This document shows, one piece after another, positions 1 through 64,000 of a DNA stretch of 64,000 nucleotides (its first letter is position 1; the number at the start of each line of letters is the position of its first letter). The position numbers and the translations under genes are program-made. The notes beneath the pieces are model-generated. The model did no database searches. It was not told the origin of the DNA and saw nothing but the letters and a program-made list of their open reading frames with translations. This DNA is from Bacteroidales bacterium (GTDB lineage Bacteria; Bacteroidota; Bacteroidia; Bacteroidales; ML635J-15): assembly GCA_031275085.1 (NCBI GenBank), contig JAISPG010000074.1, forward strand, positions 1 through 64,000, in the 5' to 3' direction.

Positions 1-59
1 TTTATCAAGGCTTTAATTTCTTCGGCTGTATAACCTTTGACTTCTAATACTTTGCTCAT
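1..59 (-). CDS. Partial gene start at window edge, possible transposase N-terminus
   Basis: An ATG at 59 opens a frame that runs off the left edge, reading MSKVLEVKGYTAEEIKALIK. Only 19-20 residues are visible. The phrase YTAEEIKAL resembles the start of helix-turn-helix proteins of IS630-type transposases in Bacteroidetes, but that is from memory and the fragment is too short to be sure. If right, it marks a mobile element beside the defence operon. It could equally be an unrelated small gene. Confidence 0.35.
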   Translation of the reverse strand, partial: MSKVLEVKGYTAEEIKALI

Positions 60-471
60 AGAATGTTTTTTTTGCAAAGATAATAAATTAGTGTAATTAT
101 TTATCGGAAGTTATATAAAACCACTAAGAGACACTAAGATATGCTTTGTTGAAGCTCTCTTTTTTTGTGCTTCTTAGTGACTAATTCATTGACTGTTTCT
201 TAATAGTCTATAAAACATTCATAAATACTAAATGCGGATAATTACAACTGACCGTTCCGATACGGCAACTGCAGTCGATTAATAAATTATTTGAAAAACA
301 CCCGAACAGGAATGTCCCGGGCAGAAAAAATATCAGTTTCAATTAACCTGAAACCAATATTATGATAATATGTAAAGCAATATTTTCGAAATAATCTCAC
401 AGGATATTTCAGGGTGTATTTAATGAGTAAATTTTTAAAATAACAAATAATAATCAAATTATTACTCAGGT
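60..471. other. Intergenic region with a short inverted CACTAAG repeat
   Basis: No gene is seen in these 412 bases. Around 121-181 the motif CACTAAGA occurs twice in direct orientation and TCTTAGTG once inverted near 172, so a short hairpin can form. This wording resembles short intergenic repeats common in Bacteroidetes genomes. The stretch at 240-330 is richer in G+C than its surroundings and has no feature I can name. The region lies downstream of the AIPR gene and between it and the possible transposase. Confidence 0.4.
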
Positions 472-2241
472 TTAATTAAGTTTTGCACCCTTTAAAGCCA
501 GCCAGCAATCCTCTTTCTTTGCCCATTCTCCATACAGATCTCCCGGTGCATTCTCTTTTATAAAATTCTCCACATTAACCATCATATCATATAGTCTATC
601 CTTTAAATCATCAGGCACAGTCTGTTTTTTCCATATCTCATTCAGATTCACAGACCCACCGTCAGTACAGGATAGCAATGCCAGAGTATAAGGCACTGTT
701 ATATACCGCATATCGCCGATGGAGTGTGGTTTTATGCCATAAATCTGTTCCGCAGTCCGGAAAAGCTTTGCTTTTGCTATTGTTTCTTCAAAATACCTGT
801 TATCCGGAATTTCAGGAAGATTGTATTTTACAAAAAATGCGTAGTTTTTCTGACTTCCTCTTACCACAATATGCGGACCTATTACCAGTTTATCTTCATC
901 ATAAACCTCATTCCAGGTATTAACGTATTTGGCCAGTTCTTCCTTGGTTAAAAACTGATTTCTGGGATTCCGCAAATCAAATGCTTTCTGTTTTGCTTTT
1001 GTGGTTCCTTCGTTCGCCCGGGCATTTTTATACTGTCCGCGGGCTCTTTCATAAAACCATCTTGTCTGATGTGACTGCCCCTGAACTGGTGGCGCCCAGA
1101 TATTGCGGGAGAGTTTTTCAAACTCTACATGGAATGGTGCATTGGAACTGAGGTCGGACACTGAGACTTTATTCTGGGTGTTTGCATACTCTGCAATGCG
1201 GCTTACTATTTCAGCAAAATTGCTTTTGTCTTTGATAACACTTAATTTTACCTGTACAAGAATATCGGTAATATCGGCCTTATCTTTCTTTGAGGTATGG
1301 TATATGGAGGCTGTAGTCTGCCCGCCGTTCACTATCTGGAAATCTTTTACTGAACTGATATAATAACCGTGTTCGTTTTGTCCCAGTTTCACATCGTCTG
1401 CTGTTGCTGCAATACCGTTGTTGTATGCCAGAAACATGTGAGGTTCGTCTATAATGGTAGTCCTGATTCCTTTGTTTATCTTACCGGTAAACTGGAGAAA
1501 TGATCGTACATTTTGCTCGAGTAACCGGGCACCATACTGCTCGTAAATGGATGCAAGGGCATCTCCGGGTATCAGTGCAAGGTATGACTGGTATTCTGCG
1601 TTATCGGTTTCTGCCCTGATGCAGGGTACCGGATAGCCCTGCTGCTCAAAGTCGATTTCTATAGGGATATATTCTTTTTCGGATATGTTGTAAAGGTAGT
1701 TCAGGTCAATAATCCTGAAATAAACCGGAATACCGTTGTGTTCCCGTGGTGTGGGGATTTCTCCGTTGTATATACCGTCTGTGATGATAAAGATATTTAT
1801 CCTGACCAGATTGTCCTTCAATGCCTGTGAAGCATTAAGAGTATGCGCAAAATCGTATATCTGTGATGACTCTTCAAGACCGGCAGCATATTCCCTGTTT
1901 TGGGTTTTACGCAGGAAAGACATAATAAGTGTGGAGGCATTGTCTGTTTCTGCCTTTTGTACACGTACAGGGTTTTCTGTACATTTAAATATGGTAATAA
2001 AAAGATCGAGAGTTTCGTAATTATCAGCAATAGCCCAAGCATTAATCTTGTGCCTGTTGCGGGCTACAGTATTTGCATGATGATATATTGTAACATCGGC
2101 TGTTTCTCCTCCATCTGTCAGAAGAGAGATAGCATGTGTGGTAAACAGCTGTTCGAGATTACCTGTTTCACCTGAGAGTTGTTCGGATTTAATATCCTGC
2201 AACATATCGGTGTAAAAAAGGTTTAGTTCGTTCTGGCGCAT
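472..2241 (-). CDS. AIPR family abortive-infection protein
   Basis: This 589-residue protein carries the signature of the AIPR (abortive infection phage resistance) family: a YNNGI segment at residues 273-277 and FQIVNGGQT at 301-309, followed by a conserved helical region ending near residue 400. AIPR proteins occur in phage-defence operons, usually beside Z1, MORC or methylase genes; their biochemical activity is not settled. It is the last gene of the seven-gene operon and its ATG directly abuts the TAA of the upstream ABC ATPase gene, so translation is probably coupled. Residues 23-29 (LSGETGN) are also found near the N-terminus of the Z1 protein in the same operon. Full length for the family. 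I am confident of the family, not of the mechanism. Confidence 0.88.
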   Translation of the reverse strand: MRQNELNLFYTDMLQDIKSEQLSGETGNLEQLFTTHAISLLTDGGETADVTIYHHANTVARNRHKINAWAIADNYETLDLFITIFKCTENPVRVQKAETDNASTLIMSFLRKTQNREYAAGLEESSQIYDFAHTLNASQALKDNLVRINIFIITDGIYNGEIPTPREHNGIPVYFRIIDLNYLYNISEKEYIPIEIDFEQQGYPVPCIRAETDNAEYQSYLALIPGDALASIYEQYGARLLEQNVRSFLQFTGKINKGIRTTIIDEPHMFLAYNNGIAATADDVKLGQNEHGYYISSVKDFQIVNGGQTTASIYHTSKKDKADITDILVQVKLSVIKDKSNFAEIVSRIAEYANTQNKVSVSDLSSNAPFHVEFEKLSRNIWAPPVQGQSHQTRWFYERARGQYKNARANEGTTKAKQKAFDLRNPRNQFLTKEELAKYVNTWNEVYDEDKLVIGPHIVVRGSQKNYAFFVKYNLPEIPDNRYFEETIAKAKLFRTAEQIYGIKPHSIGDMRYITVPYTLALLSCTDGGSVNLNEIWKKQTVPDDLKDRLYDMMVNVENFIKENAPGDLYGEWAKKEDCWLALKGAKLN

Positions 2242-4143
2242 TTATAAAAGCTGGTTTAGAGTTTGTCCGGTTTGTGTGTATACTTCGTTTAAAATATCTG
2301 ATTCGTTTAACTGAACATTCTTTTTATCTTCCGGGGCGGCTAAATAAATACAGGCGCCTTTACACATGGCATATACTGATTTCTTTGTATCATTTAAGAT
2401 TTGTTCCTCCTTATTTTCAGAAATCAATATCCGGTTTATTGGTTTACATTCAGCATTAAGTAGTTTTTTTGTTCCGTTGTATTCAAGATATCTCAGACCT
2501 TCAAGCAATTGAAATTTATACCTGTATTTATTACCTTCGTAATCCTCTTTTTCATAAAAGAGAAAAAACGGATTATCATCTGATACTTCAATAATTACTT
2601 TTGAATTGACTTTATTCAATTCTTCAAGCACTGAAAATCCGGTTAATAGTTCTTCTTTAAATACAGGCGATTTGAGATCATGGTGGGATAATGGATTTAA
2701 CAATCTGTTCTTTATTCTGTTAAGGTCCTGAATATATGGAAAAATTAATTCATATTTTACCATTAATTTATCAAACTGATCAATCAGCTTTTGAAGTCCG
2801 GCAGGACGGAATACTGCACTTTTACTACCTGCTGAGCCGCTGGGAGTAAAAAACCATGCTTCTTCATTTTCCTGTATGGTAAGCTGTGATTTTGAAACAA
2901 TAAGCTGACTCATTTCAATATCTGAGTTATCGTATCCGGGATGCAGCATATTTCCCGGCAGTATATTAAAAAACATTTGTTCAAATGCCTTACGCAGATA
3001 ATTGGCACATGCAGGATAATCACCATGTATCAGATGAAATTCTGCTCTTTCTTTATAGGTATCTGACTTGCGAATTAACGGACGTTCTTTTTCGCAGCTA
3101 TGGTTATCCACATAAAATTCTGCTTTGCTCCAGCTATCATCCAGATAGGTTTTGGCTACATTAAACCATTCGCGGTCGTAGGTTGTAAGGAATATCTGAT
3201 AATTACGTACAAAACTCTTTCCGCCAAAAAGATCGGGAGCAGTAAGGATTTTTATCAGAGGTATCCTGTTTGTCATATCGAGACCGATAAATATATCGTC
3301 GAGAAAAAGAATATTTAAATCGGTATCAGGTATGATGAACAGGTGAGCAAGGTAAACCGATATGGCCAGAGAAGTCAGACGGGCTTCGTTGAGTATATCA
3401 TCATGTTCCGGTAATTCTTTTCCAAACAGGGTTACTTTAAAGGATATTACGGGAGGAATAAGCATATCATCGGTTATTGTTCCGTCTGTATAACTGATTT
3501 TCAGGTCGCAATCTTTATGAAAATATTTTAGTAAATGGCTGGCTTTTTCTTCCAGCTCTTTAAATTGTGCTTCAGCATTGATATTGTAATCAGAAAGGTC
3601 TTCCTTATCAGGTGTTTTCCTGATTCTTTCCCACAGCTTTCTGAAAGCGACTTTATTACTGCCTTTTCCGGGTGATGCAACAGTCATTTCTGAAAATAAT
3701 CCATTTTCACCCAGAAAAAAAGAAAAGAGGTCGGGTGTCTGATTGTCAGAACGAAAATGTAGTCTGAGCAAATCGCGGTAACTGATAAATCCTTTGGTTA
3801 TTCCTGCTTCTGATATAACAGAAGTTGCAGCTGTGTTGGTTCTGGCTGCTTCTGACGAGAAATAATGCCCGGTATCATCATCGAGTGTGATATGTATATA
3901 TGGGCGCTCGGAGTTTTGCGTTTCATCGTAAAACATATTTTTCTGAAAGGGTTGTTCCGGATTTAGTGCCGAAATAAAAAAGTCTTTTATCGCTTTATAC
4001 AGTGAGGACTTTCCACTGCCGTTTTCGCCATATATCAACAGATTCTCTCCTCCGGGCAGTTCTATGGTGTACCGGTTTTCTTCCTTATCACCATTTACCA
4101 GAAAAGCTCTGTAGTTACTGATTTGAATACGTTTAATTTTCAT
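2242..4143 (-). CDS. RecF/SMC-like ABC ATPase of the defence operon
   Basis: This 633-residue soluble protein begins like RecF and SMC ATPases (ISNYRAF). The Walker A motif is GENGSGKSS at residues 39-47, an ABC-signature-like helix LNEARLTSLA lies at 251-260, and Walker B with its D-loop is NILFLDDIFIGLD at 277-289. The usual switch histidine is not evident; TTYDREW occupies that place. The C-terminal half is helical and unknown to me. There is no nuclease (TOPRIM) motif I can see, so it is not a classic OLD protein. The start codon lies inside the end of the Z1 gene (11-nt overlap), and its stop abuts the AIPR start. In context it is probably a DNA-sensing or loading ATPase for the restriction system, an inference from position. 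Confidence 0.8.
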   Translation of the reverse strand: MKIKRIQISNYRAFLVNGDKEENRYTIELPGGENLLIYGENGSGKSSLYKAIKDFFISALNPEQPFQKNMFYDETQNSERPYIHITLDDDTGHYFSSEAARTNTAATSVISEAGITKGFISYRDLLRLHFRSDNQTPDLFSFFLGENGLFSEMTVASPGKGSNKVAFRKLWERIRKTPDKEDLSDYNINAEAQFKELEEKASHLLKYFHKDCDLKISYTDGTITDDMLIPPVISFKVTLFGKELPEHDDILNEARLTSLAISVYLAHLFIIPDTDLNILFLDDIFIGLDMTNRIPLIKILTAPDLFGGKSFVRNYQIFLTTYDREWFNVAKTYLDDSWSKAEFYVDNHSCEKERPLIRKSDTYKERAEFHLIHGDYPACANYLRKAFEQMFFNILPGNMLHPGYDNSDIEMSQLIVSKSQLTIQENEEAWFFTPSGSAGSKSAVFRPAGLQKLIDQFDKLMVKYELIFPYIQDLNRIKNRLLNPLSHHDLKSPVFKEELLTGFSVLEELNKVNSKVIIEVSDDNPFFLFYEKEDYEGNKYRYKFQLLEGLRYLEYNGTKKLLNAECKPINRILISENKEEQILNDTKKSVYAMCKGACIYLAAPEDKKNVQLNESDILNEVYTQTGQTLNQLL

Positions 4144-7100
4144 CGGTCAGTATTTGGTAAATATGTTTAAATTCAGGAACAGTTGTTATATAATAAATTG
4201 CTTTTTTTACAGGATTATTGGATTCATTCAAAAGCTGATAGCATTTTTTCACCTGTTCGGTATCATTAGTAAACGTAGCAAGTTTTCCAAGTTCAGAAAG
4301 CACGCATAATTTATGTTTACCAAACACTTCAGGAAAATATATTTCGAAAATAGCTACGTCGAGCACATTTATAAAGTATGAATTTATTATTCTTTCGTCC
4401 CGTGATGCTTCATTTCTCCGCAAAAATTGTATACTTTTTACCAGCGTTGCTATCCCTGCATTGCCTTGAGCATGCGTAGTAACAGGAAATTCTTTAATGA
4501 CAGTTTCTGTTTTTTCTCCTTTGGCATCTATATTGTAAAAGGCAAAAAGGGCTGAGTTGAACAGTGCTGAGAGGTATTCTTCGGATATTCCTTCACTTTG
4601 TATGACAAGGCTGCTGTTGTCGGCAACAAACCCTGCTTTGTGAACAGTAAATTTCGACCCTTGATATATAGCAGGAGTTACAATACTTTTTACATTGATT
4701 TGTGCATCTCCCGCATTGACTACCTGAAAGTCAGCGTAAGGTTTCACCGTATATCTTCCAATGTCCTCTGCCCGTATAAGGGGAACGCTTCCGGGCAATT
4801 GTTCAGGGAGTGCTACTGCACGGGTATTATCTTCGTTTATCTGTTTGCTGTAGCTTATACTGATACCGTTGGTGTATATCAGAAAGAGATTGTTATTTAA
4901 TTTTCTGTTATTCTCAATGGCTCTGATTACGGCCTCGTGCAATCCGGCGTTCCTTTCATTTTTTTCAACAGTGAGGGGTACGTCAATATCTTCTTCATCA
5001 AGTTCTTCGGGATAATTCAGTTCTTTGAGGAATTGTTCATTGACTGCGTACTCAATCCTGACATCTTTTTCGATCCACGGGAAGCTGACTGCCAGACCTA
5101 CAAAGGGTATATCCGACAGGGCTGGCTGACTTTCGTCGGGTTGGGGGTTAAGCAGGTAGATCAATAACAGTCCCTGATTTTCGGTACGGGTCTTTTTAAT
5201 ACGGATAGGACTGGGTTTGTCTATTTTTGATGGATCTTTGATTTTTCCTTTTTTTATTGCATCATCCTTTGTATCCTGTAGTGCTTTTCCTATTTGATCA
5301 TCATCAAGATCAATATATTCATGCCGGGGGTCAATAATATGCGATTTTGCAATGGTATATATATCCATTTGCGGTTCTGAATCATTGCTACGCAGAGTGA
5401 GGCCGGCTTTAATATCTTCGGTTATTTTTATCTGTCTCCCTTCTGTATTATTAATTAATACAATAGTCCATTCTGCAAGCATCCTGTTTTCCTGCTGTGC
5501 TAGGATATAGTCAGTCATCAATTTTACATTGAATGAGGGCTGCCTGGTCTTATAGGAAGAAATAAAACTAATAACTGTATCAGCATTTACTCTTTGCCAT
5601 ACAAAGTGATTACGAAAACGTGCTTCTTTATTGGGTGCTCCATCAGGCAATCCCAGATTACTTATAAAGGGAAATACAAGATTGTAATTATCCAGATTCA
5701 CCGGATCGTTCTTTCTGAATGAATAGGTTTCTTCCAGTTTGCCTGAATAACTTAACTCCATAATCTTTTTATACCGGAACTTATTGGAAGCGGTTATTAC
5801 CAGTGATTCGGGAGATGTACGTACTTTAAGCCCATAATTGGCAGGAGTTTTATCAAGGTCGCCCATACGGTCGAACTCTGCACGCATTTCTTCAGTGGCT
5901 ACTGTTATGTACTGATACCACTTTCTGATTTCTACACTGGTAAACAGTCTGCACAGGTCAAGATATCCGGGACGAAATCCGAACCACCTTCCCATCTGCA
6001 TCAGAGTATCATACATTTTGGATGCACGAAGAAAATAACTGATTGTAAGTCCTTCGAGGGTAAGCCCCCGTGATAGTTTATTACCACCTATTGCTATTAC
6101 AGAAAGCCCTGTCTGACGATTATCGTAATAATCAAGCGGGCGGATATTTTTGTGAGTGAGACCTTCAACTTTATTATCTCCATGAACAGCACGGATTTCA
6201 ATTTTTGCCACAGCCGGATAAAGATGTGGTTCTATTTCTGTCCATGAAACAGGGCGGATTGAAGGATCGTTGACCGACGGGTTTTCTATAACCTCTTTTG
6301 TGACAGGCTCATATTCTTCCTGCCACAGTAGTTCCAATTCTCTCAGGAATGAGATGTCATTAAATTCTATAAGCCGGATATAGTCTTTTACTTCTTTGTC
6401 AACCAGCGATGCAATTATATCCTGCCAGCCTATAAATCTGGTTAAGTGTATCAGCATGGAACTGTGTTCTTTTGCCTGCCCCCTGACTCTCCTTGCGGCA
6501 CAGGACAGAAAAAAGCATTTAATGGCTTTATGAAGGCTTGGAGGGAGTTTTTCCGGTTTGTTATCATCTATTTTATGACCGTCTTTTATGTATGATTGAT
6601 AGTCATTGACTGTGCGGATAAGTGGTAGCGGATAGACCTTTTTTTCATAGTTTTCTATGGATTCTATTCCGAATATTTTTTCAGGTCCTATGTAATTGGA
6701 AGGTGCCGGAATGTTTACTATAAAGTTTTTCGGGAAAATATCTTTTCCGAGTGCCAGCGATAAGTTGTGCACGTTGTAGTCCAGTCCTTTTACATCCTCA
6801 TCGGTATATTGTTTAACGAAAATATTGGCATAGGGTGTTGCGGTATAGCCGATATAGGCACTTTGCTCGAAGAGTTTGAGCATAGAACGGATACAGGCAT
6901 TAATACCGGATACATAGTTTTTGCTGATATTAATTGAAGCGTTGTCAGCTTCATCATCTATAACAAGCAGCGGCAGGTTTTTAATCTGTTTTTTTCCGTC
7001 TTCCATTGTTTCTCCCCTGGTAGCAAGCCAACCCAGCAGATTTTTCATTACGGAAGTATTTTTCTTTATAACTAGTACAATGGGGTCATTTCCCCGTATA

Positions 7101-7801
7101 TTAAAACCGGAGGATTCTGAAATCCTTCGGTTAAAATCTCCGTTAATCTCATTGGTTGTGAGAGAGTGAGCAGCAAGATTCGGGTTAATTTTTCCTACTC
7201 CAATTCTGTTTGTGGTCTGGGTAAGACTTCGTGCGAACTGTGTATCGAATCCCAGGAATCCTTCGTCAATACGAAGCTGGGTTTGCGAACGGAGAGTATT
7301 GTGAATACCTGCAAGTACTACAATAAGTTTGTAGCCTGCATCAGCTGCCTTGCATATAAGTCCGATGTAGTTTCCTGTTTTTCCTGACTGTACATGCCCT
7401 ACAATAAGTCCACGTTTGTCAAACGGAACATTACTTCCGGGCCGTACCATTCGATCCAGAATATCATCCGTAAGATTATCTGTCTGATTGATAGTGTCAG
7501 GAGCATAATTCTTCAGTTCCAGTAACCTTCTGTACCGGTTCCAGAAATTCCATGCTATCTCCGATTTGGCACTTTTCACCCAGGGCACAGGTTTTTCATC
7601 GTCAAGTATACGGTACTGGTCGGAAAATATTGCGTATTGTGCTTCGAGTTCTTCTATGAGTGAAGATATTTCTTCTGCCGGTAAATTAAACATCAGATTT
7701 ACTCTCTCCACAGTACTTTTTATCAGTTCTGCATTGATATTTCCGGTTTCTCCGGAAAGCATTGTTATGCATATATTTTTAGCCTGTTCATGCTCTTTCA
7801 T
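4133..7801 (-). CDS. Z1-domain superfamily-2-like ATPase with unusual C-terminal extension
   Basis: This 1222-residue protein carries a complete Z1 domain, the helicase-like ATPase of MORC-associated restriction systems. Visible motifs are GHVQSGKT (135-142, Walker A), IDDEADNASI (281-290, DEAD-like box), YIGYTATPYA (317-326, motif III) and, in the second lobe, GGNKLSRGLTLEG followed by QMGRWFGFRPGY (arginine-finger motif). After the Z1 core come about 250 further residues (about 969-1222) whose phrases PLIRAEDIGRY, EYLSALFNSALFAFY and INSYFINVLDVAIFEIYFPE look like the target-recognition and tail regions of Eco57I/TaqI-type methylase-endonucleases. That tail could give site-specific DNA binding; this is an inference. 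The ATG overlaps the MORC stop as ATGA, and the end overlaps the ABC ATPase start. Proposed role: ATP-driven translocase or remodeller acting with the MORC ATPase. Confidence 0.88.
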   Translation of the reverse strand: MKEHEQAKNICITMLSGETGNINAELIKSTVERVNLMFNLPAEEISSLIEELEAQYAIFSDQYRILDDEKPVPWVKSAKSEIAWNFWNRYRRLLELKNYAPDTINQTDNLTDDILDRMVRPGSNVPFDKRGLIVGHVQSGKTGNYIGLICKAADAGYKLIVVLAGIHNTLRSQTQLRIDEGFLGFDTQFARSLTQTTNRIGVGKINPNLAAHSLTTNEINGDFNRRISESSGFNIRGNDPIVLVIKKNTSVMKNLLGWLATRGETMEDGKKQIKNLPLLVIDDEADNASINISKNYVSGINACIRSMLKLFEQSAYIGYTATPYANIFVKQYTDEDVKGLDYNVHNLSLALGKDIFPKNFIVNIPAPSNYIGPEKIFGIESIENYEKKVYPLPLIRTVNDYQSYIKDGHKIDDNKPEKLPPSLHKAIKCFFLSCAARRVRGQAKEHSSMLIHLTRFIGWQDIIASLVDKEVKDYIRLIEFNDISFLRELELLWQEEYEPVTKEVIENPSVNDPSIRPVSWTEIEPHLYPAVAKIEIRAVHGDNKVEGLTHKNIRPLDYYDNRQTGLSVIAIGGNKLSRGLTLEGLTISYFLRASKMYDTLMQMGRWFGFRPGYLDLCRLFTSVEIRKWYQYITVATEEMRAEFDRMGDLDKTPANYGLKVRTSPESLVITASNKFRYKKIMELSYSGKLEETYSFRKNDPVNLDNYNLVFPFISNLGLPDGAPNKEARFRNHFVWQRVNADTVISFISSYKTRQPSFNVKLMTDYILAQQENRMLAEWTIVLINNTEGRQIKITEDIKAGLTLRSNDSEPQMDIYTIAKSHIIDPRHEYIDLDDDQIGKALQDTKDDAIKKGKIKDPSKIDKPSPIRIKKTRTENQGLLLIYLLNPQPDESQPALSDIPFVGLAVSFPWIEKDVRIEYAVNEQFLKELNYPEELDEEDIDVPLTVEKNERNAGLHEAVIRAIENNRKLNNNLFLIYTNGISISYSKQINEDNTRAVALPEQLPGSVPLIRAEDIGRYTVKPYADFQVVNAGDAQINVKSIVTPAIYQGSKFTVHKAGFVADNSSLVIQSEGISEEYLSALFNSALFAFYNIDAKGEKTETVIKEFPVTTHAQGNAGIATLVKSIQFLRRNEASRDERIINSYFINVLDVAIFEIYFPEVFGKHKLCVLSELGKLATFTNDTEQVKKCYQLLNESNNPVKKAIYYITTVPEFKHIYQILTDEN

Positions 7802-9252
7802 AAGCTTTCGATTAGTTCGGGATATTCATTAAAAGGTTCAATAAGCAACAGTCTGTTTTTTGCCTGTTCTGGGGCATTATTATTGAGCAGGGATTTATAT
7901 ACAGTTTTTATTAAATCTGTCAGTTCCTTTGTGGGTGTTTTTTCATAGGGTCTGAAAAAGGAATCGGGGTTTTCGGATTCATTGATAACAATCAGGGGCA
8001 CAGGCAGTGTCTCTTCCAGTAGTCTGATAAGTGGCCGGAGGGTTTTGAGATCGTACTGTGCTATGAACGGATGCAGCTGATTGATTTCGTAATATCTTTT
8101 TCCGTCTTTCTGCATTTCTACCCAGACGGGTTCAAATTTGCTTGAGGTTGATCTGCGTTGCATTACTTTGCCTCTGTGCCTGTATACTTCAACGGCGTAT
8201 GCCCTTACTTCGGATGCGTAGGCTTTGAGCTGATCACGCAGACCTGCGGGAATTCTGGCAACTGATTTTTTTATGTCAATCTGCCATTCATTGTCGAGAT
8301 TATTTGGCAGGTCTATCATGATACGGGCAAGTTTACAGTGCTCTTCTTTGCGGAAGAGTCCGAGCCATCCGCCACTTACAAGCATCCGTTCGTTTCGGTA
8401 TACATAAAATCCCTGGTTTGCATTCCAGCCGCGTATCCCTTCTCCTTCTTTAAATTGTTCGGGGGTAAGTTTTGATTTGTGGGGAAGTACAAAACCGCGG
8501 GCTCTTACCTGTCCGTTACAGAGAGGTTCTTCCGGAAAGTTTTGTGTGGCATCGTGGGTAATCATAAATGGATTCCATGCCGGGATTCCTCTATCACTAA
8601 AATATATTTTTACTTTATTATTTTCGATATAACGGTGAAATACTACTGAAATATGATTTTTTACAAGTTGCATGGTTTCAAGAAATTTTCTCTTTGCTTT
8701 TGTGTCATCTACCGGTGTGTCTTTGAGCAGATGGTCCATGTCCTGCCATATAACGATGGTGCCTGAGGTGAGTGCCTCTATTTGTTCCTGCCAATTGCCG
8801 GGAGGCAGTGAAGCTATAAGTTCCCACTTTTTTGCATGGTGATATATGTAATCAAGATCCCATGTCCAGAAACAGGAATCGTTGTTTTGTTTTTTTGATA
8901 TGACTGTGTATTTTCTGCACTGAGAGAATGATGCTGTCTTTAGTCCGAATCCGAAACGCCCGAGGTCGCGGGCATCGCGTTCTTCGTTGGGGTCTTTGGA
9001 GCCGGGACGCATGGCATTGATAAGTTCGTCATTATCCATTCCACAACCGTCGTCTTTGATGGCAAATGTAGTATCTGCTCCTTTCCAGTCGAAATCAATC
9101 CATATATTCCGGGCTCCGGCAGATATGGAGTTATCGAGTATATCAGCTACTGCGGCTTCCATGCTGTAACCTACTGCCCGGAATGATTCGAGCATATTGG
9201 CAGCAATGGGTTCAGCACTGGTGGTTTGATATTGTGAATAGTTTGTTTTCAT
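7798..9252 (-). CDS. MORC/MutL-like GHKL ATPase
   Basis: The 484-residue protein has the full GHKL ATP-binding set: N-box VADILDNSISAGA, G1 box DDGCGM, and G2 box GRFGFGLKTAS, all in the first 105 residues. A second domain follows with the S5-like pattern ending in WQIDIKKS, whose lysine would contact the ATP gamma-phosphate as in MutL and Hsp90. This arrangement is that of prokaryotic MORC-type ATPases of restriction-modification operons, the group from which eukaryotic MORC proteins are thought to derive. Such proteins dimerise on ATP and clamp DNA. The stop overlaps the Z1 start (ATGA at 7798-7801), and the start overlaps the end of the nuclease gene by four bases. Confidence 0.88.
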   Translation of the reverse strand: MKTNYSQYQTTSAEPIAANMLESFRAVGYSMEAAVADILDNSISAGARNIWIDFDWKGADTTFAIKDDGCGMDNDELINAMRPGSKDPNEERDARDLGRFGFGLKTASFSQCRKYTVISKKQNNDSCFWTWDLDYIYHHAKKWELIASLPPGNWQEQIEALTSGTIVIWQDMDHLLKDTPVDDTKAKRKFLETMQLVKNHISVVFHRYIENNKVKIYFSDRGIPAWNPFMITHDATQNFPEEPLCNGQVRARGFVLPHKSKLTPEQFKEGEGIRGWNANQGFYVYRNERMLVSGGWLGLFRKEEHCKLARIMIDLPNNLDNEWQIDIKKSVARIPAGLRDQLKAYASEVRAYAVEVYRHRGKVMQRRSTSSKFEPVWVEMQKDGKRYYEINQLHPFIAQYDLKTLRPLIRLLEETLPVPLIVINESENPDSFFRPYEKTPTKELTDLIKTVYKSLLNNNAPEQAKNRLLLIEPFNEYPELIESL

Positions 9253-10031
9253 TCTGTTTTTAAGGTTTTGTAAATCTGATGTGCCGATACTGTCCAGTTT
9301 ACCTGTATCACGGTTTGTATATTTCTCTTTGGCGAAAGTTTCTTGTATGGATTATTAATAATATTTAATTGAGGTATATCGTTAACGTTGTTTACAATAA
9401 CAAGGTAATAGTCTGTTTTCATGGCACGGGCAGTATTCCATTCTTTTTCTGTAAATAATATTCCTCCCTTCTGATCTGAAACACCTTTTATTTCTATCGC
9501 CAGTTTTATAGTATCATTACCTATTTCGAAATCATAACCGCATCCATGATTACGTACATCTTTTATTTCTGCATTTTCGGAAAAATAATCTTTATTGGAT
9601 TTGTACCAGTCTATAAAATATTCTTCTGCTTTGTTTCCTGTAATTCCTCTTGTTTGGGGAGAAATGTAATCATCATACTGGTTTTCGGAAGAGACAACTG
9701 ATGTTATTTTATTTATATCAGACTGTTTGTTATTATTTAAAATATCATTAATAATACTTCGTAAAGAATATTCCTCCAGATTACCTACAGCATCCACAAC
9801 CATAATACGGCTTACAGTTAATTTTCGTTGATACCAGCCCGCACGGTATTCGAAAAGGGGATCAAATTCGTCGCGCCAGTTTTTAATTGTAGCAGGTTTT
9901 ATTCCTAGAATATCACCTATTTTTTGGTGAGTTTGCCTCTGATTACCAAAACCAAGATTTGCATAAGCCAGATTATTAAATTTAGCCAGATAAAATGCGA
10001 CATATAATCCTAAAATATTATTCTTCTTCAT
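9249..10031 (-). CDS. HTH protein with DUF3883-type PD-(D/E)XK nuclease domain
   Basis: The 260-residue protein has two parts. Residues about 30-55 (HQKIGDILGIKPATIKNWRDEF) read as a helix-turn-helix. Residues about 128-225 match the DUF3883 pattern: GNKAEEYFIDWY, GCGYDFEI, IEIKG and KEWNTARAMKTDYYLVIV. Glu136/137, Asp167 and Glu180-x-Lys182 fit a PD-(D/E)XK nuclease active site. It is therefore the likely double-strand restriction endonuclease of the operon. The HTH may mediate DNA binding or autoregulation, as in C proteins; neither is shown. It overlaps the methylase end by 14 bases and the MORC start by four. The nuclease assignment rests on motif reading only. Confidence 0.72.
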   Translation of the reverse strand: MKKNNILGLYVAFYLAKFNNLAYANLGFGNQRQTHQKIGDILGIKPATIKNWRDEFDPLFEYRAGWYQRKLTVSRIMVVDAVGNLEEYSLRSIINDILNNNKQSDINKITSVVSSENQYDDYISPQTRGITGNKAEEYFIDWYKSNKDYFSENAEIKDVRNHGCGYDFEIGNDTIKLAIEIKGVSDQKGGILFTEKEWNTARAMKTDYYLVIVNNVNDIPQLNIINNPYKKLSPKRNIQTVIQVNWTVSAHQIYKTLKTE

Positions 10032-11652
10032 TGTTATGAGGTATTATATCTTTCACTATTTCCGCTATCTGATATGCCAGATAAGGAGGCACCGCATTAC
10101 CTACCTGATGAAACTGGTCTGTACGTCCTCCGTAAAAATAATAATTATCCGGAAATGTCTGAACGCGTGCAGCTTCTCTTACAGTAAAGCTTCTCACCTG
10201 ATCGGAATCATAATGGATAAAATAATGTCCGTCCTTGGATATATGGCTTGTTATGGTTGTTGCCGGAATATCCGGCATTTGTACCCTGAACCGGTCATTA
10301 AATACGCCGGATTCTGCATTTTCATGATCAGGAAGTAAATCTTTTCCTGCCTTTTTGTAATCCCCCATTTTGGGAAAAGTCCCGTATATCTGAGAATAAC
10401 GTGCCGCAAAAAGGTAGCGTTTGAGATCCTGTGCCATATGTTTTCTGGACTCATGATGCAGAATACCTTTTAGTTTTTTATCTGCAAACCAGTTTCTCAG
10501 AGGATGTCCTTTTATAAGAAAAGCACATTCTGCCGGAATAAATTCTTTTCCCATGGTTTCGGGAAATTCTTTTGTTTTCCCATTTTCCTCCATCCCCTGG
10601 TATTTATTAATTTCCTTATTATACCGTAATATATATTTCATCCATTCTTCAGGCGAATCTTTTAATTTTTTATAGTATCTCTTTTTCTTAGGATTTCCGT
10701 CCTTGTCAGTAATAATTTCAGAATGAGTAAACTCTCTTGATAATCCACTACGTATTTTTGGAAGATTACCAATTACTGACGAAAGGCTGACCTCTTCTCT
10801 TTTAACAAGTATTCTTCCCGGAGCAGACATATCTTCCCGCAGACCCAGCAGAATTACACGGTGTCTTTTTTGTGGAATACCATATTCCTCGGACTTTATA
10901 ATAAAATCTTCAGGCTTAAATTCATGCTCTGAAAAAAGATCGGTTTGACGGGGACTTGTGGTAAGGGAAAAAATTCTGTATCGTATTGGTTGTATGTTTT
11001 CTATTTCTTCATTTTCTGCGAGACATGCGTTTACAGGATCGGATAAATCATTTTTTATTTTCCGGAATATTGATTCTGTTTCTGTTTTGGCAGACAAAAG
11101 ACCTTTAACATTTTCCATTACAAAAACAGCAGGCCTGTGAACAGCAATTATGCGCAGATACTCTTTATATAATCCTACTCTTTTATCTCTCGCTTCATCC
11201 AGTGTTTTTTCCTTTCTCCTTGAACGGCCTACAAGAGAATATGCCTGACAGGGAGGCCCTCCGATCAGAAGCCAGTCCGGATTACCATTTAATGCATGCC
11301 GTATTTTAGAATCCACTTCTTTATTCGTAAGACCATTTTTATCCTCCTCATCCGGTGTACCCAGTGTTCCGCAACATACTTCCTCATCTGCCATTGCAGC
11401 CTGTAGAGGATGTCTTTTATAGAGTTCTTCAATAGTTATTTCTCTCCTTACAAATGAATAATAATCTTTAGGTACCTGACAATAAGAAAACTGTCTGAAA
11501 AAACTTCTTAATTTTAATGTCTGATATGCATTATAATCTTTTTCTATTGATAGTTTTATTTTGAATATACGATCTCCGTTTTCATCCGTCAGCGAAGAAA
11601 AGCCCTCTCCCAATCCACCGGGGCCAGCAAAAATATCGATTATTGGTATCAT
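10018..11652 (-). CDS. C5-cytosine DNA methyltransferase
   Basis: All main motifs of 5-methylcytosine methyltransferases are present in 544 residues: motif I IDIFAGPGGLGEGF (5-18), motif IV GGPPCQAYS with catalytic Cys135, motif VI ENVKG (180-184), motif VIII KRHRVILLG, motif IX region VQTFPDNYYFYG and motif X QVGNAVPPYLA. It transfers a methyl group from S-adenosylmethionine to cytosine C5 and protects host DNA in the restriction system. The protein is longer than typical (about 330-450), mostly between motifs VIII and IX, the target-recognition region. The recognition site cannot be read from sequence. The start is fixed by ATGA overlap with vsr and by motif I beginning at residue 5. Confidence 0.95.
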   Translation of the reverse strand: MIPIIDIFAGPGGLGEGFSSLTDENGDRIFKIKLSIEKDYNAYQTLKLRSFFRQFSYCQVPKDYYSFVRREITIEELYKRHPLQAAMADEEVCCGTLGTPDEEDKNGLTNKEVDSKIRHALNGNPDWLLIGGPPCQAYSLVGRSRRKEKTLDEARDKRVGLYKEYLRIIAVHRPAVFVMENVKGLLSAKTETESIFRKIKNDLSDPVNACLAENEEIENIQPIRYRIFSLTTSPRQTDLFSEHEFKPEDFIIKSEEYGIPQKRHRVILLGLREDMSAPGRILVKREEVSLSSVIGNLPKIRSGLSREFTHSEIITDKDGNPKKKRYYKKLKDSPEEWMKYILRYNKEINKYQGMEENGKTKEFPETMGKEFIPAECAFLIKGHPLRNWFADKKLKGILHHESRKHMAQDLKRYLFAARYSQIYGTFPKMGDYKKAGKDLLPDHENAESGVFNDRFRVQMPDIPATTITSHISKDGHYFIHYDSDQVRSFTVREAARVQTFPDNYYFYGGRTDQFHQVGNAVPPYLAYQIAEIVKDIIPHNNEEE

Positions 11653-12071
11653 AGGTTTTGCTTTATCTCAGTGGCAAGATTCTGTAAAGTAGTTTCCTGT
11701 TTATCTTTTTTCAGCTCACATTCCCACACAACAATTACTTTCCAGCCTGAATCCATAAGCTGCTCTCTTTTCTTTATATCATTTTCCACGTTTCCGTTTA
11801 TTTTATTCAACCACCATTCCGTACGTGTTTTTAGAACAACAAAATATCTGCAACCTTCATGTTTATGCCAGAAACATCCATGAACAAATATAACCGTTTT
11901 ATATTTTTTTAATATAATATCCGGCTTTCCTGGCAGGTTCTTATCATGAAGTCTGAAACGAAACCCCTGTGAAAAAAGATATTTTCTGACCAGAATTTCA
12001 GGTTTTGTATCTTTACCCTTTATCCGGCTCATATTATAACTTCTTGTTTCTTTTGAATGTACATCTGCCAT
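11649..12071 (-). CDS. vsr: Very short patch repair (Vsr) endonuclease
   Basis: The 140-residue protein matches Vsr throughout: an N-terminal RSYNMSRIKGKDTKPE segment, then PGKPDI, VHGCFWHKHEGC and KRTEWW-like text (KTRTEWW). Glu25, Asp51, His64, Phe67, Trp68 and His69 fall at the same numbers as the active-site and intercalating residues of E. coli Vsr; Thr63 is Val here. Vsr nicks at T:G mismatches produced by deamination of 5-methylcytosine, and in MORC systems a Vsr-like nuclease may take part in restriction. It is the first gene of the operon. A purine-rich AGGAGA lies about 12 bases before the ATG. The stop overlaps the methylase start. Confidence 0.93.
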   Translation of the reverse strand: MADVHSKETRSYNMSRIKGKDTKPEILVRKYLFSQGFRFRLHDKNLPGKPDIILKKYKTVIFVHGCFWHKHEGCRYFVVLKTRTEWWLNKINGNVENDIKKREQLMDSGWKVIVVWECELKKDKQETTLQNLATEIKQNL

Positions 12072-12717
12072 AGAATGTATCTCTCCTGTTATTTTTATAT
12101 TACAGATACACCTGAAATTGTAATATCAGCTACATAAAATAAGTCACTAATAATCATGTTTTCAGGTTTTTTATTTTGATACAAATTTATATAAAATGCA
12201 AAAGAAAAAGAAACTAAAGAAATTATTTCTTTTAGGAATTATTTTTAACTTTAATTACTCTGTACTGAAAAATCTGTTTAAATAGTTATTAACAGAATAA
12301 TAGTTGTATGAATTAAAAGAATAGACGTGTATTTATTTGCCGAATAACAGCCAATCCGGCGGCACAAGGTATTCTCCGGGTTTACCCGGCCGCAATTCCG
12401 CAAACTCTTTATGAGAGGATTAGAAATATTTATAATATTTGACAGGTTCGTAAAACCGGTTGAAAACTCGTCCTTATGTGACCTTGCCCCTGGCAGTTAA
12501 GCAAATCTAAAAAGAAGTATCATATTCTTTTCTTTATAAAGAATATATCTGCAAACAGTAAATTACAGATTAATATACTATTTACAACTTTTATGATAAT
12601 CAATAAAAGACTATAAGATAATTTATCATATTATTCGATAGATGTATCCTGTAATGTAGAAAAATAGTAATTTAAAAGATAAATAATGTTTTTTCAGTGA
12701 TTTGCAATATTGATCTT
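12072..12717. other. Long intergenic region upstream of the defence operon
   Basis: No convincing gene in 646 bases. It holds the possible -7 box at 12182, a G+C-rich patch at 12350-12400 with a small CCGGG/CCCGG hairpin (12376-12389), and a 9-bp inverted repeat (ATATTCTTT/AAAGAATAT, 12522-12546) downstream of the OB-fold gene that could act as a weak terminator. I looked for direct repeats shared with 60-471 that would mark island ends and saw none. Confidence 0.4.
12182..12189 (-). promoter_or_regulatory. Possible -7 box for the defence operon
   Basis: On the minus strand TAAATTTG fits the Bacteroidetes -7 consensus TAnnTTTG, about 110 bases before the vsr ATG. No TTG is found at the expected -33 distance, so this is a weak call. 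No repressor operator was recognised. Confidence 0.35.
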
Positions 12718-13155
12718 TTATTCCAATATCTCACACTGTTTTAAAAGCACCTGGTCACCTTTTTCGTAGAAGCCACGGATTTCTCCTTTTATGAAAACTT
12801 CATCACCTTTGGATACTTTCCTTAATTTAAAATAATCCGAAAAAGGCAGAACACAGAGTATCCTGCTTTTACCACCTTTATTCTCCGATAATTCCACAGA
12901 AGGAAGAGCATATACATCGGGACCGGTATAAACTACAAATCCTTTGACGGTCATTATTTTGTTTGAATATTTATTTGCAGCAGCATCGGCATCTTTTTTG
13001 AAGGCATCGTAGAGCTCTTTAGCCGTAATAACAGAGTTTTGTTCTAACATTTCACTATTTTCGTTTATAAAAATCGAAGCAGGCATATATATACTATTAC
13101 CGAAAAACAATAATAAAGTAAACATGCCTGCCATATAATAAATTCTTCTATTCAT
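12718..13155 (-). CDS. Exported tRNA_anti-like OB-fold protein
   Basis: A 145-residue protein with one N-terminal hydrophobic segment (about residues 7-28) that serves as signal peptide or anchor. From about residue 42 the pattern ITAKELYDAFKKDADAANKYSNK, then MTVKGFV, CVLPFSD, KGDEVFIKGEIRGF and LKQCEIL fits the tRNA_anti-like OB-fold family, which is common in Bacteroidetes and of unknown function. Despite its name, nothing links it to tRNA in an exported form. It lies 15 bases after the aldo/keto reductase on the same strand and may be co-transcribed. Family assignment is by pattern recognition. Confidence 0.7.
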   Translation of the reverse strand: MNRRIYYMAGMFTLLLFFGNSIYMPASIFINENSEMLEQNSVITAKELYDAFKKDADAAANKYSNKIMTVKGFVVYTGPDVYALPSVELSENKGGKSRILCVLPFSDYFKLRKVSKGDEVFIKGEIRGFYEKGDQVLLKQCEILE

Positions 13156-13170
13156 AATCTTGTCATAATC

Positions 13171-14151
13171 TTAACGGAATAAGCCTTTTTCGTCCAGATT
13201 CAGATCCAGCATATAAGAACAATTTGCCTGGGATTTTGGTATCAACTGTTCCATTCTTTCCAAATCATTTTTAGTAATATTTACGTTAATTGCTTTTAAA
13301 GAATCCTGAATCTGAGCAACAGTTCTGGAACCGACCAAAGCCATAATATCCTCGCCTTGTGCCAGTACCCATGCTATAGCAAGCTGAGCAAGAGAAATAC
13401 CTTTTTCGTCGGCTATTTGTTTAAGTCCGTCGGCAGAAGAAAGATTTTTTTGTATATCATTAAGCGATTTCGAAGATATGCAGTTACTCATTCCCGAAAG
13501 TTTTTCCTGTGGTGAACTACCTCCGATAATTCCGGCCAGAAGAACACCGAAAGCAACAATTCCAACTCCCAGTTCTCTTGCTGTCGGCAACAAATCGTCT
13601 TCAATATGGCGATCCATTAATGAATACCGTACTTCGACCAAACGAATAGGATGTGTAGAATTTGCCCTGCGGAGGGTTTCCCCGTCCACTTCCGAAATTC
13701 CGATATTTTTTACATATCCGGCTTGTACCATTTCAGCAATGGCACCAATAGTTTCTTCAACAGGAATATGCGGATCGATACGAGCGGGCTGATATAAATC
13801 CACATAATCGGTTCCCAATCGTTTTAATGTATATGCCAGATAATTCTTAACATGTTCGGGACGATCGTCTATTCCATAAAATCTTCCGTCGGGAGAAATC
13901 ATTCCGCCAAATTTGACCGAAATAAATACATCTTCTCTTTTTCGTGATTTCAGAGCTTCTCTCAGCAACATTTCATTCATACCATGATCGTAAAAATCGC
14001 CGGTATTCAAAAAATTAATACCAGCATCCAGTGCCGTGTGAATTACCTTAATGCCTTCTTCGGGATTATTTCCCATCCGCATGCCACCTGATCCGATACG
14101 GGAAAGATTAAAACCATTAGTTTTTATGCTATTTTCTTTCAAATATTTCAT
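13171..14151 (-). CDS. Aldo/keto reductase
   Basis: The 326-residue protein has the NAD(P)H-dependent aldo/keto reductase (beta/alpha)8 barrel pattern: GSGGMRMG near the start, NTGDFYDHGMNE with the catalytic Asp and Tyr, VFISVKFGG with the Lys, and GISEVDGETLRRA. The segment usually written YQHR-DP reads YQPARIDPHIP, so the usual catalytic His is not present; many members of this subfamily show the same change. Near the C-terminus ALVGSRTVAQIQDSLKA is the cofactor-binding loop. It is divergent from the AraC-type regulator at 14318, which is the natural candidate for its control. The substrate is unknown; carbonyl detoxification or sugar metabolism are both possible. Confidence 0.9.
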   Translation of the reverse strand: MKYLKENSIKTNGFNLSRIGSGGMRMGNNPEEGIKVIHTALDAGINFLNTGDFYDHGMNEMLLREALKSRKREDVFISVKFGGMISPDGRFYGIDDRPEHVKNYLAYTLKRLGTDYVDLYQPARIDPHIPVEETIGAIAEMVQAGYVKNIGISEVDGETLRRANSTHPIRLVEVRYSLMDRHIEDDLLPTARELGVGIVAFGVLLAGIIGGSSPQEKLSGMSNCISSKSLNDIQKNLSSADGLKQIADEKGISLAQLAIAWVLAQGEDIMALVGSRTVAQIQDSLKAINVNITKNDLERMEQLIPKSQANCSYMLDLNLDEKGLFR

Positions 14152-14317
14152 ATAGTTCTATATTATATAGAATACAAAGATCAGGAAAAAATGTAATAAT
14201 TAACAGAGCATTTTCCGTTTATGTTTGGGCAATATCCGATAATATTCTGATTTATTCAAAATAAATGTTACATTTGTCTTACTTTATTAGTCATTTATCG
14301 GTTTATTTGTTTTTGAT

Positions 14318-15214
14318 ATGAAAGAAACAAGTAATTTAAATATTCCTCAATATCTTGAAGGAATTTCTTCGAAGCAGTGGCAGCGGGATCAATTACTGGT
14401 TCTGGAACCCGGCGATTCTGTCGGTATTCGTCAAAAGCAGAACAGATATCCTATACGTTTGAATGCTTCTTTACTTATACTCGTACTCTCGGGTGAAATA
14501 ACCATTACGGCGGATTATCTTACTCACAGGCTTAAAAAGAATACGGTGATACAGCTTACATCCGACAACATTATTGAGAATATTACATATACAGATAGTT
14601 TCAAAGGATATTTTCTATTAATTTCTTCAGAATTGAAATCGGAAATAATAGCCCGGACAGCGAGTATTAATTTACCTAAATCAAACCGTTTGAAACGAAA
14701 CTATCCGATACAGGAACTCAGCGAAGAAGAATGTGAGGATATAACAGGCCGTATCATGCGTATAAAAAAATATATTGCAGACGAGACTCATTTTTACCGT
14801 TCTTATATGATCAGGAATGAAGTATGCTGCCTTCAAATGGAATTGGGTAATATCAGACAGATAAAATATGGCGGTAAAATAACTAAGGAGCCTCGCAAAG
14901 AGATTATTCGCGAACAGTTTTGGGAATTGCTTTTAAAGAAATGTAAAGAGCACCGCGATGTTGGGTATTATGCGAGAGAACTTTGCGTAACTCCCGATTA
15001 TCTGTCTAAAATAATAAGGGATTACGATGGTCAATCGGCTATTAAATGGGTTGCCAATGCGGTTGTTACAGAGGCTAAAATTTTATTGCGCCAACCGGAA
15101 AAAACTATAAACCAGATTGCATTGGAACTTAATTTTTCTGATCAATCTACTTTCGGGAAATTCTTCAAAAGATACACGGGGGAATCGCCTAAACAATTTA
15201 GAAATACTTTATAG
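14318..15214 (+). CDS. AraC-family transcriptional regulator
   Basis: The 298-residue protein has an N-terminal cupin-like sensing region (about 25-130) and a C-terminal AraC/XylS DNA-binding domain (about 205-298): YYARELCVTPDYLSKIIRDYDG is the first helix-turn-helix, and INQIALELNFSDQSTFGKFFKRYTGESPKQFR is the second, with the conserved family signature. It is divergent from the aldo/keto reductase and 9 bases ahead of the metallo-hydrolase, so it probably controls both. A TACATTTG -7 box lies at 14269-14276 before its ATG; the -33 partner is poor. The ligand is unknown. Confidence 0.93.
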   Translation: MKETSNLNIPQYLEGISSKQWQRDQLLVLEPGDSVGIRQKQNRYPIRLNASLLILVLSGEITITADYLTHRLKKNTVIQLTSDNIIENITYTDSFKGYFLLISSELKSEIIARTASINLPKSNRLKRNYPIQELSEEECEDITGRIMRIKKYIADETHFYRSYMIRNEVCCLQMELGNIRQIKYGGKITKEPRKEIIREQFWELLLKKCKEHRDVGYYARELCVTPDYLSKIIRDYDGQSAIKWVANAVVTEAKILLRQPEKTINQIALELNFSDQSTFGKFFKRYTGESPKQFRNTL

Positions 15215-15223
15215 TAATTAAAA

Positions 15224-16300
15224 ATGATAAAAATAAAAACAATTTCGATATTATCAGTTATAATAGCTATGGTTTTCATGTTATCGGCCTGCACTGCAAA
15301 AAAGACCGGAATAGTCGAATATAAAAGTAATCCTGATTTATCTTTTGTGAAGGATGACTGGAAGGGGAATATTGTAATAAACAACAGATATAAGAATGAT
15401 ATTAATGAAGAACCGGTATCGACATGGACTGCTGTAAAGTGGAAGTTTAGCCGTAATCCGCAACGTAAAGAAAAAAAGGCTGAAGATTATCATATTCCTG
15501 TAAGTAGATTGACCTCACTTCCTGATGGGGATGCGATTATATGGCTGGGGCATGCTACTTTTATCATACAGCTTAATGGAGTAAGGTTGATTACGGATCC
15601 TTCGCTGTTCAATATTCCAACTTATAAAAGGCATTCGGAACTGCCATGTGATCCGGAAATATTAACAGGAATAGATTATATGCTTATTTCGCACGATCAT
15701 CATGATCATTTTAATATAAAATCGATAAAGTTGCTAAGTAAAAACAATCCTGAGATGAAGGTACTGGGACCGCTGGATTCTCAAAGGTTATTCAATAAGA
15801 ATAAAAAACTGAAAGAAATGTCTTTGCAGGAGGCGGGTTGGTGGCAGGAGTATCAGCTGGATAAAGATATTCGTATTGTTTTTGTTCCGGCAAGGCATTG
15901 GGGAAGGCGTTCTCTTAACGATACTAACAAAACTCTTTGGGGCGGATTTATAATAATAAGTGGCGACAAAAAGGTTTATTTTGGGGGTGATACTGCATAT
16001 GGAAGTATGTTTAATGATATACATGAAGTATTTGGAGATATGGATATTTGTATTTTACCTATCGGGGCTTATGCGCCTGCATATATGATGTCGCGTTCTC
16101 ATATAAATCCTGAAGAAGCTGTCCGGGTATTTGAAGAATTGGGTGGTAAAATACTCATTCCAATGCATTACGGAACTTTTGACCTCTCTGATGAACCTCT
16201 GGGTGAACCTATCCGAAAGTTAAAAGAGGCTGCCTCCAAACATCATATATCCGATAGAATTAAGGAACTTAGAGTGGGGGAGATTTTTAGGATGAATTAA
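15224..16300 (+). CDS. Lipoprotein metallo-beta-lactamase-fold hydrolase
   Basis: The 358-residue protein begins with a lipoprotein signal ending in LSAC (Cys near residue 23), then carries an MBL-fold hydrolase domain close to the NAPE-PLD/UlaG-like group. Seen are WLGHATFIIQ, ISHDHHDHFN (the metal-binding HxHxDH motif), ARHWGRR, YFGGDTAYG and a final MHYGTFDLS. Members of this group hydrolyse phosphodiesters or lactones; in bacteria the substrate is usually unknown. It would be membrane-anchored on the outer or periplasmic side. It follows the AraC gene by 9 bases and is presumably co-transcribed with it. Confidence 0.88.
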   Translation: MIKIKTISILSVIIAMVFMLSACTAKKTGIVEYKSNPDLSFVKDDWKGNIVINNRYKNDINEEPVSTWTAVKWKFSRNPQRKEKKAEDYHIPVSRLTSLPDGDAIIWLGHATFIIQLNGVRLITDPSLFNIPTYKRHSELPCDPEILTGIDYMLISHDHHDHFNIKSIKLLSKNNPEMKVLGPLDSQRLFNKNKKLKEMSLQEAGWWQEYQLDKDIRIVFVPARHWGRRSLNDTNKTLWGGFIIISGDKKVYFGGDTAYGSMFNDIHEVFGDMDICILPIGAYAPAYMMSRSHINPEEAVRVFEELGGKILIPMHYGTFDLSDEPLGEPIRKLKEAASKHHISDRIKELRVGEIFRMN

Positions 16301-16408
16301 AATGAAATTATAGCTTAAATGATCATATACGCAAATCTAATAACTTCAAAAAAAGCAATACTAAAAATCAACAAACAAATGTATCCTATCTTTAACTTTT
16401 GATTTTAG

Positions 16409-18298
16409 TTATTCATTTTTTCCGGAACGTATATTAATAAGTTTCCTCATTCCGTTGGTGATCCGTTTTTCAATAGAATCTCCGACACTGATTTCCTTAC
16501 CCATATTTTCCGTCTTATCAGTACCATGTCCATAAATCTCCTGCAGAACATTATCATATTTCTTATAAATAACATTTCTGCGCAATTTCAATGTAGGCGA
16601 CAATTCACCTGTTGGTTGCGACCACTCTTCACACACCAGACGGAAACGCTTAATTTTTTCATGCTCACCCAAAGCAACATTTACAGCATCGATTTCTTTC
16701 TGGATTTTCTTTATAATTTCCGGATTTTTGATTAACTCGGCATTATCCCTGTAGTGAATTTTATGTTTTGAGGCAAAAAAGTGTAAATGATTAAAATTAG
16801 GAGAAATAAGAGCACTGACAAATTTCTCATTTTCACCTACAATCATCAATTGTTCTATAAGTGCCGAAGATTTAAATTTATTTTCAATTACCTGTGGTGC
16901 AATATACTTACCACTTGATGTTTTAAATATTTCTTTTTTACGGTCTGTGATTCTAAGATATTTTCCATCAACTAACTCGCCAATATCACCGGTATGGAAC
17001 CAATTATCCTCATCAATAACAGCTTTTGTCCCTTCAGGATTTTTATAATAACCCAACATTATTGTCGGACCTTTGGCTAAAATTTCACCATCATCGGCAA
17101 TTTTTACCTCAACGTCTTTCAATATCGGCCCCACAGTACCAAGCATCCTATCTGTCCAGCCCGGCCAGTTTACAGCAATTACAGGAGATGTTTCGCTTAA
17201 ACCATACCCCTCACAAATACTAATACCTGCAGCAGTAAACAATTTTGCCAAACGTACCTGCAATGATGCTCCCCCTGAGACTACAGTATGTATATTAGTT
17301 CCAAAAACCCTTTTCCACTTATTAAAAACAAGTTTACGGGCAACCTTAAGTTTTAAATTATAATAAGCAGAGTTATTCCCAATTTCATCAAATTTAACAC
17401 CAAGTCTTACTGCCCAAAAGAATATCCATCTTTTTATTCCATGTAAATCTTTCCCCATAGAAATTATTTTGTCATAGAATTTTTCCAGAACACGTGGAAC
17501 AGTATTAAATAAACGGGGGTTTATTTCCTGACAATCATTTGTAATTGTTCCAAGGCTTTCAGCATAATAGATAGATGTTCCTTTCAATTGAAATGCATAG
17601 TTCAATGTTCTTTCGTATACATGGCACAAAGGAAGAAAACTTAATATCCTATGCCCGTATTCTATCGGTAAAACAGGTTTTAAAGCTATTGCATTCGTAA
17701 GGATATTCTTATGGGATAACATAACCCCTTTAGAATCTCCTGTTGTTCCAGACGTATATATTATTGTATGAATATCATTTTCATTTATACTCTCTTTGAT
17801 TGCTTCCAGTTGGGGCATTAATTCGCTTTCTTTTTCGTATGCTTCCTGAATTATTGCTCCCCAGTTTTCAATTCCGGAAATATGATGAAATGTATAAATC
17901 TTTTCTATATTTTCTATTTTATCCGCTATTGGTTTTATCTTTCTGTAAAGATTTCCGTCAGAAACAAAAATTGCCCTGGCATCACTATGGCGTATTATAT
18001 ATTCCAATTCCTGCGGTCCTAACGTAGTATATATAGGTACATGAATCAACCCGGCAAGAGATATTCCCATATCTGCAATATTCCAGTGAGGAAGGCTTTG
18101 TGAAATAGTTATTATTTTATCTCCTTTATTATAACCTTTATTAATAAGTCCACAAGCAAATAAATATGAGTATTTATAGTAATCATATGCCGAGAAATTT
18201 ACCCAGGAGCCTTTGTCTTTATACGAAAAAGCATCTTTAATTTCCGAATAATCAGAGTCATATAAATCTAAAATATCAAATACTCTTTTTACTTCCAT
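16409..18298 (-). CDS. Long-chain fatty-acid--CoA ligase (AMP-binding)
   Basis: The 629-residue protein is an acyl-adenylate-forming enzyme. It has the AMP-binding P-loop TIIYTSGTTGDSKGVMLSHKN, the GYGLSETSP motif, WFHTGDIGE with the ATP-ribose aspartate and TDRKKEIFKTSSGKYIAP, the hinge region. Length and text match the long-chain acyl-CoA synthetases of Bacteroidetes (FadD/FAA-type), which activate fatty acids with ATP and CoA for degradation or lipid recycling. It lies 24 bases downstream of the barrel protein on the same strand, so the two may form an operon. Chain-length preference cannot be read. Confidence 0.92.
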   Translation of the reverse strand: MEVKRVFDILDLYDSDYSEIKDAFSYKDKGSWVNFSAYDYYKYSYLFACGLINKGYNKGDKIITISQSLPHWNIADMGISLAGLIHVPIYTTLGPQELEYIIRHSDARAIFVSDGNLYRKIKPIADKIENIEKIYTFHHISGIENWGAIIQEAYEKESELMPQLEAIKESINENDIHTIIYTSGTTGDSKGVMLSHKNILTNAIALKPVLPIEYGHRILSFLPLCHVYERTLNYAFQLKGTSIYYAESLGTITNDCQEINPRLFNTVPRVLEKFYDKIISMGKDLHGIKRWIFFWAVRLGVKFDEIGNNSAYYNLKLKVARKLVFNKWKRVFGTNIHTVVSGGASLQVRLAKLFTAAGISICEGYGLSETSPVIAVNWPGWTDRMLGTVGPILKDVEVKIADDGEILAKGPTIMLGYYKNPEGTKAVIDEDNWFHTGDIGELVDGKYLRITDRKKEIFKTSSGKYIAPQVIENKFKSSALIEQLMIVGENEKFVSALISPNFNHLHFFASKHKIHYRDNAELIKNPEIIKKIQKEIDAVNVALGEHEKIKRFRLVCEEWSQPTGELSPTLKLRRNVIYKKYDNVLQEIYGHGTDKTENMGKEISVGDSIEKRITNGMRKLINIRSGKNE

Positions 18299-18322
18299 AA
18301 ATATAACTTGTTTTAGTGTATT

Positions 18323-18988
18323 TTAAAAATGCCATTTGGTTTTTTTCTTGCTTTTCTTTTTTGCAAACGGGCATGAACCACATCCTTTAAGATTTTTTAT
18401 TTCTGTAGACAACCAAAAGCGATATCCAATTGTAAGCGAAAATGTCCGTGGCTGATGTCCATATAAAATGGAAAAAGTAAGATCATGTCTTTCTCCTAAA
18501 AGCAATAAATATTCCAACTCTGCCATAGGTCCGATTTTATACTCCCAATCTCCGTTCTGTTTCCAGCCACTTTCAGCTATATAACCATCAATTGTGGACC
18601 AACGCTCCCTTCCATATAAATTAATTCCGGCACCAATAGCAAATGAACTTCTCCAGATTTGTACAAATTTATACTTAACTCCGGCATGAATAAAGAATGC
18701 AGGTTTAGAAGCCGCATCGCTCATCCCTCCTAATAAATAACGTATACTAAAAACATCTTCCCTTAATAATGTTTCACCACCTAATATTAAACATGGTTCA
18801 GTGACAAATATCCCGTTTGAATCAAATTTATTTTCAAAAATATGGGAATTTTTTTCATTAAACGGATGTATTCCTACAGGAGAAAATTTCGCTATTAATA
18901 TAGTTTGCGAATGCAAAACATTTGCCACCTGAAACAAAATCAGACTGCTTATTATCAATATTTTTATATTATTTAATACAGCACTCAT
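18323..18988 (-). CDS. Outer-membrane beta-barrel-like protein, unknown function
   Basis: I do not recognise a family. The 221-residue protein has a signal peptide (hydrophobic to about residue 28, HSQ before the mature part) followed by alternating beta-strand-like stretches such as FSIRYLLGG, SSFAIGAGINLYG and FSLTIGYRFWL, as in small outer-membrane barrels. The last 20 residues are odd: CGSC followed by a lysine-rich tail, after what would normally be the terminal strand. It precedes the acyl-CoA ligase gene on the same strand. A lipid-related role is only a guess from that neighbour. Confidence 0.6.
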   Translation of the reverse strand: MSAVLNNIKILIISSLILFQVANVLHSQTILIAKFSPVGIHPFNEKNSHIFENKFDSNGIFVTEPCLILGGETLLREDVFSIRYLLGGMSDAASKPAFFIHAGVKYKFVQIWRSSFAIGAGINLYGRERWSTIDGYIAESGWKQNGDWEYKIGPMAELEYLLLLGERHDLTFSILYGHQPRTFSLTIGYRFWLSTEIKNLKGCGSCPFAKKKSKKKTKWHF

Positions 18989-19106
18989 AGCTCCTGTAGA
19001 TTAAGCAAACATATTACGCCAAAATTAATTCAAATGTATGTATTTTTTTTTTTTTACAAAAAAATAATTGCTTTTTTAAACACTAACAGAACAAAAATAA
19101 ATTATC

Positions 19107-19128
19107 ACGTTATATTATAATATAACGT
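19107..19128. repeat. 22-bp perfect palindrome upstream of the barrel protein gene
   Basis: The half-site ACGTTATATTA is followed directly by its exact reverse complement. It lies between the symporter stop and the barrel-protein start, about 119 bases before the latter ATG. It contains no long G:C stem and no clear U-tract on the minus strand right after it, so an operator is as likely as a terminator. A run of about 15 T occurs near 19040-19054. Confidence 0.55.
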
Positions 19129-19207
19129 AAAAATCATATTCTTAAGTATTTTACGGATAAAAATGTAATTATCTGTTATAAAATCAGAAATATATTTTTA
19201 CATTAAT

Positions 19208-20665
19208 CTACTGATATTTTATTACCGGACTTTTCCTGAATATCAATAATCCTAAAAACGTAAGTAACCCGTTAAGCAGTAATAATTCATACCCCATGGT
19301 ATATCCGGCATAATTTTTTAATACAAAATTTATCACAAAACATAATATGGGGCTTAGTACAGCAACAAAAGGCACATATTTTTCCTTCACCTGAATTTTC
19401 GTAAATAATCCCAGCGCATATAAACCCAATAACGGACCATAAGTATATCCGGCAATTGTATATATTGCATCAATAACACTTTTTTCATTAATAACATTAA
19501 ATAAAATTATTATAAACCCCAATACCAATGACATTCCTATGTGTGTTATCTTTCTTGTTTTTTGGATTTGTTTTTCAGATTTACCTTTTATTCCAAGAAT
19601 ATCTACAGTAAAAGAAGTCGTCAGGGCAGTCAAAGCAGAATCTGCGCTGGAATAAGCAGATGCCATTAACCCTATGAGAAACAGTATAAGGACGGCAGAT
19701 CCGAGATAATTAGTCGCCAGGTAAGGATAAAGATTATCTCCTTTTATAAGTTCAGGATCAACTCCCATAGTTTGAGCATATATCATTAAAAGTACTCCCA
19801 GTGATAAAAATAACAAATTTGCAGGTAAAAAAGCAACTCCATAGGAAAGGACATTTTTCTTTGCATCTTTCAGACTTCTGCAACTAAGGTTTTTCTGCAT
19901 CATATCCTGATCAAGACCAGTCATAACAATAGTAATAAACGCTCCGCTAATAAATTGTTTAACAAAATGTTGTGTAGAATGCCAGTCGGAAAATTCAAAA
20001 ACCTTAGACATAGGACTATGATATATTGCAGATACTGCATCACCAAAGCCAAAATCAAGTTCTTTTGATACTATAATTATAGTTGCTATTAATGCAGTAA
20101 ACATAAATAAGGTCTGAAGCATATCAGTCCAGATAATGGTTTTTATTCCACCCTTGAAAGTATATAACCATATAAACAAAAGAGTTATTAATACAGTAAC
20201 CCAAAACGGGATCGATAATTGTTGAAAAATAGTTACCTGCAATACATTTGCAACTATATACAACCTGAATGCAGAACCAATAAGCCTTGATAACAAGAAA
20301 AAAGAAGCTCCCGTTTTATAAGAAGAATTACCGAACCTTTCGTCAAGATACGTATAAATGGAAGGTAATTTAAGTTTATAATAAATCGGCAATAAAACAT
20401 AAGCAATAAACACATATCCAAGAACAAATCCCATAACCATCTGCATATATGTCATTTGAGTTGTCTGTACCCACCCAGGAACCGAAATAAAAGTAACACC
20501 CGATATAGAAGATCCTAACATACCAAATGCAACTATGAACCAATAAGAACGGCGATTCCCTACAAAAAAACCATCATTGTTAACATTTCTGGATGTAAAT
20601 AATGATATAACAACCAAAATACCAAAATAAGCCAGAATTATAAAAAGTATTACTACAGGATTCAT
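19208..20665 (-). CDS. Sodium:solute symporter family protein
   Basis: The 485-residue protein is nearly all hydrophobic with about 13 membrane segments and follows the SSS pattern: an early GNRRSYWFIVAFGMLGSSISG segment, GWVQTTQMTYMQM, the TFKGGIKTIIWTDMLQT segment typical of the family, and DQDMMQKNLSCRSLKDAKKN. SSS transporters use the Na+ gradient to import sugars, amino acids, vitamins or sialic acid; the substrate cannot be assigned here. It is divergent from the alpha/beta hydrolase at 20782 and has no obvious catabolic neighbour. Confidence 0.92.
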   Translation of the reverse strand: MNPVVILFIILAYFGILVVISLFTSRNVNNDGFFVGNRRSYWFIVAFGMLGSSISGVTFISVPGWVQTTQMTYMQMVMGFVLGYVFIAYVLLPIYYKLKLPSIYTYLDERFGNSSYKTGASFFLLSRLIGSAFRLYIVANVLQVTIFQQLSIPFWVTVLITLLFIWLYTFKGGIKTIIWTDMLQTLFMFTALIATIIIVSKELDFGFGDAVSAIYHSPMSKVFEFSDWHSTQHFVKQFISGAFITIVMTGLDQDMMQKNLSCRSLKDAKKNVLSYGVAFLPANLLFLSLGVLLMIYAQTMGVDPELIKGDNLYPYLATNYLGSAVLILFLIGLMASAYSSADSALTALTTSFTVDILGIKGKSEKQIQKTRKITHIGMSLVLGFIIILFNVINEKSVIDAIYTIAGYTYGPLLGLYALGLFTKIQVKEKYVPFVAVLSPILCFVINFVLKNYAGYTMGYELLLLNGLLTFLGLLIFRKSPVIKYQ

Positions 20666-20781
20666 ATAATTTTTATTGTAAAATTCACTCTTATAGTAAA
20701 TTTTTACAATATTAAAATTTAAAAGTTTTCATACGCAAAATGTTGAAATGTATTATTTTTGTATTCTATTTTCAATTAACG

Positions 20782-22419
20782 ATGATAAAAAAGATTTTCA
20801 TAATATTATGTGTACTAATTCCCTTTAGTTCATATGGTTCCGGGATTTTTTTCAAACTTGAAGAAGCTCTGGATCATATTGACACTTCAGTATATTATTA
20901 CGGAAAATTCAACAATATTCTTTATTTCCTGAAATTTGAAGAAACAGGAAGCAACGGTGCAAAAGGATTTTATTTTGATGCAGAAAAGAAATTATACGCC
21001 GATAAAAAAGAATTTGAAATAAAAAAAACTTCAAAAAAATTATATTTTTATACCGAAAATAAAGAATACGAATTAAAATCCAGAATACAATTTTCACCGG
21101 ATTCCATTTTCGGAGAATATGCTGTAAAAGAAAAATCCTTTTTATTCTTCAAAAAATTCAAATGGAAAGATCCGGTAAGCTTAAAAAAATACTCGCCTCC
21201 GGAATTTAAAGAATTTCCCGATAGATATAAAACAAAAATATTCGATGATTTACTTATAAAAAAAGATATAATATATGGAAAAGTCCGGGGATACTGGGAC
21301 TCATATATCCCTGAAAATGACGATTATTTAAGTATCCTGCAAAAAGGAATATCATCATCTATAATGGGTAAAAACCTCCTGTTGAAGATGGATATATACA
21401 TGCCTGAAGAAGACACTTCCGGGATTTACAGACCATTTATCATGTTCATCCACGGTGGAGGCTTTTATATTGGCGATAAACAGGAAGAATCAATGGTAGA
21501 ATTCTGTAAATATTTTTCTTCCCTCGGATATATAACTGCTTCAATAAACTATCGTCTTGGGTTCAAACCTTCAGGCTTATCATTGGAACGTGCAGGCTAC
21601 AGAGCACTGCAAGACGCACACGCTGCGATGAGATATATTGTTGAGAACAGCAACAGTTTGAAAATAGATACAAGTTTGCTTTTTGTTGCCGGTCCGAGTG
21701 CAGGAGCTATTACGGCATTAAATCTTGCATTTATGAATAATGAATCAAGACCTGAATGTTCATATGGATCTTTATTTTACAGAAATCTTGGAAATATAAA
21801 TTCTTCGACGAATAATATAAAAGCCGATTTTCAGATAAAAGCTGTTGCAAGTATGTGGGGAGCAGTATACAGTCTGGATATCTTACATAATTCCAGAACT
21901 GCAATTATTTCATTTCATTCCAATGGAGACAAAATAGTTCCTATTGATCATAATTACCCGTTCCGTGATATAAAGGGAAATCTGACAAGTTACATATTAA
22001 ATAAAGTCTACGGTTCGGCATTAATACACCAAAAAGCCCAGGAAATAGGGCTACGGGAAGAACTACATAAATATGAAGTAGAAAAACATACTATTTATAC
22101 TGATGAAAATGATAATATCAATGAAGAGTTCAATATTATATCCGAAAACATACGCGACTTCTTTCATGAAGAAATGATTTATGATCAGTGCAGTATTATA
22201 AGTATTCCCAAACTACCCTACAAAGCCGCAATGATGAAATATCAGACAAGTAATCATAACTATAAAGAATTATACTGGAAAATAGAAGGTGGATTAATAT
22301 TAAGTACAGAAAAAAACAGCGTAAATGTAATTTGGTTCAAAGATGCTAACATACACAAACTTACTCTTTCCGGATTTTACAAAGGAGGAGCAAGACTTTA
22401 TAATGAATATGAATTTTAG
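20782..22419 (+). CDS. Exported alpha/beta hydrolase (carboxylesterase-like)
   Basis: I start this at 20782 (MIKKIFIILCVLIPF, a good signal peptide) and not at the upstream ATG at 20740, because a TAnnTTTG promoter box (TATTTTTG, 20754-20761) lies between the two. The protein of about 545 residues has an N-terminal region of about 170 residues with no known domain, then an alpha/beta hydrolase: HGGG oxyanion motif, FVAGPSAGA with the nucleophilic serine, HSNGDKIVPIDH with the likely acid and EKHTIYTDE with the likely histidine. The fold suggests an esterase or lipase in the periplasm or outside. It precedes recR by 9 bases. Confidence 0.8.
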   Translation: MIKKIFIILCVLIPFSSYGSGIFFKLEEALDHIDTSVYYYGKFNNILYFLKFEETGSNGAKGFYFDAEKKLYADKKEFEIKKTSKKLYFYTENKEYELKSRIQFSPDSIFGEYAVKEKSFLFFKKFKWKDPVSLKKYSPPEFKEFPDRYKTKIFDDLLIKKDIIYGKVRGYWDSYIPENDDYLSILQKGISSSIMGKNLLLKMDIYMPEEDTSGIYRPFIMFIHGGGFYIGDKQEESMVEFCKYFSSLGYITASINYRLGFKPSGLSLERAGYRALQDAHAAMRYIVENSNSLKIDTSLLFVAGPSAGAITALNLAFMNNESRPECSYGSLFYRNLGNINSSTNNIKADFQIKAVASMWGAVYSLDILHNSRTAIISFHSNGDKIVPIDHNYPFRDIKGNLTSYILNKVYGSALIHQKAQEIGLREELHKYEVEKHTIYTDENDNINEEFNIISENIRDFFHEEMIYDQCSIISIPKLPYKAAMMKYQTSNHNYKELYWKIEGGLILSTEKNSVNVIWFKDANIHKLTLSGFYKGGARLYNEYEF

Positions 22420-22428
22420 TTTTAAAAT

Positions 22429-23049
22429 ATGGATTTTGACGGAAAATCAAGCAAACTACTTGAAGAAGCTATAATACAGTTTTCAAGTTTACCGGGGATA
22501 GGAAAAAAAACAGCTCTCAGGTTTGCACTTCATCTACTGAAAAAAAACGAAAATGAAGTAGAAACCTTTGCTACTACCATACTTAAAATGAAAACAGAAA
22601 CAAGATTCTGTAAAATATGTAACAATATATCCGACAACGATATATGTTCAATATGCGAAGATAAAACAAGAAATAAGGAACTTATATGTGTTGTAGAAGG
22701 CATACATGATGTTATGGCCATAGAATCGACTTCTCAATATAATGGAACATACCATGTATTAGGAGGGATAATTTCACCTATGGAAGGTATTGGACCTGCC
22801 GATCTTAGTATTTTGCCCCTCATTGAAAGAACAAAATCGGAAAAAATATCGGAAATTATTCTGGCATTACCCACTACAATGGAAGGAGATACTACAAATT
22901 ATTATATAAGCCGTAAAATAATAAATCCGGATATAGAAATAACAACTTTGGCAAGAGGTGTTGCAATTGGCGACGAACTTCAATACACAGATGAAATTAC
23001 ACTCGGGCAATCAATACTGCACAGAAAACCTTTCACAGTTAAAAGTTGA
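22429..23049 (+). CDS. recR: Recombination protein RecR
   Basis: The 206-residue protein is full-length RecR. It has the N-terminal helix-hairpin-helix (LPGIGKKTALRFALHLL), the four-cysteine zinc finger (CKIC and CSIC), and the Toprim domain (ICVVEGIHDVMAIE, then GGIISPMEGIGPADL and ALPTTMEGDTT). RecR works with RecF and RecO to load RecA at single-strand gaps. It lies 9 bases downstream of the hydrolase gene and is convergent with the ClC gene. Confidence 0.97.
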   Translation: MDFDGKSSKLLEEAIIQFSSLPGIGKKTALRFALHLLKKNENEVETFATTILKMKTETRFCKICNNISDNDICSICEDKTRNKELICVVEGIHDVMAIESTSQYNGTYHVLGGIISPMEGIGPADLSILPLIERTKSEKISEIILALPTTMEGDTTNYYISRKIINPDIEITTLARGVAIGDELQYTDEITLGQSILHRKPFTVKS

Positions 23050-23101
23050 AGATCCCGGACACAAACAATAATTCGTTATATTTTTGTTCCTGACTAAAAA
23101 A

Positions 23102-24871
23102 TCAGTCATTGGAAAAATGTTTAAGTAACTTTCTGTAAGTTGAAAACACTTTCGCTTTAGATATAAATCCGATATATTTACCATCCTTCACAACAAGAAG
23201 GTTATAATGATCTGTAGTTTCGAACAGTTCAGCTATCTGCCGTACACTCATCCCCCACTCTATTACAGGCGAAGGCATATACATTAAGTCCTTTACATAT
23301 ACAGAATCATACAGGTCACGATTAAACATAATATGCTTTACATGGTCCAGCCAAACTATTCCTTTCAGATTATCATCATCGTCAACAACAACATATATAG
23401 TACGGCTGGATTTTGAAATAATATTTACAAGGTCTCTTAAAGTTGCATCTTCTTTTAACGTTAAAAAGTTTTTTTCTATCAAAGATTCCATCCTTAACAA
23501 TGTAAGCATATTAGTATCGGCGTTATGAGTAAGCAATTCTCCCCTCTTTGCCAGTAAAATAGTATATACCGAATTCGGCATAAATAAACGGGCAGTAAAG
23601 TATGCAATAGTAGAAACTATCATTAACGGAACAAAAAGATTATACCCGCCTGTAATCTCTGCTACCATAAATATAGCTGTAAGAGGAGCATGCATTACTC
23701 CTGCCATTACTCCCGCCATTCCTGCCAATGCAAAATTTGATTCAGGAAGATCAACTCCCAATGCTTTTAATATATAAGAAAAAAACAATCCCAGAATGGC
23801 GCCAAGGAACAAAGAAGGAGCAAAAATACCACCTACACCTCCTGCTCCAAAAGTAGCCCCGGTTGCAAATACTTTCAAAAGTAAAATCAGTAACAACAAA
23901 ATGGTAACTCCCCAAAAACTTTTCCAATTTGGATATAATGAACCTTCATATAAAAAGTCAAGATTACCGTGCAAAGCCATATTTATTGCTTCATAACCTT
24001 CACCATATAAACTCGGAAAAAGGAATATCAGAATACCTAAAACTGAAGCCCCGATTATAAATCTTTTCCACCACGAACTATAAGATTCAAAAAAAGAATT
24101 TATTTTCAGATAAAATTTTGAAAAATAAGTAGATAACAAACCCGCCAGAATTCCAAGAGCTATATAAAACGGGACATTCCCCAGCATGAAACTTTCCGTT
24201 TTTTCAACAAAATAAATATAATTCTGCCCGGAAAATAAAAAGGATGTTAATGCAGCCGAAATAGACGCCATCAACAATGGCATAAGGGAAGCTGTCGTAA
24301 GATCCAGCATAATAACTTCTATTGTAAATATTATGGCAGCAATAGGGGCTTTGAAGATTGCAGCAATAGCGCCTGTACATGCACATCCTATTAGTAAAAC
24401 TATCTGTTTATAACTTAATCTGAAAAATTGTCCTATATTACTACCTATTGCAGCCCCGGTTGCAACAATAGGCCCCTCCAACCCTACAGATCCTCCAAAT
24501 CCTACTGTTAATGAGCTTGCCACTATCCTCGAAAACATATTATGTTTTTCTATTTTTCCACTATTTTTTGATATACTATATAAAACCATTGGGATTCCAT
24601 GTCCTAATTTTTTCTTTATAATAAATCTGACAAACACAACGGTTAAAAAAATACCTATTGCAGGAAAAATTATATAAATATAATTCAATGAATAATTATC
24701 AACAATATACACAACAAAGTTGCGCACTATGTTTACAAATGCTTTCAGAACCACTGCCGCCAAACCGACGAGAATACCCACTATCACGGATAGTAAAAGC
24801 ATAAAATTCCTGTCATTTATATGTTTAAGGCGCCATATAAAAATCTTTCTCAAAAGTACTTTGCAATTCAT
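23102..24871 (-). CDS. ClC-type chloride channel/antiporter with CBS domains
   Basis: The 589-residue protein has the ClC fold: KKLGHGIPMVLYS, GGSVGLEGPIVATGAAIG with the gating glutamate, APIAAIIFTIEV with the internal proton-pathway glutamate, and GATFGAGGVGGIFAPSL. Both glutamates being present favours H+/Cl- antiport over a passive channel. The first selectivity motif reads GHGIP where E. coli ClC has GSGIP, which may alter anion preference. The last 130 residues form a pair of CBS domains, a likely nucleotide-sensing module. It is monocistronic and convergent with recR. Confidence 0.93.
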   Translation of the reverse strand: MNCKVLLRKIFIWRLKHINDRNFMLLLSVIVGILVGLAAVVLKAFVNIVRNFVVYIVDNYSLNYIYIIFPAIGIFLTVVFVRFIIKKKLGHGIPMVLYSISKNSGKIEKHNMFSRIVASSLTVGFGGSVGLEGPIVATGAAIGSNIGQFFRLSYKQIVLLIGCACTGAIAAIFKAPIAAIIFTIEVIMLDLTTASLMPLLMASISAALTSFLFSGQNYIYFVEKTESFMLGNVPFYIALGILAGLLSTYFSKFYLKINSFFESYSSWWKRFIIGASVLGILIFLFPSLYGEGYEAINMALHGNLDFLYEGSLYPNWKSFWGVTILLLLILLLKVFATGATFGAGGVGGIFAPSLFLGAILGLFFSYILKALGVDLPESNFALAGMAGVMAGVMHAPLTAIFMVAEITGGYNLFVPLMIVSTIAYFTARLFMPNSVYTILLAKRGELLTHNADTNMLTLLRMESLIEKNFLTLKEDATLRDLVNIISKSSRTIYVVVDDDDNLKGIVWLDHVKHIMFNRDLYDSVYVKDLMYMPSPVIEWGMSVRQIAELFETTDHYNLLVVKDGKYIGFISKAKVFSTYRKLLKHFSND

Positions 24872-25328
24872 TTGTATGAAATTTTTCTATAGTTTAATAA
24901 AAACTTTGCAAATATGCTACTTTTTTAACGTGAATTAAAATATTTGTTTTAAATAAAAAAAATATTTGTTTGTAAAATCAATAACGGTTTTATATATTTA
25001 ATTTTAATATTTTTTAAATAATCCTGAGTATAATCAAAAAAATAAGAAAAACTTGTATTTGTACAAAAAAAGATACAAATAACATAGTTTAAAAAAAGTA
25101 TTGTACAAAAAACTTTTTTTTTTTCACTAATTATATATTTGTTCAAAAAAAAGCGATATCTTTACACAAAATTAAACCATTTTTACTTTCTGAGTTTTAT
25201 AAAATTTCAGAAAGCTAAAAATATTATATAGTTAGTAAAATAATTTTGCTTTTTTTTAGTTATATATTATATATATTAACTATATAGCACGAAATAGTTT
25301 TTAATGTTGAATTTAATATATTTGAATA
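24872..25328. promoter_or_regulatory. Very AT-rich intergenic region with repeated TTGTACAA motifs
   Basis: No credible gene in 457 bases; the listed 65-residue ORF is low-complexity. Three related motifs occur: TTGTACAAAAAA at 25059, TTGTACAAAAAAC at 25101 and TTGTTCAAAAAA at 25139, about 40 bases apart. An 8-bp inverted repeat (CTTTCTGA/TCAGAAAG) spans 25186-25214. A TATATTTG -7-like box (25317-25324) directly precedes the regulator ATG, which would leave little or no leader. The region probably carries control sites for the LytTR regulator. Confidence 0.45.
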
Positions 25329-26045
25329 ATGATGAAATGTATAATTATTGACCACGAGTCATCTTCACGAGAAATTTTAAAAAAATTCATAAATGATCTG
25401 TCTAATTTACAATTAGTCGGTGAATTTGGTGATGTTGCTTCTGCCAATACTTTTTTGCAGAAAAAAAATGATGTTGATTTAATGTTTTTAGAAATTGATC
25501 TGCCAAAAAAATCAGGTTTATCTCTTTTTAAAGACTCTAACAATCTGCCAATGACAATAATAACTGCTTCAGATCCAAAATACGCAGCAGAAACTTATGA
25601 ATTTAATGTTGTTGACTATCTTTTAAAACCTTTAAAATTCGACAGGTTTATCAGAGCTATTGCTAAAGCTGAAGAAAAAATGAAATCAAATGAAAGTGCT
25701 GCTTCAATATTCAGCAATAACAATGATTTCATATTCATTAAATCCGAAAGGAAATATATAAAAATAAATTTCAGTGATTTAATGCTTATTGAAGGGCTAA
25801 AAGACTATGTTATTGTTCACGCTACTCATGGAAAATATATGACTGCCATGAATGTAAAAACAATTCATAACAAACTTCCTGAAAATATATTCTTTAGAGT
25901 AAGTAAATCTTACATCATAAACCTCAACTTCATTGATGATATTGACGGAGGTTTCATTGATATAAAAGAATATAAAGTACCTATCGGACGCTCTTACAGA
26001 GACGTTTTTATGGATTTTGTAAACAAAAGACTATTAAGAAGATAA
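25329..26045 (+). CDS. LytTR-family response regulator with degenerate receiver
   Basis: The 238-residue protein has a receiver domain (1-115) and a LytTR DNA-binding domain (about 135-238, with FIKSERKYIKINFSDLMLIEGLKDYVIV and FRVSKSYIINLNFI). The receiver is unusual. The phosphoacceptor position in FLEIDLP is Glu55 instead of Asp, and the acidic pocket reads D8-H9-E10 instead of DDE. Lys100 in YLLKPL is kept. Glu in place of Asp often mimics phosphorylation, so the protein may be constitutively active or controlled otherwise. No histidine kinase is adjacent. Two ATGs in a row start the gene. Confidence 0.9.
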   Translation: MMKCIIIDHESSSREILKKFINDLSNLQLVGEFGDVASANTFLQKKNDVDLMFLEIDLPKKSGLSLFKDSNNLPMTIITASDPKYAAETYEFNVVDYLLKPLKFDRFIRAIAKAEEKMKSNESAASIFSNNNDFIFIKSERKYIKINFSDLMLIEGLKDYVIVHATHGKYMTAMNVKTIHNKLPENIFFRVSKSYIINLNFIDDIDGGFIDIKEYKVPIGRSYRDVFMDFVNKRLLRR

Positions 26046-26050
26046 AAAAA

Positions 26051-26083
26051 TAAAAAAGGCATCTGGATCAGATGCCTTTTTTA
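26051..26083. terminator. Bidirectional rho-independent terminator
   Basis: A 15-bp stem (arms with AAAAAAGGCATCTG and its complement) closes a 3-base GAT loop and is flanked by A- and T-runs on either side. It lies just after the LytTR regulator gene and before the convergent gldB end, so it can serve both strands. Confidence 0.88.
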
Positions 26084-26160
26084 TTTTTCAAATAATCTGA
26101 AATCGCAAAAAAGGATAAATAGATCGATAATCTTCTATTTTTAAAATATAAAATATTTTT

Positions 26161-27192
26161 TTATTTCGGAGAATATTGTGATAAATTCAATATTCTTTGA
26201 TAGTTATTATCCTCCATTAAATCAAGTAAACTTACTCCATTATTATGTTTCATGTAAGATCTTACAATCTGAAGTCCAAGCCAATTCGCTGCTCTGGGCG
26301 GACTGTTTATTCCAAATTGTGTAGTATACGGAGCATTCTCGGTAAATTTTCTTATAGTAAAATAGTCTGATGAGAATAATAATTTATTTTCAATTAAGTT
26401 AGTCCACATTTCTTTCTCATAATAATAACAAAAATCCAGCTGGTCCTGAGTATATTTATTTTTTCTTGCCTCTTTAAATTCAGGCATGATTGCATCTAAA
26501 AAATAAAGAATTTTACCATTATATATCATGGCATTCAACAAATTTTCCGACTCCGGCTCATATGTATACCTATCTTTAGCCAATGCAGTGACCAAATCAA
26601 CAGTAATTTGTTCAGGAGTCATTTCAAATCTTGTATATTGAGGAATATCCAACATTTCATACAAAGAACATTCTTCACCAAAATATTTATCCAGCCCTAT
26701 CCCGATAAAACCATCCATCGTAACTATTGACTGATTAAAACCTGCAATAAAAGATACTATTCTCGGAACTTCAAACTCCGGATAATAATATTTAATATGC
26801 CTGAAAGAATAAGTCAGATCCTCATTTATACTTCTCATATCGGAAAACACTTTATCTACTTCTTTTGAGGCTTCAACAACAGAATAATCATTGAAAAAAG
26901 TATTAAGGTATACAAGATAAGATGCATTATTCACACTTCCTATTCCGATAATATGTTTATTATAGATGTCAAAAAAATCCTGATATTCCATCGTAATATC
27001 CTGGATTTTCTTATATGAATCTCCATATAATATATTCTCAAATTCTTTATCAAATCTTTCAACTTCAACTTTTAGATTTATATCCGATATATCAACTATT
27101 AACGGATCCTTTTTAAGAACCGAGCTTAAAAAAAATATTACACCTGCAATCAATAATATGCCAATGATAATATATACAATTCTTTTTTTCAT
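26161..27192 (-). CDS. gldB: GldB-like gliding motility/T9SS-associated protein
   Basis: The 343-residue protein matches GldB in overall pattern: IDISDINLKVEVERFDKEFE near the N-terminus, then FFDIYNKHIIGIG and NSPPRAANWLGLQIVRSYM near the C-terminus. GldB is required for gliding in Flavobacterium and is widespread in Bacteroidetes; its exact job is unclear. Proximity to nadE matches the arrangement I recall in Flavobacterium. GldB is usually a lipoprotein, but the first hydrophobic segment here (about 5-26) contains no cysteine, so it looks like a membrane-anchored form. gldC is not adjacent. Confidence 0.75.
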   Translation of the reverse strand: MKKRIVYIIIGILLIAGVIFFLSSVLKKDPLIVDISDINLKVEVERFDKEFENILYGDSYKKIQDITMEYQDFFDIYNKHIIGIGSVNNASYLVYLNTFFNDYSVVEASKEVDKVFSDMRSINEDLTYSFRHIKYYYPEFEVPRIVSFIAGFNQSIVTMDGFIGIGLDKYFGEECSLYEMLDIPQYTRFEMTPEQITVDLVTALAKDRYTYEPESENLLNAMIYNGKILYFLDAIMPEFKEARKNKYTQDQLDFCYYYEKEMWTNLIENKLLFSSDYFTIRKFTENAPYTTQFGINSPPRAANWLGLQIVRSYMKHNNGVSLLDLMEDNNYQRILNLSQYSPK

Positions 27193-27276
27193 TTTTGTTT
27201 TTCTTTTTTAAGGATGACTTTTAACATCTTACCTAAAAAGTTGTTACATTTGCAAAACTTATAAAGATGTAAAGAT

Positions 27277-27972
27277 ATGAAAAAAATCATTCTATTCATT
27301 TTGGTGTTCAGCATTTCTTATTCTATTTTTTCACAAGAAAAAAAATTCAGTGGCGGATTATACATAGGTCCGGGTTTATCATGGCTTGGTTCCGACAGTA
27401 AATCTGTTGAAAAAAACGGGATCAAGGCAGGTTACTCATTCGGAGCTTTACTGGATATTAACTTTGCAAATAATTTTGCATTCGCAACAGGTTTAACATT
27501 TAATAATTATGGTGGTAAAATAAAATATCCTTATGGTGCTACCGGAATAGAATGGCAAGAATCCGGAACAAGCAGCGAATTACCTGCCAACAGCGAATTA
27601 TTATATAAATTAAATTATTTGGCTGTTCCACTTGGGTTTAAAGGTAAAACCAACGAAATAGGATATGTAACTTATTTCCTTAAAGCCGGTTTTACTCCAA
27701 TGGTCAATATTAAATCAAAAGCAGATATTGGTGATTATAAAAATGAACTTATAGGCGATGAAATAAATCTTTTCAATTTAGGATGGCATATAGGTGGTGG
27801 GATTGAAATAACTTTGGCAGGAAATACCAGACTCCTTATTGAAATATTATACAACGGCGGACTTTTTGATGTAGATAAAACAGAGATTTATTCTTCTGCA
27901 ACAAAAGACAAAAAAACAAATCCTAAAACTGTATTTAATGATGTAGGACTGAAAATAGGAATTATGTTTTAA
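27277..27972 (+). CDS. PorT-like outer-membrane beta-barrel protein
   Basis: The 231-residue protein has a signal peptide (cleavage near SIFSQ) and then a small barrel of the outer-membrane beta-barrel family found in PorT-type proteins: YIGPGLSWLG, GYSFGALLDINF, LNYLAVPLGFKG, FLKAGFTPMV, GGGIEITLAG, and a last strand NDVGLKIGIMF ending in phenylalanine. Such barrels are abundant in Bacteroidetes, with few known functions. A TACATTTG -7 box lies at 27245-27252. It sits 39 bases before nadE on the same strand and is divergent from gldB. Confidence 0.8.
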   Translation: MKKIILFILVFSISYSIFSQEKKFSGGLYIGPGLSWLGSDSKSVEKNGIKAGYSFGALLDINFANNFAFATGLTFNNYGGKIKYPYGATGIEWQESGTSSELPANSELLYKLNYLAVPLGFKGKTNEIGYVTYFLKAGFTPMVNIKSKADIGDYKNELIGDEINLFNLGWHIGGGIEITLAGNTRLLIEILYNGGLFDVDKTEIYSSATKDKKTNPKTVFNDVGLKIGIMF

Positions 27973-28011
27973 CGTAATATCCTGTCCGAATATATTTATA
28001 ATTATCTTATC

Positions 28012-29667
28012 ATGAAAATAGCATTAGCTCAATTAAATTATCATATTGGAAATTTTGACCATAATTCAAAAAAAATAATAAATGCAATAAAAGAAGCCGA
28101 ACAAGAAAATATTGACCTGATAATATTTTCGGAATTATCGATTTGTGGCTATTGTCCGTTAGACCTGCTGGAACAAAAAAGTTTTATAAAAAACTGCCTG
28201 AAAACTTTAGATCATATAAAAACTTTCACACAAAACATTGGTGTAATTTTAGGACTTCCTACAATAAACGAAAAAGAAAAAGGTAAAAATTTATTTAATT
28301 CTGCAGCATTCATATACCAGGGAACGGTAAAAAAAATATTTAACAAAACTTTACTTCCAACTTATGATATTTTTGATGAATACCGGTATTTTGAACCTAA
28401 TAATATTTTTGAACTACTGGAATTCAAAAACAAAAAAATTGCTGTTACAATATGTGAAGATCTGTGGGACGACCAAAAAGTATACGGTAATTTCGACAAA
28501 GAAGCTTTATATAAAAATGCTCCGCTGGAACATTTATCAAAATTAAATCCCGATTTTGTAATAAACATATCTGCTTCTCCATATTCATATAACCAGGCAA
28601 AAGACAGGGAAGAAATAATAGTAAAAAATGCGATAAAATATTCTTTTCCAATAATTTATGTCAATCAGACCGGAGCCAATACTGATCTGATTTTTGATGG
28701 AGGAAGTTTTGTTGTCGACAAAAAAGGCAATAAAATACTTGGATGTAGATACTTTGAAGAAGATGTCCGGCATATAGACCTTAATAATCAAGACACTTAC
28801 TATAAAAATATACCCGAAATACCCGACAAAATAGAAGGAATATATAATGCGCTTGTATTAGGAATAAAAGACTATTTTGCTAAATCCGGATTAAAAAATG
28901 CAGTCATAGGACTTTCAGGTGGAATAGATTCGGCAGTAACCCTGGCTATAATAATTGAAGCTCTTGGTAATGAAAACGTAACTACATTATTGATGCCTAC
29001 AAAATATTCCAGCCAGCACTCTATTGACGATTCCATTGAAATGGCAAACAGATGTAATGTAAATTATCATATATTAAATATTGAAAAACTCAGGATAGAA
29101 TTTGATAAAACATTACATGACATATTTATTAATACAAAACCTAATGTAACTGAAGAAAATATACAGGCCAGAATTCGCGGAAATATTCTTATGGCATATT
29201 CCAATAAATTCGGTAATATAGTTTTAAACACTTCCAATAAAAGTGAACTTGCTGTTGGCTATTCAACCTTATATGGTGATATGAACGGTGCTTTGTCTGT
29301 TTTGGGAGATGTCTATAAAACCGATGTGTACAAACTTGCCAACTATATAAATAAAACCAAAGGGAATATTATACCTGAAAATATAATAATAAAAGAACCA
29401 TCTGCCGAACTGAGACCTGATCAGAAAGACAATGATTCCCTGCCTGATTATGATGTATTGGATTCCGTTTTATTTGCATATATAGAACAGAAATTATCTA
29501 CAGAAGAAATAAAATATAAAGGAATAAATACTGAAATAGTTGATCATATTTTACGTTTGGTCAATTTTAGCGAATATAAGAGATCTCAAGCTCCACCTAC
29601 TTTAAGGGTTTCATCAAAAGCTTTCGGGAGTGGCAGGAAAATGCCGATCGTTGCTAAATTTAATTAG
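28012..29667 (+). CDS. nadE: Glutamine-dependent NAD+ synthetase
   Basis: The 551-residue protein is the two-domain form. The N-terminal nitrilase-like glutaminase has Glu in IIFSELSICGY, Lys in FNKTLLPTYD and Cys in VTICEDLW. The C-terminal ATP-pyrophosphatase domain has the SGGIDSA motif (VIGLSGGIDSAVTLAI) and NTSNKSELAVGYSTLYGDMNG. It amidates nicotinic acid adenine dinucleotide to NAD+ using ATP and glutamine-derived ammonia. Length fits the family. It is convergent with the flippase gene. Confidence 0.96.
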   Translation: MKIALAQLNYHIGNFDHNSKKIINAIKEAEQENIDLIIFSELSICGYCPLDLLEQKSFIKNCLKTLDHIKTFTQNIGVILGLPTINEKEKGKNLFNSAAFIYQGTVKKIFNKTLLPTYDIFDEYRYFEPNNIFELLEFKNKKIAVTICEDLWDDQKVYGNFDKEALYKNAPLEHLSKLNPDFVINISASPYSYNQAKDREEIIVKNAIKYSFPIIYVNQTGANTDLIFDGGSFVVDKKGNKILGCRYFEEDVRHIDLNNQDTYYKNIPEIPDKIEGIYNALVLGIKDYFAKSGLKNAVIGLSGGIDSAVTLAIIIEALGNENVTTLLMPTKYSSQHSIDDSIEMANRCNVNYHILNIEKLRIEFDKTLHDIFINTKPNVTEENIQARIRGNILMAYSNKFGNIVLNTSNKSELAVGYSTLYGDMNGALSVLGDVYKTDVYKLANYINKTKGNIIPENIIIKEPSAELRPDQKDNDSLPDYDVLDSVLFAYIEQKLSTEEIKYKGINTEIVDHILRLVNFSEYKRSQAPPTLRVSSKAFGSGRKMPIVAKFN

Positions 29668-29762
29668 AAAAATGAAGAACTGAATCTGCAAGCTCAACAA
29701 CTTAGCGTTAGCACGATTTCAAGAGTGAAACGAGTAAAGAACTGTAGTTTCTGATATAATAT

Positions 29763-31253
29763 TTAAGATTTTTTATGCTTCCGGATTTTTGATAGCATAT
29801 TTTGCACAAAATCATTACAATCTTCAGATAGTTTTAATATATACACAGGAATAATGTATATCAGGAATATTACAGATGATCTTATCATAATATCCACAAT
29901 AAAGTTATTAAATTGTGGGATTAAAAGCGATATAAAATATGCTACAGTGCCTATTACAATAATCAGCCAGAATTTTATATCGTATGGCTGATAACCATAC
30001 TTTATCTTAACAAAAACAAATCTTATCAGTAAAAATATAAGATAAGATATAGCAAGGGCTATAGATGCCCCGGTTATTCCTAAAACAGGTAATAATAATA
30101 CATTAAATCCTATAACAGATAATATTAATATGATTGTTATCACTGAGTATTCTCTATAAAATTTACCATAATTAATAATTTCTGCACTTGTTCCTGCTAC
30201 CATCTGGAATAAGTGTGCGAGGGCAACAAAAAATATTACATATTTTCCTTGTATATATTCAGGACGCAAAACCTGTAATATGTTTTCAACATTTCCCCAA
30301 ATAAGCAAAAATGTTATTACCCCTACAAAAGTCAGGCTGTTAACACTTTTTTTATAAACATTTCCAACTTTTTTAAAATCGTTATGTTTAAAGGCTTCAG
30401 CAATTACCGATGCTGAAATCCTGACCAATGACCTTCCCGGAATAAGGATCATTGTACCAAAAAAGAACATTACAGAATAAACCCCTGTAGAATCAAGATT
30501 ATAATAGTTATTTACAAGTATTTTATCTATCTGTAACGTTGCAATTCCTCCAAATCCCGTTATCAGGCCAAAAAATGCAACACTCAGCATTTCCCTGCAA
30601 AATTTAGGAGTTAAAAGTTTAAATGATGGTTTCAATGAAAATTCTCCTCTGTATATCAAAAGAAAAATCATTAGTAAGACAGGTACAGCATATGCACATG
30701 TGTAATATATTATAAAGTCATTAAAATCAAAAATGTTGAAATAAAACAGCAATATTCCAAGAAGATTTAATATTCTCAATGCAAATTCTTTTACAAAAAT
30801 TCCAAATGAAGCATTAAAAAGCACACGGTTGTATACGTCTATGAGATAGTGAAATATTGTTATGAAAATAAAAGGTAACAGCAGGTATATGTATTCTGCA
30901 AATAATGGAGATTTATTTATATTCCTTAATATTATTTCATCTTTAAAAATATAGTAAAATATTGTACATAGCAGAAAGCCAAAAGTTCCTACAGCTAACA
31001 TCAAAAATACAAAACCATTATGTTTTTTTAACTTGTCTCTGAAATGAGGAAAAAGTTTTACTGTAACATTCATAAACCCTAAAGTACCAAGTTGTCCAAA
31101 AACCGAAGATGTGGCAACTAAAATATTTGTCAATCCTATCTCGGCAGTAGAAAAAAGACTGGGCATTAGTAAGGCTACATTCAGAAAACCTAATAATGCA
31201 CCCAAGTATGAGTAAACAGATCCTTTTATTGTTTGACGTGCTATAAGATTCAT
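29763..31253 (-). CDS. Polysaccharide/lipid flippase of the MATE/Wzx superfamily
   Basis: The 496-residue membrane protein has about 12-14 hydrophobic segments and begins with IARQTIKGSVYSYLGALLGFLN, a typical start of Wzx-like polysaccharide biosynthesis proteins in Bacteroidetes. Such proteins flip undecaprenyl-linked oligosaccharides across the inner membrane. No glycosyltransferase cluster adjoins it, so its cargo is unknown. It begins six bases after the IPExxxVDY gene and is probably co-transcribed with it. Confidence 0.85.
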   Translation of the reverse strand: MNLIARQTIKGSVYSYLGALLGFLNVALLMPSLFSTAEIGLTNILVATSSVFGQLGTLGFMNVTVKLFPHFRDKLKKHNGFVFLMLAVGTFGFLLCTIFYYIFKDEIILRNINKSPLFAEYIYLLLPFIFITIFHYLIDVYNRVLFNASFGIFVKEFALRILNLLGILLFYFNIFDFNDFIIYYTCAYAVPVLLMIFLLIYRGEFSLKPSFKLLTPKFCREMLSVAFFGLITGFGGIATLQIDKILVNNYYNLDSTGVYSVMFFFGTMILIPGRSLVRISASVIAEAFKHNDFKKVGNVYKKSVNSLTFVGVITFLLIWGNVENILQVLRPEYIQGKYVIFFVALAHLFQMVAGTSAEIINYGKFYREYSVITIILILSVIGFNVLLLPVLGITGASIALAISYLIFLLIRFVFVKIKYGYQPYDIKFWLIIVIGTVAYFISLLIPQFNNFIVDIMIRSSVIFLIYIIPVYILKLSEDCNDFVQNMLSKIRKHKKS

Positions 31254-31259
31254 ACCTGA

Positions 31260-31679
31260 TTAAAAAAGTAGTTTTTCTTTTGATTTAAGGTTTGAGGTAT
31301 CTAATTTAAAGATACCCGTAATATCTGGTAAAGATTTTAATTTTACAAATAATTCATTTAACAGTGTTTTTTCTTCATCCTTTGTTATAAGCAGAAAATA
31401 ATCTATATTCTTTAATTCGGTAATAAGATAACCTATATCTCCCCTGTTGGATACTAATTTTAACTGAATATTTTCTTTATTAGCAAGACTTTCAAAAACA
31501 CTAAAATTTTGTTCAACGGATATCTGGGAATCAATAATTGTAAGGTTATCACATTTCATAAATTCTATTTCCAGATATGAGGAAATAAGCCATGATATTT
31601 TATAATCATTTTCTGAAGATGTTATACCCAGAAGGTCAAAATCGAAATCGGGTTTATATTTCAATTTTTTTGTTTTCAT
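31260..31679 (-). CDS. IPExxxVDY family protein
   Basis: The 139-residue protein fits the IPExxxVDY family, a small cytosolic Bacteroidetes-specific family of unknown function. The N-terminal DFDFDLLGITSSENDYKISWLIS and the C-terminal LDTSNLKSKEKLLF are characteristic, and the signature appears as ITELKNIDYFLLI (Ile-Thr for Ile-Pro, Ile for Val). In many genomes the family lies near fatty-acid or pyruvate kinase genes; here it precedes a flippase and follows the ATP synthase terminator. A TACATTTG -7 box lies at 31685-31692. Confidence 0.75.
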   Translation of the reverse strand: MKTKKLKYKPDFDFDLLGITSSENDYKISWLISSYLEIEFMKCDNLTIIDSQISVEQNFSVFESLANKENIQLKLVSNRGDIGYLITELKNIDYFLLITKDEEKTLLNELFVKLKSLPDITGIFKLDTSNLKSKEKLLF

Positions 31680-31792
31680 TCATACAAATGTAACAATTAA
31701 TATTAAAGTAAATATCAATATTTTTATCTATTTTGTCAATCATTTAACACAATATTGATATAATTTTCTACCAACATATTTTTTAAAAATAC

Positions 31793-31819
31793 AAAAGCCA
31801 TCTTAAACAGATAGCTTTT
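31793..31819 (-). terminator. Terminator of the ATP synthase operon
   Basis: The minus strand forms a stem AAAAGC-A/C mismatch-ATCT-type hairpin (arms 31793-31803 and 31809-31819) with a 5-base loop, followed by T-rich sequence. It lies about 27 bases after the atpG stop. Confidence 0.7.
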
Positions 31820-31845
31820 ATACAAAAATAATTTTTTTTTATATT

Positions 31846-32718
31846 TTATTTTAATGCTTCCGCACCACTGGTTATTTCAATTAACTCATTTGTAATTGAA
31901 GCCTGGCGGGCTTTATTATACATTAATGTTAATTCTTTTATTAATTCCGAAGCATTATCTGTTGCCTGATGCATTGCTGTCATTCTTGCTCCTTGTTCGG
32001 CTGCAAAACTATCCAGTAATATTTTAAAAAATTGAATTTTTAATGATTTCGGGATCATTTCATCAACTATACTTTCTACCGAAGGTTCCAGAATAAATTC
32101 GGAAGATGTTGAACATTCTGTTATTTCAAGAGCCATAGGAAGGAATTGTTCAACAGTCTGGCTATAAACAGCTGCATTTCTAAAGCTATTATAAATAATG
32201 TCTATTTTATCGAATTCTCCGTTTACAAATTCTTTCATAAATAATTCGGCAAGCATGGTAGCTCCGCTAAAAGTGAGATCGTCATATATTTCATCTCCAA
32301 TCCCGACTATATTAAATTTACATTTTTCAATGTATTCTGTCGCTTTTTTACCAATAGTAAAGAATTTCACATTTCCTGCCGATAACTGAGAAGGATAAGT
32401 TTCCTGAACATATTGCATGGCTCTTTTGCATATACTGCCGTTAAAAGCACCGCAAAGTCCGCGGTTTGATGCTAATAAAACTATCAATACATTTTTCACT
32501 TCCTTTTTCCTGCTATATATGCTGGAATGTTCCTTATTCAATCCTGAGCTGACTTCTGTTAAAATTTCTTTCAACTTATTAGCATAAGGACGAATCTGAA
32601 TAACCCCATCCTGGGCTTTTTTCAGCTTTGCAGCCGCAACCATCTTCATAGCAGAAGTTATTTGCCGTGTAGATGTAATGGAGACTATCCTGCCTTTCAG
32701 TTCTTTAAGACTTGCCAT
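31846..32718 (-). CDS. atpG: F-type ATP synthase gamma subunit
   Basis: The 290-residue protein begins with SLKELKGRIVSITSTRQITSAMKMVAAAKLKKAQ and ends with ARQASITNELIEITSGAEALK, the two coiled-coil helices that form the rotor shaft in the F1 head. The middle Rossmann-like part includes SNRGLCGAFNGS. Last gene of the cluster, 9 bases after atpA. The beta and epsilon genes (atpD, atpC) do not follow, as is common in Bacteroidetes, where they lie elsewhere. Confidence 0.97.
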   Translation of the reverse strand: MASLKELKGRIVSITSTRQITSAMKMVAAAKLKKAQDGVIQIRPYANKLKEILTEVSSGLNKEHSSIYSRKKEVKNVLIVLLASNRGLCGAFNGSICKRAMQYVQETYPSQLSAGNVKFFTIGKKATEYIEKCKFNIVGIGDEIYDDLTFSGATMLAELFMKEFVNGEFDKIDIIYNSFRNAAVYSQTVEQFLPMALEITECSTSSEFILEPSVESIVDEMIPKSLKIQFFKILLDSFAAEQGARMTAMHQATDNASELIKELTLMYNKARQASITNELIEITSGAEALK

Positions 32719-32727
32719 AGAAAGCTC

Positions 32728-34305
32728 TTAGTTTTTATATTTACTTGAAAATTCTGCTGCCACTGTTTTTAATATGTCACTTATTTCATCGTCCAGTTGT
32801 CCTTTAGCAATTCTCATCATAATTTCCGGATAATTCATATTAAGATATTCCAGATAATTTTGTTCAAACTCACTTATTTTTTCAACAGGAATATCTCTTA
32901 ATAATCCATTAGTACCACAGAAAATTATGGCAACCTGATCTTCCACTTTTACAGGAGAATGCTCTTTTTGTTTAAGTATTTCGACATTTTTACGTCCTTT
33001 GTCAATAACTGCCAGAGTAATAGCATCTACAGCTCCAAATTTCGCAAAAGCTTCGAGTTCACGGAACTGGGCCTGATCTATTTTTAAAGTTCCGGCAATT
33101 TTTTTCATTGATTTTATCTGTGCATTACCTCCTACTCTGGATACCGAAATACCAACATTGATAGCAGGACGTACACCAGCATTAAATAAGCCGGATTCCA
33201 GGAATATCTGACCATCTGTAATCGAAATCACGTTTGTAGGAATGTATGCGGAAACGTCACCTGCCTGAGTTTCAATTATTGGCAGAGCAGTTAAAGAACC
33301 ACCTCCTTTAACTTTATGTTTTATTGATTCCGGCAAATCATTCATATTTCTGGCAATTTCATCAGATTGAATGATCTTTGCAGATCTTTCAAGTAGTCTT
33401 GAATGCAGATAGAACACATCACCGGGATATGCTTCACGTCCCGGAGGTCTTCTCAATAATAAAGAAACTTCACGGTAGGAAACTGCTTGTTTCGACAGGT
33501 CATCATAAATAATTAAAGCCGGACGGCCGGTATCTCTGAAATATTCACCGATTGCACAACCTGCAAAAGGTGCATAAAATTCCATTGCAGCAGGATCTGC
33601 AGCACTTGATGTTACGATTATTGTATAATCCAAAGCTCCATATTTTTCAAGAGTTTTGGCAATAGTAGCAACTGTTGATCCTTTCTGTCCAATAGCAACA
33701 TATATGCAATATACCGTTTCTCCCTTGTCGTAATATTGTTTTTGATTTATTATAGTATCAATTGCAATTGCTGTTTTTCCTGTTTGACGGTCACCAATTA
33801 TCAATTCTCTCTGTCCTCTTCCGATAGGGGTCATCGAATCAATAGCTTTAATACCTGTTTGCAAAGGTTCATTAACCGGTTGCCTGTAAATAACACCGGG
33901 AGCAATTCTTTCCAGAGGCATTTCATATAGCTCGCCTCCAATCGGACCTTTTCCGTCCAATGGCTCTCCAAGAGTATTAACAACACGACCCAGCATTTGC
34001 TCTCCAACCATTATAGAAGCAATTCTTCGCATTCTTTTTACGATATTTCCTTCTTTTATACCTTCACTGGGGCCAAGAAGAACAATTCCTACATTGTCCT
34101 CTTCCAGGTTTAAAACAATTCCTTTTTCTCCGTTTTCGAACTCAACAAGTTCGTTTGACTGAACGTTATCTAAACCATAAACACGAGCAATACCGTCACC
34201 AACTTCTAAAACCGTACCAACTTCTTCAAGCTGGGTTTTGCTGGTCAAACCTTCTAACTCTTGTTTTAAAATTTGTGATACTTCTGATGGTTTAATTTCT
34301 GCCAT
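32728..34305 (-). CDS. atpA: F-type ATP synthase alpha subunit
   Basis: The 525-residue protein has the expected length and motifs: [11 protein letters not shown] (Walker A), [48 protein letters not shown] (split here only for description; the family signature) and [14 protein letters not shown]. It forms the non-catalytic nucleotide sites of the F1 hexamer with beta. It lies between atpH and atpG in the operon. Confidence 0.98.
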
Positions 34306-34329
34306 AATTATGTAATTATTTTTTCAATT

Positions 34330-34887
34330 TTATAATCCTATTTTGTATGCTTCGCTTTTCAGAGTTTTTTTAATTTCTTCAAGTTGTGTTTTAACACTTA
34401 AATCCAATTGTTGATTTTCCATTATAATTGTAAAACCTCCAATAATTTTTTCATCAATCTGATTCACAATTTCGGCTTTACAATCATATTTTTCAGCAAC
34501 CAGGTCGGCTATTTTTTCTTTTGCATCTTCACCCAATGGTAATGCTGTCCTTATAATTACTTCTTTTATATTGAAGTGTTGTCTGTAAAATTTCTCAAAC
34601 ATTCTTATAATGCTCATTAAAGCATTTTCACGATTTTTTTCTACAATAAATATCAAAAAATCTAATGTTATCTGATTTATTTTCCCTTTAAAAACATCAT
34701 TAAATATTTTTTTCTTATCTTCAGGCTTAACTATCGGGCTTATTATAAAAGTTTTAAATTCAGGTAAAGGTTGTAAACTTTCCTTAATTAACTGAAAATC
34801 CTGAAATACATCCGTAAGCACATTTTTTTCTTTAGCAAACATAAAAATGGCTCTGGCGTATCTTACTGAGATCAGGCTCGAATTCAT
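34330..34887 (-). CDS. atpH: F-type ATP synthase delta subunit
   Basis: The 185-residue protein fits the OSCP/delta family: VRYARAIFMFAKEKN at the start, FKTFIISPIVKPEDKKKIF in the middle and the closing DEKIIGGFTIIMENQQLDLSVKTQLEEIKKTL. It links the peripheral stalk (b subunit) to the alpha subunits at the top of F1. It starts one base after atpF ends, so the two are probably translationally coupled. Confidence 0.95.
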   Translation of the reverse strand: MNSSLISVRYARAIFMFAKEKNVLTDVFQDFQLIKESLQPLPEFKTFIISPIVKPEDKKKIFNDVFKGKINQITLDFLIFIVEKNRENALMSIIRMFEKFYRQHFNIKEVIIRTALPLGEDAKEKIADLVAEKYDCKAEIVNQIDEKIIGGFTIIMENQQLDLSVKTQLEEIKKTLKSEAYKIGL

Positions 34888-34888
34888 A

Positions 34889-35383
34889 TTAGTTGAATTT
34901 TATTTCTTTCAATAAATTATTTACCAATTCTTCTTGTTCTTTACGGTTTTTAAGTTCCTGACGCAAAACTTTTTCGGCAACAGCAACAGATAAGTCAAGT
35001 ACCTGGTTTCTAATATCTTCTAAAACTGAGGCTTTTTGGTTTTCGATTTCCAACTCTGCTGCTTTTTTAATTTTGTTAACTTCTTTTATTGCTTCTTCCT
35101 TTGCTTGTGAAACTATCTGATCTTTTATTTCCCGTGCTTCTTTAATAAGATTATCTCTTTCCATACGAGCTTCAGCCATTATTTTCTCATTATTTGCCTG
35201 AAGTTCTTTCATTTCCTGACGGGCAGTTTCCGCCATATTCAAAGCATCTTCAATACTTTGATTCCTCTTGTTAACCATTTTATTAATTGGTTTCCATGCT
35301 GCTTTTCCCAATATTAATAACAAAATAAGGAAAATGATAGTTGTCCAAAATATTAAACCGATTCCTGGAGTTACAAGATCCAT
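34889..35383 (-). CDS. atpF: F-type ATP synthase b subunit
   Basis: The 164-residue protein has one N-terminal membrane helix (LVTPGIGLIFWTTIIFLILLLIL) and a long charged helical arm rich in Glu, Lys and Ala, as in the peripheral-stalk b subunit. It anchors the stator between subunit a and delta. It is separated from atpE by about 100 bases containing a strong hairpin. Confidence 0.96.
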   Translation of the reverse strand: MDLVTPGIGLIFWTTIIFLILLLILGKAAWKPINKMVNKRNQSIEDALNMAETARQEMKELQANNEKIMAEARMERDNLIKEAREIKDQIVSQAKEEAIKEVNKIKKAAELEIENQKASVLEDIRNQVLDLSVAVAEKVLRQELKNRKEQEELVNNLLKEIKFN

Positions 35384-35444
35384 AATATTATATATTTTTA
35401 AATATTTATAATTATTTGGTTAAAAAATATTTTTTTCATTAAAA

Positions 35445-35481
35445 AACATTTCCCTGAGCCAATCGCTCTTAGGGAAATGTT
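35445..35481 (-). terminator. Terminator-like hairpin between atpE and atpF
   Basis: An 11-bp perfect stem (AACATTTCCCT/AGGGAAATGTT) with an inner GAGC/GCTC stem and a 5-base loop lies 5 bases after the atpE stop. On the minus strand it is followed by TTTTTT. It could terminate part of the transcripts or protect a 3' end, giving more atpE message than downstream message. Confidence 0.7.
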
Positions 35482-35486
35482 AAATT

Positions 35487-35684
35487 TTAATTCATCAATG
35501 CAACAACTACACCGAATAAAGCAACACCTTCGATCAAAGCAGCAACAATGATCATTGCTGTTTGAATATTACCTGCTGCTTCGGGTTGTCTTGCGATCGC
35601 ATCCATAGCTGAGCTACCTATTTTTCCGATACCATAGCCAGCACCTATTACTGCTAATGCGGCTCCAATTGCTGAAAGACTCAT
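35487..35684 (-). CDS. atpE: F-type ATP synthase c subunit
   Basis: A 65-residue two-helix proteolipid: helix 1 with GAGYGIGKIGSSAMDAIARQPEA and helix 2 with IIVAALIEGVALFGVVVALM, joined by the RQPEA loop. The ion-binding glutamate is in ALIEGVAL. The helix-1 glutamine and the Ser/Thr after the glutamate that mark Na+-binding c-rings are absent (Ala and Gly), so H+ coupling is likely. Multiple copies form the rotor ring. Confidence 0.96.
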   Translation of the reverse strand: MSLSAIGAALAVIGAGYGIGKIGSSAMDAIARQPEAAGNIQTAMIIVAALIEGVALFGVVVALMN

Positions 35685-35724
35685 AATTCTAATTATTTAA
35701 AGTTAAACATAAAAATTCTAAATT

Positions 35725-36813
35725 TTAATGATGATCATGTTCCTGTATTGCCATTCCAATAAACAATGATGACAGCATTGTAAATATATATGCTTGTAAA
35801 CACGCTACAAGAAGTTCAAGGCAGTCCATAAACAGTATAAAAAGTGCTGAAACAGGTGATATTGCAAGTGTTTTAAATACAAAAATCAACCCGACAAGGC
35901 TTAATATTATAATGTGTCCTGCTGTAATGTTTGCAAAAAGACGAATTGTTAAAGCTACAGGTTTTACAATCATTCCTATAAGTTCCACCACAGCAAGAAT
36001 AGGTTTTACAAAAACAGGGACTCCCGGCATCCAAAATGTGTGTTTCCAGTAATCTTTACTTCCGTTAATGTTTATTACCAAAAATGTAAATATTGCCAAT
36101 GTCATAGTCACTGCAATGTTTCCTGTCACATTTGCATTTCCGGGGAAAAACGGGATTATTCCCATAAGGTTATTAAAAAGAATAAAGAAAAATAGTGTTA
36201 ACAGGAATGGTAAAAATCTATCGGTATTTTTGCCAAGGCTGGGATATATTATATCGTCCCTCACAAATAATATTAATGGTTCCATAAATGCCTGCAATCC
36301 TTTCGGACGTCCCGGATTTTTCCTGTATGATCTGGCAACTGTTATAAAGACTAATAGCAGTATTACGGAAACTATCATCATAGAAAAAACATTTTTGGTT
36401 ATTGAGAAATCCCATGGTTTTTCATTAATTACAACTTTATCGCCATTTTCATTGGTTTGATAGGTTATTCCGTCTTCATTATTTGCGATATAAATTTTTT
36501 CGTGGTAAAGTATATATTTATTTTGTCCCTTTTCAACTATTTTGTTTCCATGGTCAAATTGTTTTGAAGAAAAAATATCCAATTGACCGTTATGATATAC
36601 TATTATAGGTAAAGGAACAGTAACAATTACTTCTTCTCCGTTTTTCTTTTTATAATCAAGGATATGCCATTCATGCGCATCTTTTATATGATGCATTATC
36701 ATTCCGTTCACATCGAATTTTTCTTCACCGGAATCGTGAGAGGCAAAAAGATTGTTATTTACAAATAAAAATATAAAACAAAAATTCAACAGTAAGAACA
36801 AACGATTCTTCAT
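35725..36813 (-). CDS. atpB: F-type ATP synthase a subunit
   Basis: The 362-residue protein has the long N-terminal extension usual in Bacteroidetes: a signal-like hydrophobic stretch, then about 110 polar residues that would lie in the periplasm. The membrane part starts near residue 135. The essential arginine is in KPVALTIRLFANITAGHII, and the last helices include LLVACLQAYIFTMLSSLFIG. It forms the proton half-channels against the c-ring. It is followed at 41 bases by atpE. Confidence 0.96.
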   Translation of the reverse strand: MKNRLFLLLNFCFIFLFVNNNLFASHDSGEEKFDVNGMIMHHIKDAHEWHILDYKKKNGEEVIVTVPLPIIVYHNGQLDIFSSKQFDHGNKIVEKGQNKYILYHEKIYIANNEDGITYQTNENGDKVVINEKPWDFSITKNVFSMMIVSVILLLVFITVARSYRKNPGRPKGLQAFMEPLILFVRDDIIYPSLGKNTDRFLPFLLTLFFFILFNNLMGIIPFFPGNANVTGNIAVTMTLAIFTFLVININGSKDYWKHTFWMPGVPVFVKPILAVVELIGMIVKPVALTIRLFANITAGHIIILSLVGLIFVFKTLAISPVSALFILFMDCLELLVACLQAYIFTMLSSLFIGMAIQEHDHH

Positions 36814-36888
36814 AATTTTTTCTTCCTTTAATAGATAGCTGAATGTTGCACAAATTTACAATTTCAATTTAAAAAAACTAATTTTTTA

Positions 36889-37284
36889 TCACTTTTTTTT
36901 ATTTTTTAATTGCTGTACAAGGTAAATAACTTCCATTGCCAAATATATGAAATAAATCATAAAAAACTGTACAACATAAATTTTTTTGTAATCTACATTT
37001 TCTTTTAAAATAGGAATTAAAAAAAGTACAGCGATCATCATTTTAAAAAAACTGCTTCCCAGAAATGCATATCCCATAAGACTGGGTTTTGCTTTTTTAA
37101 ATATTATATTAAGTACAACTATTGTTATGATCGTTAATATAAACATGAAAGGGTGAACAAAAAGTATATCGGGTACATTAAGGATTGGAATAGCTCTTAA
37201 TAACAGGAAGTGTATAAAAAATACTATTAATCCGACAATAAACAGATATACAACAATTTGGCTATCAATTTTTTTTGTTATCAT
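36889..37284 (-). CDS. Small four-helix membrane protein of the ATP synthase operon (DUF6168-like)
   Basis: A 131-residue protein with four hydrophobic segments and a lysine-rich C-terminus (QQLKNKKK). It occupies the place between AtpI/AtpZ and atpB in the operon, where Bacteroidetes carry a poorly known membrane protein of the DUF6168 type; the family call is tentative. AtpI-like proteins help assemble the c-ring or transport Mg2+, and this may play a related role. Its start overlaps the end of the upstream gene by 20 bases. Confidence 0.65.
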   Translation of the reverse strand: MITKKIDSQIVVYLFIVGLIVFFIHFLLLRAIPILNVPDILFVHPFMFILTIITIVVLNIIFKKAKPSLMGYAFLGSSFFKMMIAVLFLIPILKENVDYKKIYVVQFFMIYFIYLAMEVIYLVQQLKNKKK

Positions 37285-37513
37285 TTTTTACTTGTTTTAT
37301 TACCAGATATAGAGAAGAAAAAACAGAGAATAATGATAAGATTATTGTAAAAACAGGGGTTTCAAAAGAAAATTTTTTATCAATCCAATAACCGGCATAT
37401 GTGCCTATTCCGATAATTGCTCCCATTTCAAAGGCTAATGTGGAATATCTTATAAATTTATTAAGTGTAGATTTTCCTTTTTCAAAATTTACTTTTTTTT
37501 CGTCTTCACTCAT
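37265..37513 (-). CDS. AtpI/AtpZ-family protein
   Basis: I start this at 37513 (MSEDEKKVNFEKG), not at the longer ORF start, because the bactofilin stop is one base upstream and the extra residues lie inside that gene. The resulting protein of about 82 residues has two membrane helices: LAFEMGAIIGIGTYAGYWIDKKF and FTIILSLFSVFSSLYLVIKQV. The GxxxGxxxDKKF pattern fits AtpZ/AtpI, an accessory factor for F-ATP synthase assembly or Mg2+/Ca2+ supply. Confidence 0.85.
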   Translation of the reverse strand: MSEDEKKVNFEKGKSTLNKFIRYSTLAFEMGAIIGIGTYAGYWIDKKFSFETPVFTIILSLFSVFSSLYLVIKQVKNDNKKN

Positions 37514-37514
37514 T

Positions 37515-37886
37515 TTATGTGTCAATGGTATTAACAGCAGATATGTTGTCTCCCATATTACATATTCCCGTAAATATTGCTCCAGGTTCAATCGATAATT
37601 TTGCAGTTATTATATCTCCGTATATTTTTGCTGAAGAACGCAATATAAGTAATTCTTCTGATGTAATTTTGCCGTTTATTTCGCCGAAAATCTCAGCATT
37701 ATTGCAACATATTTCTCCGGTAATTGTTCCTGTGCCGCCTAATACTAATTTGGATTTTGTGTTCAAATTTCCTTTTAATTTTCCGTCAATACGTAAATCG
37801 CCATTTGATACCAGATCTCCGATTATAGAGGTCCCGTTACCGATAATGTTTAGATTATTTGAGGTTTCTTCAAAATTTTTTGCCAT
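37515..37886 (-). CDS. Bactofilin (polymer-forming cytoskeletal protein)
   Basis: The 123-residue protein is a single bactofilin domain: repeating beta-helix turns such as GDLVSNGDLRIDGKLKGNLNTKSKLVLGGTGTITGEI followed by AEIFGEINGKI. Bactofilins polymerise without nucleotides into filaments that shape cells or place proteins at the membrane. It is the first gene of the ATP synthase operon, one base before the AtpI/AtpZ start, with its own strong promoter. A functional tie to ATP synthase is not shown. Confidence 0.92.
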   Translation of the reverse strand: MAKNFEETSNNLNIIGNGTSIIGDLVSNGDLRIDGKLKGNLNTKSKLVLGGTGTITGEICCNNAEIFGEINGKITSEELLILRSSAKIYGDIITAKLSIEPGAIFTGICNMGDNISAVNTIDT

Positions 37887-37905
37887 GCTTTTTGTTTATT
37901 TTCCA

Positions 37906-37936
37906 CAAATTTAAAAAGATATTATAAAACAGCAAA
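37906..37936 (-). promoter_or_regulatory. Bacteroidetes-type promoter of the bactofilin-ATP synthase operon
   Basis: On the minus strand TTTG (37936-37933), 19 bases, then TAAATTTG (37913-37906) fits the consensus TTTG-N19-21-TAnnTTTG. The predicted transcript starts about 14 bases before the bactofilin ATG. Confidence 0.8.
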
Positions 37937-38351
37937 ACTTTAAATATTATTTAAAGGTATGTTTTTTTAATTACTTGTACTTTTTTAAAACATTTTATAC
38001 CTATAGGTTTATTTATAATTCATATTTAAACAAAAGTAACGTATTATGTATTAAATATTTTAATCCTCAGTGGTCGAAAATAACAATTTTCATTTTTAAT
38101 TATTTTACTATAGTTTGCTACTAACGTTGTTACCTGCAAAACTAATGAGATTGTAAGCTCATTCTTAATTCTTAACTTAGGCTTGGTTCGACTTACTTCG
38201 ACTTGGTTCGGCTTCGCTCAGTAGCCGGCGCTCACCAACCGGCGCTCAGTTCATCGCATTCTTAATTTTTAATTACTGATTTGATAATTCCGATAATTTA
38301 ATGGGTCATACAATCCGTAACTCTCGCTATATTATGTATTTTTTATTATTA
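37937..38351. other. Intergenic region with REP-like and heptad repeats before metK
   Basis: No gene seen. At 38160-38290 lies a compact repeat patch: TTCTTAA heptads at 38162-38178 and 38256-38275 flank a G+C-rich core holding TTCGACTTACTTCGACTT-like text, GGCTTCGCTCAG and a direct repeat CCGGCGCTCA (38225-38234 and 38239-38248). The phrase TTCG(G/A)CTTCGCTCAGT is like dispersed intergenic repeats known in many Bacteroidetes genomes. Confidence 0.55.
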
Positions 38352-38383
38352 TTTGGAATATATAATAATATTATTTATTTTTG
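38352..38383 (+). promoter_or_regulatory. metK promoter
   Basis: TTTG at 38352-38355, a 20-base spacer and TATTTTTG at 38376-38383 match the Bacteroidetes primary sigma factor consensus. Transcription would start near 38390 and give a leader of about 104 bases. Confidence 0.8.
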
Positions 38384-38393
38384 TATGATAAGT

Positions 38394-38467
38394 TAGTGGA
38401 TAGATTTGGATGCTTGCAACCACAGAAAAAAATGCTAAAAAACAATCTTGCCTACATCCAATATCCA
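38394..38467 (+). promoter_or_regulatory. Candidate SAM-II-like riboswitch in the metK leader
   Basis: The leader shows, in SAM-II order, a P1 5' arm GTGG (38396-38399), GATTT (38403-38407), a P2 5' arm GGATG (38408-38412), TTGCA (38414-38418), the P1 3' arm CCAC (38420-38423), an A-rich linker with ATGCTAAAA, and a P2 3' arm CATCC (38455-38459) that closes a pseudoknot. About 14 bases between GCTAAAA and the P2 3' arm are more than usual. An alternative hairpin TGGATA/TATCCA plus TTGGATG/CATCCAA competes with P1. Position before SAM synthetase fits feedback control. The class is recalled from memory, not searched. Confidence 0.55.
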
Positions 38468-38493
38468 AAATGTTTAATTAAAAATATTTTTGT

Positions 38494-39756
38494 ATGAGTT
38501 ATTATTTTACATCAGAATCGGTATCTGAAGGACACCCTGATAAAGTTTCTGATCAAATATCTGATGCTGTACTTGATGAATTTATGGCTTTTGACCCAGG
38601 TTCAAAAGTTGCTTGTGAGACTTTAGTGACAACCGGATTAGTTATTGTTGCCGGAGAAGTTAAATCTACTGCTTATGTTGACATTCAGGAAGTCGCCCGC
38701 AAAGTTATTAATGATATAGGATATACAAAGGGAGAATATCGTTTTGAAGGAAATTCATGCGGTGTAATGTCGGCAATCCATGAACAGTCTCCGGATATAA
38801 ACCAGGGCGTAACCGAAGGAACCGGATTACATAAAGAACAAGGTGCAGGCGATCAGGGTATGATGTTCGGATATGCATGTAATGAAACCGATAATTATAT
38901 GCCATTAGCCCTGGATCTTTCACACAGGATACTTCAAATCCTGTCGGAAATCCGCAAAGAAGGCAAAGAAATGATCTATTTAAGACCGGATTCCAAATCA
39001 CAGGTTACTATAGAATATAATGATGACAATACTCCCAAACGTATTGACACTATCGTTGTATCTACACAGCACGATGATTTTGATGCGAATGAGTCTAAAA
39101 TGCTTGAATGTATTAAAGAAGATGTTCAAAACATATTACTTCCACGTGTTATAGCTGGTCTTCCCGAAAGAACCCGGGATCTTTTTAAAGAGGATTACAC
39201 GTTACATGTAAATCCGACAGGAAAATTTGTAATTGGCGGCCCTCATGGTGACACAGGATTAACAGGAAGAAAAATAATTGTAGATACATATGGTGGTAAA
39301 GGAGCTCATGGTGGCGGTGCTTTTAGTGGAAAAGACCCTTCAAAAGTCGACAGATCTGCTGCTTATGCTGCCCGTCACATAGCAAAAAACCTTGTTGCTG
39401 CAGGAGTTGCCGATGAAATTCTTATTCAGTTGGCATATGCTATTGGTATTGCAGAACCGGTAGGTATTTTTGTTAATACTTTCGGAACATCTAAACTTAA
39501 TATTAAAGATTCTGAAATCGCAGAAAAAATCAAAAGAATATTCGATCTGAAACCTGCAGGTATCGAAAAACGATTAAAACTAAGAAAACCTATTTATCGT
39601 GAAACTGCAGCTTACGGACATTTCGGCAGGACTCCCAAAACAATCGTAAAGCATTTTTCTTCTCCATATTCCGGAACATGTGATATAGAAGTTGAATTAT
39701 TTACATGGGAAAAGCTGGATTATGTGGATATAATAAAAAAGGAATTTAATTTTTAA
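38494..39756 (+). CDS. metK: S-adenosylmethionine synthetase
   Basis: The 420-residue protein has all MetK motifs: [19 protein letters not shown] with the ATP-binding His and Mg2+-binding Asp, [16 protein letters not shown], and [19 protein letters not shown]. It condenses methionine and ATP to S-adenosylmethionine, the methyl donor also used by the cytosine methylase in this window. It is monocistronic, with its own promoter, structured leader and strong terminator. Confidence 0.98.
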
Positions 39757-39765
39757 ATGATTTAA

Positions 39766-39817
39766 AAAAACACAAAAGCAGCCCTAGCACATGTGCTAGG
39801 GCTGCTTTTGTGTTTTT
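39766..39817. terminator. 52-bp perfect palindrome: bidirectional terminator
   Basis: The arm CACAAAAGCAGCCCTAGCAC meets its exact complement across a central AT, flanked by AAAAA on the left and TTTTT on the right, so all 52 bases are symmetric. With T-tracts on both strands it ends metK and can end the convergent OmpA-family gene. Confidence 0.9.
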
Positions 39818-40029
39818 ACGAACAAGAATATATTTTTTTATAAACTTAAAAAGATGTGAGAAGTTATATATATTTTTTGATATTCCATAAGGATAATCAA
39901 AAAATAATCTATTTATAGATATTTAACATGGTAGACATGTGATATTTTTACAAAAAACATTCAAATATCACTTTTTATTTATAATAAAAATACAGATTAT
40001 TAAACTTTTGAAATATTAATAATAAATCT

Positions 40030-41496
40030 TTACAGGTTAACAATTATAATCTCAACCCGTCTGTTCATACTTCTTCCTTCTTCAGTATTATTATCGGACA
40101 CAGGAACAGTATTACCAAACCCGCGATATTTCATCCTGGCTTTTTCGATTCCTTTCAATGACAAATAATTATAAACAGACTCTGCCCGTTTTACTGATAA
40201 TGTTTTGTTATACTGAGAGGTTCCAATATCATCAGTGTGGCCTCTTATTTCAATCCTTAAAGAAGGTTTCGCATCAAGTATTTCAAATAGTCTGTCCAGC
40301 TCGTGATATGAAACGGTGAGTAATTCCGAAGAATTAAATTCAAAAAATATTCTGTTAAGATTAAACTTATCTCCTATTTTTGCATTACTAAATGCATTTT
40401 CCGATATTTCCGACTTTTTTAGAGCTAAAGGATCAGATATACCGCTCCTCATACCATACATATCATCATTAAAATCATTTGAGTTTTTATTATCATTCCC
40501 ATTTTGTCCGGTTCCGTTTCCCTGATTCAGGTTATTGTTATTGTTGTCATCCCCTGAATTTACAAGGTTGTTACCATTTCCTGAAGAATTATTATTTAAG
40601 TTTGAATCATTACCTGAGTTTATATTTTGCCCTTCATTATTGGAATTATTTCTATTATCTGCAAGATCTCCAGCATTTCTTCTTATAGAATTATATCCGG
40701 TTTCCTGATCATAGTCATCTGCAAGCCAGTCGGAACCAAATGAAAAGTCATTATGACATCCGCATTCAAATGAATTATCTATTTCGAAAACTCTTACATC
40801 GTCAATAAAATAATATGCATATATCAGGGCAGAATCTGTTCCTGAATGTCTGTTTTCTTTATATTGTGTCTGGGAATTATCCCAAAAGTTACCTATGGTC
40901 AGATATGCTTCATTTCCTTTTGCACGGTATGTTCCGCAAAATTCTTCCCAGTTACCGGTATTTTCCATTATATGTCCCGGGCGGTTTATTATCTGCGGCC
41001 TTTGAATAATTAGACTTCCTTTTCTTGAAGATATTTTTTCTTTTGTAAGAGCAACACCAAGTGCATCAATTGAATATATAGATTTTCCTGCATTTGCATA
41101 TTGTAGTTTTACACAATATAATTTATTTCGTTTCAATGGTTCTTTTAAACGGGTTTGAATATATTCACGTGAAATAAAAGAAAACTCTTTTCCTTTCCTA
41201 ATACTGAAAAACTGTTCCCACAAAACTAATCCTGCATAACCGGAACCGTCGTAAGGGTAAATATTACCGGCAAAATTATCCGGCACTCCGGCACCTGTTT
41301 CGCTACATGCATGAAATATGTCAGGAGTTCCGTTATTTGGATTAAGCCAACCCGGATATGGTTTTCCAACCGGTTCGGGGACAAAACCTTCAGGACAGGT
41401 CCATGCTTCTTCAAAACTATGGTTTGGAACCAGATTCTGAGAAAAGGAATTTATATAAAATATTATAACTACTGCTGTTAATACAAAATTCTTCAT
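40030..41496 (-). CDS. OmpA-family outer-membrane protein with Asn-rich linker
   Basis: The 488-residue protein has a signal peptide (INSFSQ), an N-terminal domain starting LVPNHSFEEAWTCPEG that is common in Bacteroidetes surface proteins and resembles carbohydrate-binding-like beta-sandwiches, then a linker of about 80 residues made largely of Asn, Gly, Ser and Asp. The C-terminal OmpA domain (about 380-488) shows LRIEIRGHTDDIGTSQYN and GRSMNRRVEIII, the peptidoglycan-binding signature. It likely ties the outer membrane to the cell wall. Such proteins with OmpA domains include T9SS components, but I do not see a specific match. Confidence 0.85.
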   Translation of the reverse strand: MKNFVLTAVVIIFYINSFSQNLVPNHSFEEAWTCPEGFVPEPVGKPYPGWLNPNNGTPDIFHACSETGAGVPDNFAGNIYPYDGSGYAGLVLWEQFFSIRKGKEFSFISREYIQTRLKEPLKRNKLYCVKLQYANAGKSIYSIDALGVALTKEKISSRKGSLIIQRPQIINRPGHIMENTGNWEEFCGTYRAKGNEAYLTIGNFWDNSQTQYKENRHSGTDSALIYAYYFIDDVRVFEIDNSFECGCHNDFSFGSDWLADDYDQETGYNSIRRNAGDLADNRNNSNNEGQNINSGNDSNLNNNSSGNGNNLVNSGDDNNNNNLNQGNGTGQNGNDNKNSNDFNDDMYGMRSGISDPLALKKSEISENAFSNAKIGDKFNLNRIFFEFNSSELLTVSYHELDRLFEILDAKPSLRIEIRGHTDDIGTSQYNKTLSVKRAESVYNYLSLKGIEKARMKYRGFGNTVPVSDNNTEEGRSMNRRVEIIIVNL

Positions 41497-41556
41497 TAAC
41501 TTAACCTAATATAAATACTTACTTAATATGTATAAACATAAAATATCCGCAATTTA

Positions 41557-42570
41557 TTATTTCTTATCTTTTTTTTGCTTATTAAGCCTCCAGTTTCTTA
41601 AGTTAAAAATCTTCGGACGGCGCGGAAATACCATATTTAGCTTTATCATTCTTTCATAAGATTTTATATGGCGATCTTTTTTTGAATTGTATATGTCAGC
41701 GATCTCGACTAATATTCCAGTTTCTTCAACACCTCCGAAAACATCATTTTCCACAGTTCCGAAAGTTATGACAGATCTTGAAAGATTCATATATGCATTT
41801 ACAAGCGGCGGAACTCTTTCATGATTCTCTTTTACCAGTCTGGTTAGAGTTTTATAATCAGTTTGATAGTCATTTCCTTTAAATATTGACTTAATAGTAT
41901 CAAAATTAAAATCAACAGGGTTTCTTGGAATCATGAGTTTTTGTTTATCAGGAAAATATAATTCCAAAAAAGTAAGGATATAATTTCTTGCATTTAAATC
42001 AAAACTTTTATACATGGTAAATTTTCCGAAGAAATATTTAATATCCGGATATTCTATTGTTAACGCTCCCAATCCGTCCCATAAATTATCAAGAGCAAAC
42101 AGCCCTTTCCTGGCATTACGACCATACTGATATTCCGGCTGAATAAATGAACGTCCGAGTTCAATTGTATAAGGAAGGTATTTTTTTAAAAAATTCTCGG
42201 AATATTCAAATAAATGAGATGTTGCCAATTTTCCTTCCGGGTCGTCCATAACCGACTCTCCAAGAATATAACGATATCCACCAATGATTTCCTGATCTTC
42301 AGGATCCCATACGATCAGTTGCATATATGGGTCATCGGCAAGATCATACTCATCTATGTCCGTTTCTTTTCCTGTTCCTCCACCTGCCATTCTGAAAGAT
42401 ATTTCACGCAAACGTCCCAATTCTGCCATCAAATTAGGAGATGTCCTGCCATCAAAAACATATATCTCGGTTTGAGTGAAGTTTGATTTACGCAAGAATT
42501 TATCTTTTGTCAATTCCGACAACAATAACTCTTTGGAGACTGGCGGAATTATCGGAGACATTTTATCCAT
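41557..42570 (-). CDS. GNAT-fold N-acyltransferase, GlsB/OlsB-like
   Basis: The 337-residue protein fits the Acetyltransf_5 group (ornithine/glycine lipid N-acyltransferases, sometimes named hemolysin): REISFRMAGGGTGKETDIDEYD, then LIVWDPEDQEIIGGYRYILG and ELGRSFIQPEYQYGRNARKGLFALDNLWDGLG. In Bacteroides GlsB makes N-acylated glycine or ornithine as a first step of aminolipid synthesis. The O-acyltransferase partner GlsA is not next to it here. A TATGTTTG -7 box lies at 42594-42601. The exact acceptor is unknown. Confidence 0.75.
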   Translation of the reverse strand: MDKMSPIIPPVSKELLLSELTKDKFLRKSNFTQTEIYVFDGRTSPNLMAELGRLREISFRMAGGGTGKETDIDEYDLADDPYMQLIVWDPEDQEIIGGYRYILGESVMDDPEGKLATSHLFEYSENFLKKYLPYTIELGRSFIQPEYQYGRNARKGLFALDNLWDGLGALTIEYPDIKYFFGKFTMYKSFDLNARNYILTFLELYFPDKQKLMIPRNPVDFNFDTIKSIFKGNDYQTDYKTLTRLVKENHERVPPLVNAYMNLSRSVITFGTVENDVFGGVEETGILVEIADIYNSKKDRHIKSYERMIKLNMVFPRRPKIFNLRNWRLNKQKKDKK

Positions 42571-42660
42571 TGCAAATTTTTATTAAAAACATACAAACAT
42601 ACTAAAAAAAATAATAGAGGTGCAATTTTTACACCTCTACTTATTCTAACAATCATTTAA

Positions 42661-44724
42661 TTATTTATTAAGTAAATCAACACTCCTGTTAACAAACTTA
42701 CTTAATGCTTCACCTTTTAAAAGGTTATTTGCAAGTAAAGCAAGGTCAATTAATTGATTTACTGTTTTTTGTTTTTTACCGAATTCTTTATATAAAGCTA
42801 TTTTTTCATCTTCAGCCTGATTAATTTTGTCATTAACTTCTTCAAGACGGTTTTTGTCTTCAACCGGTTTTTCTTCTTCGGTTTTATATTCTTTTAATTT
42901 TTCTTCCAATCCTGATTTTTCAGTATTCAATACCTCCAGCATTTCATCAATACTTATACGTTTCGGCATTGTTTTCTTTTCCATTTTGGAACTTATATCG
43001 GTTATAAGCGGATGATTAGTATTTATAATAACTTTATAATTTTCAGGAAGATCCCGGTAGAATCCGGTTCCTCCACTTATTGCCGACATGTCTTTCATTC
43101 TGCGCATAAATTCATCTCGTGTAATTATCACAGGCATTTCGTCAGAACTCATACTGTCAGCTGTAACCCAATATGAACTTTCGTCAGGAACTGCTCCCTG
43201 AAAAGCCCATTTTATATCTTCCTGTTCCTTTTCACTTAATACGGATTCTATTTTTTCATCTTTTTGAATAAGATTGTCTATAATATCCGAGTCAACTCTT
43301 ACGAATGAAGAATCGGTAAATTTATTTTCAAGAGTGTTTATAAAATGTATATCAAGCTGGCCATCAAGTAACAACACATCATAATTTTTATTTTTTGCGG
43401 ACTGTATGTACGAATATTGTTCTTCGACATTGGTAGCATAAAGATATATCAAGCGATTATTTTTATCTTTTTGATTAGGATCTATTTTATTTTTATATTC
43501 TTCAAATGTAAAATATTTATTATCTGTGTCTTTTAAAAGTGTAAATTTTTCTGCTCTTTCATAGAATTTTTCATCGGAAATCATTCCGTATTCTATAAAC
43601 ATTTTAAGATCATCCCATTTATTCTGGAATTCTTCACGGTTTTCTTTAAAAATATCAAGTAATTTGTCTGCAACTTTTTTTGTAATATGAGTCGATATTT
43701 TCTTTACATTTGAATCACTTTGCAAATAACTTCTGGAAACATTCAACGGAATATCCGGAGAGTCGATTACACCATGTAATAGAGTCAAAAATTCCGGAAC
43801 TATACCTTCCACAGAATCAGTAACAAAAACCTGATTACTGTAAAGTTGGATTTTATTTCTGTTAATATCGAGGTTGGATTTTATTTTAGGGAAATATAAT
43901 ATTCCTGTCAGATTGAAAGGATAATCAACATTAAGATGAATATGAAATAATGGTGCATCAAAACTTCCTGGATATAATTCCCTGTAAAATCTGGTATAAT
44001 CTTCATCTTTCAGATCTGCCGGTTTTTGTTTCCACAAAGGGTTTGTATCATTTATAATATTATCCTCATCGATTTCTGTTTCTTTTCCGTCTTTCCATAT
44101 GGTCTTTTTACCGAAAGCAATAGGAACAGGAAGGAATTTACAATATTTATTCAACAGTTCCTGTATTTTATTTTTTTCAAGAAATTCTTCGGATTCTTCG
44201 TCAATATATAATATCACATCTGTTCCGCGTCCTTCTTTTTTGGCAGAAATTAAACTATATTCAGGAGTTCCGTCACATTCCCATTTTACTGCTTTTGACC
44301 CATCTCTATATGATTTTGTAATTACTTCAACTTTTTTAGATACCATGAAAGAAGAGTAAAAACCCAAGCCAAAATGACCGATAATTGCATTTTCCGAATT
44401 TTTATACTTATCCAGAAAATCACCCGCACTAGAGAATGCTATCTGATTTATGTACTTATCTACTTCCTCTTCGGTCATGCCAATGCCATTATCTCTAACT
44501 GTAATGGTCTTCTTGTCCTTATCTACTATCACTTCTATTTTCAGATCATCTGCATCACCATTAAATTCTCCGGAAATAGCCAGTGTTTTAAGCTTCTGGC
44601 TTGCATCAACAGCATTCGAAACGATTTCCCTCAAAAATATTTCATGATCAGAATACAGAAATTTTTTGATAATAGGAAAAATGTTCTCAGTGGTTACTCC
44701 AATACTTCCAGTCTTTTTTGCCAT
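42661..44724 (-). CDS. htpG: Molecular chaperone HtpG (Hsp90)
   Basis: The 687-residue protein has the Hsp90 N-terminal ATPase signature: FLREIVSNAVDASQKLK, VRDNGIGMTEEEVD, and IGHFGLGFYSSFMVSKKVEV. The middle-domain text NVSRSYLQSD contains the arginine that contacts ATP. The C-terminal dimerisation region is present. It assists folding under stress. Monocistronic with a promoter upstream. Confidence 0.97.
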   Translation of the reverse strand: MAKKTGSIGVTTENIFPIIKKFLYSDHEIFLREIVSNAVDASQKLKTLAISGEFNGDADDLKIEVIVDKDKKTITVRDNGIGMTEEEVDKYINQIAFSSAGDFLDKYKNSENAIIGHFGLGFYSSFMVSKKVEVITKSYRDGSKAVKWECDGTPEYSLISAKKEGRGTDVILYIDEESEEFLEKNKIQELLNKYCKFLPVPIAFGKKTIWKDGKETEIDEDNIINDTNPLWKQKPADLKDEDYTRFYRELYPGSFDAPLFHIHLNVDYPFNLTGILYFPKIKSNLDINRNKIQLYSNQVFVTDSVEGIVPEFLTLLHGVIDSPDIPLNVSRSYLQSDSNVKKISTHITKKVADKLLDIFKENREEFQNKWDDLKMFIEYGMISDEKFYERAEKFTLLKDTDNKYFTFEEYKNKIDPNQKDKNNRLIYLYATNVEEQYSYIQSAKNKNYDVLLLDGQLDIHFINTLENKFTDSSFVRVDSDIIDNLIQKDEKIESVLSEKEQEDIKWAFQGAVPDESSYWVTADSMSSDEMPVIITRDEFMRRMKDMSAISGGTGFYRDLPENYKVIINTNHPLITDISSKMEKKTMPKRISIDEMLEVLNTEKSGLEEKLKEYKTEEEKPVEDKNRLEEVNDKINQAEDEKIALYKEFGKKQKTVNQLIDLALLANNLLKGEALSKFVNRSVDLLNK

Positions 44725-44840
44725 AATTTATTTTTTTCTTAATAATCAATAATTATTTTTTTCTTATATTAACGATTGTACTTTTCAAAGTATGTGCCAT
44801 ATTAAAAATATGACATCTTGTCACATGTTTGCAACATAAA

Positions 44841-44870
44841 CAAATATAAACATAAAATTGTTTCTTACAA
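44841..44870 (-). promoter_or_regulatory. htpG promoter
   Basis: On the minus strand TTG (44870-44868), 19 bases and TATATTTG (44848-44841) fit the Bacteroidetes consensus. The leader would be about 110 bases. No HrcA CIRCE element was seen. Confidence 0.65.
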
Positions 44871-44892
44871 TAGGCTGTTATTACATTAATTG

Positions 44893-44932
44893 AAAGAACC
44901 GGAATTAAATATTATACTTATCCCGGTTCTTT
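44893..44932 (-). terminator. Hairpin downstream of the T9SS protease gene
   Basis: A 10-bp perfect stem (AAAGAACCGG/CCGGTTCTTT) with a 20-base loop lies about 54 bases after the protease stop. The T-run on the minus strand is poor, so it may be a weak terminator or an mRNA 3'-end stabiliser. Confidence 0.5.
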
Positions 44933-44985
44933 TCTAAAGTTTATTTCTTAACTATATCAAATCATTTTTGTAAATCCAGGTAAGT

Positions 44986-47900
44986 TTATTCTTTTATAAG
45001 TTTTATAACTTCAGTTTTATTATTGGTTTCTACTCTCAAGAAATAAATTCCGGCAGGTAAAGAATTTTCTATTTTATAAGTAAAAACTGATGATTCTGCT
45101 AGTGCTTTACGATTGTTTTCCAATATTTTAATTTCTTTACCGGTAATATCAAGCATTTTTATTGATAATAATTCTTCACCGGAATTATTAAAAACAATTG
45201 ATACCGAATTTTTGAAAGGATTAGGAAAACACTGTAAATTGGATGTTATGTCAAAAATTGGATTGTTTACATAATCTTCTACCGACAATTCAACAGGAAT
45301 AATTATAGTATTTACAGAACCTGAAATAATTATTTCGGCATAATATGTCCCTCTTGCCATATTTTCCGTATTAAAAGTCAGCTGAAAGTTATTTGATTCG
45401 TTTACGCCAATTATTCCGATACGTTCGTCAATATTTAACCAATACATATTTTGATTATATAATGTTATATCAGAGGATATTTCATGAGGAGCTGCACCGG
45501 TATTATTTCCTGTAATATTATATGTAATTAACGATATTTCACCAGAATAAGCAGAAGAAAAGGAAACATTAACAGTAAATTCAACATTCTCTCCACTTGT
45601 TATATGCTCAGAATCCGATACTGAATACCAGAACAGGCCTGCACCTTGTCCTACAGCATTATTTGAATACAAAGTTCCGTTAGACCCGACAATATCGGTA
45701 GAACTATTAACTACAATTTCATCAGGAAATTCCATTCTTAACAATCTTATGTTTTCATTATCAGGACTGATTGTATTCAGAAAAAATGTTATATCATAAG
45801 TTTCTCCCGGAATAAAATTATGGAAATTTGTTGTCAGGTTTGATCCCTGAATGTTCTTAGCCATGTTATTGGCAACAATATTTCTTATATTCACATCATA
45901 ATCTGCAGAAATATTACCAATATTAGAAACTCTGAAAGATTCCGTGCTTTCCTGACCGGTATCCATTATTTTTGATATTATATTAGTATTGGAAGAAAAT
46001 ACGGAAGCCTGAAAAGGTAATATAGGCAAATGTATATAGTCTATCCAGACTGCATCTTCATTTCTTGATATACTATTATCTTTTACATACTCCCACTTTA
46101 AATTGTAGCTACCTGGAATCAATATCTTCGTAAAAACGTTCCAACCCGTAATACCACTAGATCTCAGGTATTCAACATTGTTAATATAAAAAATCAGTTC
46201 ATCATATGTTGCTTCACTGGAAGCTTTATATGCAAAACTCATGGTATCTTGATTCGTAATCACAATATCAATTGAAATTACAGACTCCTGGTTATCTCCA
46301 ATAATACCGGAACGTAAACAATAATTTCCTTCATATGGGTTATCTGATACTACATACCAACTGGCTGCTCCTGAGTGCTGCCATTCAAAAATATCTGATA
46401 TAGCTCCCGTTTCAAAGTCTTCTACCAATATCCCTAACGATATATCTATCCCCAATGTTACACCTATTCCTATTCTCAAACATAACAGTTCTTCTTTCCT
46501 GTATCCGGTTTCTGTTGTCATAATAACTTTCATGACAATAATTTCATCATCAGGACAATTTTCACTTATATTGACGTTAAAATCGACAAATGCACTACTA
46601 TTACAAAACATAGATTCAACAAATCTTGATTCTGTATTTACTTCCGCATATGGACTGTAAACTTCTAACCTAACTGTAAGGTCTTCGACATTAATTATTC
46701 CTATATTCTTTAGCTGCAAAACCATATTTCTTTGTTCGCCGATATTTATGTTTTCCATATTAAAGATATCTATAACAGTAATATCTTCGGTATGTATACC
46801 TATTTCAAAATACATTGTTTGACAAAGAAGATCTGCACTATACAGATCAACACATATAATTGTGCTATATGTATCTTCAATTATTGAATTTACTGCTAAG
46901 TCAAAATTAAAATCAACATAATTATTTGGTGCTAGATTAACAGGAATTGCCGTTATATTATTTGTTAATGTTATGTTCGGGTCTTCGCTTCTGACTCTCA
47001 TTGTTATATTTCTTGCATCTGCAATACCCAGATTTTTTATTGTAACTGTTACTTCTGCATTTTCACCTCTTGTAAGTTGATTATCATTTCCGTCATTAAT
47101 AGCAAATTGATTTAATTCAAATATTGGAGAATATGCATTATATATTTTATTATACATCCAGTTTTCTCCATTGGATTCAACTGAAAATGTTATTGTAAAC
47201 GGATATGTATTCGGGACTTCGTTACTCACGGAAAAAGAAATTCGATCCTGTAATGTTAATGTTTGCCCTGAAAGTAATGATGCACAATTTATTGTATTAT
47301 TTATAAAAGTAATATACGGACTGGAACAAGATGCTGTTATTATTATATCGGAAACTACAGAAGCCATTGGATTTGTCAATGATACTTCAACATCTACATC
47401 TTCTCCATATTCAATTATATCATCACCATCCTGGGTACTTGTATTATATGTAACAATAAGCCCGTCCGTAACAAATGGCAACGATATTCTATCGACAAGC
47501 CCGTTATTATCCCTGACTTTAAAGTGTAATAGTTCTGAATAATAGTCACGGCTTGGAATACCTGTTAATAATCCTGATTTAGATATTTCAAAATCTTCAG
47601 GAACAGGATTAGAAACAAACGAATATGAAACTCCATTACGTACATTAGTGTGGTCAGGGAATATTATCCTTGAAAATCTTTCTCCGTCTCCGTTTGACAG
47701 TCCTGCAATATAGCTTGTTGAATGTACCATATTTGAGTCGTTATATATTATATTTATTTCTCCATTTCTATGAATGGTTACAGCATAATCAATCAATGAG
47801 GACTCCCAGATTATTGTAACATAATTGCTTTCAACAATTTTTTTCATTGAAGTTGCTGTATGATTCTGAACATAAAAAGGAACTATTATTTTATTGTTCA

Positions 47901-49632
47901 TAAAAACTAAAAGTTCTTTACAGGTTTTAGACCACGGATAAGAGTATATGACATAATTATCAAATGAAATCACTCCGTTCTTTGAGGGATATATAACATT
48001 TACTTCTTCTCCGTAATAATTGATCGTGAATCCAAGATCAATTGCTTCTCCTGTATTCACTGTCGTACCACCGGCAGGAAAATCACCTGTTGATCCGGTC
48101 ATTATATAATCCGTATCAAAACTCCATTCATATGGTAAAGTTCCATTATCAGCTTCCATTTGGAAAGAATATGTACTCATTATAGCGCCCGGAGATAAAA
48201 ATTCTGTTGCGATGTTTACATTCTGAGAAGAAGATAATCCAGTTATAGACAATGTTGTTGTCGTATTATTCTCAATATTGACATTTGTTTGATTACAAAT
48301 TAATTCAACTGCTTCACCTCCGGAATAATTTATTATTGAAAAATTATTTATTGTTCCGCTCCCTATGGAACTTAAATCATTTTCCGATACCATAAGAAAA
48401 TATTTTACATTTGTATTTGCGGGAACATAATTTATAAGAGGTGTCAAATCCAGTCCGAACTCGATAGTTTTATCACTTTCAGATGCTCCGCCCTGCATAT
48501 TATAATCACCTCCCTGATAATTAAATATCGGAAAATCAATAATATGTTCTGGAACACTTGAAAGTGGGTCGGAGGATATTCCTGCAAATATTTTTAATTT
48601 TCCGCGCTTATCATGCGTCAAGCTGACTTTTGCTGTCAACAATGGTTCATAAGTAGGATTCACTTCCATAACATGTACAACATCTTCATATATAAATCCG
48701 TCGGCAATAGCTTTATACATGACGTAACAATAACCTCCGTTAGCCCACGCTGTTGCACCAAAATACGTTTCACACATTATCAGCCCCCCTATTTCCCAAT
48801 CACGCATATCAACAACGCCATCGCCGTTTATGTCAATATCATTAGTATATCTGCCGTCACCATTATAATCATATCTGATAGAATCATTATATCCTAAAAA
48901 AGTAAACGAATGCGAAGATCCTACATAACCGCTTGTTAATACATACATACCTGCATCTTCGGTTCCGGCAGGTAAAGTCTGGCTCGGAGTTCTGTTCTGA
49001 GAATACGTAATTGCACAACCTCCGGGTGTTCTACCATCAAAACGGTCATACATCCAATTCTTCAAAACCTGCATTCCTTCAGCTGTAGATATATTAAGTT
49101 TATATACTTTATCAAGCCTGTTATGCATTGCAGAATAATACATATCATATCCTGTTATCCAGCGGTAATTTCCGCCATAATACGGCGTCCCGCCATATTC
49201 TTCCTGATTTGGAGTTCCTACACGTTTTAAAATTTCTAAAGTTTGATAATAGGCTCCACCGCCACCAAGAGCCTCCCAGTTATATACAAAATGTGTCGGA
49301 TAAAGATTTGCATTGATATTTGCCGGTAGATCCCTGGCAGCACACATTTCATAGGTAAAGCACATACCTGTCGATGATGCCTGGCCACAACTTAACCCTT
49401 CCTGAGGAAACGGAGTCCTAAAATATGGAGTTTCCGAATGATTAACCCTATAAGGTATTTGTCTGTTTCTACAAGGCTCCGGCATTACAAGCTCCGGATA
49501 ACCAGACAACAGTTTCAGGTCCGCATCGGTAAACTCTACAGGCTGAAGTCCAACATATTCTTCAACTTTCTGAGAAAACACTAATATTGATATGCACAAA
49601 AATGCAAATAGGGTAAAACTTCTCTTTTTCAT
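44986..49632 (-). CDS. Secreted papain-like (C1) protease with T9SS sorting domain
   Basis: The 1548-residue protein has a signal peptide (ILVFSQ), then a papain-type catalytic domain (about 65-310). The catalytic Cys82 is in EGLSCGQASS, His241 in GSSHSFTFLGYND and Asn298 in WANGGYCYVMY. An EF-hand/dockerin-like pair (DYNGDGRYTND, DINGDGVVDMRDWE, residues 255-280) sits inside the catalytic domain between His and Asn. The long middle consists of beta-sandwich domains, including CARDB-like repeats (GVADARNITMRVRSEDPNI-type text), and the C-terminus (LQCFPNPFKNSVSI to AGIYFLRVETNNKTEVIKLIKE) is a type A T9SS sorting domain. It should be secreted across the outer membrane and anchored to the surface. 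Confidence 0.85.
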   Translation of the reverse strand: MKKRSFTLFAFLCISILVFSQKVEEYVGLQPVEFTDADLKLLSGYPELVMPEPCRNRQIPYRVNHSETPYFRTPFPQEGLSCGQASSTGMCFTYEMCAARDLPANINANLYPTHFVYNWEALGGGGAYYQTLEILKRVGTPNQEEYGGTPYYGGNYRWITGYDMYYSAMHNRLDKVYKLNISTAEGMQVLKNWMYDRFDGRTPGGCAITYSQNRTPSQTLPAGTEDAGMYVLTSGYVGSSHSFTFLGYNDSIRYDYNGDGRYTNDIDINGDGVVDMRDWEIGGLIMCETYFGATAWANGGYCYVMYKAIADGFIYEDVVHVMEVNPTYEPLLTAKVSLTHDKRGKLKIFAGISSDPLSSVPEHIIDFPIFNYQGGDYNMQGGASESDKTIEFGLDLTPLINYVPANTNVKYFLMVSENDLSSIGSGTINNFSIINYSGGEAVELICNQTNVNIENNTTTTLSITGLSSSQNVNIATEFLSPGAIMSTYSFQMEADNGTLPYEWSFDTDYIMTGSTGDFPAGGTTVNTGEAIDLGFTINYYGEEVNVIYPSKNGVISFDNYVIYSYPWSKTCKELLVFMNNKIIVPFYVQNHTATSMKKIVESNYVTIIWESSLIDYAVTIHRNGEINIIYNDSNMVHSTSYIAGLSNGDGERFSRIIFPDHTNVRNGVSYSFVSNPVPEDFEISKSGLLTGIPSRDYYSELLHFKVRDNNGLVDRISLPFVTDGLIVTYNTSTQDGDDIIEYGEDVDVEVSLTNPMASVVSDIIITASCSSPYITFINNTINCASLLSGQTLTLQDRISFSVSNEVPNTYPFTITFSVESNGENWMYNKIYNAYSPIFELNQFAINDGNDNQLTRGENAEVTVTIKNLGIADARNITMRVRSEDPNITLTNNITAIPVNLAPNNYVDFNFDLAVNSIIEDTYSTIICVDLYSADLLCQTMYFEIGIHTEDITVIDIFNMENINIGEQRNMVLQLKNIGIINVEDLTVRLEVYSPYAEVNTESRFVESMFCNSSAFVDFNVNISENCPDDEIIVMKVIMTTETGYRKEELLCLRIGIGVTLGIDISLGILVEDFETGAISDIFEWQHSGAASWYVVSDNPYEGNYCLRSGIIGDNQESVISIDIVITNQDTMSFAYKASSEATYDELIFYINNVEYLRSSGITGWNVFTKILIPGSYNLKWEYVKDNSISRNEDAVWIDYIHLPILPFQASVFSSNTNIISKIMDTGQESTESFRVSNIGNISADYDVNIRNIVANNMAKNIQGSNLTTNFHNFIPGETYDITFFLNTISPDNENIRLLRMEFPDEIVVNSSTDIVGSNGTLYSNNAVGQGAGLFWYSVSDSEHITSGENVEFTVNVSFSSAYSGEISLITYNITGNNTGAAPHEISSDITLYNQNMYWLNIDERIGIIGVNESNNFQLTFNTENMARGTYYAEIIISGSVNTIIIPVELSVEDYVNNPIFDITSNLQCFPNPFKNSVSIVFNNSGEELLSIKMLDITGKEIKILENNRKALAESSVFTYKIENSLPAGIYFLRVETNNKTEVIKLIKE

Positions 49633-49778
49633 AATAATGCTAATTTTATATTTCTACAGATGTAAATATACAAAAAAATAATATAAAACATCCTCATTAT
49701 TTAACACATTATAATATTTTTTTTTATCTTTGTAAAAGAGGTATTGCTATTTTTAATGTTCATCAAATTCGTAGCCAT

Positions 49779-52190
49779 ATGAAAAATAAAAAAATTTCTC
49801 TTCTTTTGTTCGTTTTCATAGTTTTTTTTATTCCAAAATTCATAATTGCTCAAAATCCTTCAGAAGATTTTAACGGAGGATCGGGAACGTCTGCAGATCC
49901 TTATAAAATAATCAATTCTGTCCAATTAAGTAATATCAGGAATTATCTTGGTACTGAAAATGCAGGTCTTTATTTTAAAATCATGAATGATATTGATTTA
50001 TCAGAAGAAGCATGGATCCCAATAGCTACAAGTACAAACAATGCTTTTCACGGTAAATTAAACGGTTGCGGGAAAAAATTAATAGGATTGAACATAGGCA
50101 GTAATGGTTCTGATACTCATAAAGCATCCGGGCTTTTCGGGTATGTAAAATCCGGTGCTGTAATAGACAGTGTAAATTTAGTCGGAGGATATATCAGAGT
50201 TTTTGATACAGGTAGTTCCTATACCGGAAGCATTGCCGGATATATAGACCTTGGAATAATTGTCGGATTAGAACCTAATATTGTTACAATATCTAATTGC
50301 TCAAGTTCCGTAAATATAGAAAGTAACAGTACTTATGCCGATGAAATAGGAGGAATTGCAGGAAGGACTTTATGTTTTGCCCCGTATGTAATGACAGCTA
50401 ATTTTATTAATTGTTATTTTTCGGGAAGCATATCTTCAATAGACGATTCAAAAGTAGGAGGAATTTTAGGTTTAAACAGTAGTTTTGATAATGGAACTAT
50501 TACACTTAATTTTATTGAATGTGGCAACTCTGCCGATATCACAACAACAGGAAGTACAATATTAGCAGGAGGATTATTAGGCTCTCTTTTCAGCGAAGGT
50601 CCGATCACTATTAACATTGAAAAATGTTATAATACCGGAAATATTACAGGTGGAGAAGGAGATTCCTATACCAGCGGACTTGTAGCTTTTGGTAGCGTAT
50701 TTGGAGGTTCTCAGTTAAGTATGTCAGACTGTTATTCTAATTCTACAATAACAGCCGTCAGCAATTCTGCAGGTGGGTTGGTAGGATTACTCAGGACTTT
50801 GGACCATACTTCTTCAATCATACTGGAGAATTGTTATACTGCGGGTAATATTACCGGAAGTGCCAAAAATGTGGGAGGCCTTATAGGAGAATTGGATAAC
50901 CCTGTTTCTACCTATACAATAAAAAATTGTGTTGCCGCACAATTCACACTTTCTCATGATACTTATGATTTCCATGCAAACCGTTTAGTCGGGAAAAATG
51001 AAAACGGAAGTTTTATAAACAATTATGCTAATTCCGATATGAAAATAAATGGAATTACCCAAAGCTCATCTGACCCAAACAGTATTTTCGGAATGGATAA
51101 ACCTTTGTTTGATCTATTTAATATCTCAACATACAATACGGAACAATTCAGCTGGGACATTTCAACCGGGAATAATTCAATATGGAATATCAACAATATA
51201 AGGTCTCTTCCATACTTTCCACGACAAAGTTCCCCGGTTTATGTTTCAGATTTATTCAGGGATAGTATTATATTTGAACTTAATAATTTGTCGGATAGCT
51301 TAAAGTTGATAAGGCAATCGGATAATAATCTGATAACTTCATATAGTAATCTGAGTAACCAAAATTTCGAATTTGAAATTGATCTTCGGAATATGAATTC
51401 GGATGATATAGTCACTTTTATCAATTACGAAACAAATAAAGAAGCTTCAAATAAAGTATATTCAAAAATTCAAAGAAGAAATGTATATATTGCGGCACAA
51501 AATGCTGAAAAATGTTTTGGTGATGACGATCCCGAATTAAATTATATTATAAATTCAACTCTATTGGAAGGTGATATCATTACCGGACAATTATCCAGAC
51601 ATGAAGGCGAAAACGGAGGCACATATGCGATACTGCAAGGCACGGTCAATAATGAAAATAACATAAATTATAATATTATTTTTGCCCCTGCCCTATTTAA
51701 AATAAATCAGATAGACATTTCAGTATCTTCCGAAAATAATATTTTAACTGCAAATAATTCTACTTCTGCGACATATCAATGGCTTAATTGCTCTAATAAC
51801 TATACTCCCATTGAAGATGCAACAGAACAATCATTTACTACACCAGCTCAAGGGAATTTCGCTGTTGAAATAACTCAAAATAATTGTACTGACACTTCCG
51901 AATGTCACCCTTTAAATTTTACAGAAATAACTAACCATATTACCAATCCGGAAATACAGCTTTATCCTAATCCTACCAACGGAAAGTTTTTTATAAATTT
52001 GAATGAAAATTTTGAAAAAGTTGATATTGATATTTTTACTTACGATGGTAAATTATTAGAAAAATATACTAATATAGCAGGACCCACAATTGAATATTGT
52101 TTACCGAATATTTCCGGAGTATATTACATTTCTGTTACAGATAGTAAAAATCATAAAAAAACATTTAAAGTAATTAATTCCGAAAATTAG
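49779..52190 (+). CDS. Secreted GLUG/MBG repeat protein with T9SS sorting domain
   Basis: The 803-residue protein has a signal peptide (FIIAQ), a start NGGSGTSADPYKIINSVQLSNIR typical of GLUG-containing surface proteins, and a beta-helix-like region of repeats (GLFGYVKSG, GGIAGRT, GGILGLNSS, GGLLGSLFS, GGLVGLLRT, GGLIGELDN) with one GLUG-type turn each. An MBG-like domain follows (FGDDDPELNYIINSTLLEGDIITG), then a T9SS type A sorting domain (LYPNPTNGKFFINL to SGVYYISVTDSKNHKKTFKV). It is probably a surface adhesin or binding protein. A TATCTTTG -7 box lies at 49725-49732. Divergent from the protease gene. Confidence 0.85.
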   Translation: MKNKKISLLLFVFIVFFIPKFIIAQNPSEDFNGGSGTSADPYKIINSVQLSNIRNYLGTENAGLYFKIMNDIDLSEEAWIPIATSTNNAFHGKLNGCGKKLIGLNIGSNGSDTHKASGLFGYVKSGAVIDSVNLVGGYIRVFDTGSSYTGSIAGYIDLGIIVGLEPNIVTISNCSSSVNIESNSTYADEIGGIAGRTLCFAPYVMTANFINCYFSGSISSIDDSKVGGILGLNSSFDNGTITLNFIECGNSADITTTGSTILAGGLLGSLFSEGPITINIEKCYNTGNITGGEGDSYTSGLVAFGSVFGGSQLSMSDCYSNSTITAVSNSAGGLVGLLRTLDHTSSIILENCYTAGNITGSAKNVGGLIGELDNPVSTYTIKNCVAAQFTLSHDTYDFHANRLVGKNENGSFINNYANSDMKINGITQSSSDPNSIFGMDKPLFDLFNISTYNTEQFSWDISTGNNSIWNINNIRSLPYFPRQSSPVYVSDLFRDSIIFELNNLSDSLKLIRQSDNNLITSYSNLSNQNFEFEIDLRNMNSDDIVTFINYETNKEASNKVYSKIQRRNVYIAAQNAEKCFGDDDPELNYIINSTLLEGDIITGQLSRHEGENGGTYAILQGTVNNENNINYNIIFAPALFKINQIDISVSSENNILTANNSTSATYQWLNCSNNYTPIEDATEQSFTTPAQGNFAVEITQNNCTDTSECHPLNFTEITNHITNPEIQLYPNPTNGKFFINLNENFEKVDIDIFTYDGKLLEKYTNIAGPTIEYCLPNISGVYYISVTDSKNHKKTFKVINSEN

Positions 52191-52273
52191 ATATGTAATT
52201 AGGTATATATACATTCTTTTAATTATTATTCTGGAAGTTTAACTATTAATGCTTTATGGCTAACAAAGATAAT

Positions 52274-52822
52274 CTATCCGGTAATAAAATCCTTACTCTC
52301 ATATTTCAATAATTCAATATACGGATCTCCTTCAAGATCGAGTAATTTTGCAAATGCCGGTTCGGTTTTATATCCCACTTTTTTTAATCTTACGATTTCT
52401 TTCCTGAATTCCTCTCCTTTTTCCTTAATAAGGTTATATTCTACAATCATATGCCTGTAACCGAATTGTTGTTCTACAGGAACTTTCTGCCCGAATATTT
52501 CAATATCCGACTCATCCAATGAAAAACTTGCTATTACAGTGTCCTCATTACGGATCTTAGTAGTATATATTTTAAAATTATCTTCATTTTCAAAATAACG
52601 AGTAATATCAATAATAAATTCCTGTTTATTATTCCAGCAACACAAGATATCCAGATCGCTGTTAAAAATATCAATATTGATAGGAATGGTTCCAACAAGC
52701 ACAGGATCATATTTTCTAAGTTTCTCAAAAATAAAATTTCTTTTTATTATATGATATGCGATCTTTTGGCGATTATTACCCCGCTCTAGGTATGAAATAT
52801 CCAGGAAATTAATATTTTCCAT
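52274..52822 (-). CDS. DUF4269 protein (nucleotidyltransferase-like)
   Basis: The 182-residue protein matches the DUF4269 pattern: LLERGN-like start (SYLERGNNRQKIAYHII), then VLVGTIPINIDIFNSDLDILC, FGQKVPVEQQFGYRHMIVE and VGYKTEPAFAKLLDLEGDPYIELL. The GT..(I)..SDLDI segment is like the active-site strand of polymerase-beta-type nucleotidyltransferases. Function is unknown. It stands alone between the GLUG protein and the ABC exporter. Confidence 0.82.
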   Translation of the reverse strand: MENINFLDISYLERGNNRQKIAYHIIKRNFIFEKLRKYDPVLVGTIPINIDIFNSDLDILCCWNNKQEFIIDITRYFENEDNFKIYTTKIRNEDTVIASFSLDESDIEIFGQKVPVEQQFGYRHMIVEYNLIKEKGEEFRKEIVRLKKVGYKTEPAFAKLLDLEGDPYIELLKYESKDFITG

Positions 52823-53074
52823 ATCAAATTATTTTTCCGGAAAAATAAAAAACTGTTTTCAATTTTTACAATTCTTTTTAACTAAATTTGCCGGAATTTT
52901 TGTCTTTAACAAAAGGATGTATTAAGTTATAGATAATATGCATATTGCATATCAACTTTTTATAATTTACTATAAATATTCTATTTCATAAATAAAAAAA
53001 TATTTATTTTTTTAAAACTTTGCAATCTAAATTTGTTTAAATGTACAAATAAAATTTAAGTCTAAAAATTATAA

Positions 53075-54790
53075 ATGAAATTATACTGGCAGATATTAAA
53101 AAGATATAAAAAATTCATAATACTAAGCCCTTTGCTGGTATTGGGTTTTGTTTTCTGCGAAACAGCCCAGCCCACTCTAATGGCTTCAATTATTGACGAA
53201 GGTGTTATGAAAAAAGATATGGATACTATAATCCATATAGGAATAATAATGATATCTCTTTCTGTTGTTGCCATTGGGCTAAGCATTGCAAATGTATATT
53301 GTGCATCAAAAACAGCTATAGGTTTTTCCACAGACTTAAGAAAAAAAATGTTCAGTAAAATACAAACATTTTCTTTTGCAGATATTGACACATTCAGTAC
53401 TGCATCATTAATTACCAGAATGACTAACGACACTACTGTATTACAGCAGATTGTAATGCGTACAATGCTGATACTGTACAGGGCACCCATGATGATGGTT
53501 ATTGCTTTGTTTTATGTAATAAGTATGAATACAAAAATGGCTGCATTCCTTGGTATAGCTTTACCTGTTTTAGGCATATGTATTTTTCTGGTAGTAAGGA
53601 AAGGTTATCCCGTTTTTACACAAGTACAACAAAAACTGGATAAATTAAATGAAATCGTCAGGGAAAACCTTATAGGGATAAGAGTAGTAAAATCATTTGT
53701 AAGAGAAGACCTGGAAAAGAAAAAGTTTAATAAGTCCAATGAAGAATATCGTGATTCTTACATCAAAGCTTTAGACATTCTTGTTTTGGTATTTCCCGCC
53801 ATGCAACTGATAATGAATAGTACTGTAGTTTTCATATTATGGTCGGGAGGAATCAGTGGTTTGCAGATAGGTAGTCTAATATCACTTGTAAATTATAGTA
53901 TGCAGATATTAATGGCTTTGATGCTTGTTTCAATGACTTTTGTAATGCTTGCAAGAGCTGCTGCCTCATCAAAAAGGGTATTGGAAGTAATGAAAACAGA
54001 ACCGTCAATAACAAATACTCCCGAATCTTTACAAGACATTCATAAAATATTAAAAGGCGATATTACATTTAAAAATGTCTTTTTTAAATATAATCCTGAA
54101 AGTGAGAATTATGTACTTAAAGATATTAATTTCCATATTGATTCGGGAGAAACTATTGCAGTTGTAGGGGCTACAGGATCAGCAAAATCAACACTTCTGC
54201 AACTTATACCAAGACTTTATGATGTTAATAATGGTGAAATCTTAATTGATGACATTAATATCAAATCTTATTCCTTAAATGAGTTAAGAGAATCAATAGG
54301 TGTTGTCCTGCAAAATAATACATTATTCTCAGGGACAATTCTGGCCAATATTAAGTGGGGAAATCCCGGTGCCACTATAGAAGAAATTGAAGAAGCTGCA
54401 AAAATAGCTGAAGCTCATGATTTTATTACATCATTTTCAAAATCTTATGACACAATTGTTGGACAATCTGGCGTAAATCTTTCAGGAGGACAAAAACAAA
54501 GAATTTGTATTGCAAGAGCATTATTAAAAAAACCGAAAATACTTATTCTTGATAATAGTACCAGTGCTGTGGATACAGATACGGAGAAAAAAATAAAAGA
54601 AAATTTTGCAAAACTATTGGGAGAAACAACTGTCATATTGGTAACACAACGTTTTTCATCCATGCAAAATAGTGATAAGGTAATTGTTCTGGAAGACGGC
54701 ATGATAGAATCAATGGGAACACCTTCGGAACTTCTCGAAAAGTCAAAGATTTATCAGGAAATTGCTAATTCTCAAAAACTAATATTATAG
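53075..54790 (+). CDS. ABC exporter half-transporter with degenerate ATP site
   Basis: The 571-residue protein has six membrane helices (1-315) and a nucleotide-binding domain. Its Walker A is GATGSAKST (about residue 365), with Ala in place of the Gly before Lys; Walker B reads ILILDNSTSAVD (about 490), with Asn where the catalytic Glu belongs. The signature LSGGQKQR is intact. This is the degenerate half of a heterodimeric multidrug-type exporter like YheI/BmrC or TM287. It pairs with the next gene, 3 bases downstream. A TAAATTTG -7 box lies at 53028-53035. Confidence 0.92.
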   Translation: MKLYWQILKRYKKFIILSPLLVLGFVFCETAQPTLMASIIDEGVMKKDMDTIIHIGIIMISLSVVAIGLSIANVYCASKTAIGFSTDLRKKMFSKIQTFSFADIDTFSTASLITRMTNDTTVLQQIVMRTMLILYRAPMMMVIALFYVISMNTKMAAFLGIALPVLGICIFLVVRKGYPVFTQVQQKLDKLNEIVRENLIGIRVVKSFVREDLEKKKFNKSNEEYRDSYIKALDILVLVFPAMQLIMNSTVVFILWSGGISGLQIGSLISLVNYSMQILMALMLVSMTFVMLARAAASSKRVLEVMKTEPSITNTPESLQDIHKILKGDITFKNVFFKYNPESENYVLKDINFHIDSGETIAVVGATGSAKSTLLQLIPRLYDVNNGEILIDDINIKSYSLNELRESIGVVLQNNTLFSGTILANIKWGNPGATIEEIEEAAKIAEAHDFITSFSKSYDTIVGQSGVNLSGGQKQRICIARALLKKPKILILDNSTSAVDTDTEKKIKENFAKLLGETTVILVTQRFSSMQNSDKVIVLEDGMIESMGTPSELLEKSKIYQEIANSQKLIL

Positions 54791-54793
54791 CAA

Positions 54794-56569
54794 ATGCCAC
54801 CGAAAGATAAAATATATCCTACTCCTAAAAATCCGAAAGAAACTAAAAAGGTTCTTTTGAGATTACTTTCATATCTATCAAAAGAAAAAAAATTATTAAT
54901 TATAGTTTTTTTCCTTATTCTCATTAGTATCGCTGCCAACGTAGGAAGTTCCTATCTTCTGCGTCCGATAATAAACGATTATATAATGCCGGGAAATATT
55001 CCGGGACTTATAAAAATGTTATTTATTCTTGGTGGCATATACATAACAGGAATTATTGCATCTCTTATACAATATAGAATTCTGAACAAAGTCGGAGGAC
55101 GTACCGTAGCTAAGTTAAGAGCTGATCTTTTCAGTAAAATGGAAACTCTTCCGATAAAATTCTTTGATACTAATAAACACGGCGAACTTATGAGTCGTTA
55201 TACGAACGACATGGACCGTGTGAGTGAAGTTTTGACGGAAACTCTTTCAGATATGTTCAGTAATATACTGTCATTCATAGGGATTTTCATCCTGATGGTT
55301 TATATAAGTCCTTTACTCACACTAACCACCATTATTGTTTTTCCATTAATGGTTTTTATTGCACAGAAAGTGGTAAAAAAAAGTAGAAAATTCTTTAAAG
55401 GACAACAAAAAGTAATTGGCGATGAAAACGGATATATTGAAGAAATGATCAGTGGTCAGAAAGTTATAAAGTTATTTTCCCGTGAAAAAATTGCAGAAGA
55501 AGAATTTGATAAATATAATGAAGAACTAAGAGGTATAGCAGAAAAGGCTCAGTTATACTCAGGAATGATGATGCCATTGATGCAAAATATGAATACCCTG
55601 AATTTTGTTTTTGTTACAATTGTCGGCGGATTACTTGCAATCTTCAAAGGTCTGGATATAGGAGGTCTGGCTGCATTCCTTCAATATTCACGCCAGTTCG
55701 GCCGTCCTATAAATGAAATCGCAAACCAGTATAATACATTACAAGCTGCAATAGCAGGAGCAGAACGTATTTTTAATATAATCGACCAGGTTCCTGAAAA
55801 TGCTAATGATACAAAAAGTCCTGTAAAATTTGAAAATGGAATAAAAGGAGAAATAATATTTAATGATATTTATTTTGGATATAATCCTGAAGAACCTGTA
55901 TTAAAAGGAATATCTTTGCATGCAGTCCCAGGGAAAAAAATAGCCCTGGTTGGTGCTACCGGAGCAGGAAAAACCACTATTTTTAATATTATGCCCAGAT
56001 TTTATGACGCTCAGGAAGGAGAGATTCTTGTTGACGGGATTTCGCAGGATAAAATTGACAGAAGCATATTAAGAAAATCTATGGCTATTGTTTTGCAGGA
56101 TACTCACTTATTTACCGGTACTGTAATGGAAAACATTCGTTATGGCAGACCTGAAGCTACTGACAATGAAGTGATCGAAGCCGCAAAACTTGCCGCAGCT
56201 CATTCATTCATTTCCAGGCTACCTCAGGGTTATCAAACCGAATTAAATGATGACGGATCAAATCTCAGTCAGGGACAACGACAACTATTAAATATTGCAA
56301 GGGCAGCAGTTGCAGACCCTCCGGTGCTTTTACTGGACGAAGCCACCAGCGACGTTGACACCCGTACAGAAATACTTATCCAAAAAGGTATGGATAAACT
56401 CATGGAAGGTCGTACAAGTTTTGTTATTGCTCATAGACTATCAACCGTTCAGAACGCAGATGAAATCCTGGTTCTTGAAAACGGAAAAATCATTGAAAGA
56501 GGAAGCCATGCAGAATTACTGGCTAAAAAAGGAAAATATTATAATTTATATACCGGTCAGTTTGATTAA
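54794..56569 (+). CDS. ABC exporter half-transporter with consensus Walker motifs
   Basis: The 591-residue protein has six membrane helices and a nucleotide-binding domain with canonical Walker A GATGAGKTT (about 387) and Walker B VLLLDEATSDVD. Its signature is altered to LSQGQRQL. In heterodimeric exporters the altered signature of one half faces the altered Walker motifs of the other, giving one working and one degenerate ATP site; these two genes match that exactly (YheH/BmrD type). Substrates may be drugs, lipids or peptides; not assignable. Confidence 0.92.
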   Translation: MPPKDKIYPTPKNPKETKKVLLRLLSYLSKEKKLLIIVFFLILISIAANVGSSYLLRPIINDYIMPGNIPGLIKMLFILGGIYITGIIASLIQYRILNKVGGRTVAKLRADLFSKMETLPIKFFDTNKHGELMSRYTNDMDRVSEVLTETLSDMFSNILSFIGIFILMVYISPLLTLTTIIVFPLMVFIAQKVVKKSRKFFKGQQKVIGDENGYIEEMISGQKVIKLFSREKIAEEEFDKYNEELRGIAEKAQLYSGMMMPLMQNMNTLNFVFVTIVGGLLAIFKGLDIGGLAAFLQYSRQFGRPINEIANQYNTLQAAIAGAERIFNIIDQVPENANDTKSPVKFENGIKGEIIFNDIYFGYNPEEPVLKGISLHAVPGKKIALVGATGAGKTTIFNIMPRFYDAQEGEILVDGISQDKIDRSILRKSMAIVLQDTHLFTGTVMENIRYGRPEATDNEVIEAAKLAAAHSFISRLPQGYQTELNDDGSNLSQGQRQLLNIARAAVADPPVLLLDEATSDVDTRTEILIQKGMDKLMEGRTSFVIAHRLSTVQNADEILVLENGKIIERGSHAELLAKKGKYYNLYTGQFD

Positions 56570-56639
56570 TTAAAAGATCAAAATACAAAAAAGATATCAG
56601 AGTTATAAACTCTTTAGCCGTTTTTGCCCTGGCAAATAT

Positions 56640-57971
56640 TTATAAAACTATCCTAAATGTTGTCAACCCTTTTTCAGAAGTAAAATGATTGAGTTTTCCG
56701 CCATGTAACCGCATAATATATCTTGATATGCTTAATCCTATACCTGTTCCTGTATTTTTTGTAGTAAAAAATGGCACGAAAATGTGAGGCAATACTTCTT
56801 CAGGAATTGGTTTTCCCGTATTACTTATGTCAATTATAGTCTTTAAGCCTTCTATTGATTGAATATTAATATAAATTTTTCTTTCTTCTTCACAACATAC
56901 TGCTTCAATAGCATTTTTAATTATATTGACAAAAATTTGCGAAAATAACGACAAATCTACATAAATTATCGAATTTTCATTATTTATCTTCACATCTACA
57001 TCTATATTATATTGATTTAAGAGATTATTTTCAAGATTTATTATATTTCTTACAAACGGAAGTATAGTAATATTCCTCTTCTCAGGACTCGGGATTCGTG
57101 TAAATTTCCTGTACGATTCGACAAACGATAATAAACCGCGGGCAGTAGTATTTATTGTTTCAAATGCTATAATTGTATTTTCAAGATTTTCATCATTCCT
57201 ATCTTTGTTCACAGGCTTTAAAACATTCGTCATTGTCTCGCTCAAAGATGTTATTGGTGCAATAGAATTCATTATTTCGTGAGTCATAACCCTGATTAAT
57301 CTTATCCACGATTCCATCTCCTTTGCTTCCAGTTCGCTTCCAATATTATTAAGAGTAATTACTTTAACTGTTCTTTTACGGATCGTAACTTTTGAAAGCC
57401 GTAAACTTATCTGATTATTTTCACGTTCATTTGTAACAGAAATCTGTAAATTATCTCCCGGTTTCATATTAAGGAACATTTGAGGAAGATCCTGGCTTAT
57501 TCCGGAAAGTTGGTTTACGTGTGTAAATACCGGCAATCCCAAAAGGTCTAAAGCTACCTGATTAACCGTTTCAATATGTCCGTAATCGTCCATTATTATA
57601 ATTCCCGTGGAAACACTTTCAATAATAAGGCTCAGGAATTTTTCATTTTCAATTACCTCTTTACGGGCTGTTGTAAGAATTTCTTTTATCCTGTTCAACA
57701 TCATGTTAAACTCTTTTTCCCTGACAGAAAGCTTTGTAGAACTGAACCGGAAAGAGTAATCACCATTCTCAAGTGCATTAAGAAGAAAAATAATGTTATC
57801 ATTATATTTACGATAATGCAACCTTAACATGTTCAAGACAAAGATCATAAAAGCACCGACAGGAACAGCATAAATATATTCTTTTGCAACAATCAAATAT
57901 GTTAATCCGGCAACCGTTATTATTAACAATAACGTATATAAGAATAATTTATACTGAACTGACTTAAACAC
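56640..57971 (-). CDS. Membrane sensor histidine kinase, NtrB/NtrY-like
   Basis: The 443-residue protein has two N-terminal membrane helices (about 8-50) with only a few residues between them, a PAS domain (VSTGIIIMDDYGHIETVNQVALDLLG), a HisKA-type helix with the phosphorylated His in VMTHEIMNSIAPI, and a catalytic domain with NIIKNAIEA, DISNTGKPIPEEVLPHIFVPFFTTKNTGTGIGLSI. It starts with GTG; no ATG is near. It is divergent from the sigma-54 regulator at 58135, its likely partner. The signal is unknown and probably membrane or cytosolic, as no periplasmic domain exists. Confidence 0.9.
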   Translation of the reverse strand: MFKSVQYKLFLYTLLLIITVAGLTYLIVAKEYIYAVPVGAFMIFVLNMLRLHYRKYNDNIIFLLNALENGDYSFRFSSTKLSVREKEFNMMLNRIKEILTTARKEVIENEKFLSLIIESVSTGIIIMDDYGHIETVNQVALDLLGLPVFTHVNQLSGISQDLPQMFLNMKPGDNLQISVTNERENNQISLRLSKVTIRKRTVKVITLNNIGSELEAKEMESWIRLIRVMTHEIMNSIAPITSLSETMTNVLKPVNKDRNDENLENTIIAFETINTTARGLLSFVESYRKFTRIPSPEKRNITILPFVRNIINLENNLLNQYNIDVDVKINNENSIIYVDLSLFSQIFVNIIKNAIEAVCCEEERKIYINIQSIEGLKTIIDISNTGKPIPEEVLPHIFVPFFTTKNTGTGIGLSISRYIMRLHGGKLNHFTSEKGLTTFRIVL

Positions 57972-58134
57972 TCTTACCTTAAAGTTTTAGTTTTTTCTTT
58001 AACAAAAATAAATTTTAAATATCAATCTGCAAACTAAATCCATTTCAGAGTATAATTACCGGCTTTCTAATTTTCTAATAAACTAATCATAATTCATCAA
58101 ATCTTTTCATTATTTTTGTAAGATAAAATTTTCA

Positions 58135-59514
58135 ATGGCTTCAAAATCAGGACATATACTAGTGGTAGATGACAATAAAAATGTCATTAGTGCATTAAAA
58201 ATATTGTTTTCATCTCATTTTGAAAAAGTTACCATTATTTACAATCCTAATCAAATATTAGAAAAATTAAGAGAAAGTCCTGATGTTGTTTTGCTTGATA
58301 TGAATTTCTCTGCCGGGATCAATACAGGTAATGAAGGATTATTCTGGTTGTCTGAAATAAAAAAATATGATCCTGAGCTTCCTGTTGTTTTATTTACTGC
58401 TTATGCTGATATCGATTTAGCAATAAGAGCTTTAAAAGACGGAGCTTCTGATTTTGTAGTAAAGCCGTGGGAAAATGCCAAACTGATTGCAACATTGAAA
58501 TCAGCATTATCATTAAGACAGTCAAGAAAAGAAATAAAAAAATTAAAAGAGACTCAAAATGTTCTTAATCACGAATTAAGCAAAGAGCCCGGAATATGCC
58601 GGGGAAAATCTGCAGTTATGCAGGAACTTTTCAGGATTGTAGACAAAGTTGCCGGAACAGATGCCAACATACTTATAACCGGAGAAAACGGAACAGGTAA
58701 AGAATTAATAGCTCGCGAAATACACCGGTTTTCGAAAAGGAATAATCAGGTCTTGCTTACAGTTGATATGGGAGCAATCACTGAAACACTATTTGAAAGT
58801 GAACTTTTTGGTTATGTAAAAGGTGCATTTACAGATGCAAAAACCGACAGAGCAGGTAAATTTGAAGCTGCCGATAAAGGAACAATTTTTCTTGATGAAA
58901 TTGGAAATCTAAGTTATCCTCTGCAAGCTAAATTATTGTCTGTTCTACAATCAAGGCAAATAACAAGAGTTGGCAGCGTAAATCCGATTCCTATAGATAT
59001 ACGCTTAATATCCGCCACTAACAAAGATCTGAATAAATCAGTTGAAAATAAAGAATTTCGTGAAGATTTACTTTACAGACTTAATACTATAACCATAGAA
59101 GTACCACCTCTTAGAGTCCGTAAAGAAGATATTCCCGAACTGGCAGAATTCTTTCTGGAAAAATATTCCAGAAAATACAGAAAGACAAGTTTATATTTGT
59201 CTAAAAACAACATAAAAGAATTAATGGAATATTCCTGGCCGGGAAATGTCAGGGAGCTTCAGCACCTTATTGAAAAATCGGTTATTCTTAGCGAAAAAGA
59301 AACTTTAGATATTACTGATTTTCTTAAAAGAGGAAATAACAGAACTGAACCACTGGAGAATAACGCAGTTACTTTGGAAGATGCAGAAAAAAAATTGATA
59401 ATAAACTCTTTGAAGCGGCATAACGGCAATATGTCGAATGTTGCAACCGAACTGGGCATAACACGCCCTACTTTATATAACAAAGTCAGGAAATACGGAT
59501 TACTGGACGAATAA
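58135..59514 (+). CDS. Sigma-54-dependent response regulator (NtrC family)
   Basis: The 459-residue protein has a receiver domain with Asp55 in VVLLDMNF and Lys in FVVKPWEN, a sigma-54 AAA+ domain (about 140-370) with Walker A GENGTGKE, GTIFLDEIGNLS and arginine finger region RLNTITIEVPPLRVR, and a Fis-type HTH (NMSNVATELGITRPTLYNKVRKYGL). The sigma-54 contact loop reads GAFTDA instead of GAFTGA. It would activate promoters with -24/-12 elements. It lies divergently from the kinase; a TATTTTTG box is at 58111-58118. Confidence 0.94.
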   Translation: MASKSGHILVVDDNKNVISALKILFSSHFEKVTIIYNPNQILEKLRESPDVVLLDMNFSAGINTGNEGLFWLSEIKKYDPELPVVLFTAYADIDLAIRALKDGASDFVVKPWENAKLIATLKSALSLRQSRKEIKKLKETQNVLNHELSKEPGICRGKSAVMQELFRIVDKVAGTDANILITGENGTGKELIAREIHRFSKRNNQVLLTVDMGAITETLFESELFGYVKGAFTDAKTDRAGKFEAADKGTIFLDEIGNLSYPLQAKLLSVLQSRQITRVGSVNPIPIDIRLISATNKDLNKSVENKEFREDLLYRLNTITIEVPPLRVRKEDIPELAEFFLEKYSRKYRKTSLYLSKNNIKELMEYSWPGNVRELQHLIEKSVILSEKETLDITDFLKRGNNRTEPLENNAVTLEDAEKKLIINSLKRHNGNMSNVATELGITRPTLYNKVRKYGLLDE

Positions 59515-60369
59515 TTAATTTTTCCCACAGATAAACCTGTCTTTTCCGTTCAGATCCTTTATAATCTCATTATTACCAAAACCATGTTTTTTATTTAGAT
59601 CTATAACCTCAGAAGCAAATTTTTCATTGATCTCAAAAAATAATTCTTTAGGTTTTGATTCCTGTTTTATAATTGCTTCAAGGATTTTACAGTAAAATAT
59701 CAATGGATCGTTATCATCTACATATAAAGCAAGTTCCGGTTCAAAATCGACTACATTCGTATGCATTAGATTTTTTTCTGAGTTAAGGACGTAGGGCGGA
59801 TTGCTTATAACAACATCAAAAGACATTTCACTAAACGGCAATATATCATTACTCAGAATATCATATTGAGAAATATAAATTTCAGTATTATTAAGCAACA
59901 AATTTTCTTTACAAACCTTTAATGCTTCCGTAGAAATATCTACAGCATAAATTTCCGCATCAGGTAAATATTTTTTTAATGTTACAGGGATACATCCCGA
60001 ACCTGTCCCTATATCCAGAATTTTAATTCTACCGTGATTTTTATATCTGTTTATTATTATATCTACAAGTATTTCTGTTTCCTGACGCGGAATTAATACA
60101 TTAGTATCTACAAAAAATTTTAATCCGTAGAACCATGCCGTACCGGTAACATATTGAACCGGCTCTCCTCCTATCAGTCTTTCTTCATTTGATTTTAGAT
60201 TCTCCAACTGGGATTTTTCCAGTTCTTTTTGTGGATTTAAAAGTATATCCGTTTTATTTAAAGATAATATTTCTCCTGTATAGAAAGTTGCTACAGCTTT
60301 TGCTTCCTGTTTATCATACAATGATGAAAGCCTTTCACTTATGTTGTTTATATATTCAGAAATTGTCAA
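59515..60369 (-). CDS. prmC: Release factor glutamine methyltransferase
   Basis: The 284-residue protein is PrmC (HemK): an N-terminal helical domain with EPVQYVTGTAWFYGLKF and a methyltransferase domain with ILDIGTGSGCIPVTLKKYLP and the catalytic NPPYV motif. It methylates the GGQ glutamine of release factors RF1 and RF2. The start appears to be TTG (60369); no ATG lies in frame between the previous gene and the conserved part. It begins 12 bases after the Sua5-type gene. Confidence 0.94.
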   Translation of the reverse strand: MTISEYINNISERLSSLYDKQEAKAVATFYTGEILSLNKTDILLNPQKELEKSQLENLKSNEERLIGGEPVQYVTGTAWFYGLKFFVDTNVLIPRQETEILVDIIINRYKNHGRIKILDIGTGSGCIPVTLKKYLPDAEIYAVDISTEALKVCKENLLLNNTEIYISQYDILSNDILPFSEMSFDVVISNPPYVLNSEKNLMHTNVVDFEPELALYVDDNDPLIFYCKILEAIIKQESKPKELFFEINEKFASEVIDLNKKHGFGNNEIIKDLNGKDRFICGKN

Positions 60370-60381
60370 AACAGGAAAAAA

Positions 60382-60954
60382 TTATCTGATAATTTCTATT
60401 TTACCGGAAGAATTTACTTTTATTATATCTGAAGATTTTGTCGTACTGAATTCTTCGAGCCTTAAAGGAACAATATAATCCACATTCATTTTTATCTCAT
60501 TTGAAATATCAAAATATCCTAACGGAGGTTTTGTCCCCGCCAAATTAGCAGACGTCGACACAATTGGTTTTCCAAATTCTTCGATCAACTCTTTACAAAA
60601 TTCATCTTTTACAATCCTTATTCCAATAGACCCGTCGTCAGCCAGTAAATTATCAGCTAAATTAATTCCCCTTGGATATATAATTGTTAACGGATGTTTT
60701 GAAATTTCGATAAGGTCATAAGCTTCTTCAGGTACACTTTTCACATATTTTTCCATCATTTGTACACTATTCACCAAAATTAACATGCTTTTATGCTTAT
60801 CCCTTTTCTTTATGTTATATATATTCTCAACAGCAATTTCGTTTGTAGCGTCACAACCTATTCCCCATATCGTATCTGTCGGATATAATATTATTCCGCC
60901 ATTATTCAGTACTTCAACACTTTCTTTAACTTCTTTCTGAAAAGATTTTTCCAT
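60382..60954 (-). CDS. tsaC: Threonylcarbamoyl-AMP synthase (Sua5/YwlC/TsaC family)
   Basis: The 190-residue protein is the single-domain form: GGIILYPTDTIWGIGCDA, IKKRDKHKSMLILVN and PIVSTSANLAGTKPP are the family signatures for binding threonine, bicarbonate and ATP. It makes threonylcarbamoyl-AMP for the t6A37 modification of ANN-decoding tRNAs. Its start overlaps the end of the glycosyltransferase gene by 29 bases. Confidence 0.93.
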   Translation of the reverse strand: MEKSFQKEVKESVEVLNNGGIILYPTDTIWGIGCDATNEIAVENIYNIKKRDKHKSMLILVNSVQMMEKYVKSVPEEAYDLIEISKHPLTIIYPRGINLADNLLADDGSIGIRIVKDEFCKELIEEFGKPIVSTSANLAGTKPPLGYFDISNEIKMNVDYIVPLRLEEFSTTKSSDIIKVNSSGKIEIIR

Positions 60955-61939
60955 AGTTCAAATTTTCAACTAATTCATCTGTATTTATGTTATATCCGCA
61001 TTTAAAATGTTTTTCGGGACATGTTTTATATCCATGAATACCACAAGGCCGGCAATCAAGTTTTTCATGGCATTCTACAATAAATGAAACTTCGGATAAT
61101 GGTCCGAAACCAAATTCAGGAACTGTACTGCAAAATATTGTAGTAACCGGTGCATTCACTGAACTTGCAAGGTGGGTAGGTGCAGAATCGTTGACATAGT
61201 TCATTTGTGCCGAACTCATAAGTGATGCCGATTGTAAAAGTTCAAGTTTTCCGGAAAGATTCACAGCATTCTGGAAAGAAGATCTTTCAATAATTTCTTC
61301 ACATAATTCTACATCACTTTTTCCACCCAGCAAATATACAGTAATATCACCAGATAAACTTTTTAGAAACTCTATCCATCTTTCCTTCGGAAATTGTTTA
61401 GTAAACCACAACGAAGCAGGAGAAATTGTTATAAAATTTTTATCAGTATATTGCGATACAAAATCCTTATCCTGCACTGAAGGATATAATCTCACATATC
61501 TTTCCGGTGATTTTACCCAATCGGATATCAAAGAAAGATTTCTGTCTATTTCATGGATATTTTCTTTCAGTTCGTGCTTTTTTGATTTGCTAAATAGAAA
61601 AGACAACGGATTTTTTTTGAATCCTATTTTTATTTTAGCTCCCGAAAATGCAGTCAATATTCCGGATGAAAAAAAACGTTGTACATTAACGACAAGGTCA
61701 TACTTATTTTTACGTATATATGATAACAAATTAAAAAGATTTTTATATTTCTTTTCCGACTTATACCATATGATTACTTCATTCAAATACGGATGATCTT
61801 TAAAAAGAGACTGGTTTCCGTTCTTTAATAAAAAATCAATTTTAGAATTGGGAAATTGTTTATGAAGATTTTCTATTAACGGAGTTGTCAGAATAACATC
61901 TCCAATAGAAGCAGTTTGTATAATTAAAATCTTATTCAT
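60926..61939 (-). CDS. Glycosyltransferase family 9 (heptosyltransferase-like)
   Basis: I start at the ATG at 61939 (MNKILIIQTASIGDVIL); the listed upstream start is a TTG two codons earlier. The 337-residue protein has the GT9 pattern: IGDVILTTPLIENLHKQFP, ITISPASLWFTKQFPKERW, and NYVNDSAPTHLASSVNAPVTTIF, which binds the nucleotide sugar. Such enzymes add heptose or related sugars to the LPS core in the cytoplasm. Four cysteines near the C-terminus (CRPCGIHGYKTCPEKHFKC) are typical of one GT9 branch. It lies 24 bases downstream of dapD. Confidence 0.9.
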   Translation of the reverse strand: MNKILIIQTASIGDVILTTPLIENLHKQFPNSKIDFLLKNGNQSLFKDHPYLNEVIIWYKSEKKYKNLFNLLSYIRKNKYDLVVNVQRFFSSGILTAFSGAKIKIGFKKNPLSFLFSKSKKHELKENIHEIDRNLSLISDWVKSPERYVRLYPSVQDKDFVSQYTDKNFITISPASLWFTKQFPKERWIEFLKSLSGDITVYLLGGKSDVELCEEIIERSSFQNAVNLSGKLELLQSASLMSSAQMNYVNDSAPTHLASSVNAPVTTIFCSTVPEFGFGPLSEVSFIVECHEKLDCRPCGIHGYKTCPEKHFKCGYNINTDELVENLNYGKIFSERS

Positions 61940-61962
61940 AAACAAAAATATCCAAAGAATTA

Positions 61963-62781
61963 CTAAACAGACAGGTTAAAATCGCGTAAAGCATCATTCA
62001 ATGATGTTTTTTTATCGGTTGATTCTTTTCTTTTTCCTATAATCAAAGCACACGGAACATTATAAGTTCCTGCCGGAAATTTTTTTGGAATACTTCCGGG
62101 AATTACAACAGACCGCTCGGGAACAAATGCTTTATATTCTACAGGTTTTTCACCCGAAACATCAATTATTTTGGTAGAACCGGTGATCACTACATTAGCG
62201 CCCAACACAGATTCTTTCTCAACCCTGGCTCCTTCTACGATAATACAACGGGAACCAATAAAACAATTATCTTCAATAATTACAGGTGCAGCCTGAACAG
62301 GTTCCAAAACTCCTCCAATCCCAACACCTCCCGAAAGATGTACATTTTTTCCTATCTGTGCACATGAACCTACAGTTGCCCAGGTATCAACCATCGTATT
62401 TTCATCTACATATGCTCCTATATTTACATAAGACGGCATCATTATAACTCCGGGCGCAAGATATGAACCTCGTCTTGCAATGGCATGCGGAACAACCCGT
62501 ACTCCCAGTTTATCATAATCCTTTTTTAAAGGAATTTTATCATAAAATTCAAAAATACCAGTTTCATATTTTTCCATCTTTTGTATGGAAAAATATAAAA
62601 TCACAGCTTTTTTAATCCAATCGTTAACAAACCATTTATTATTTATTTTTTCAGCAACACGAATTTTTCCGGTATCCAACAGATCAATAGTTTTTATTAT
62701 CGCATCGGAAGTTTCACCTTTTTGCAGCATCTTTCTGTTATCCCATGCCGTTTCTATAATATTCTGAAAATTGAATTGCAT
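61963..62781 (-). CDS. dapD: Tetrahydrodipicolinate N-succinyltransferase
   Basis: The 272-residue protein is DapD: an N-terminal helical domain and a left-handed beta-helix of hexapeptide repeats (PSYVNIGAYVDENTMVDTWATVGS, GKNVHLSGGVGIGGVLEP, then EDNCFIGSRCIIVEGARVEKESVLG). It carries out the succinylation step of diaminopimelate and lysine synthesis. A TAATTTTG -7 box lies at 62803-62810 on its strand. It heads the dapD-GT9-tsaC-prmC gene run. Confidence 0.95.
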   Translation of the reverse strand: MQFNFQNIIETAWDNRKMLQKGETSDAIIKTIDLLDTGKIRVAEKINNKWFVNDWIKKAVILYFSIQKMEKYETGIFEFYDKIPLKKDYDKLGVRVVPHAIARRGSYLAPGVIMMPSYVNIGAYVDENTMVDTWATVGSCAQIGKNVHLSGGVGIGGVLEPVQAAPVIIEDNCFIGSRCIIVEGARVEKESVLGANVVITGSTKIIDVSGEKPVEYKAFVPERSVVIPGSIPKKFPAGTYNVPCALIIGKRKESTDKKTSLNDALRDFNLSV

Positions 62782-63033
62782 ATATCAGTTGAAAATATCA
62801 TACAAAATTAGAAAAAATGTTGGTAAAAGTTAAAGCCAGACAAAATTATATATGGAAAACTTAATATTTGTTTTTGAACCTTTTCAAATTGGTAATTGAA
62901 TGAATATACCATTTTAAAGTATTATATTAAAATAAACACAAACTACTTTCATTTATATTTAATCAGGCATTAAACTTTTTTTTAGTAAATTTGTAAATAA
63001 TATAGTAACAATTTTTTGTAAAAAAGAAGCACT

Positions 63034-63615
63034 ATGAAAAAAAGGAATATTTTTTTGTTATTTTTTATTATTTTATTGATTTACGCATGTACAGGTAGTT
63101 CGTCCAGACAAAATAAAAAGGATCCTTCCGGAAATGCTGATAACAATAAAATAGAAAATATAAAATATGAAAACTACTGTAACGGGCGTTTTGGTTTTTG
63201 CATAGATTATCCGGCTAATACTTTATTTCCTCAAGGAGAATCTGCAAATGGCGACGGACAGGTTTTCATGTCGAAAAATGCCGAAACTATACTTTCAGTT
63301 TACAGAGATTACAGAGATAATTTAAATCCGAAAGAATCTTATGATATTTCACAGGCATTTGACGAAGATACCTGGACAGACGCTTCAAATGAAAGTAAAA
63401 GGGTTGTCACTTACAAACATTTAGGAAAAGACTATTATGTAGTTTCGGGATATAATGACGGAAAAATATTTTATCAAAAAACGATATTGACAAAAGATGG
63501 TTTGGCAACAGCATTAATTGAATATTCCGAAACAGAAAAAGACTTTTATGATAAAGTTGCAGAACAGATATTCAAAACCTTTAAATGGCACGAACACGGC
63601 TGGATACAGGCTTAA
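63034..63615 (+). CDS. Putative lipoprotein, unknown function
   Basis: The 193-residue protein has a lipoprotein signal (FFIILLIYAC; Cys near residue 19) and a Ser/Gln/Lys-rich linker. The rest, from YENYCNGRFGFCIDYP onward, resembles small exported proteins with a PsbP-like fold (FGFCIDYPANTLFPQGESANGDGQVF), but I cannot name a family with certainty. A TAAATTTG -7 box lies at 62986-62993. It stands alone. Confidence 0.75.
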   Translation: MKKRNIFLLFFIILLIYACTGSSSRQNKKDPSGNADNNKIENIKYENYCNGRFGFCIDYPANTLFPQGESANGDGQVFMSKNAETILSVYRDYRDNLNPKESYDISQAFDEDTWTDASNESKRVVTYKHLGKDYYVVSGYNDGKIFYQKTILTKDGLATALIEYSETEKDFYDKVAEQIFKTFKWHEHGWIQA

Positions 63616-63664
63616 AAAATTAAAAATTAAGAATTAAGAGTTAAAAGTTAAAAATGAAGAATCA
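63616..63664. repeat. Degenerate 7-bp tandem repeat after the lipoprotein gene
   Basis: Seven consecutive heptads follow the stop codon: AAAATTA, AAAATTA, AGAATTA, AGAGTTA, AAAGTTA, AAAATGA, AGAATCA. The same heptad family in inverted orientation (TTCTTAA, TTTTTAA) occurs at 38162-38275 before metK. Confidence 0.7.
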
Positions 63665-63710
63665 GATATAAGATTTCGGGAACTTTTAATTCGAAACTTT
63701 CAAACGGTTA

Positions 63711-64000
63711 TTATTCATCAATATTATATTTTATTTCGAGATTACCATCAATAATCAATACTGGAACGGTTTCCCCTTCTTCATTAACAAAATCATATGT
63801 AAAATTAAAACCGGCTACTATCTTACTATTTTCTGAATCATGTTCAGTAACTGTCAGAGTACCCGAATGTGCTTCATATGTATCAAAATTTTTCTGAAAA
63901 TATAATTTCACAGTATTATCCGGACCAATAGAATGTTCTCCCACTTCTATCGAAAGCGGTATATGAATAATAATACTTTGCCATGCTATATTCCTATCCA
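63711..64000 (-). CDS. Partial gene cut by the window edge, unknown function
   Basis: The listed ORF starts at a GTG inside a frame that stays open to position 64000, so this is the C-terminal part of a longer protein (about 95 residues visible). The text is strand-rich and acidic (GTLTVTEHDSENSKIVAGFNFTYDFV, then LIIDGNLEIKYNIDE), as in small exported beta-sandwich proteins. No family recognised. Confidence 0.55.
   Translation of the reverse strand, partial: DRNIAWQSIIIHIPLSIEVGEHSIGPDNTVKLYFQKNFDTYEAHSGTLTVTEHDSENSKIVAGFNFTYDFVNEEGETVPVLIIDGNLEIKYNIDE

What the first reader, a model, noticed from the sequence alone, without database searches (positions are those of the whole stretch)
4133..4897. 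Z1 protein carries a C-terminal target-recognition-like module
The last 250 residues are not part of the Z1 core. PLIRAEDIGRY, EYLSALFNSALFAFY and NSYFINVLDVAIFEIYFPE correspond in order and spacing to phrases from the TaqI-like specificity domain and tail of Eco57I-type methylase-endonucleases (of the kind LRGKDIKRY, KYLLALLNSKL and VYELYFP). A Z1 ATPase with its own sequence-reading domain would explain how a MORC-Z1 machine finds its target.
Basis: inference. Interest (0 to 1): 0.7.

Follow-up and report, generated by a model that had tools for sequence, protein, structure and literature searches.

The report
Restriction-type DNA-reading tail on Z1 motor
The end of this bacterial defence motor protein really is a DNA-sequence-reading domain of the kind found in restriction enzymes, carried together with a partner ATPase gene as a two-part cassette that we also find attached to several unrelated defence effectors.

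Summary
Confirmed and extended. The 1222-aa Z1 protein (4133-7801, minus strand) matches the MzaC/Z1 family only to residue ~925. Residues ~973-1222 are homologous to the specificity domain plus C-terminus of Eco57I-type enzymes: 86 bits against a 12-sequence profile versus 9.9 for the best of 5000 shuffles; profile-profile 99.8%, E 3e-29. AlphaFold models resemble the DNA-bound TRDs of CamA and M.BseCI, even from Z1 tails alone. The TRD lacks ~45-55 residues. A Rad50/RecF-like ATPase gene follows it, and relatives of that ATPase across 84,980 species follow a protein with this tail in 75 of 81 loci: 7 Z1, 39 Eco57I-like enzymes, the rest TIR-TPR, FRG-TPR, GmrSD or stand-alone proteins. All 8 tailed Z1 operons keep a C5 methyltransferase and lack the PD-(D/E)XK (MzaD-like) gene that tail-less MORC-Z1 operons carry there. 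In one close relative TRD and methyltransferase have both diverged while other genes stayed conserved, as expected if they read one site. The last ~65 residues, not the TRD, co-vary with the ATPase. DNA binding and ATPase docking are inferred, not shown.

The parts
4133..7801 (-). Z1 protein (MzaC family), 1222 aa, SF2 motor plus C-terminal TRD and ATPase-linked extension
   Evidence: frame; PF10593 E 1e-76; SF2 motifs GHVQSGKT 135, DDEAD 282, TATP 320, QMGRWFG 602 conserved
5027..7801 (-). Z1/SF2 core, residues 1-925
   Evidence: MzaC models end at 924 / 792
4457..4885 (-). TRD, residues ~973-1115 (TaqI/BseCI/CamA type, shortened)
4331..4381 (-). SYFINVLDVAIFEIYFP helix (residues 1141-1157), equivalent of YFEQIIDGMVYELYF in Eco57I-type enzymes
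   Evidence: alignments
4136..4330 (-). C-terminal extension, residues ~1158-1222, proposed ATPase dock
   Evidence: present in all 3 ATPase-linked enzymes of 74 sampled TaqI_C enzymes; co-varies with ATPase
2242..4143 (-). RecF/Rad50-like ABC ATPase, 633 aa, partner of the tail; start overlaps the Z1 stop by 11 nt
472..2241 (-). AIPR protein (MzaE family)
   Evidence: PF10592 E 1e-93; MzaE
7798..9252 (-). MORC/MutL-like GHKL ATPase (MzaB family)
9249..10031 (-). HTH + NOV_C (DUF3883-like) protein; candidate nuclease, variable between relatives
   Evidence: PF13020 E 2e-14; absent in L081
10018..11652 (-). C5 DNA methyltransferase
   Evidence: PF00145 E 2e-44
11649..12071 (-). Vsr endonuclease
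   Evidence: PF03852 E 2e-35

Best explanation
The operon encodes a MORC-Z1 (MZA-like) restriction/defence system in which the Z1 motor carries its own target-recognition domain. Residues ~973-1115 are a shortened TaqI/BseCI-type TRD. The last ~65 residues are a docking segment for the RecF/Rad50-like ATPase encoded next. TRD and ATPase came together as a linked module from Eco57I-type enzymes and occupy the place of the PD-(D/E)XK (MzaD-like) subunit. Proposed action: the C5 methyltransferase marks a site in host DNA; the Z1-TRD protein binds the same site when unmarked; binding licenses the Z1 motor, the MORC clamp and the docked ATPase, which hand foreign DNA or an alarm to the effector (AIPR, with Vsr or NOV_C as candidate nucleases). 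Shown here: homology, fold, gene order, module co-inheritance, joint change of TRD and methyltransferase in one lineage. Inferred: DNA binding, docking, order of events, which protein cuts.
For: Homology beyond chance, also from a profile not selected by the tail. Profile-profile of eight Z1 tails against 17 Eco57I-type C-termini: 99.8%, E 2.9e-29, 253 columns. Fold: pLDDT 89.5, pTM 0.85, top PDB hits CamA 3.7e-7 and M.BseCI 4e-5; Z1-only alignment pTM 0.80, same secondary structure and same top hits. Tail profile finds M.BseCI E 4e-27, CamA 2e-21, MmeI 1.5e-5 by sequence, ending before the extension. ATPase link: a genome-wide scan by ATPase alone gives an adjacent tail in 75 of 81 loci; in plasmids the only tail hit and the best ATPase hit are neighbouring genes. 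Replacement of MzaD: DUF4420 in canonical operons and a PD-(D/E)XK gene on a Hymenobacter plasmid, absent in all eight tailed ones. TRD and methyltransferase jointly diverged: L078 versus L079/L080 MORC 88-91%, AIPR 88-90%, Z1 core 73-77%, C-tail 76-78%, but TRD 39-40% and MTase 57-58%; L079 versus L080 TRD 84%, MTase 79%. ATPase distances follow the C-tail (Mantel r 0.54, 0 of 2000) and not the TRD (r 0.03).
Against: Pfam TaqI_C is below its cut-off. The TRD lacks ~45-55 residues, so recognition could be altered or lost. L081 has a methyltransferase of the window's class (65%) but a TRD only 32-38% identical, which weakens the joint-change argument; that argument rests on one lineage. In the control set 6 of 9 full-tail enzymes have no ATPase directly downstream, so the extension is not exclusive to ATPase partners. 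TRD distances are near saturation, so the missing ATPase-TRD correlation may be noise. No DNA or protein binding was measured.
Confidence: 0.74

Rival explanations
1. The tail is mainly a protein-docking adaptor. The shortened TRD has lost DNA reading and only positions the ATPase; target choice lies elsewhere (MORC, NOV_C/HTH, Vsr or the methyltransferase).
For: ~45-55 TRD residues are missing in all Z1 tails; the extension co-varies with the ATPase; the same pair is used by TIR-TPR, FRG-TPR and GmrSD proteins, several with no methyltransferase detected nearby.
Against: The TRD-like part is the least conserved stretch of L078 while the rest of the protein and neighbouring genes stay conserved, and its methyltransferase diverged too; the TRD fold is kept.
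Confidence: 0.16
2. The tail is a TRD but the system uses it to recognise modified rather than unmodified DNA (a type IV-like sensor).
For: A TRD fold does not say which state is read; Vsr and C5 methylation are present.
Against: A cognate methyltransferase in all eight operons fits protection of self better.
Confidence: 0.07
3. Operon adjacency and tail sharing are passive: a gene fusion with a decayed Eco57I-type enzyme next to its ATPase gene left a non-functional remnant on Z1.
For: The only sequence source found is Eco57I-type enzymes.
Against: The fusion persists in eight systems of two diverged groups, with intact frames in seven, conserved C-tail and conserved ATPase motifs; ATPases of tailed Z1 form one clade.
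Confidence: 0.03

Closest known systems
MZA system (mzaABCDE) and the related Z1/PD-(D/E)XK/C5-MTase/AIPR/MORC system reported in PMC9523054
   Same: MzaB-like MORC, MzaC-like Z1, MzaE-like AIPR, C5 methyltransferase, Vsr; same gene order
   Different: No MzaD/DUF4420 PD-(D/E)XK gene, which that paper lists as core; instead a Z1 C-terminal TRD plus a RecF-like ATPase; no sigma-factor MzaA
CglI / NgoAVII Z1 restriction systems (PMC4267653)
   Same: SF2-Z1 motor protein with a C5 methyltransferase
Eco57I-type (type IIG) enzymes with TaqI_C domain followed by the same ATPase (L013, L019, L088 and others)
   Same: TRD, C-terminal extension and downstream ATPase are homologous
   Different: The window protein has no N6 methyltransferase domain; the body is a Z1 motor
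BREX PglX, CamA, M.BseCI, MmeI
   Same: TRD fold
   Different: In all of these the TRD belongs to a methyltransferase polypeptide
DndH (PMC10853773)
   Same: Precedent for TRDs inside a large multi-domain restriction protein with helicase-derived parts
   Different: HerA/FtsK ATPase and inactive MTase, no Z1, MORC or this ATPase

Membership tests
TaqI/BseCI-type TRD | Fold of solved TRDs | tested here: met
   Foldseek CamA 3.7e-7, M.BseCI 4e-5; Z1-only model also
TaqI/BseCI-type TRD | Pfam PF12950 gathering score | tested here: not met
   18.1 bits on the tail, cut-off 26.5
TaqI/BseCI-type TRD | Complete TRD length | tested here: not met
   ~45-55 profile positions absent
TaqI/BseCI-type TRD | Sequence-specific DNA contacts | not testable with these tools
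   Only indirect: joint divergence of TRD and MTase in L078
MZA system | MzaB, MzaC, MzaE homologues in order | tested here: met
   PADLOC 1e-102, 3e-168, 8e-90
MZA system | NCBIfam equivalog cut-offs | tested here: not met
   MzaB 409/850, MzaC 658/1500, MzaE 388/1050 bits
MZA system | MzaD PD-(D/E)XK DUF4420 subunit | tested here: not met
   None among the operon's genes; present in tail-less relatives
Type IIG (Eco57I) enzyme | N6 methyltransferase domain in the same protein | tested here: not met
   Only Z1 and weak TaqI_C found
CglI/NgoAVII type | PLD nuclease plus B3 DNA-binding R protein | tested here: not met
   No such domains in the seven operon proteins
Rad50/RecF-like ABC ATPase (partner) | Walker A, signature, Walker B | tested here: met
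   GENGSGKS, LNEARL, LFLDDIFIGLD in alignment; Rad50 9e-9

The most novel reading that the evidence does not exclude
The TRD, its C-terminal extension and the RecF/Rad50-like ATPase form a general two-protein sensor cassette: a restriction-type DNA reader plus a docked ATPase that can be wired to quite different outputs, namely modification/restriction enzymes, the MORC-Z1 machine, TIR or FRG effectors with TPR arms, and GmrSD nucleases. TRDs would then act as recognition modules for abortive-type immunity and not only for restriction enzymes.
Probability: 0.55. Interest if true: 0.82.

Novelty: new variant of a known kind. Interest (0 to 1): 0.7.

Why it matters
How MORC-Z1 (MZA-type) systems choose DNA is, as far as the papers found here say, not known, and MORC relatives in eukaryotes act on chromatin. 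A subtype in which the motor carries an identifiable TRD makes target choice directly testable by domain swap and binding assay. The wider pattern, one TRD-extension-ATPase pair attached to at least five kinds of protein body, suggests a plug-in sensor for bacterial immunity that current defence catalogues split among unrelated systems.

Tried and rejected
Single-sequence phmmer of tail and whole protein against PDB found nothing. Viral-contig scan with the tail alone found no relatives. The 13-row tail alignment was too diverse for a collection scan, so the ATPase alignment was used instead, which also removes selection on the tail. Searching 395 class genomes with a relative's tail found no further tailed Z1, so the subtype is rare. 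Idea that the extension is strictly ATPase-specific: rejected, since 6 of 9 full-tail enzymes in the control lack an adjacent ATPase. Idea of a single origin of tailed Z1: supported by the ATPase tree, unresolved in the C-tail tree. Literature searches found no report of a TRD on a Z1 protein or of this cassette on TIR-TPR proteins in the open library; subscription papers and preprints were not covered.

Full report
Setting. The finding lies in an operon on the minus strand, 472-12071: Vsr, C5 methyltransferase, HTH-NOV_C protein, MORC-like ATPase, Z1 protein, ABC-type ATPase, AIPR protein. MORC, Z1 and AIPR match MzaB, MzaC and MzaE of the MZA defence system, below NCBIfam's equivalog cut-offs. 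Operons with MORC or paraMORC, a distinct SF2 helicase with a DThhQXuRhFG motif, DNA methylases and Vsr were described in 2008 (PMC2292703); a Z1/PD-(D/E)XK/C5-methyltransferase system with AIPR and MORC in 2022 (PMC9523054).

The observation. The Z1 protein is one open frame of 1222 codons. MzaC models stop at residue 924 or 792. Plasmid-borne Z1 relatives align only to about 928. The tail from 930 is thus an addition. The tail alone gives a weak Pfam TaqI_C match (E 0.0033, below cut-off). Searching 198 genomes of the same order with the tail found C-termini of long proteins; the stronger hits prove to be Eco57I-type enzymes, most with TaqI_C domains. A profile of 12 such C-termini scores the window tail at 86.3 bits against 9.9 for the best of 5000 shuffles; a profile of only the four found through the ATPase gives 40.4 against 9.0. 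The alignment places PLIRAEDIGRYTVKPYADFQVVN on 'ikpllkgkdikkykiefknryviit', then skips about 54 profile positions, then runs to the end.

Fold. AlphaFold2 on residues 913-1222 with 57 rows gives pLDDT 89.5 and pTM 0.85. The best PDB matches are the DNA methyltransferases CamA and M.BseCI, followed by PglX, PacII S subunit, HsdS and BpuSI. Because those rows included TaqI_C proteins, I repeated it with eight Z1 tails only: pTM 0.80, the same secondary structure, and again CamA and M.BseCI. By sequence profile, M.BseCI (4e-27), CamA (2e-21) and MmeI (1.5e-5) match up to the helix before the last part. Profile-profile comparison of the eight Z1 tails with 17 Eco57I-type C-termini gives 99.8%, E 2.9e-29.

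The partner ATPase. The gene after the Z1 gene starts inside the Z1 stop region (11-nt overlap; L078-L080 overlap in the same way). Its product is a RecF/Rad50-like ABC ATPase with a conserved C-terminal part. In the order sample it has relatives in ten other genomes; in seven of them the neighbouring upstream protein carries the tail, and the rest also have a tail-bearing enzyme close by. In plasmids the only tail hit and the best ATPase hit are neighbouring genes of one Nostoc plasmid. A scan of 84,980 species with the ATPase alignment (plus a viral-contig scan) gave 83 loci; of 81 with an upstream frame, 75 have the tail in the adjacent protein: 7 on Z1, 39 on Eco57I-like enzymes, 29 on other bodies. 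Five of the six exceptions have an Eco57I-type enzyme further upstream. The ATPases used for the scan were first met as neighbours of tails, so the scan speaks about this ATPase family, not about all ATPases.

Other bodies. Pfam shows TIR plus TPR plus TaqI_C (L123, L138), FRG plus TPR plus TaqI_C (L109), GmrSD_N (L099) and stand-alone TaqI_C proteins (L090, L141). In several Poribacteria loci no methyltransferase was detected near the TIR/FRG gene, in others an Eco57I-type enzyme lies close upstream.

A control. Among 74 TaqI_C enzymes sampled without regard to the ATPase, 65 match only as far as the YELYF region or little beyond and none has the ATPase next to it; 9 have the full extension, 3 of them with the ATPase (Fisher p 0.0013). 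The extension is therefore a regular companion of the ATPase but not exclusive to it. Among Eco57I-type pairs, ATPase distances follow extension distances (Mantel r 0.54, 0 of 2000 permutations) and not TRD distances (r 0.03; TRD distances may be saturated). I read this as: extension docks ATPase, TRD varies with target.

Tailed Z1 operons. L078-L084 and the window all have C5 methyltransferase(s), MORC, Z1 with tail, ATPase, AIPR, and none has the DUF4420 PD-(D/E)XK gene. L082-L084 have two C5 methyltransferases. Six tail-less relatives and a Hymenobacter plasmid have a ~340-aa PD-(D/E)XK gene at that place (DUF4420/MzaD in the two scanned) and no ATPase. So the module replaces the MzaD-like subunit. 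The eight ATPases form one clade (97/89) within a set otherwise mostly linked to Eco57I-type enzymes; the shorter C-tail tree does not resolve one origin.

Does the TRD read DNA? Between L078 and L079/L080 the MORC, AIPR, Z1 core and C-tail are 73-91% identical, but the TRD is 39-40% and the methyltransferase 57-58%. L079 and L080 differ little in either (84%, 79%). Joint divergence of both suggests they read one site. L081 is a caveat: its methyltransferase is 65% identical to the window's while its TRD is only 32-38%.

Mechanism. In CglI the Z1 motor protein is directed by a separate B3-domain protein (PMC4267653). Most likely the TRD binds unmethylated sites, the motor, the MORC clamp and the docked ATPase respond, and AIPR with Vsr or NOV_C acts on foreign DNA or the cell. 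The nuclease is not identified: NOV_C is absent in L081, and other relatives have an HNH protein or unassigned genes instead.

Verdict. The larger result is the portable TRD-extension-ATPase module. DNA binding, docking and defence activity remain to be shown.

Noticed in passing
L123:7086-10001, L138:6543-10001, L109:7212-10001: Poribacteria carry TIR-TPR-TRD and FRG-TPR-TRD proteins, each followed by the same ATPase; many loci, apparently expanded in this phylum.
   Followed up: partly
L099:6884-9988, L112:6884-9973: GmrSD_N (DUF262) proteins (L099 matches PADLOC NsnA) that end in a TRD-like segment with the same extension and are followed by the ATPase.
   Followed up: partly
L053:11818-12834, L090:8841-9998, L141:8953-10053: Stand-alone TRD-plus-extension proteins directly before the ATPase (cyanobacteria, Desulfonema).
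   Followed up: partly
L082-L084: Three tailed Z1 operons have two C5 methyltransferases, as expected for an asymmetric site, and form a separate subgroup.
   Followed up: no
L084:6113-9986: The Cyclobacterium qasimii Z1 gene is split over three frames (frameshifts or sequencing errors).
   Followed up: no
window 9249-10031; L078:2687-4129; L079:2982-4859: The gene slot between methyltransferase and MORC is variable: NOV_C, unassigned 481- and 626-aa proteins, an HNH protein (L082), or nothing (L081).
   Followed up: partly
L013, L016, L017, L019: Eco57I-type enzyme plus ATPase operons also carry large SF2 helicase genes upstream; no dedicated PADLOC model matched the ATPases strongly.
   Followed up: partly
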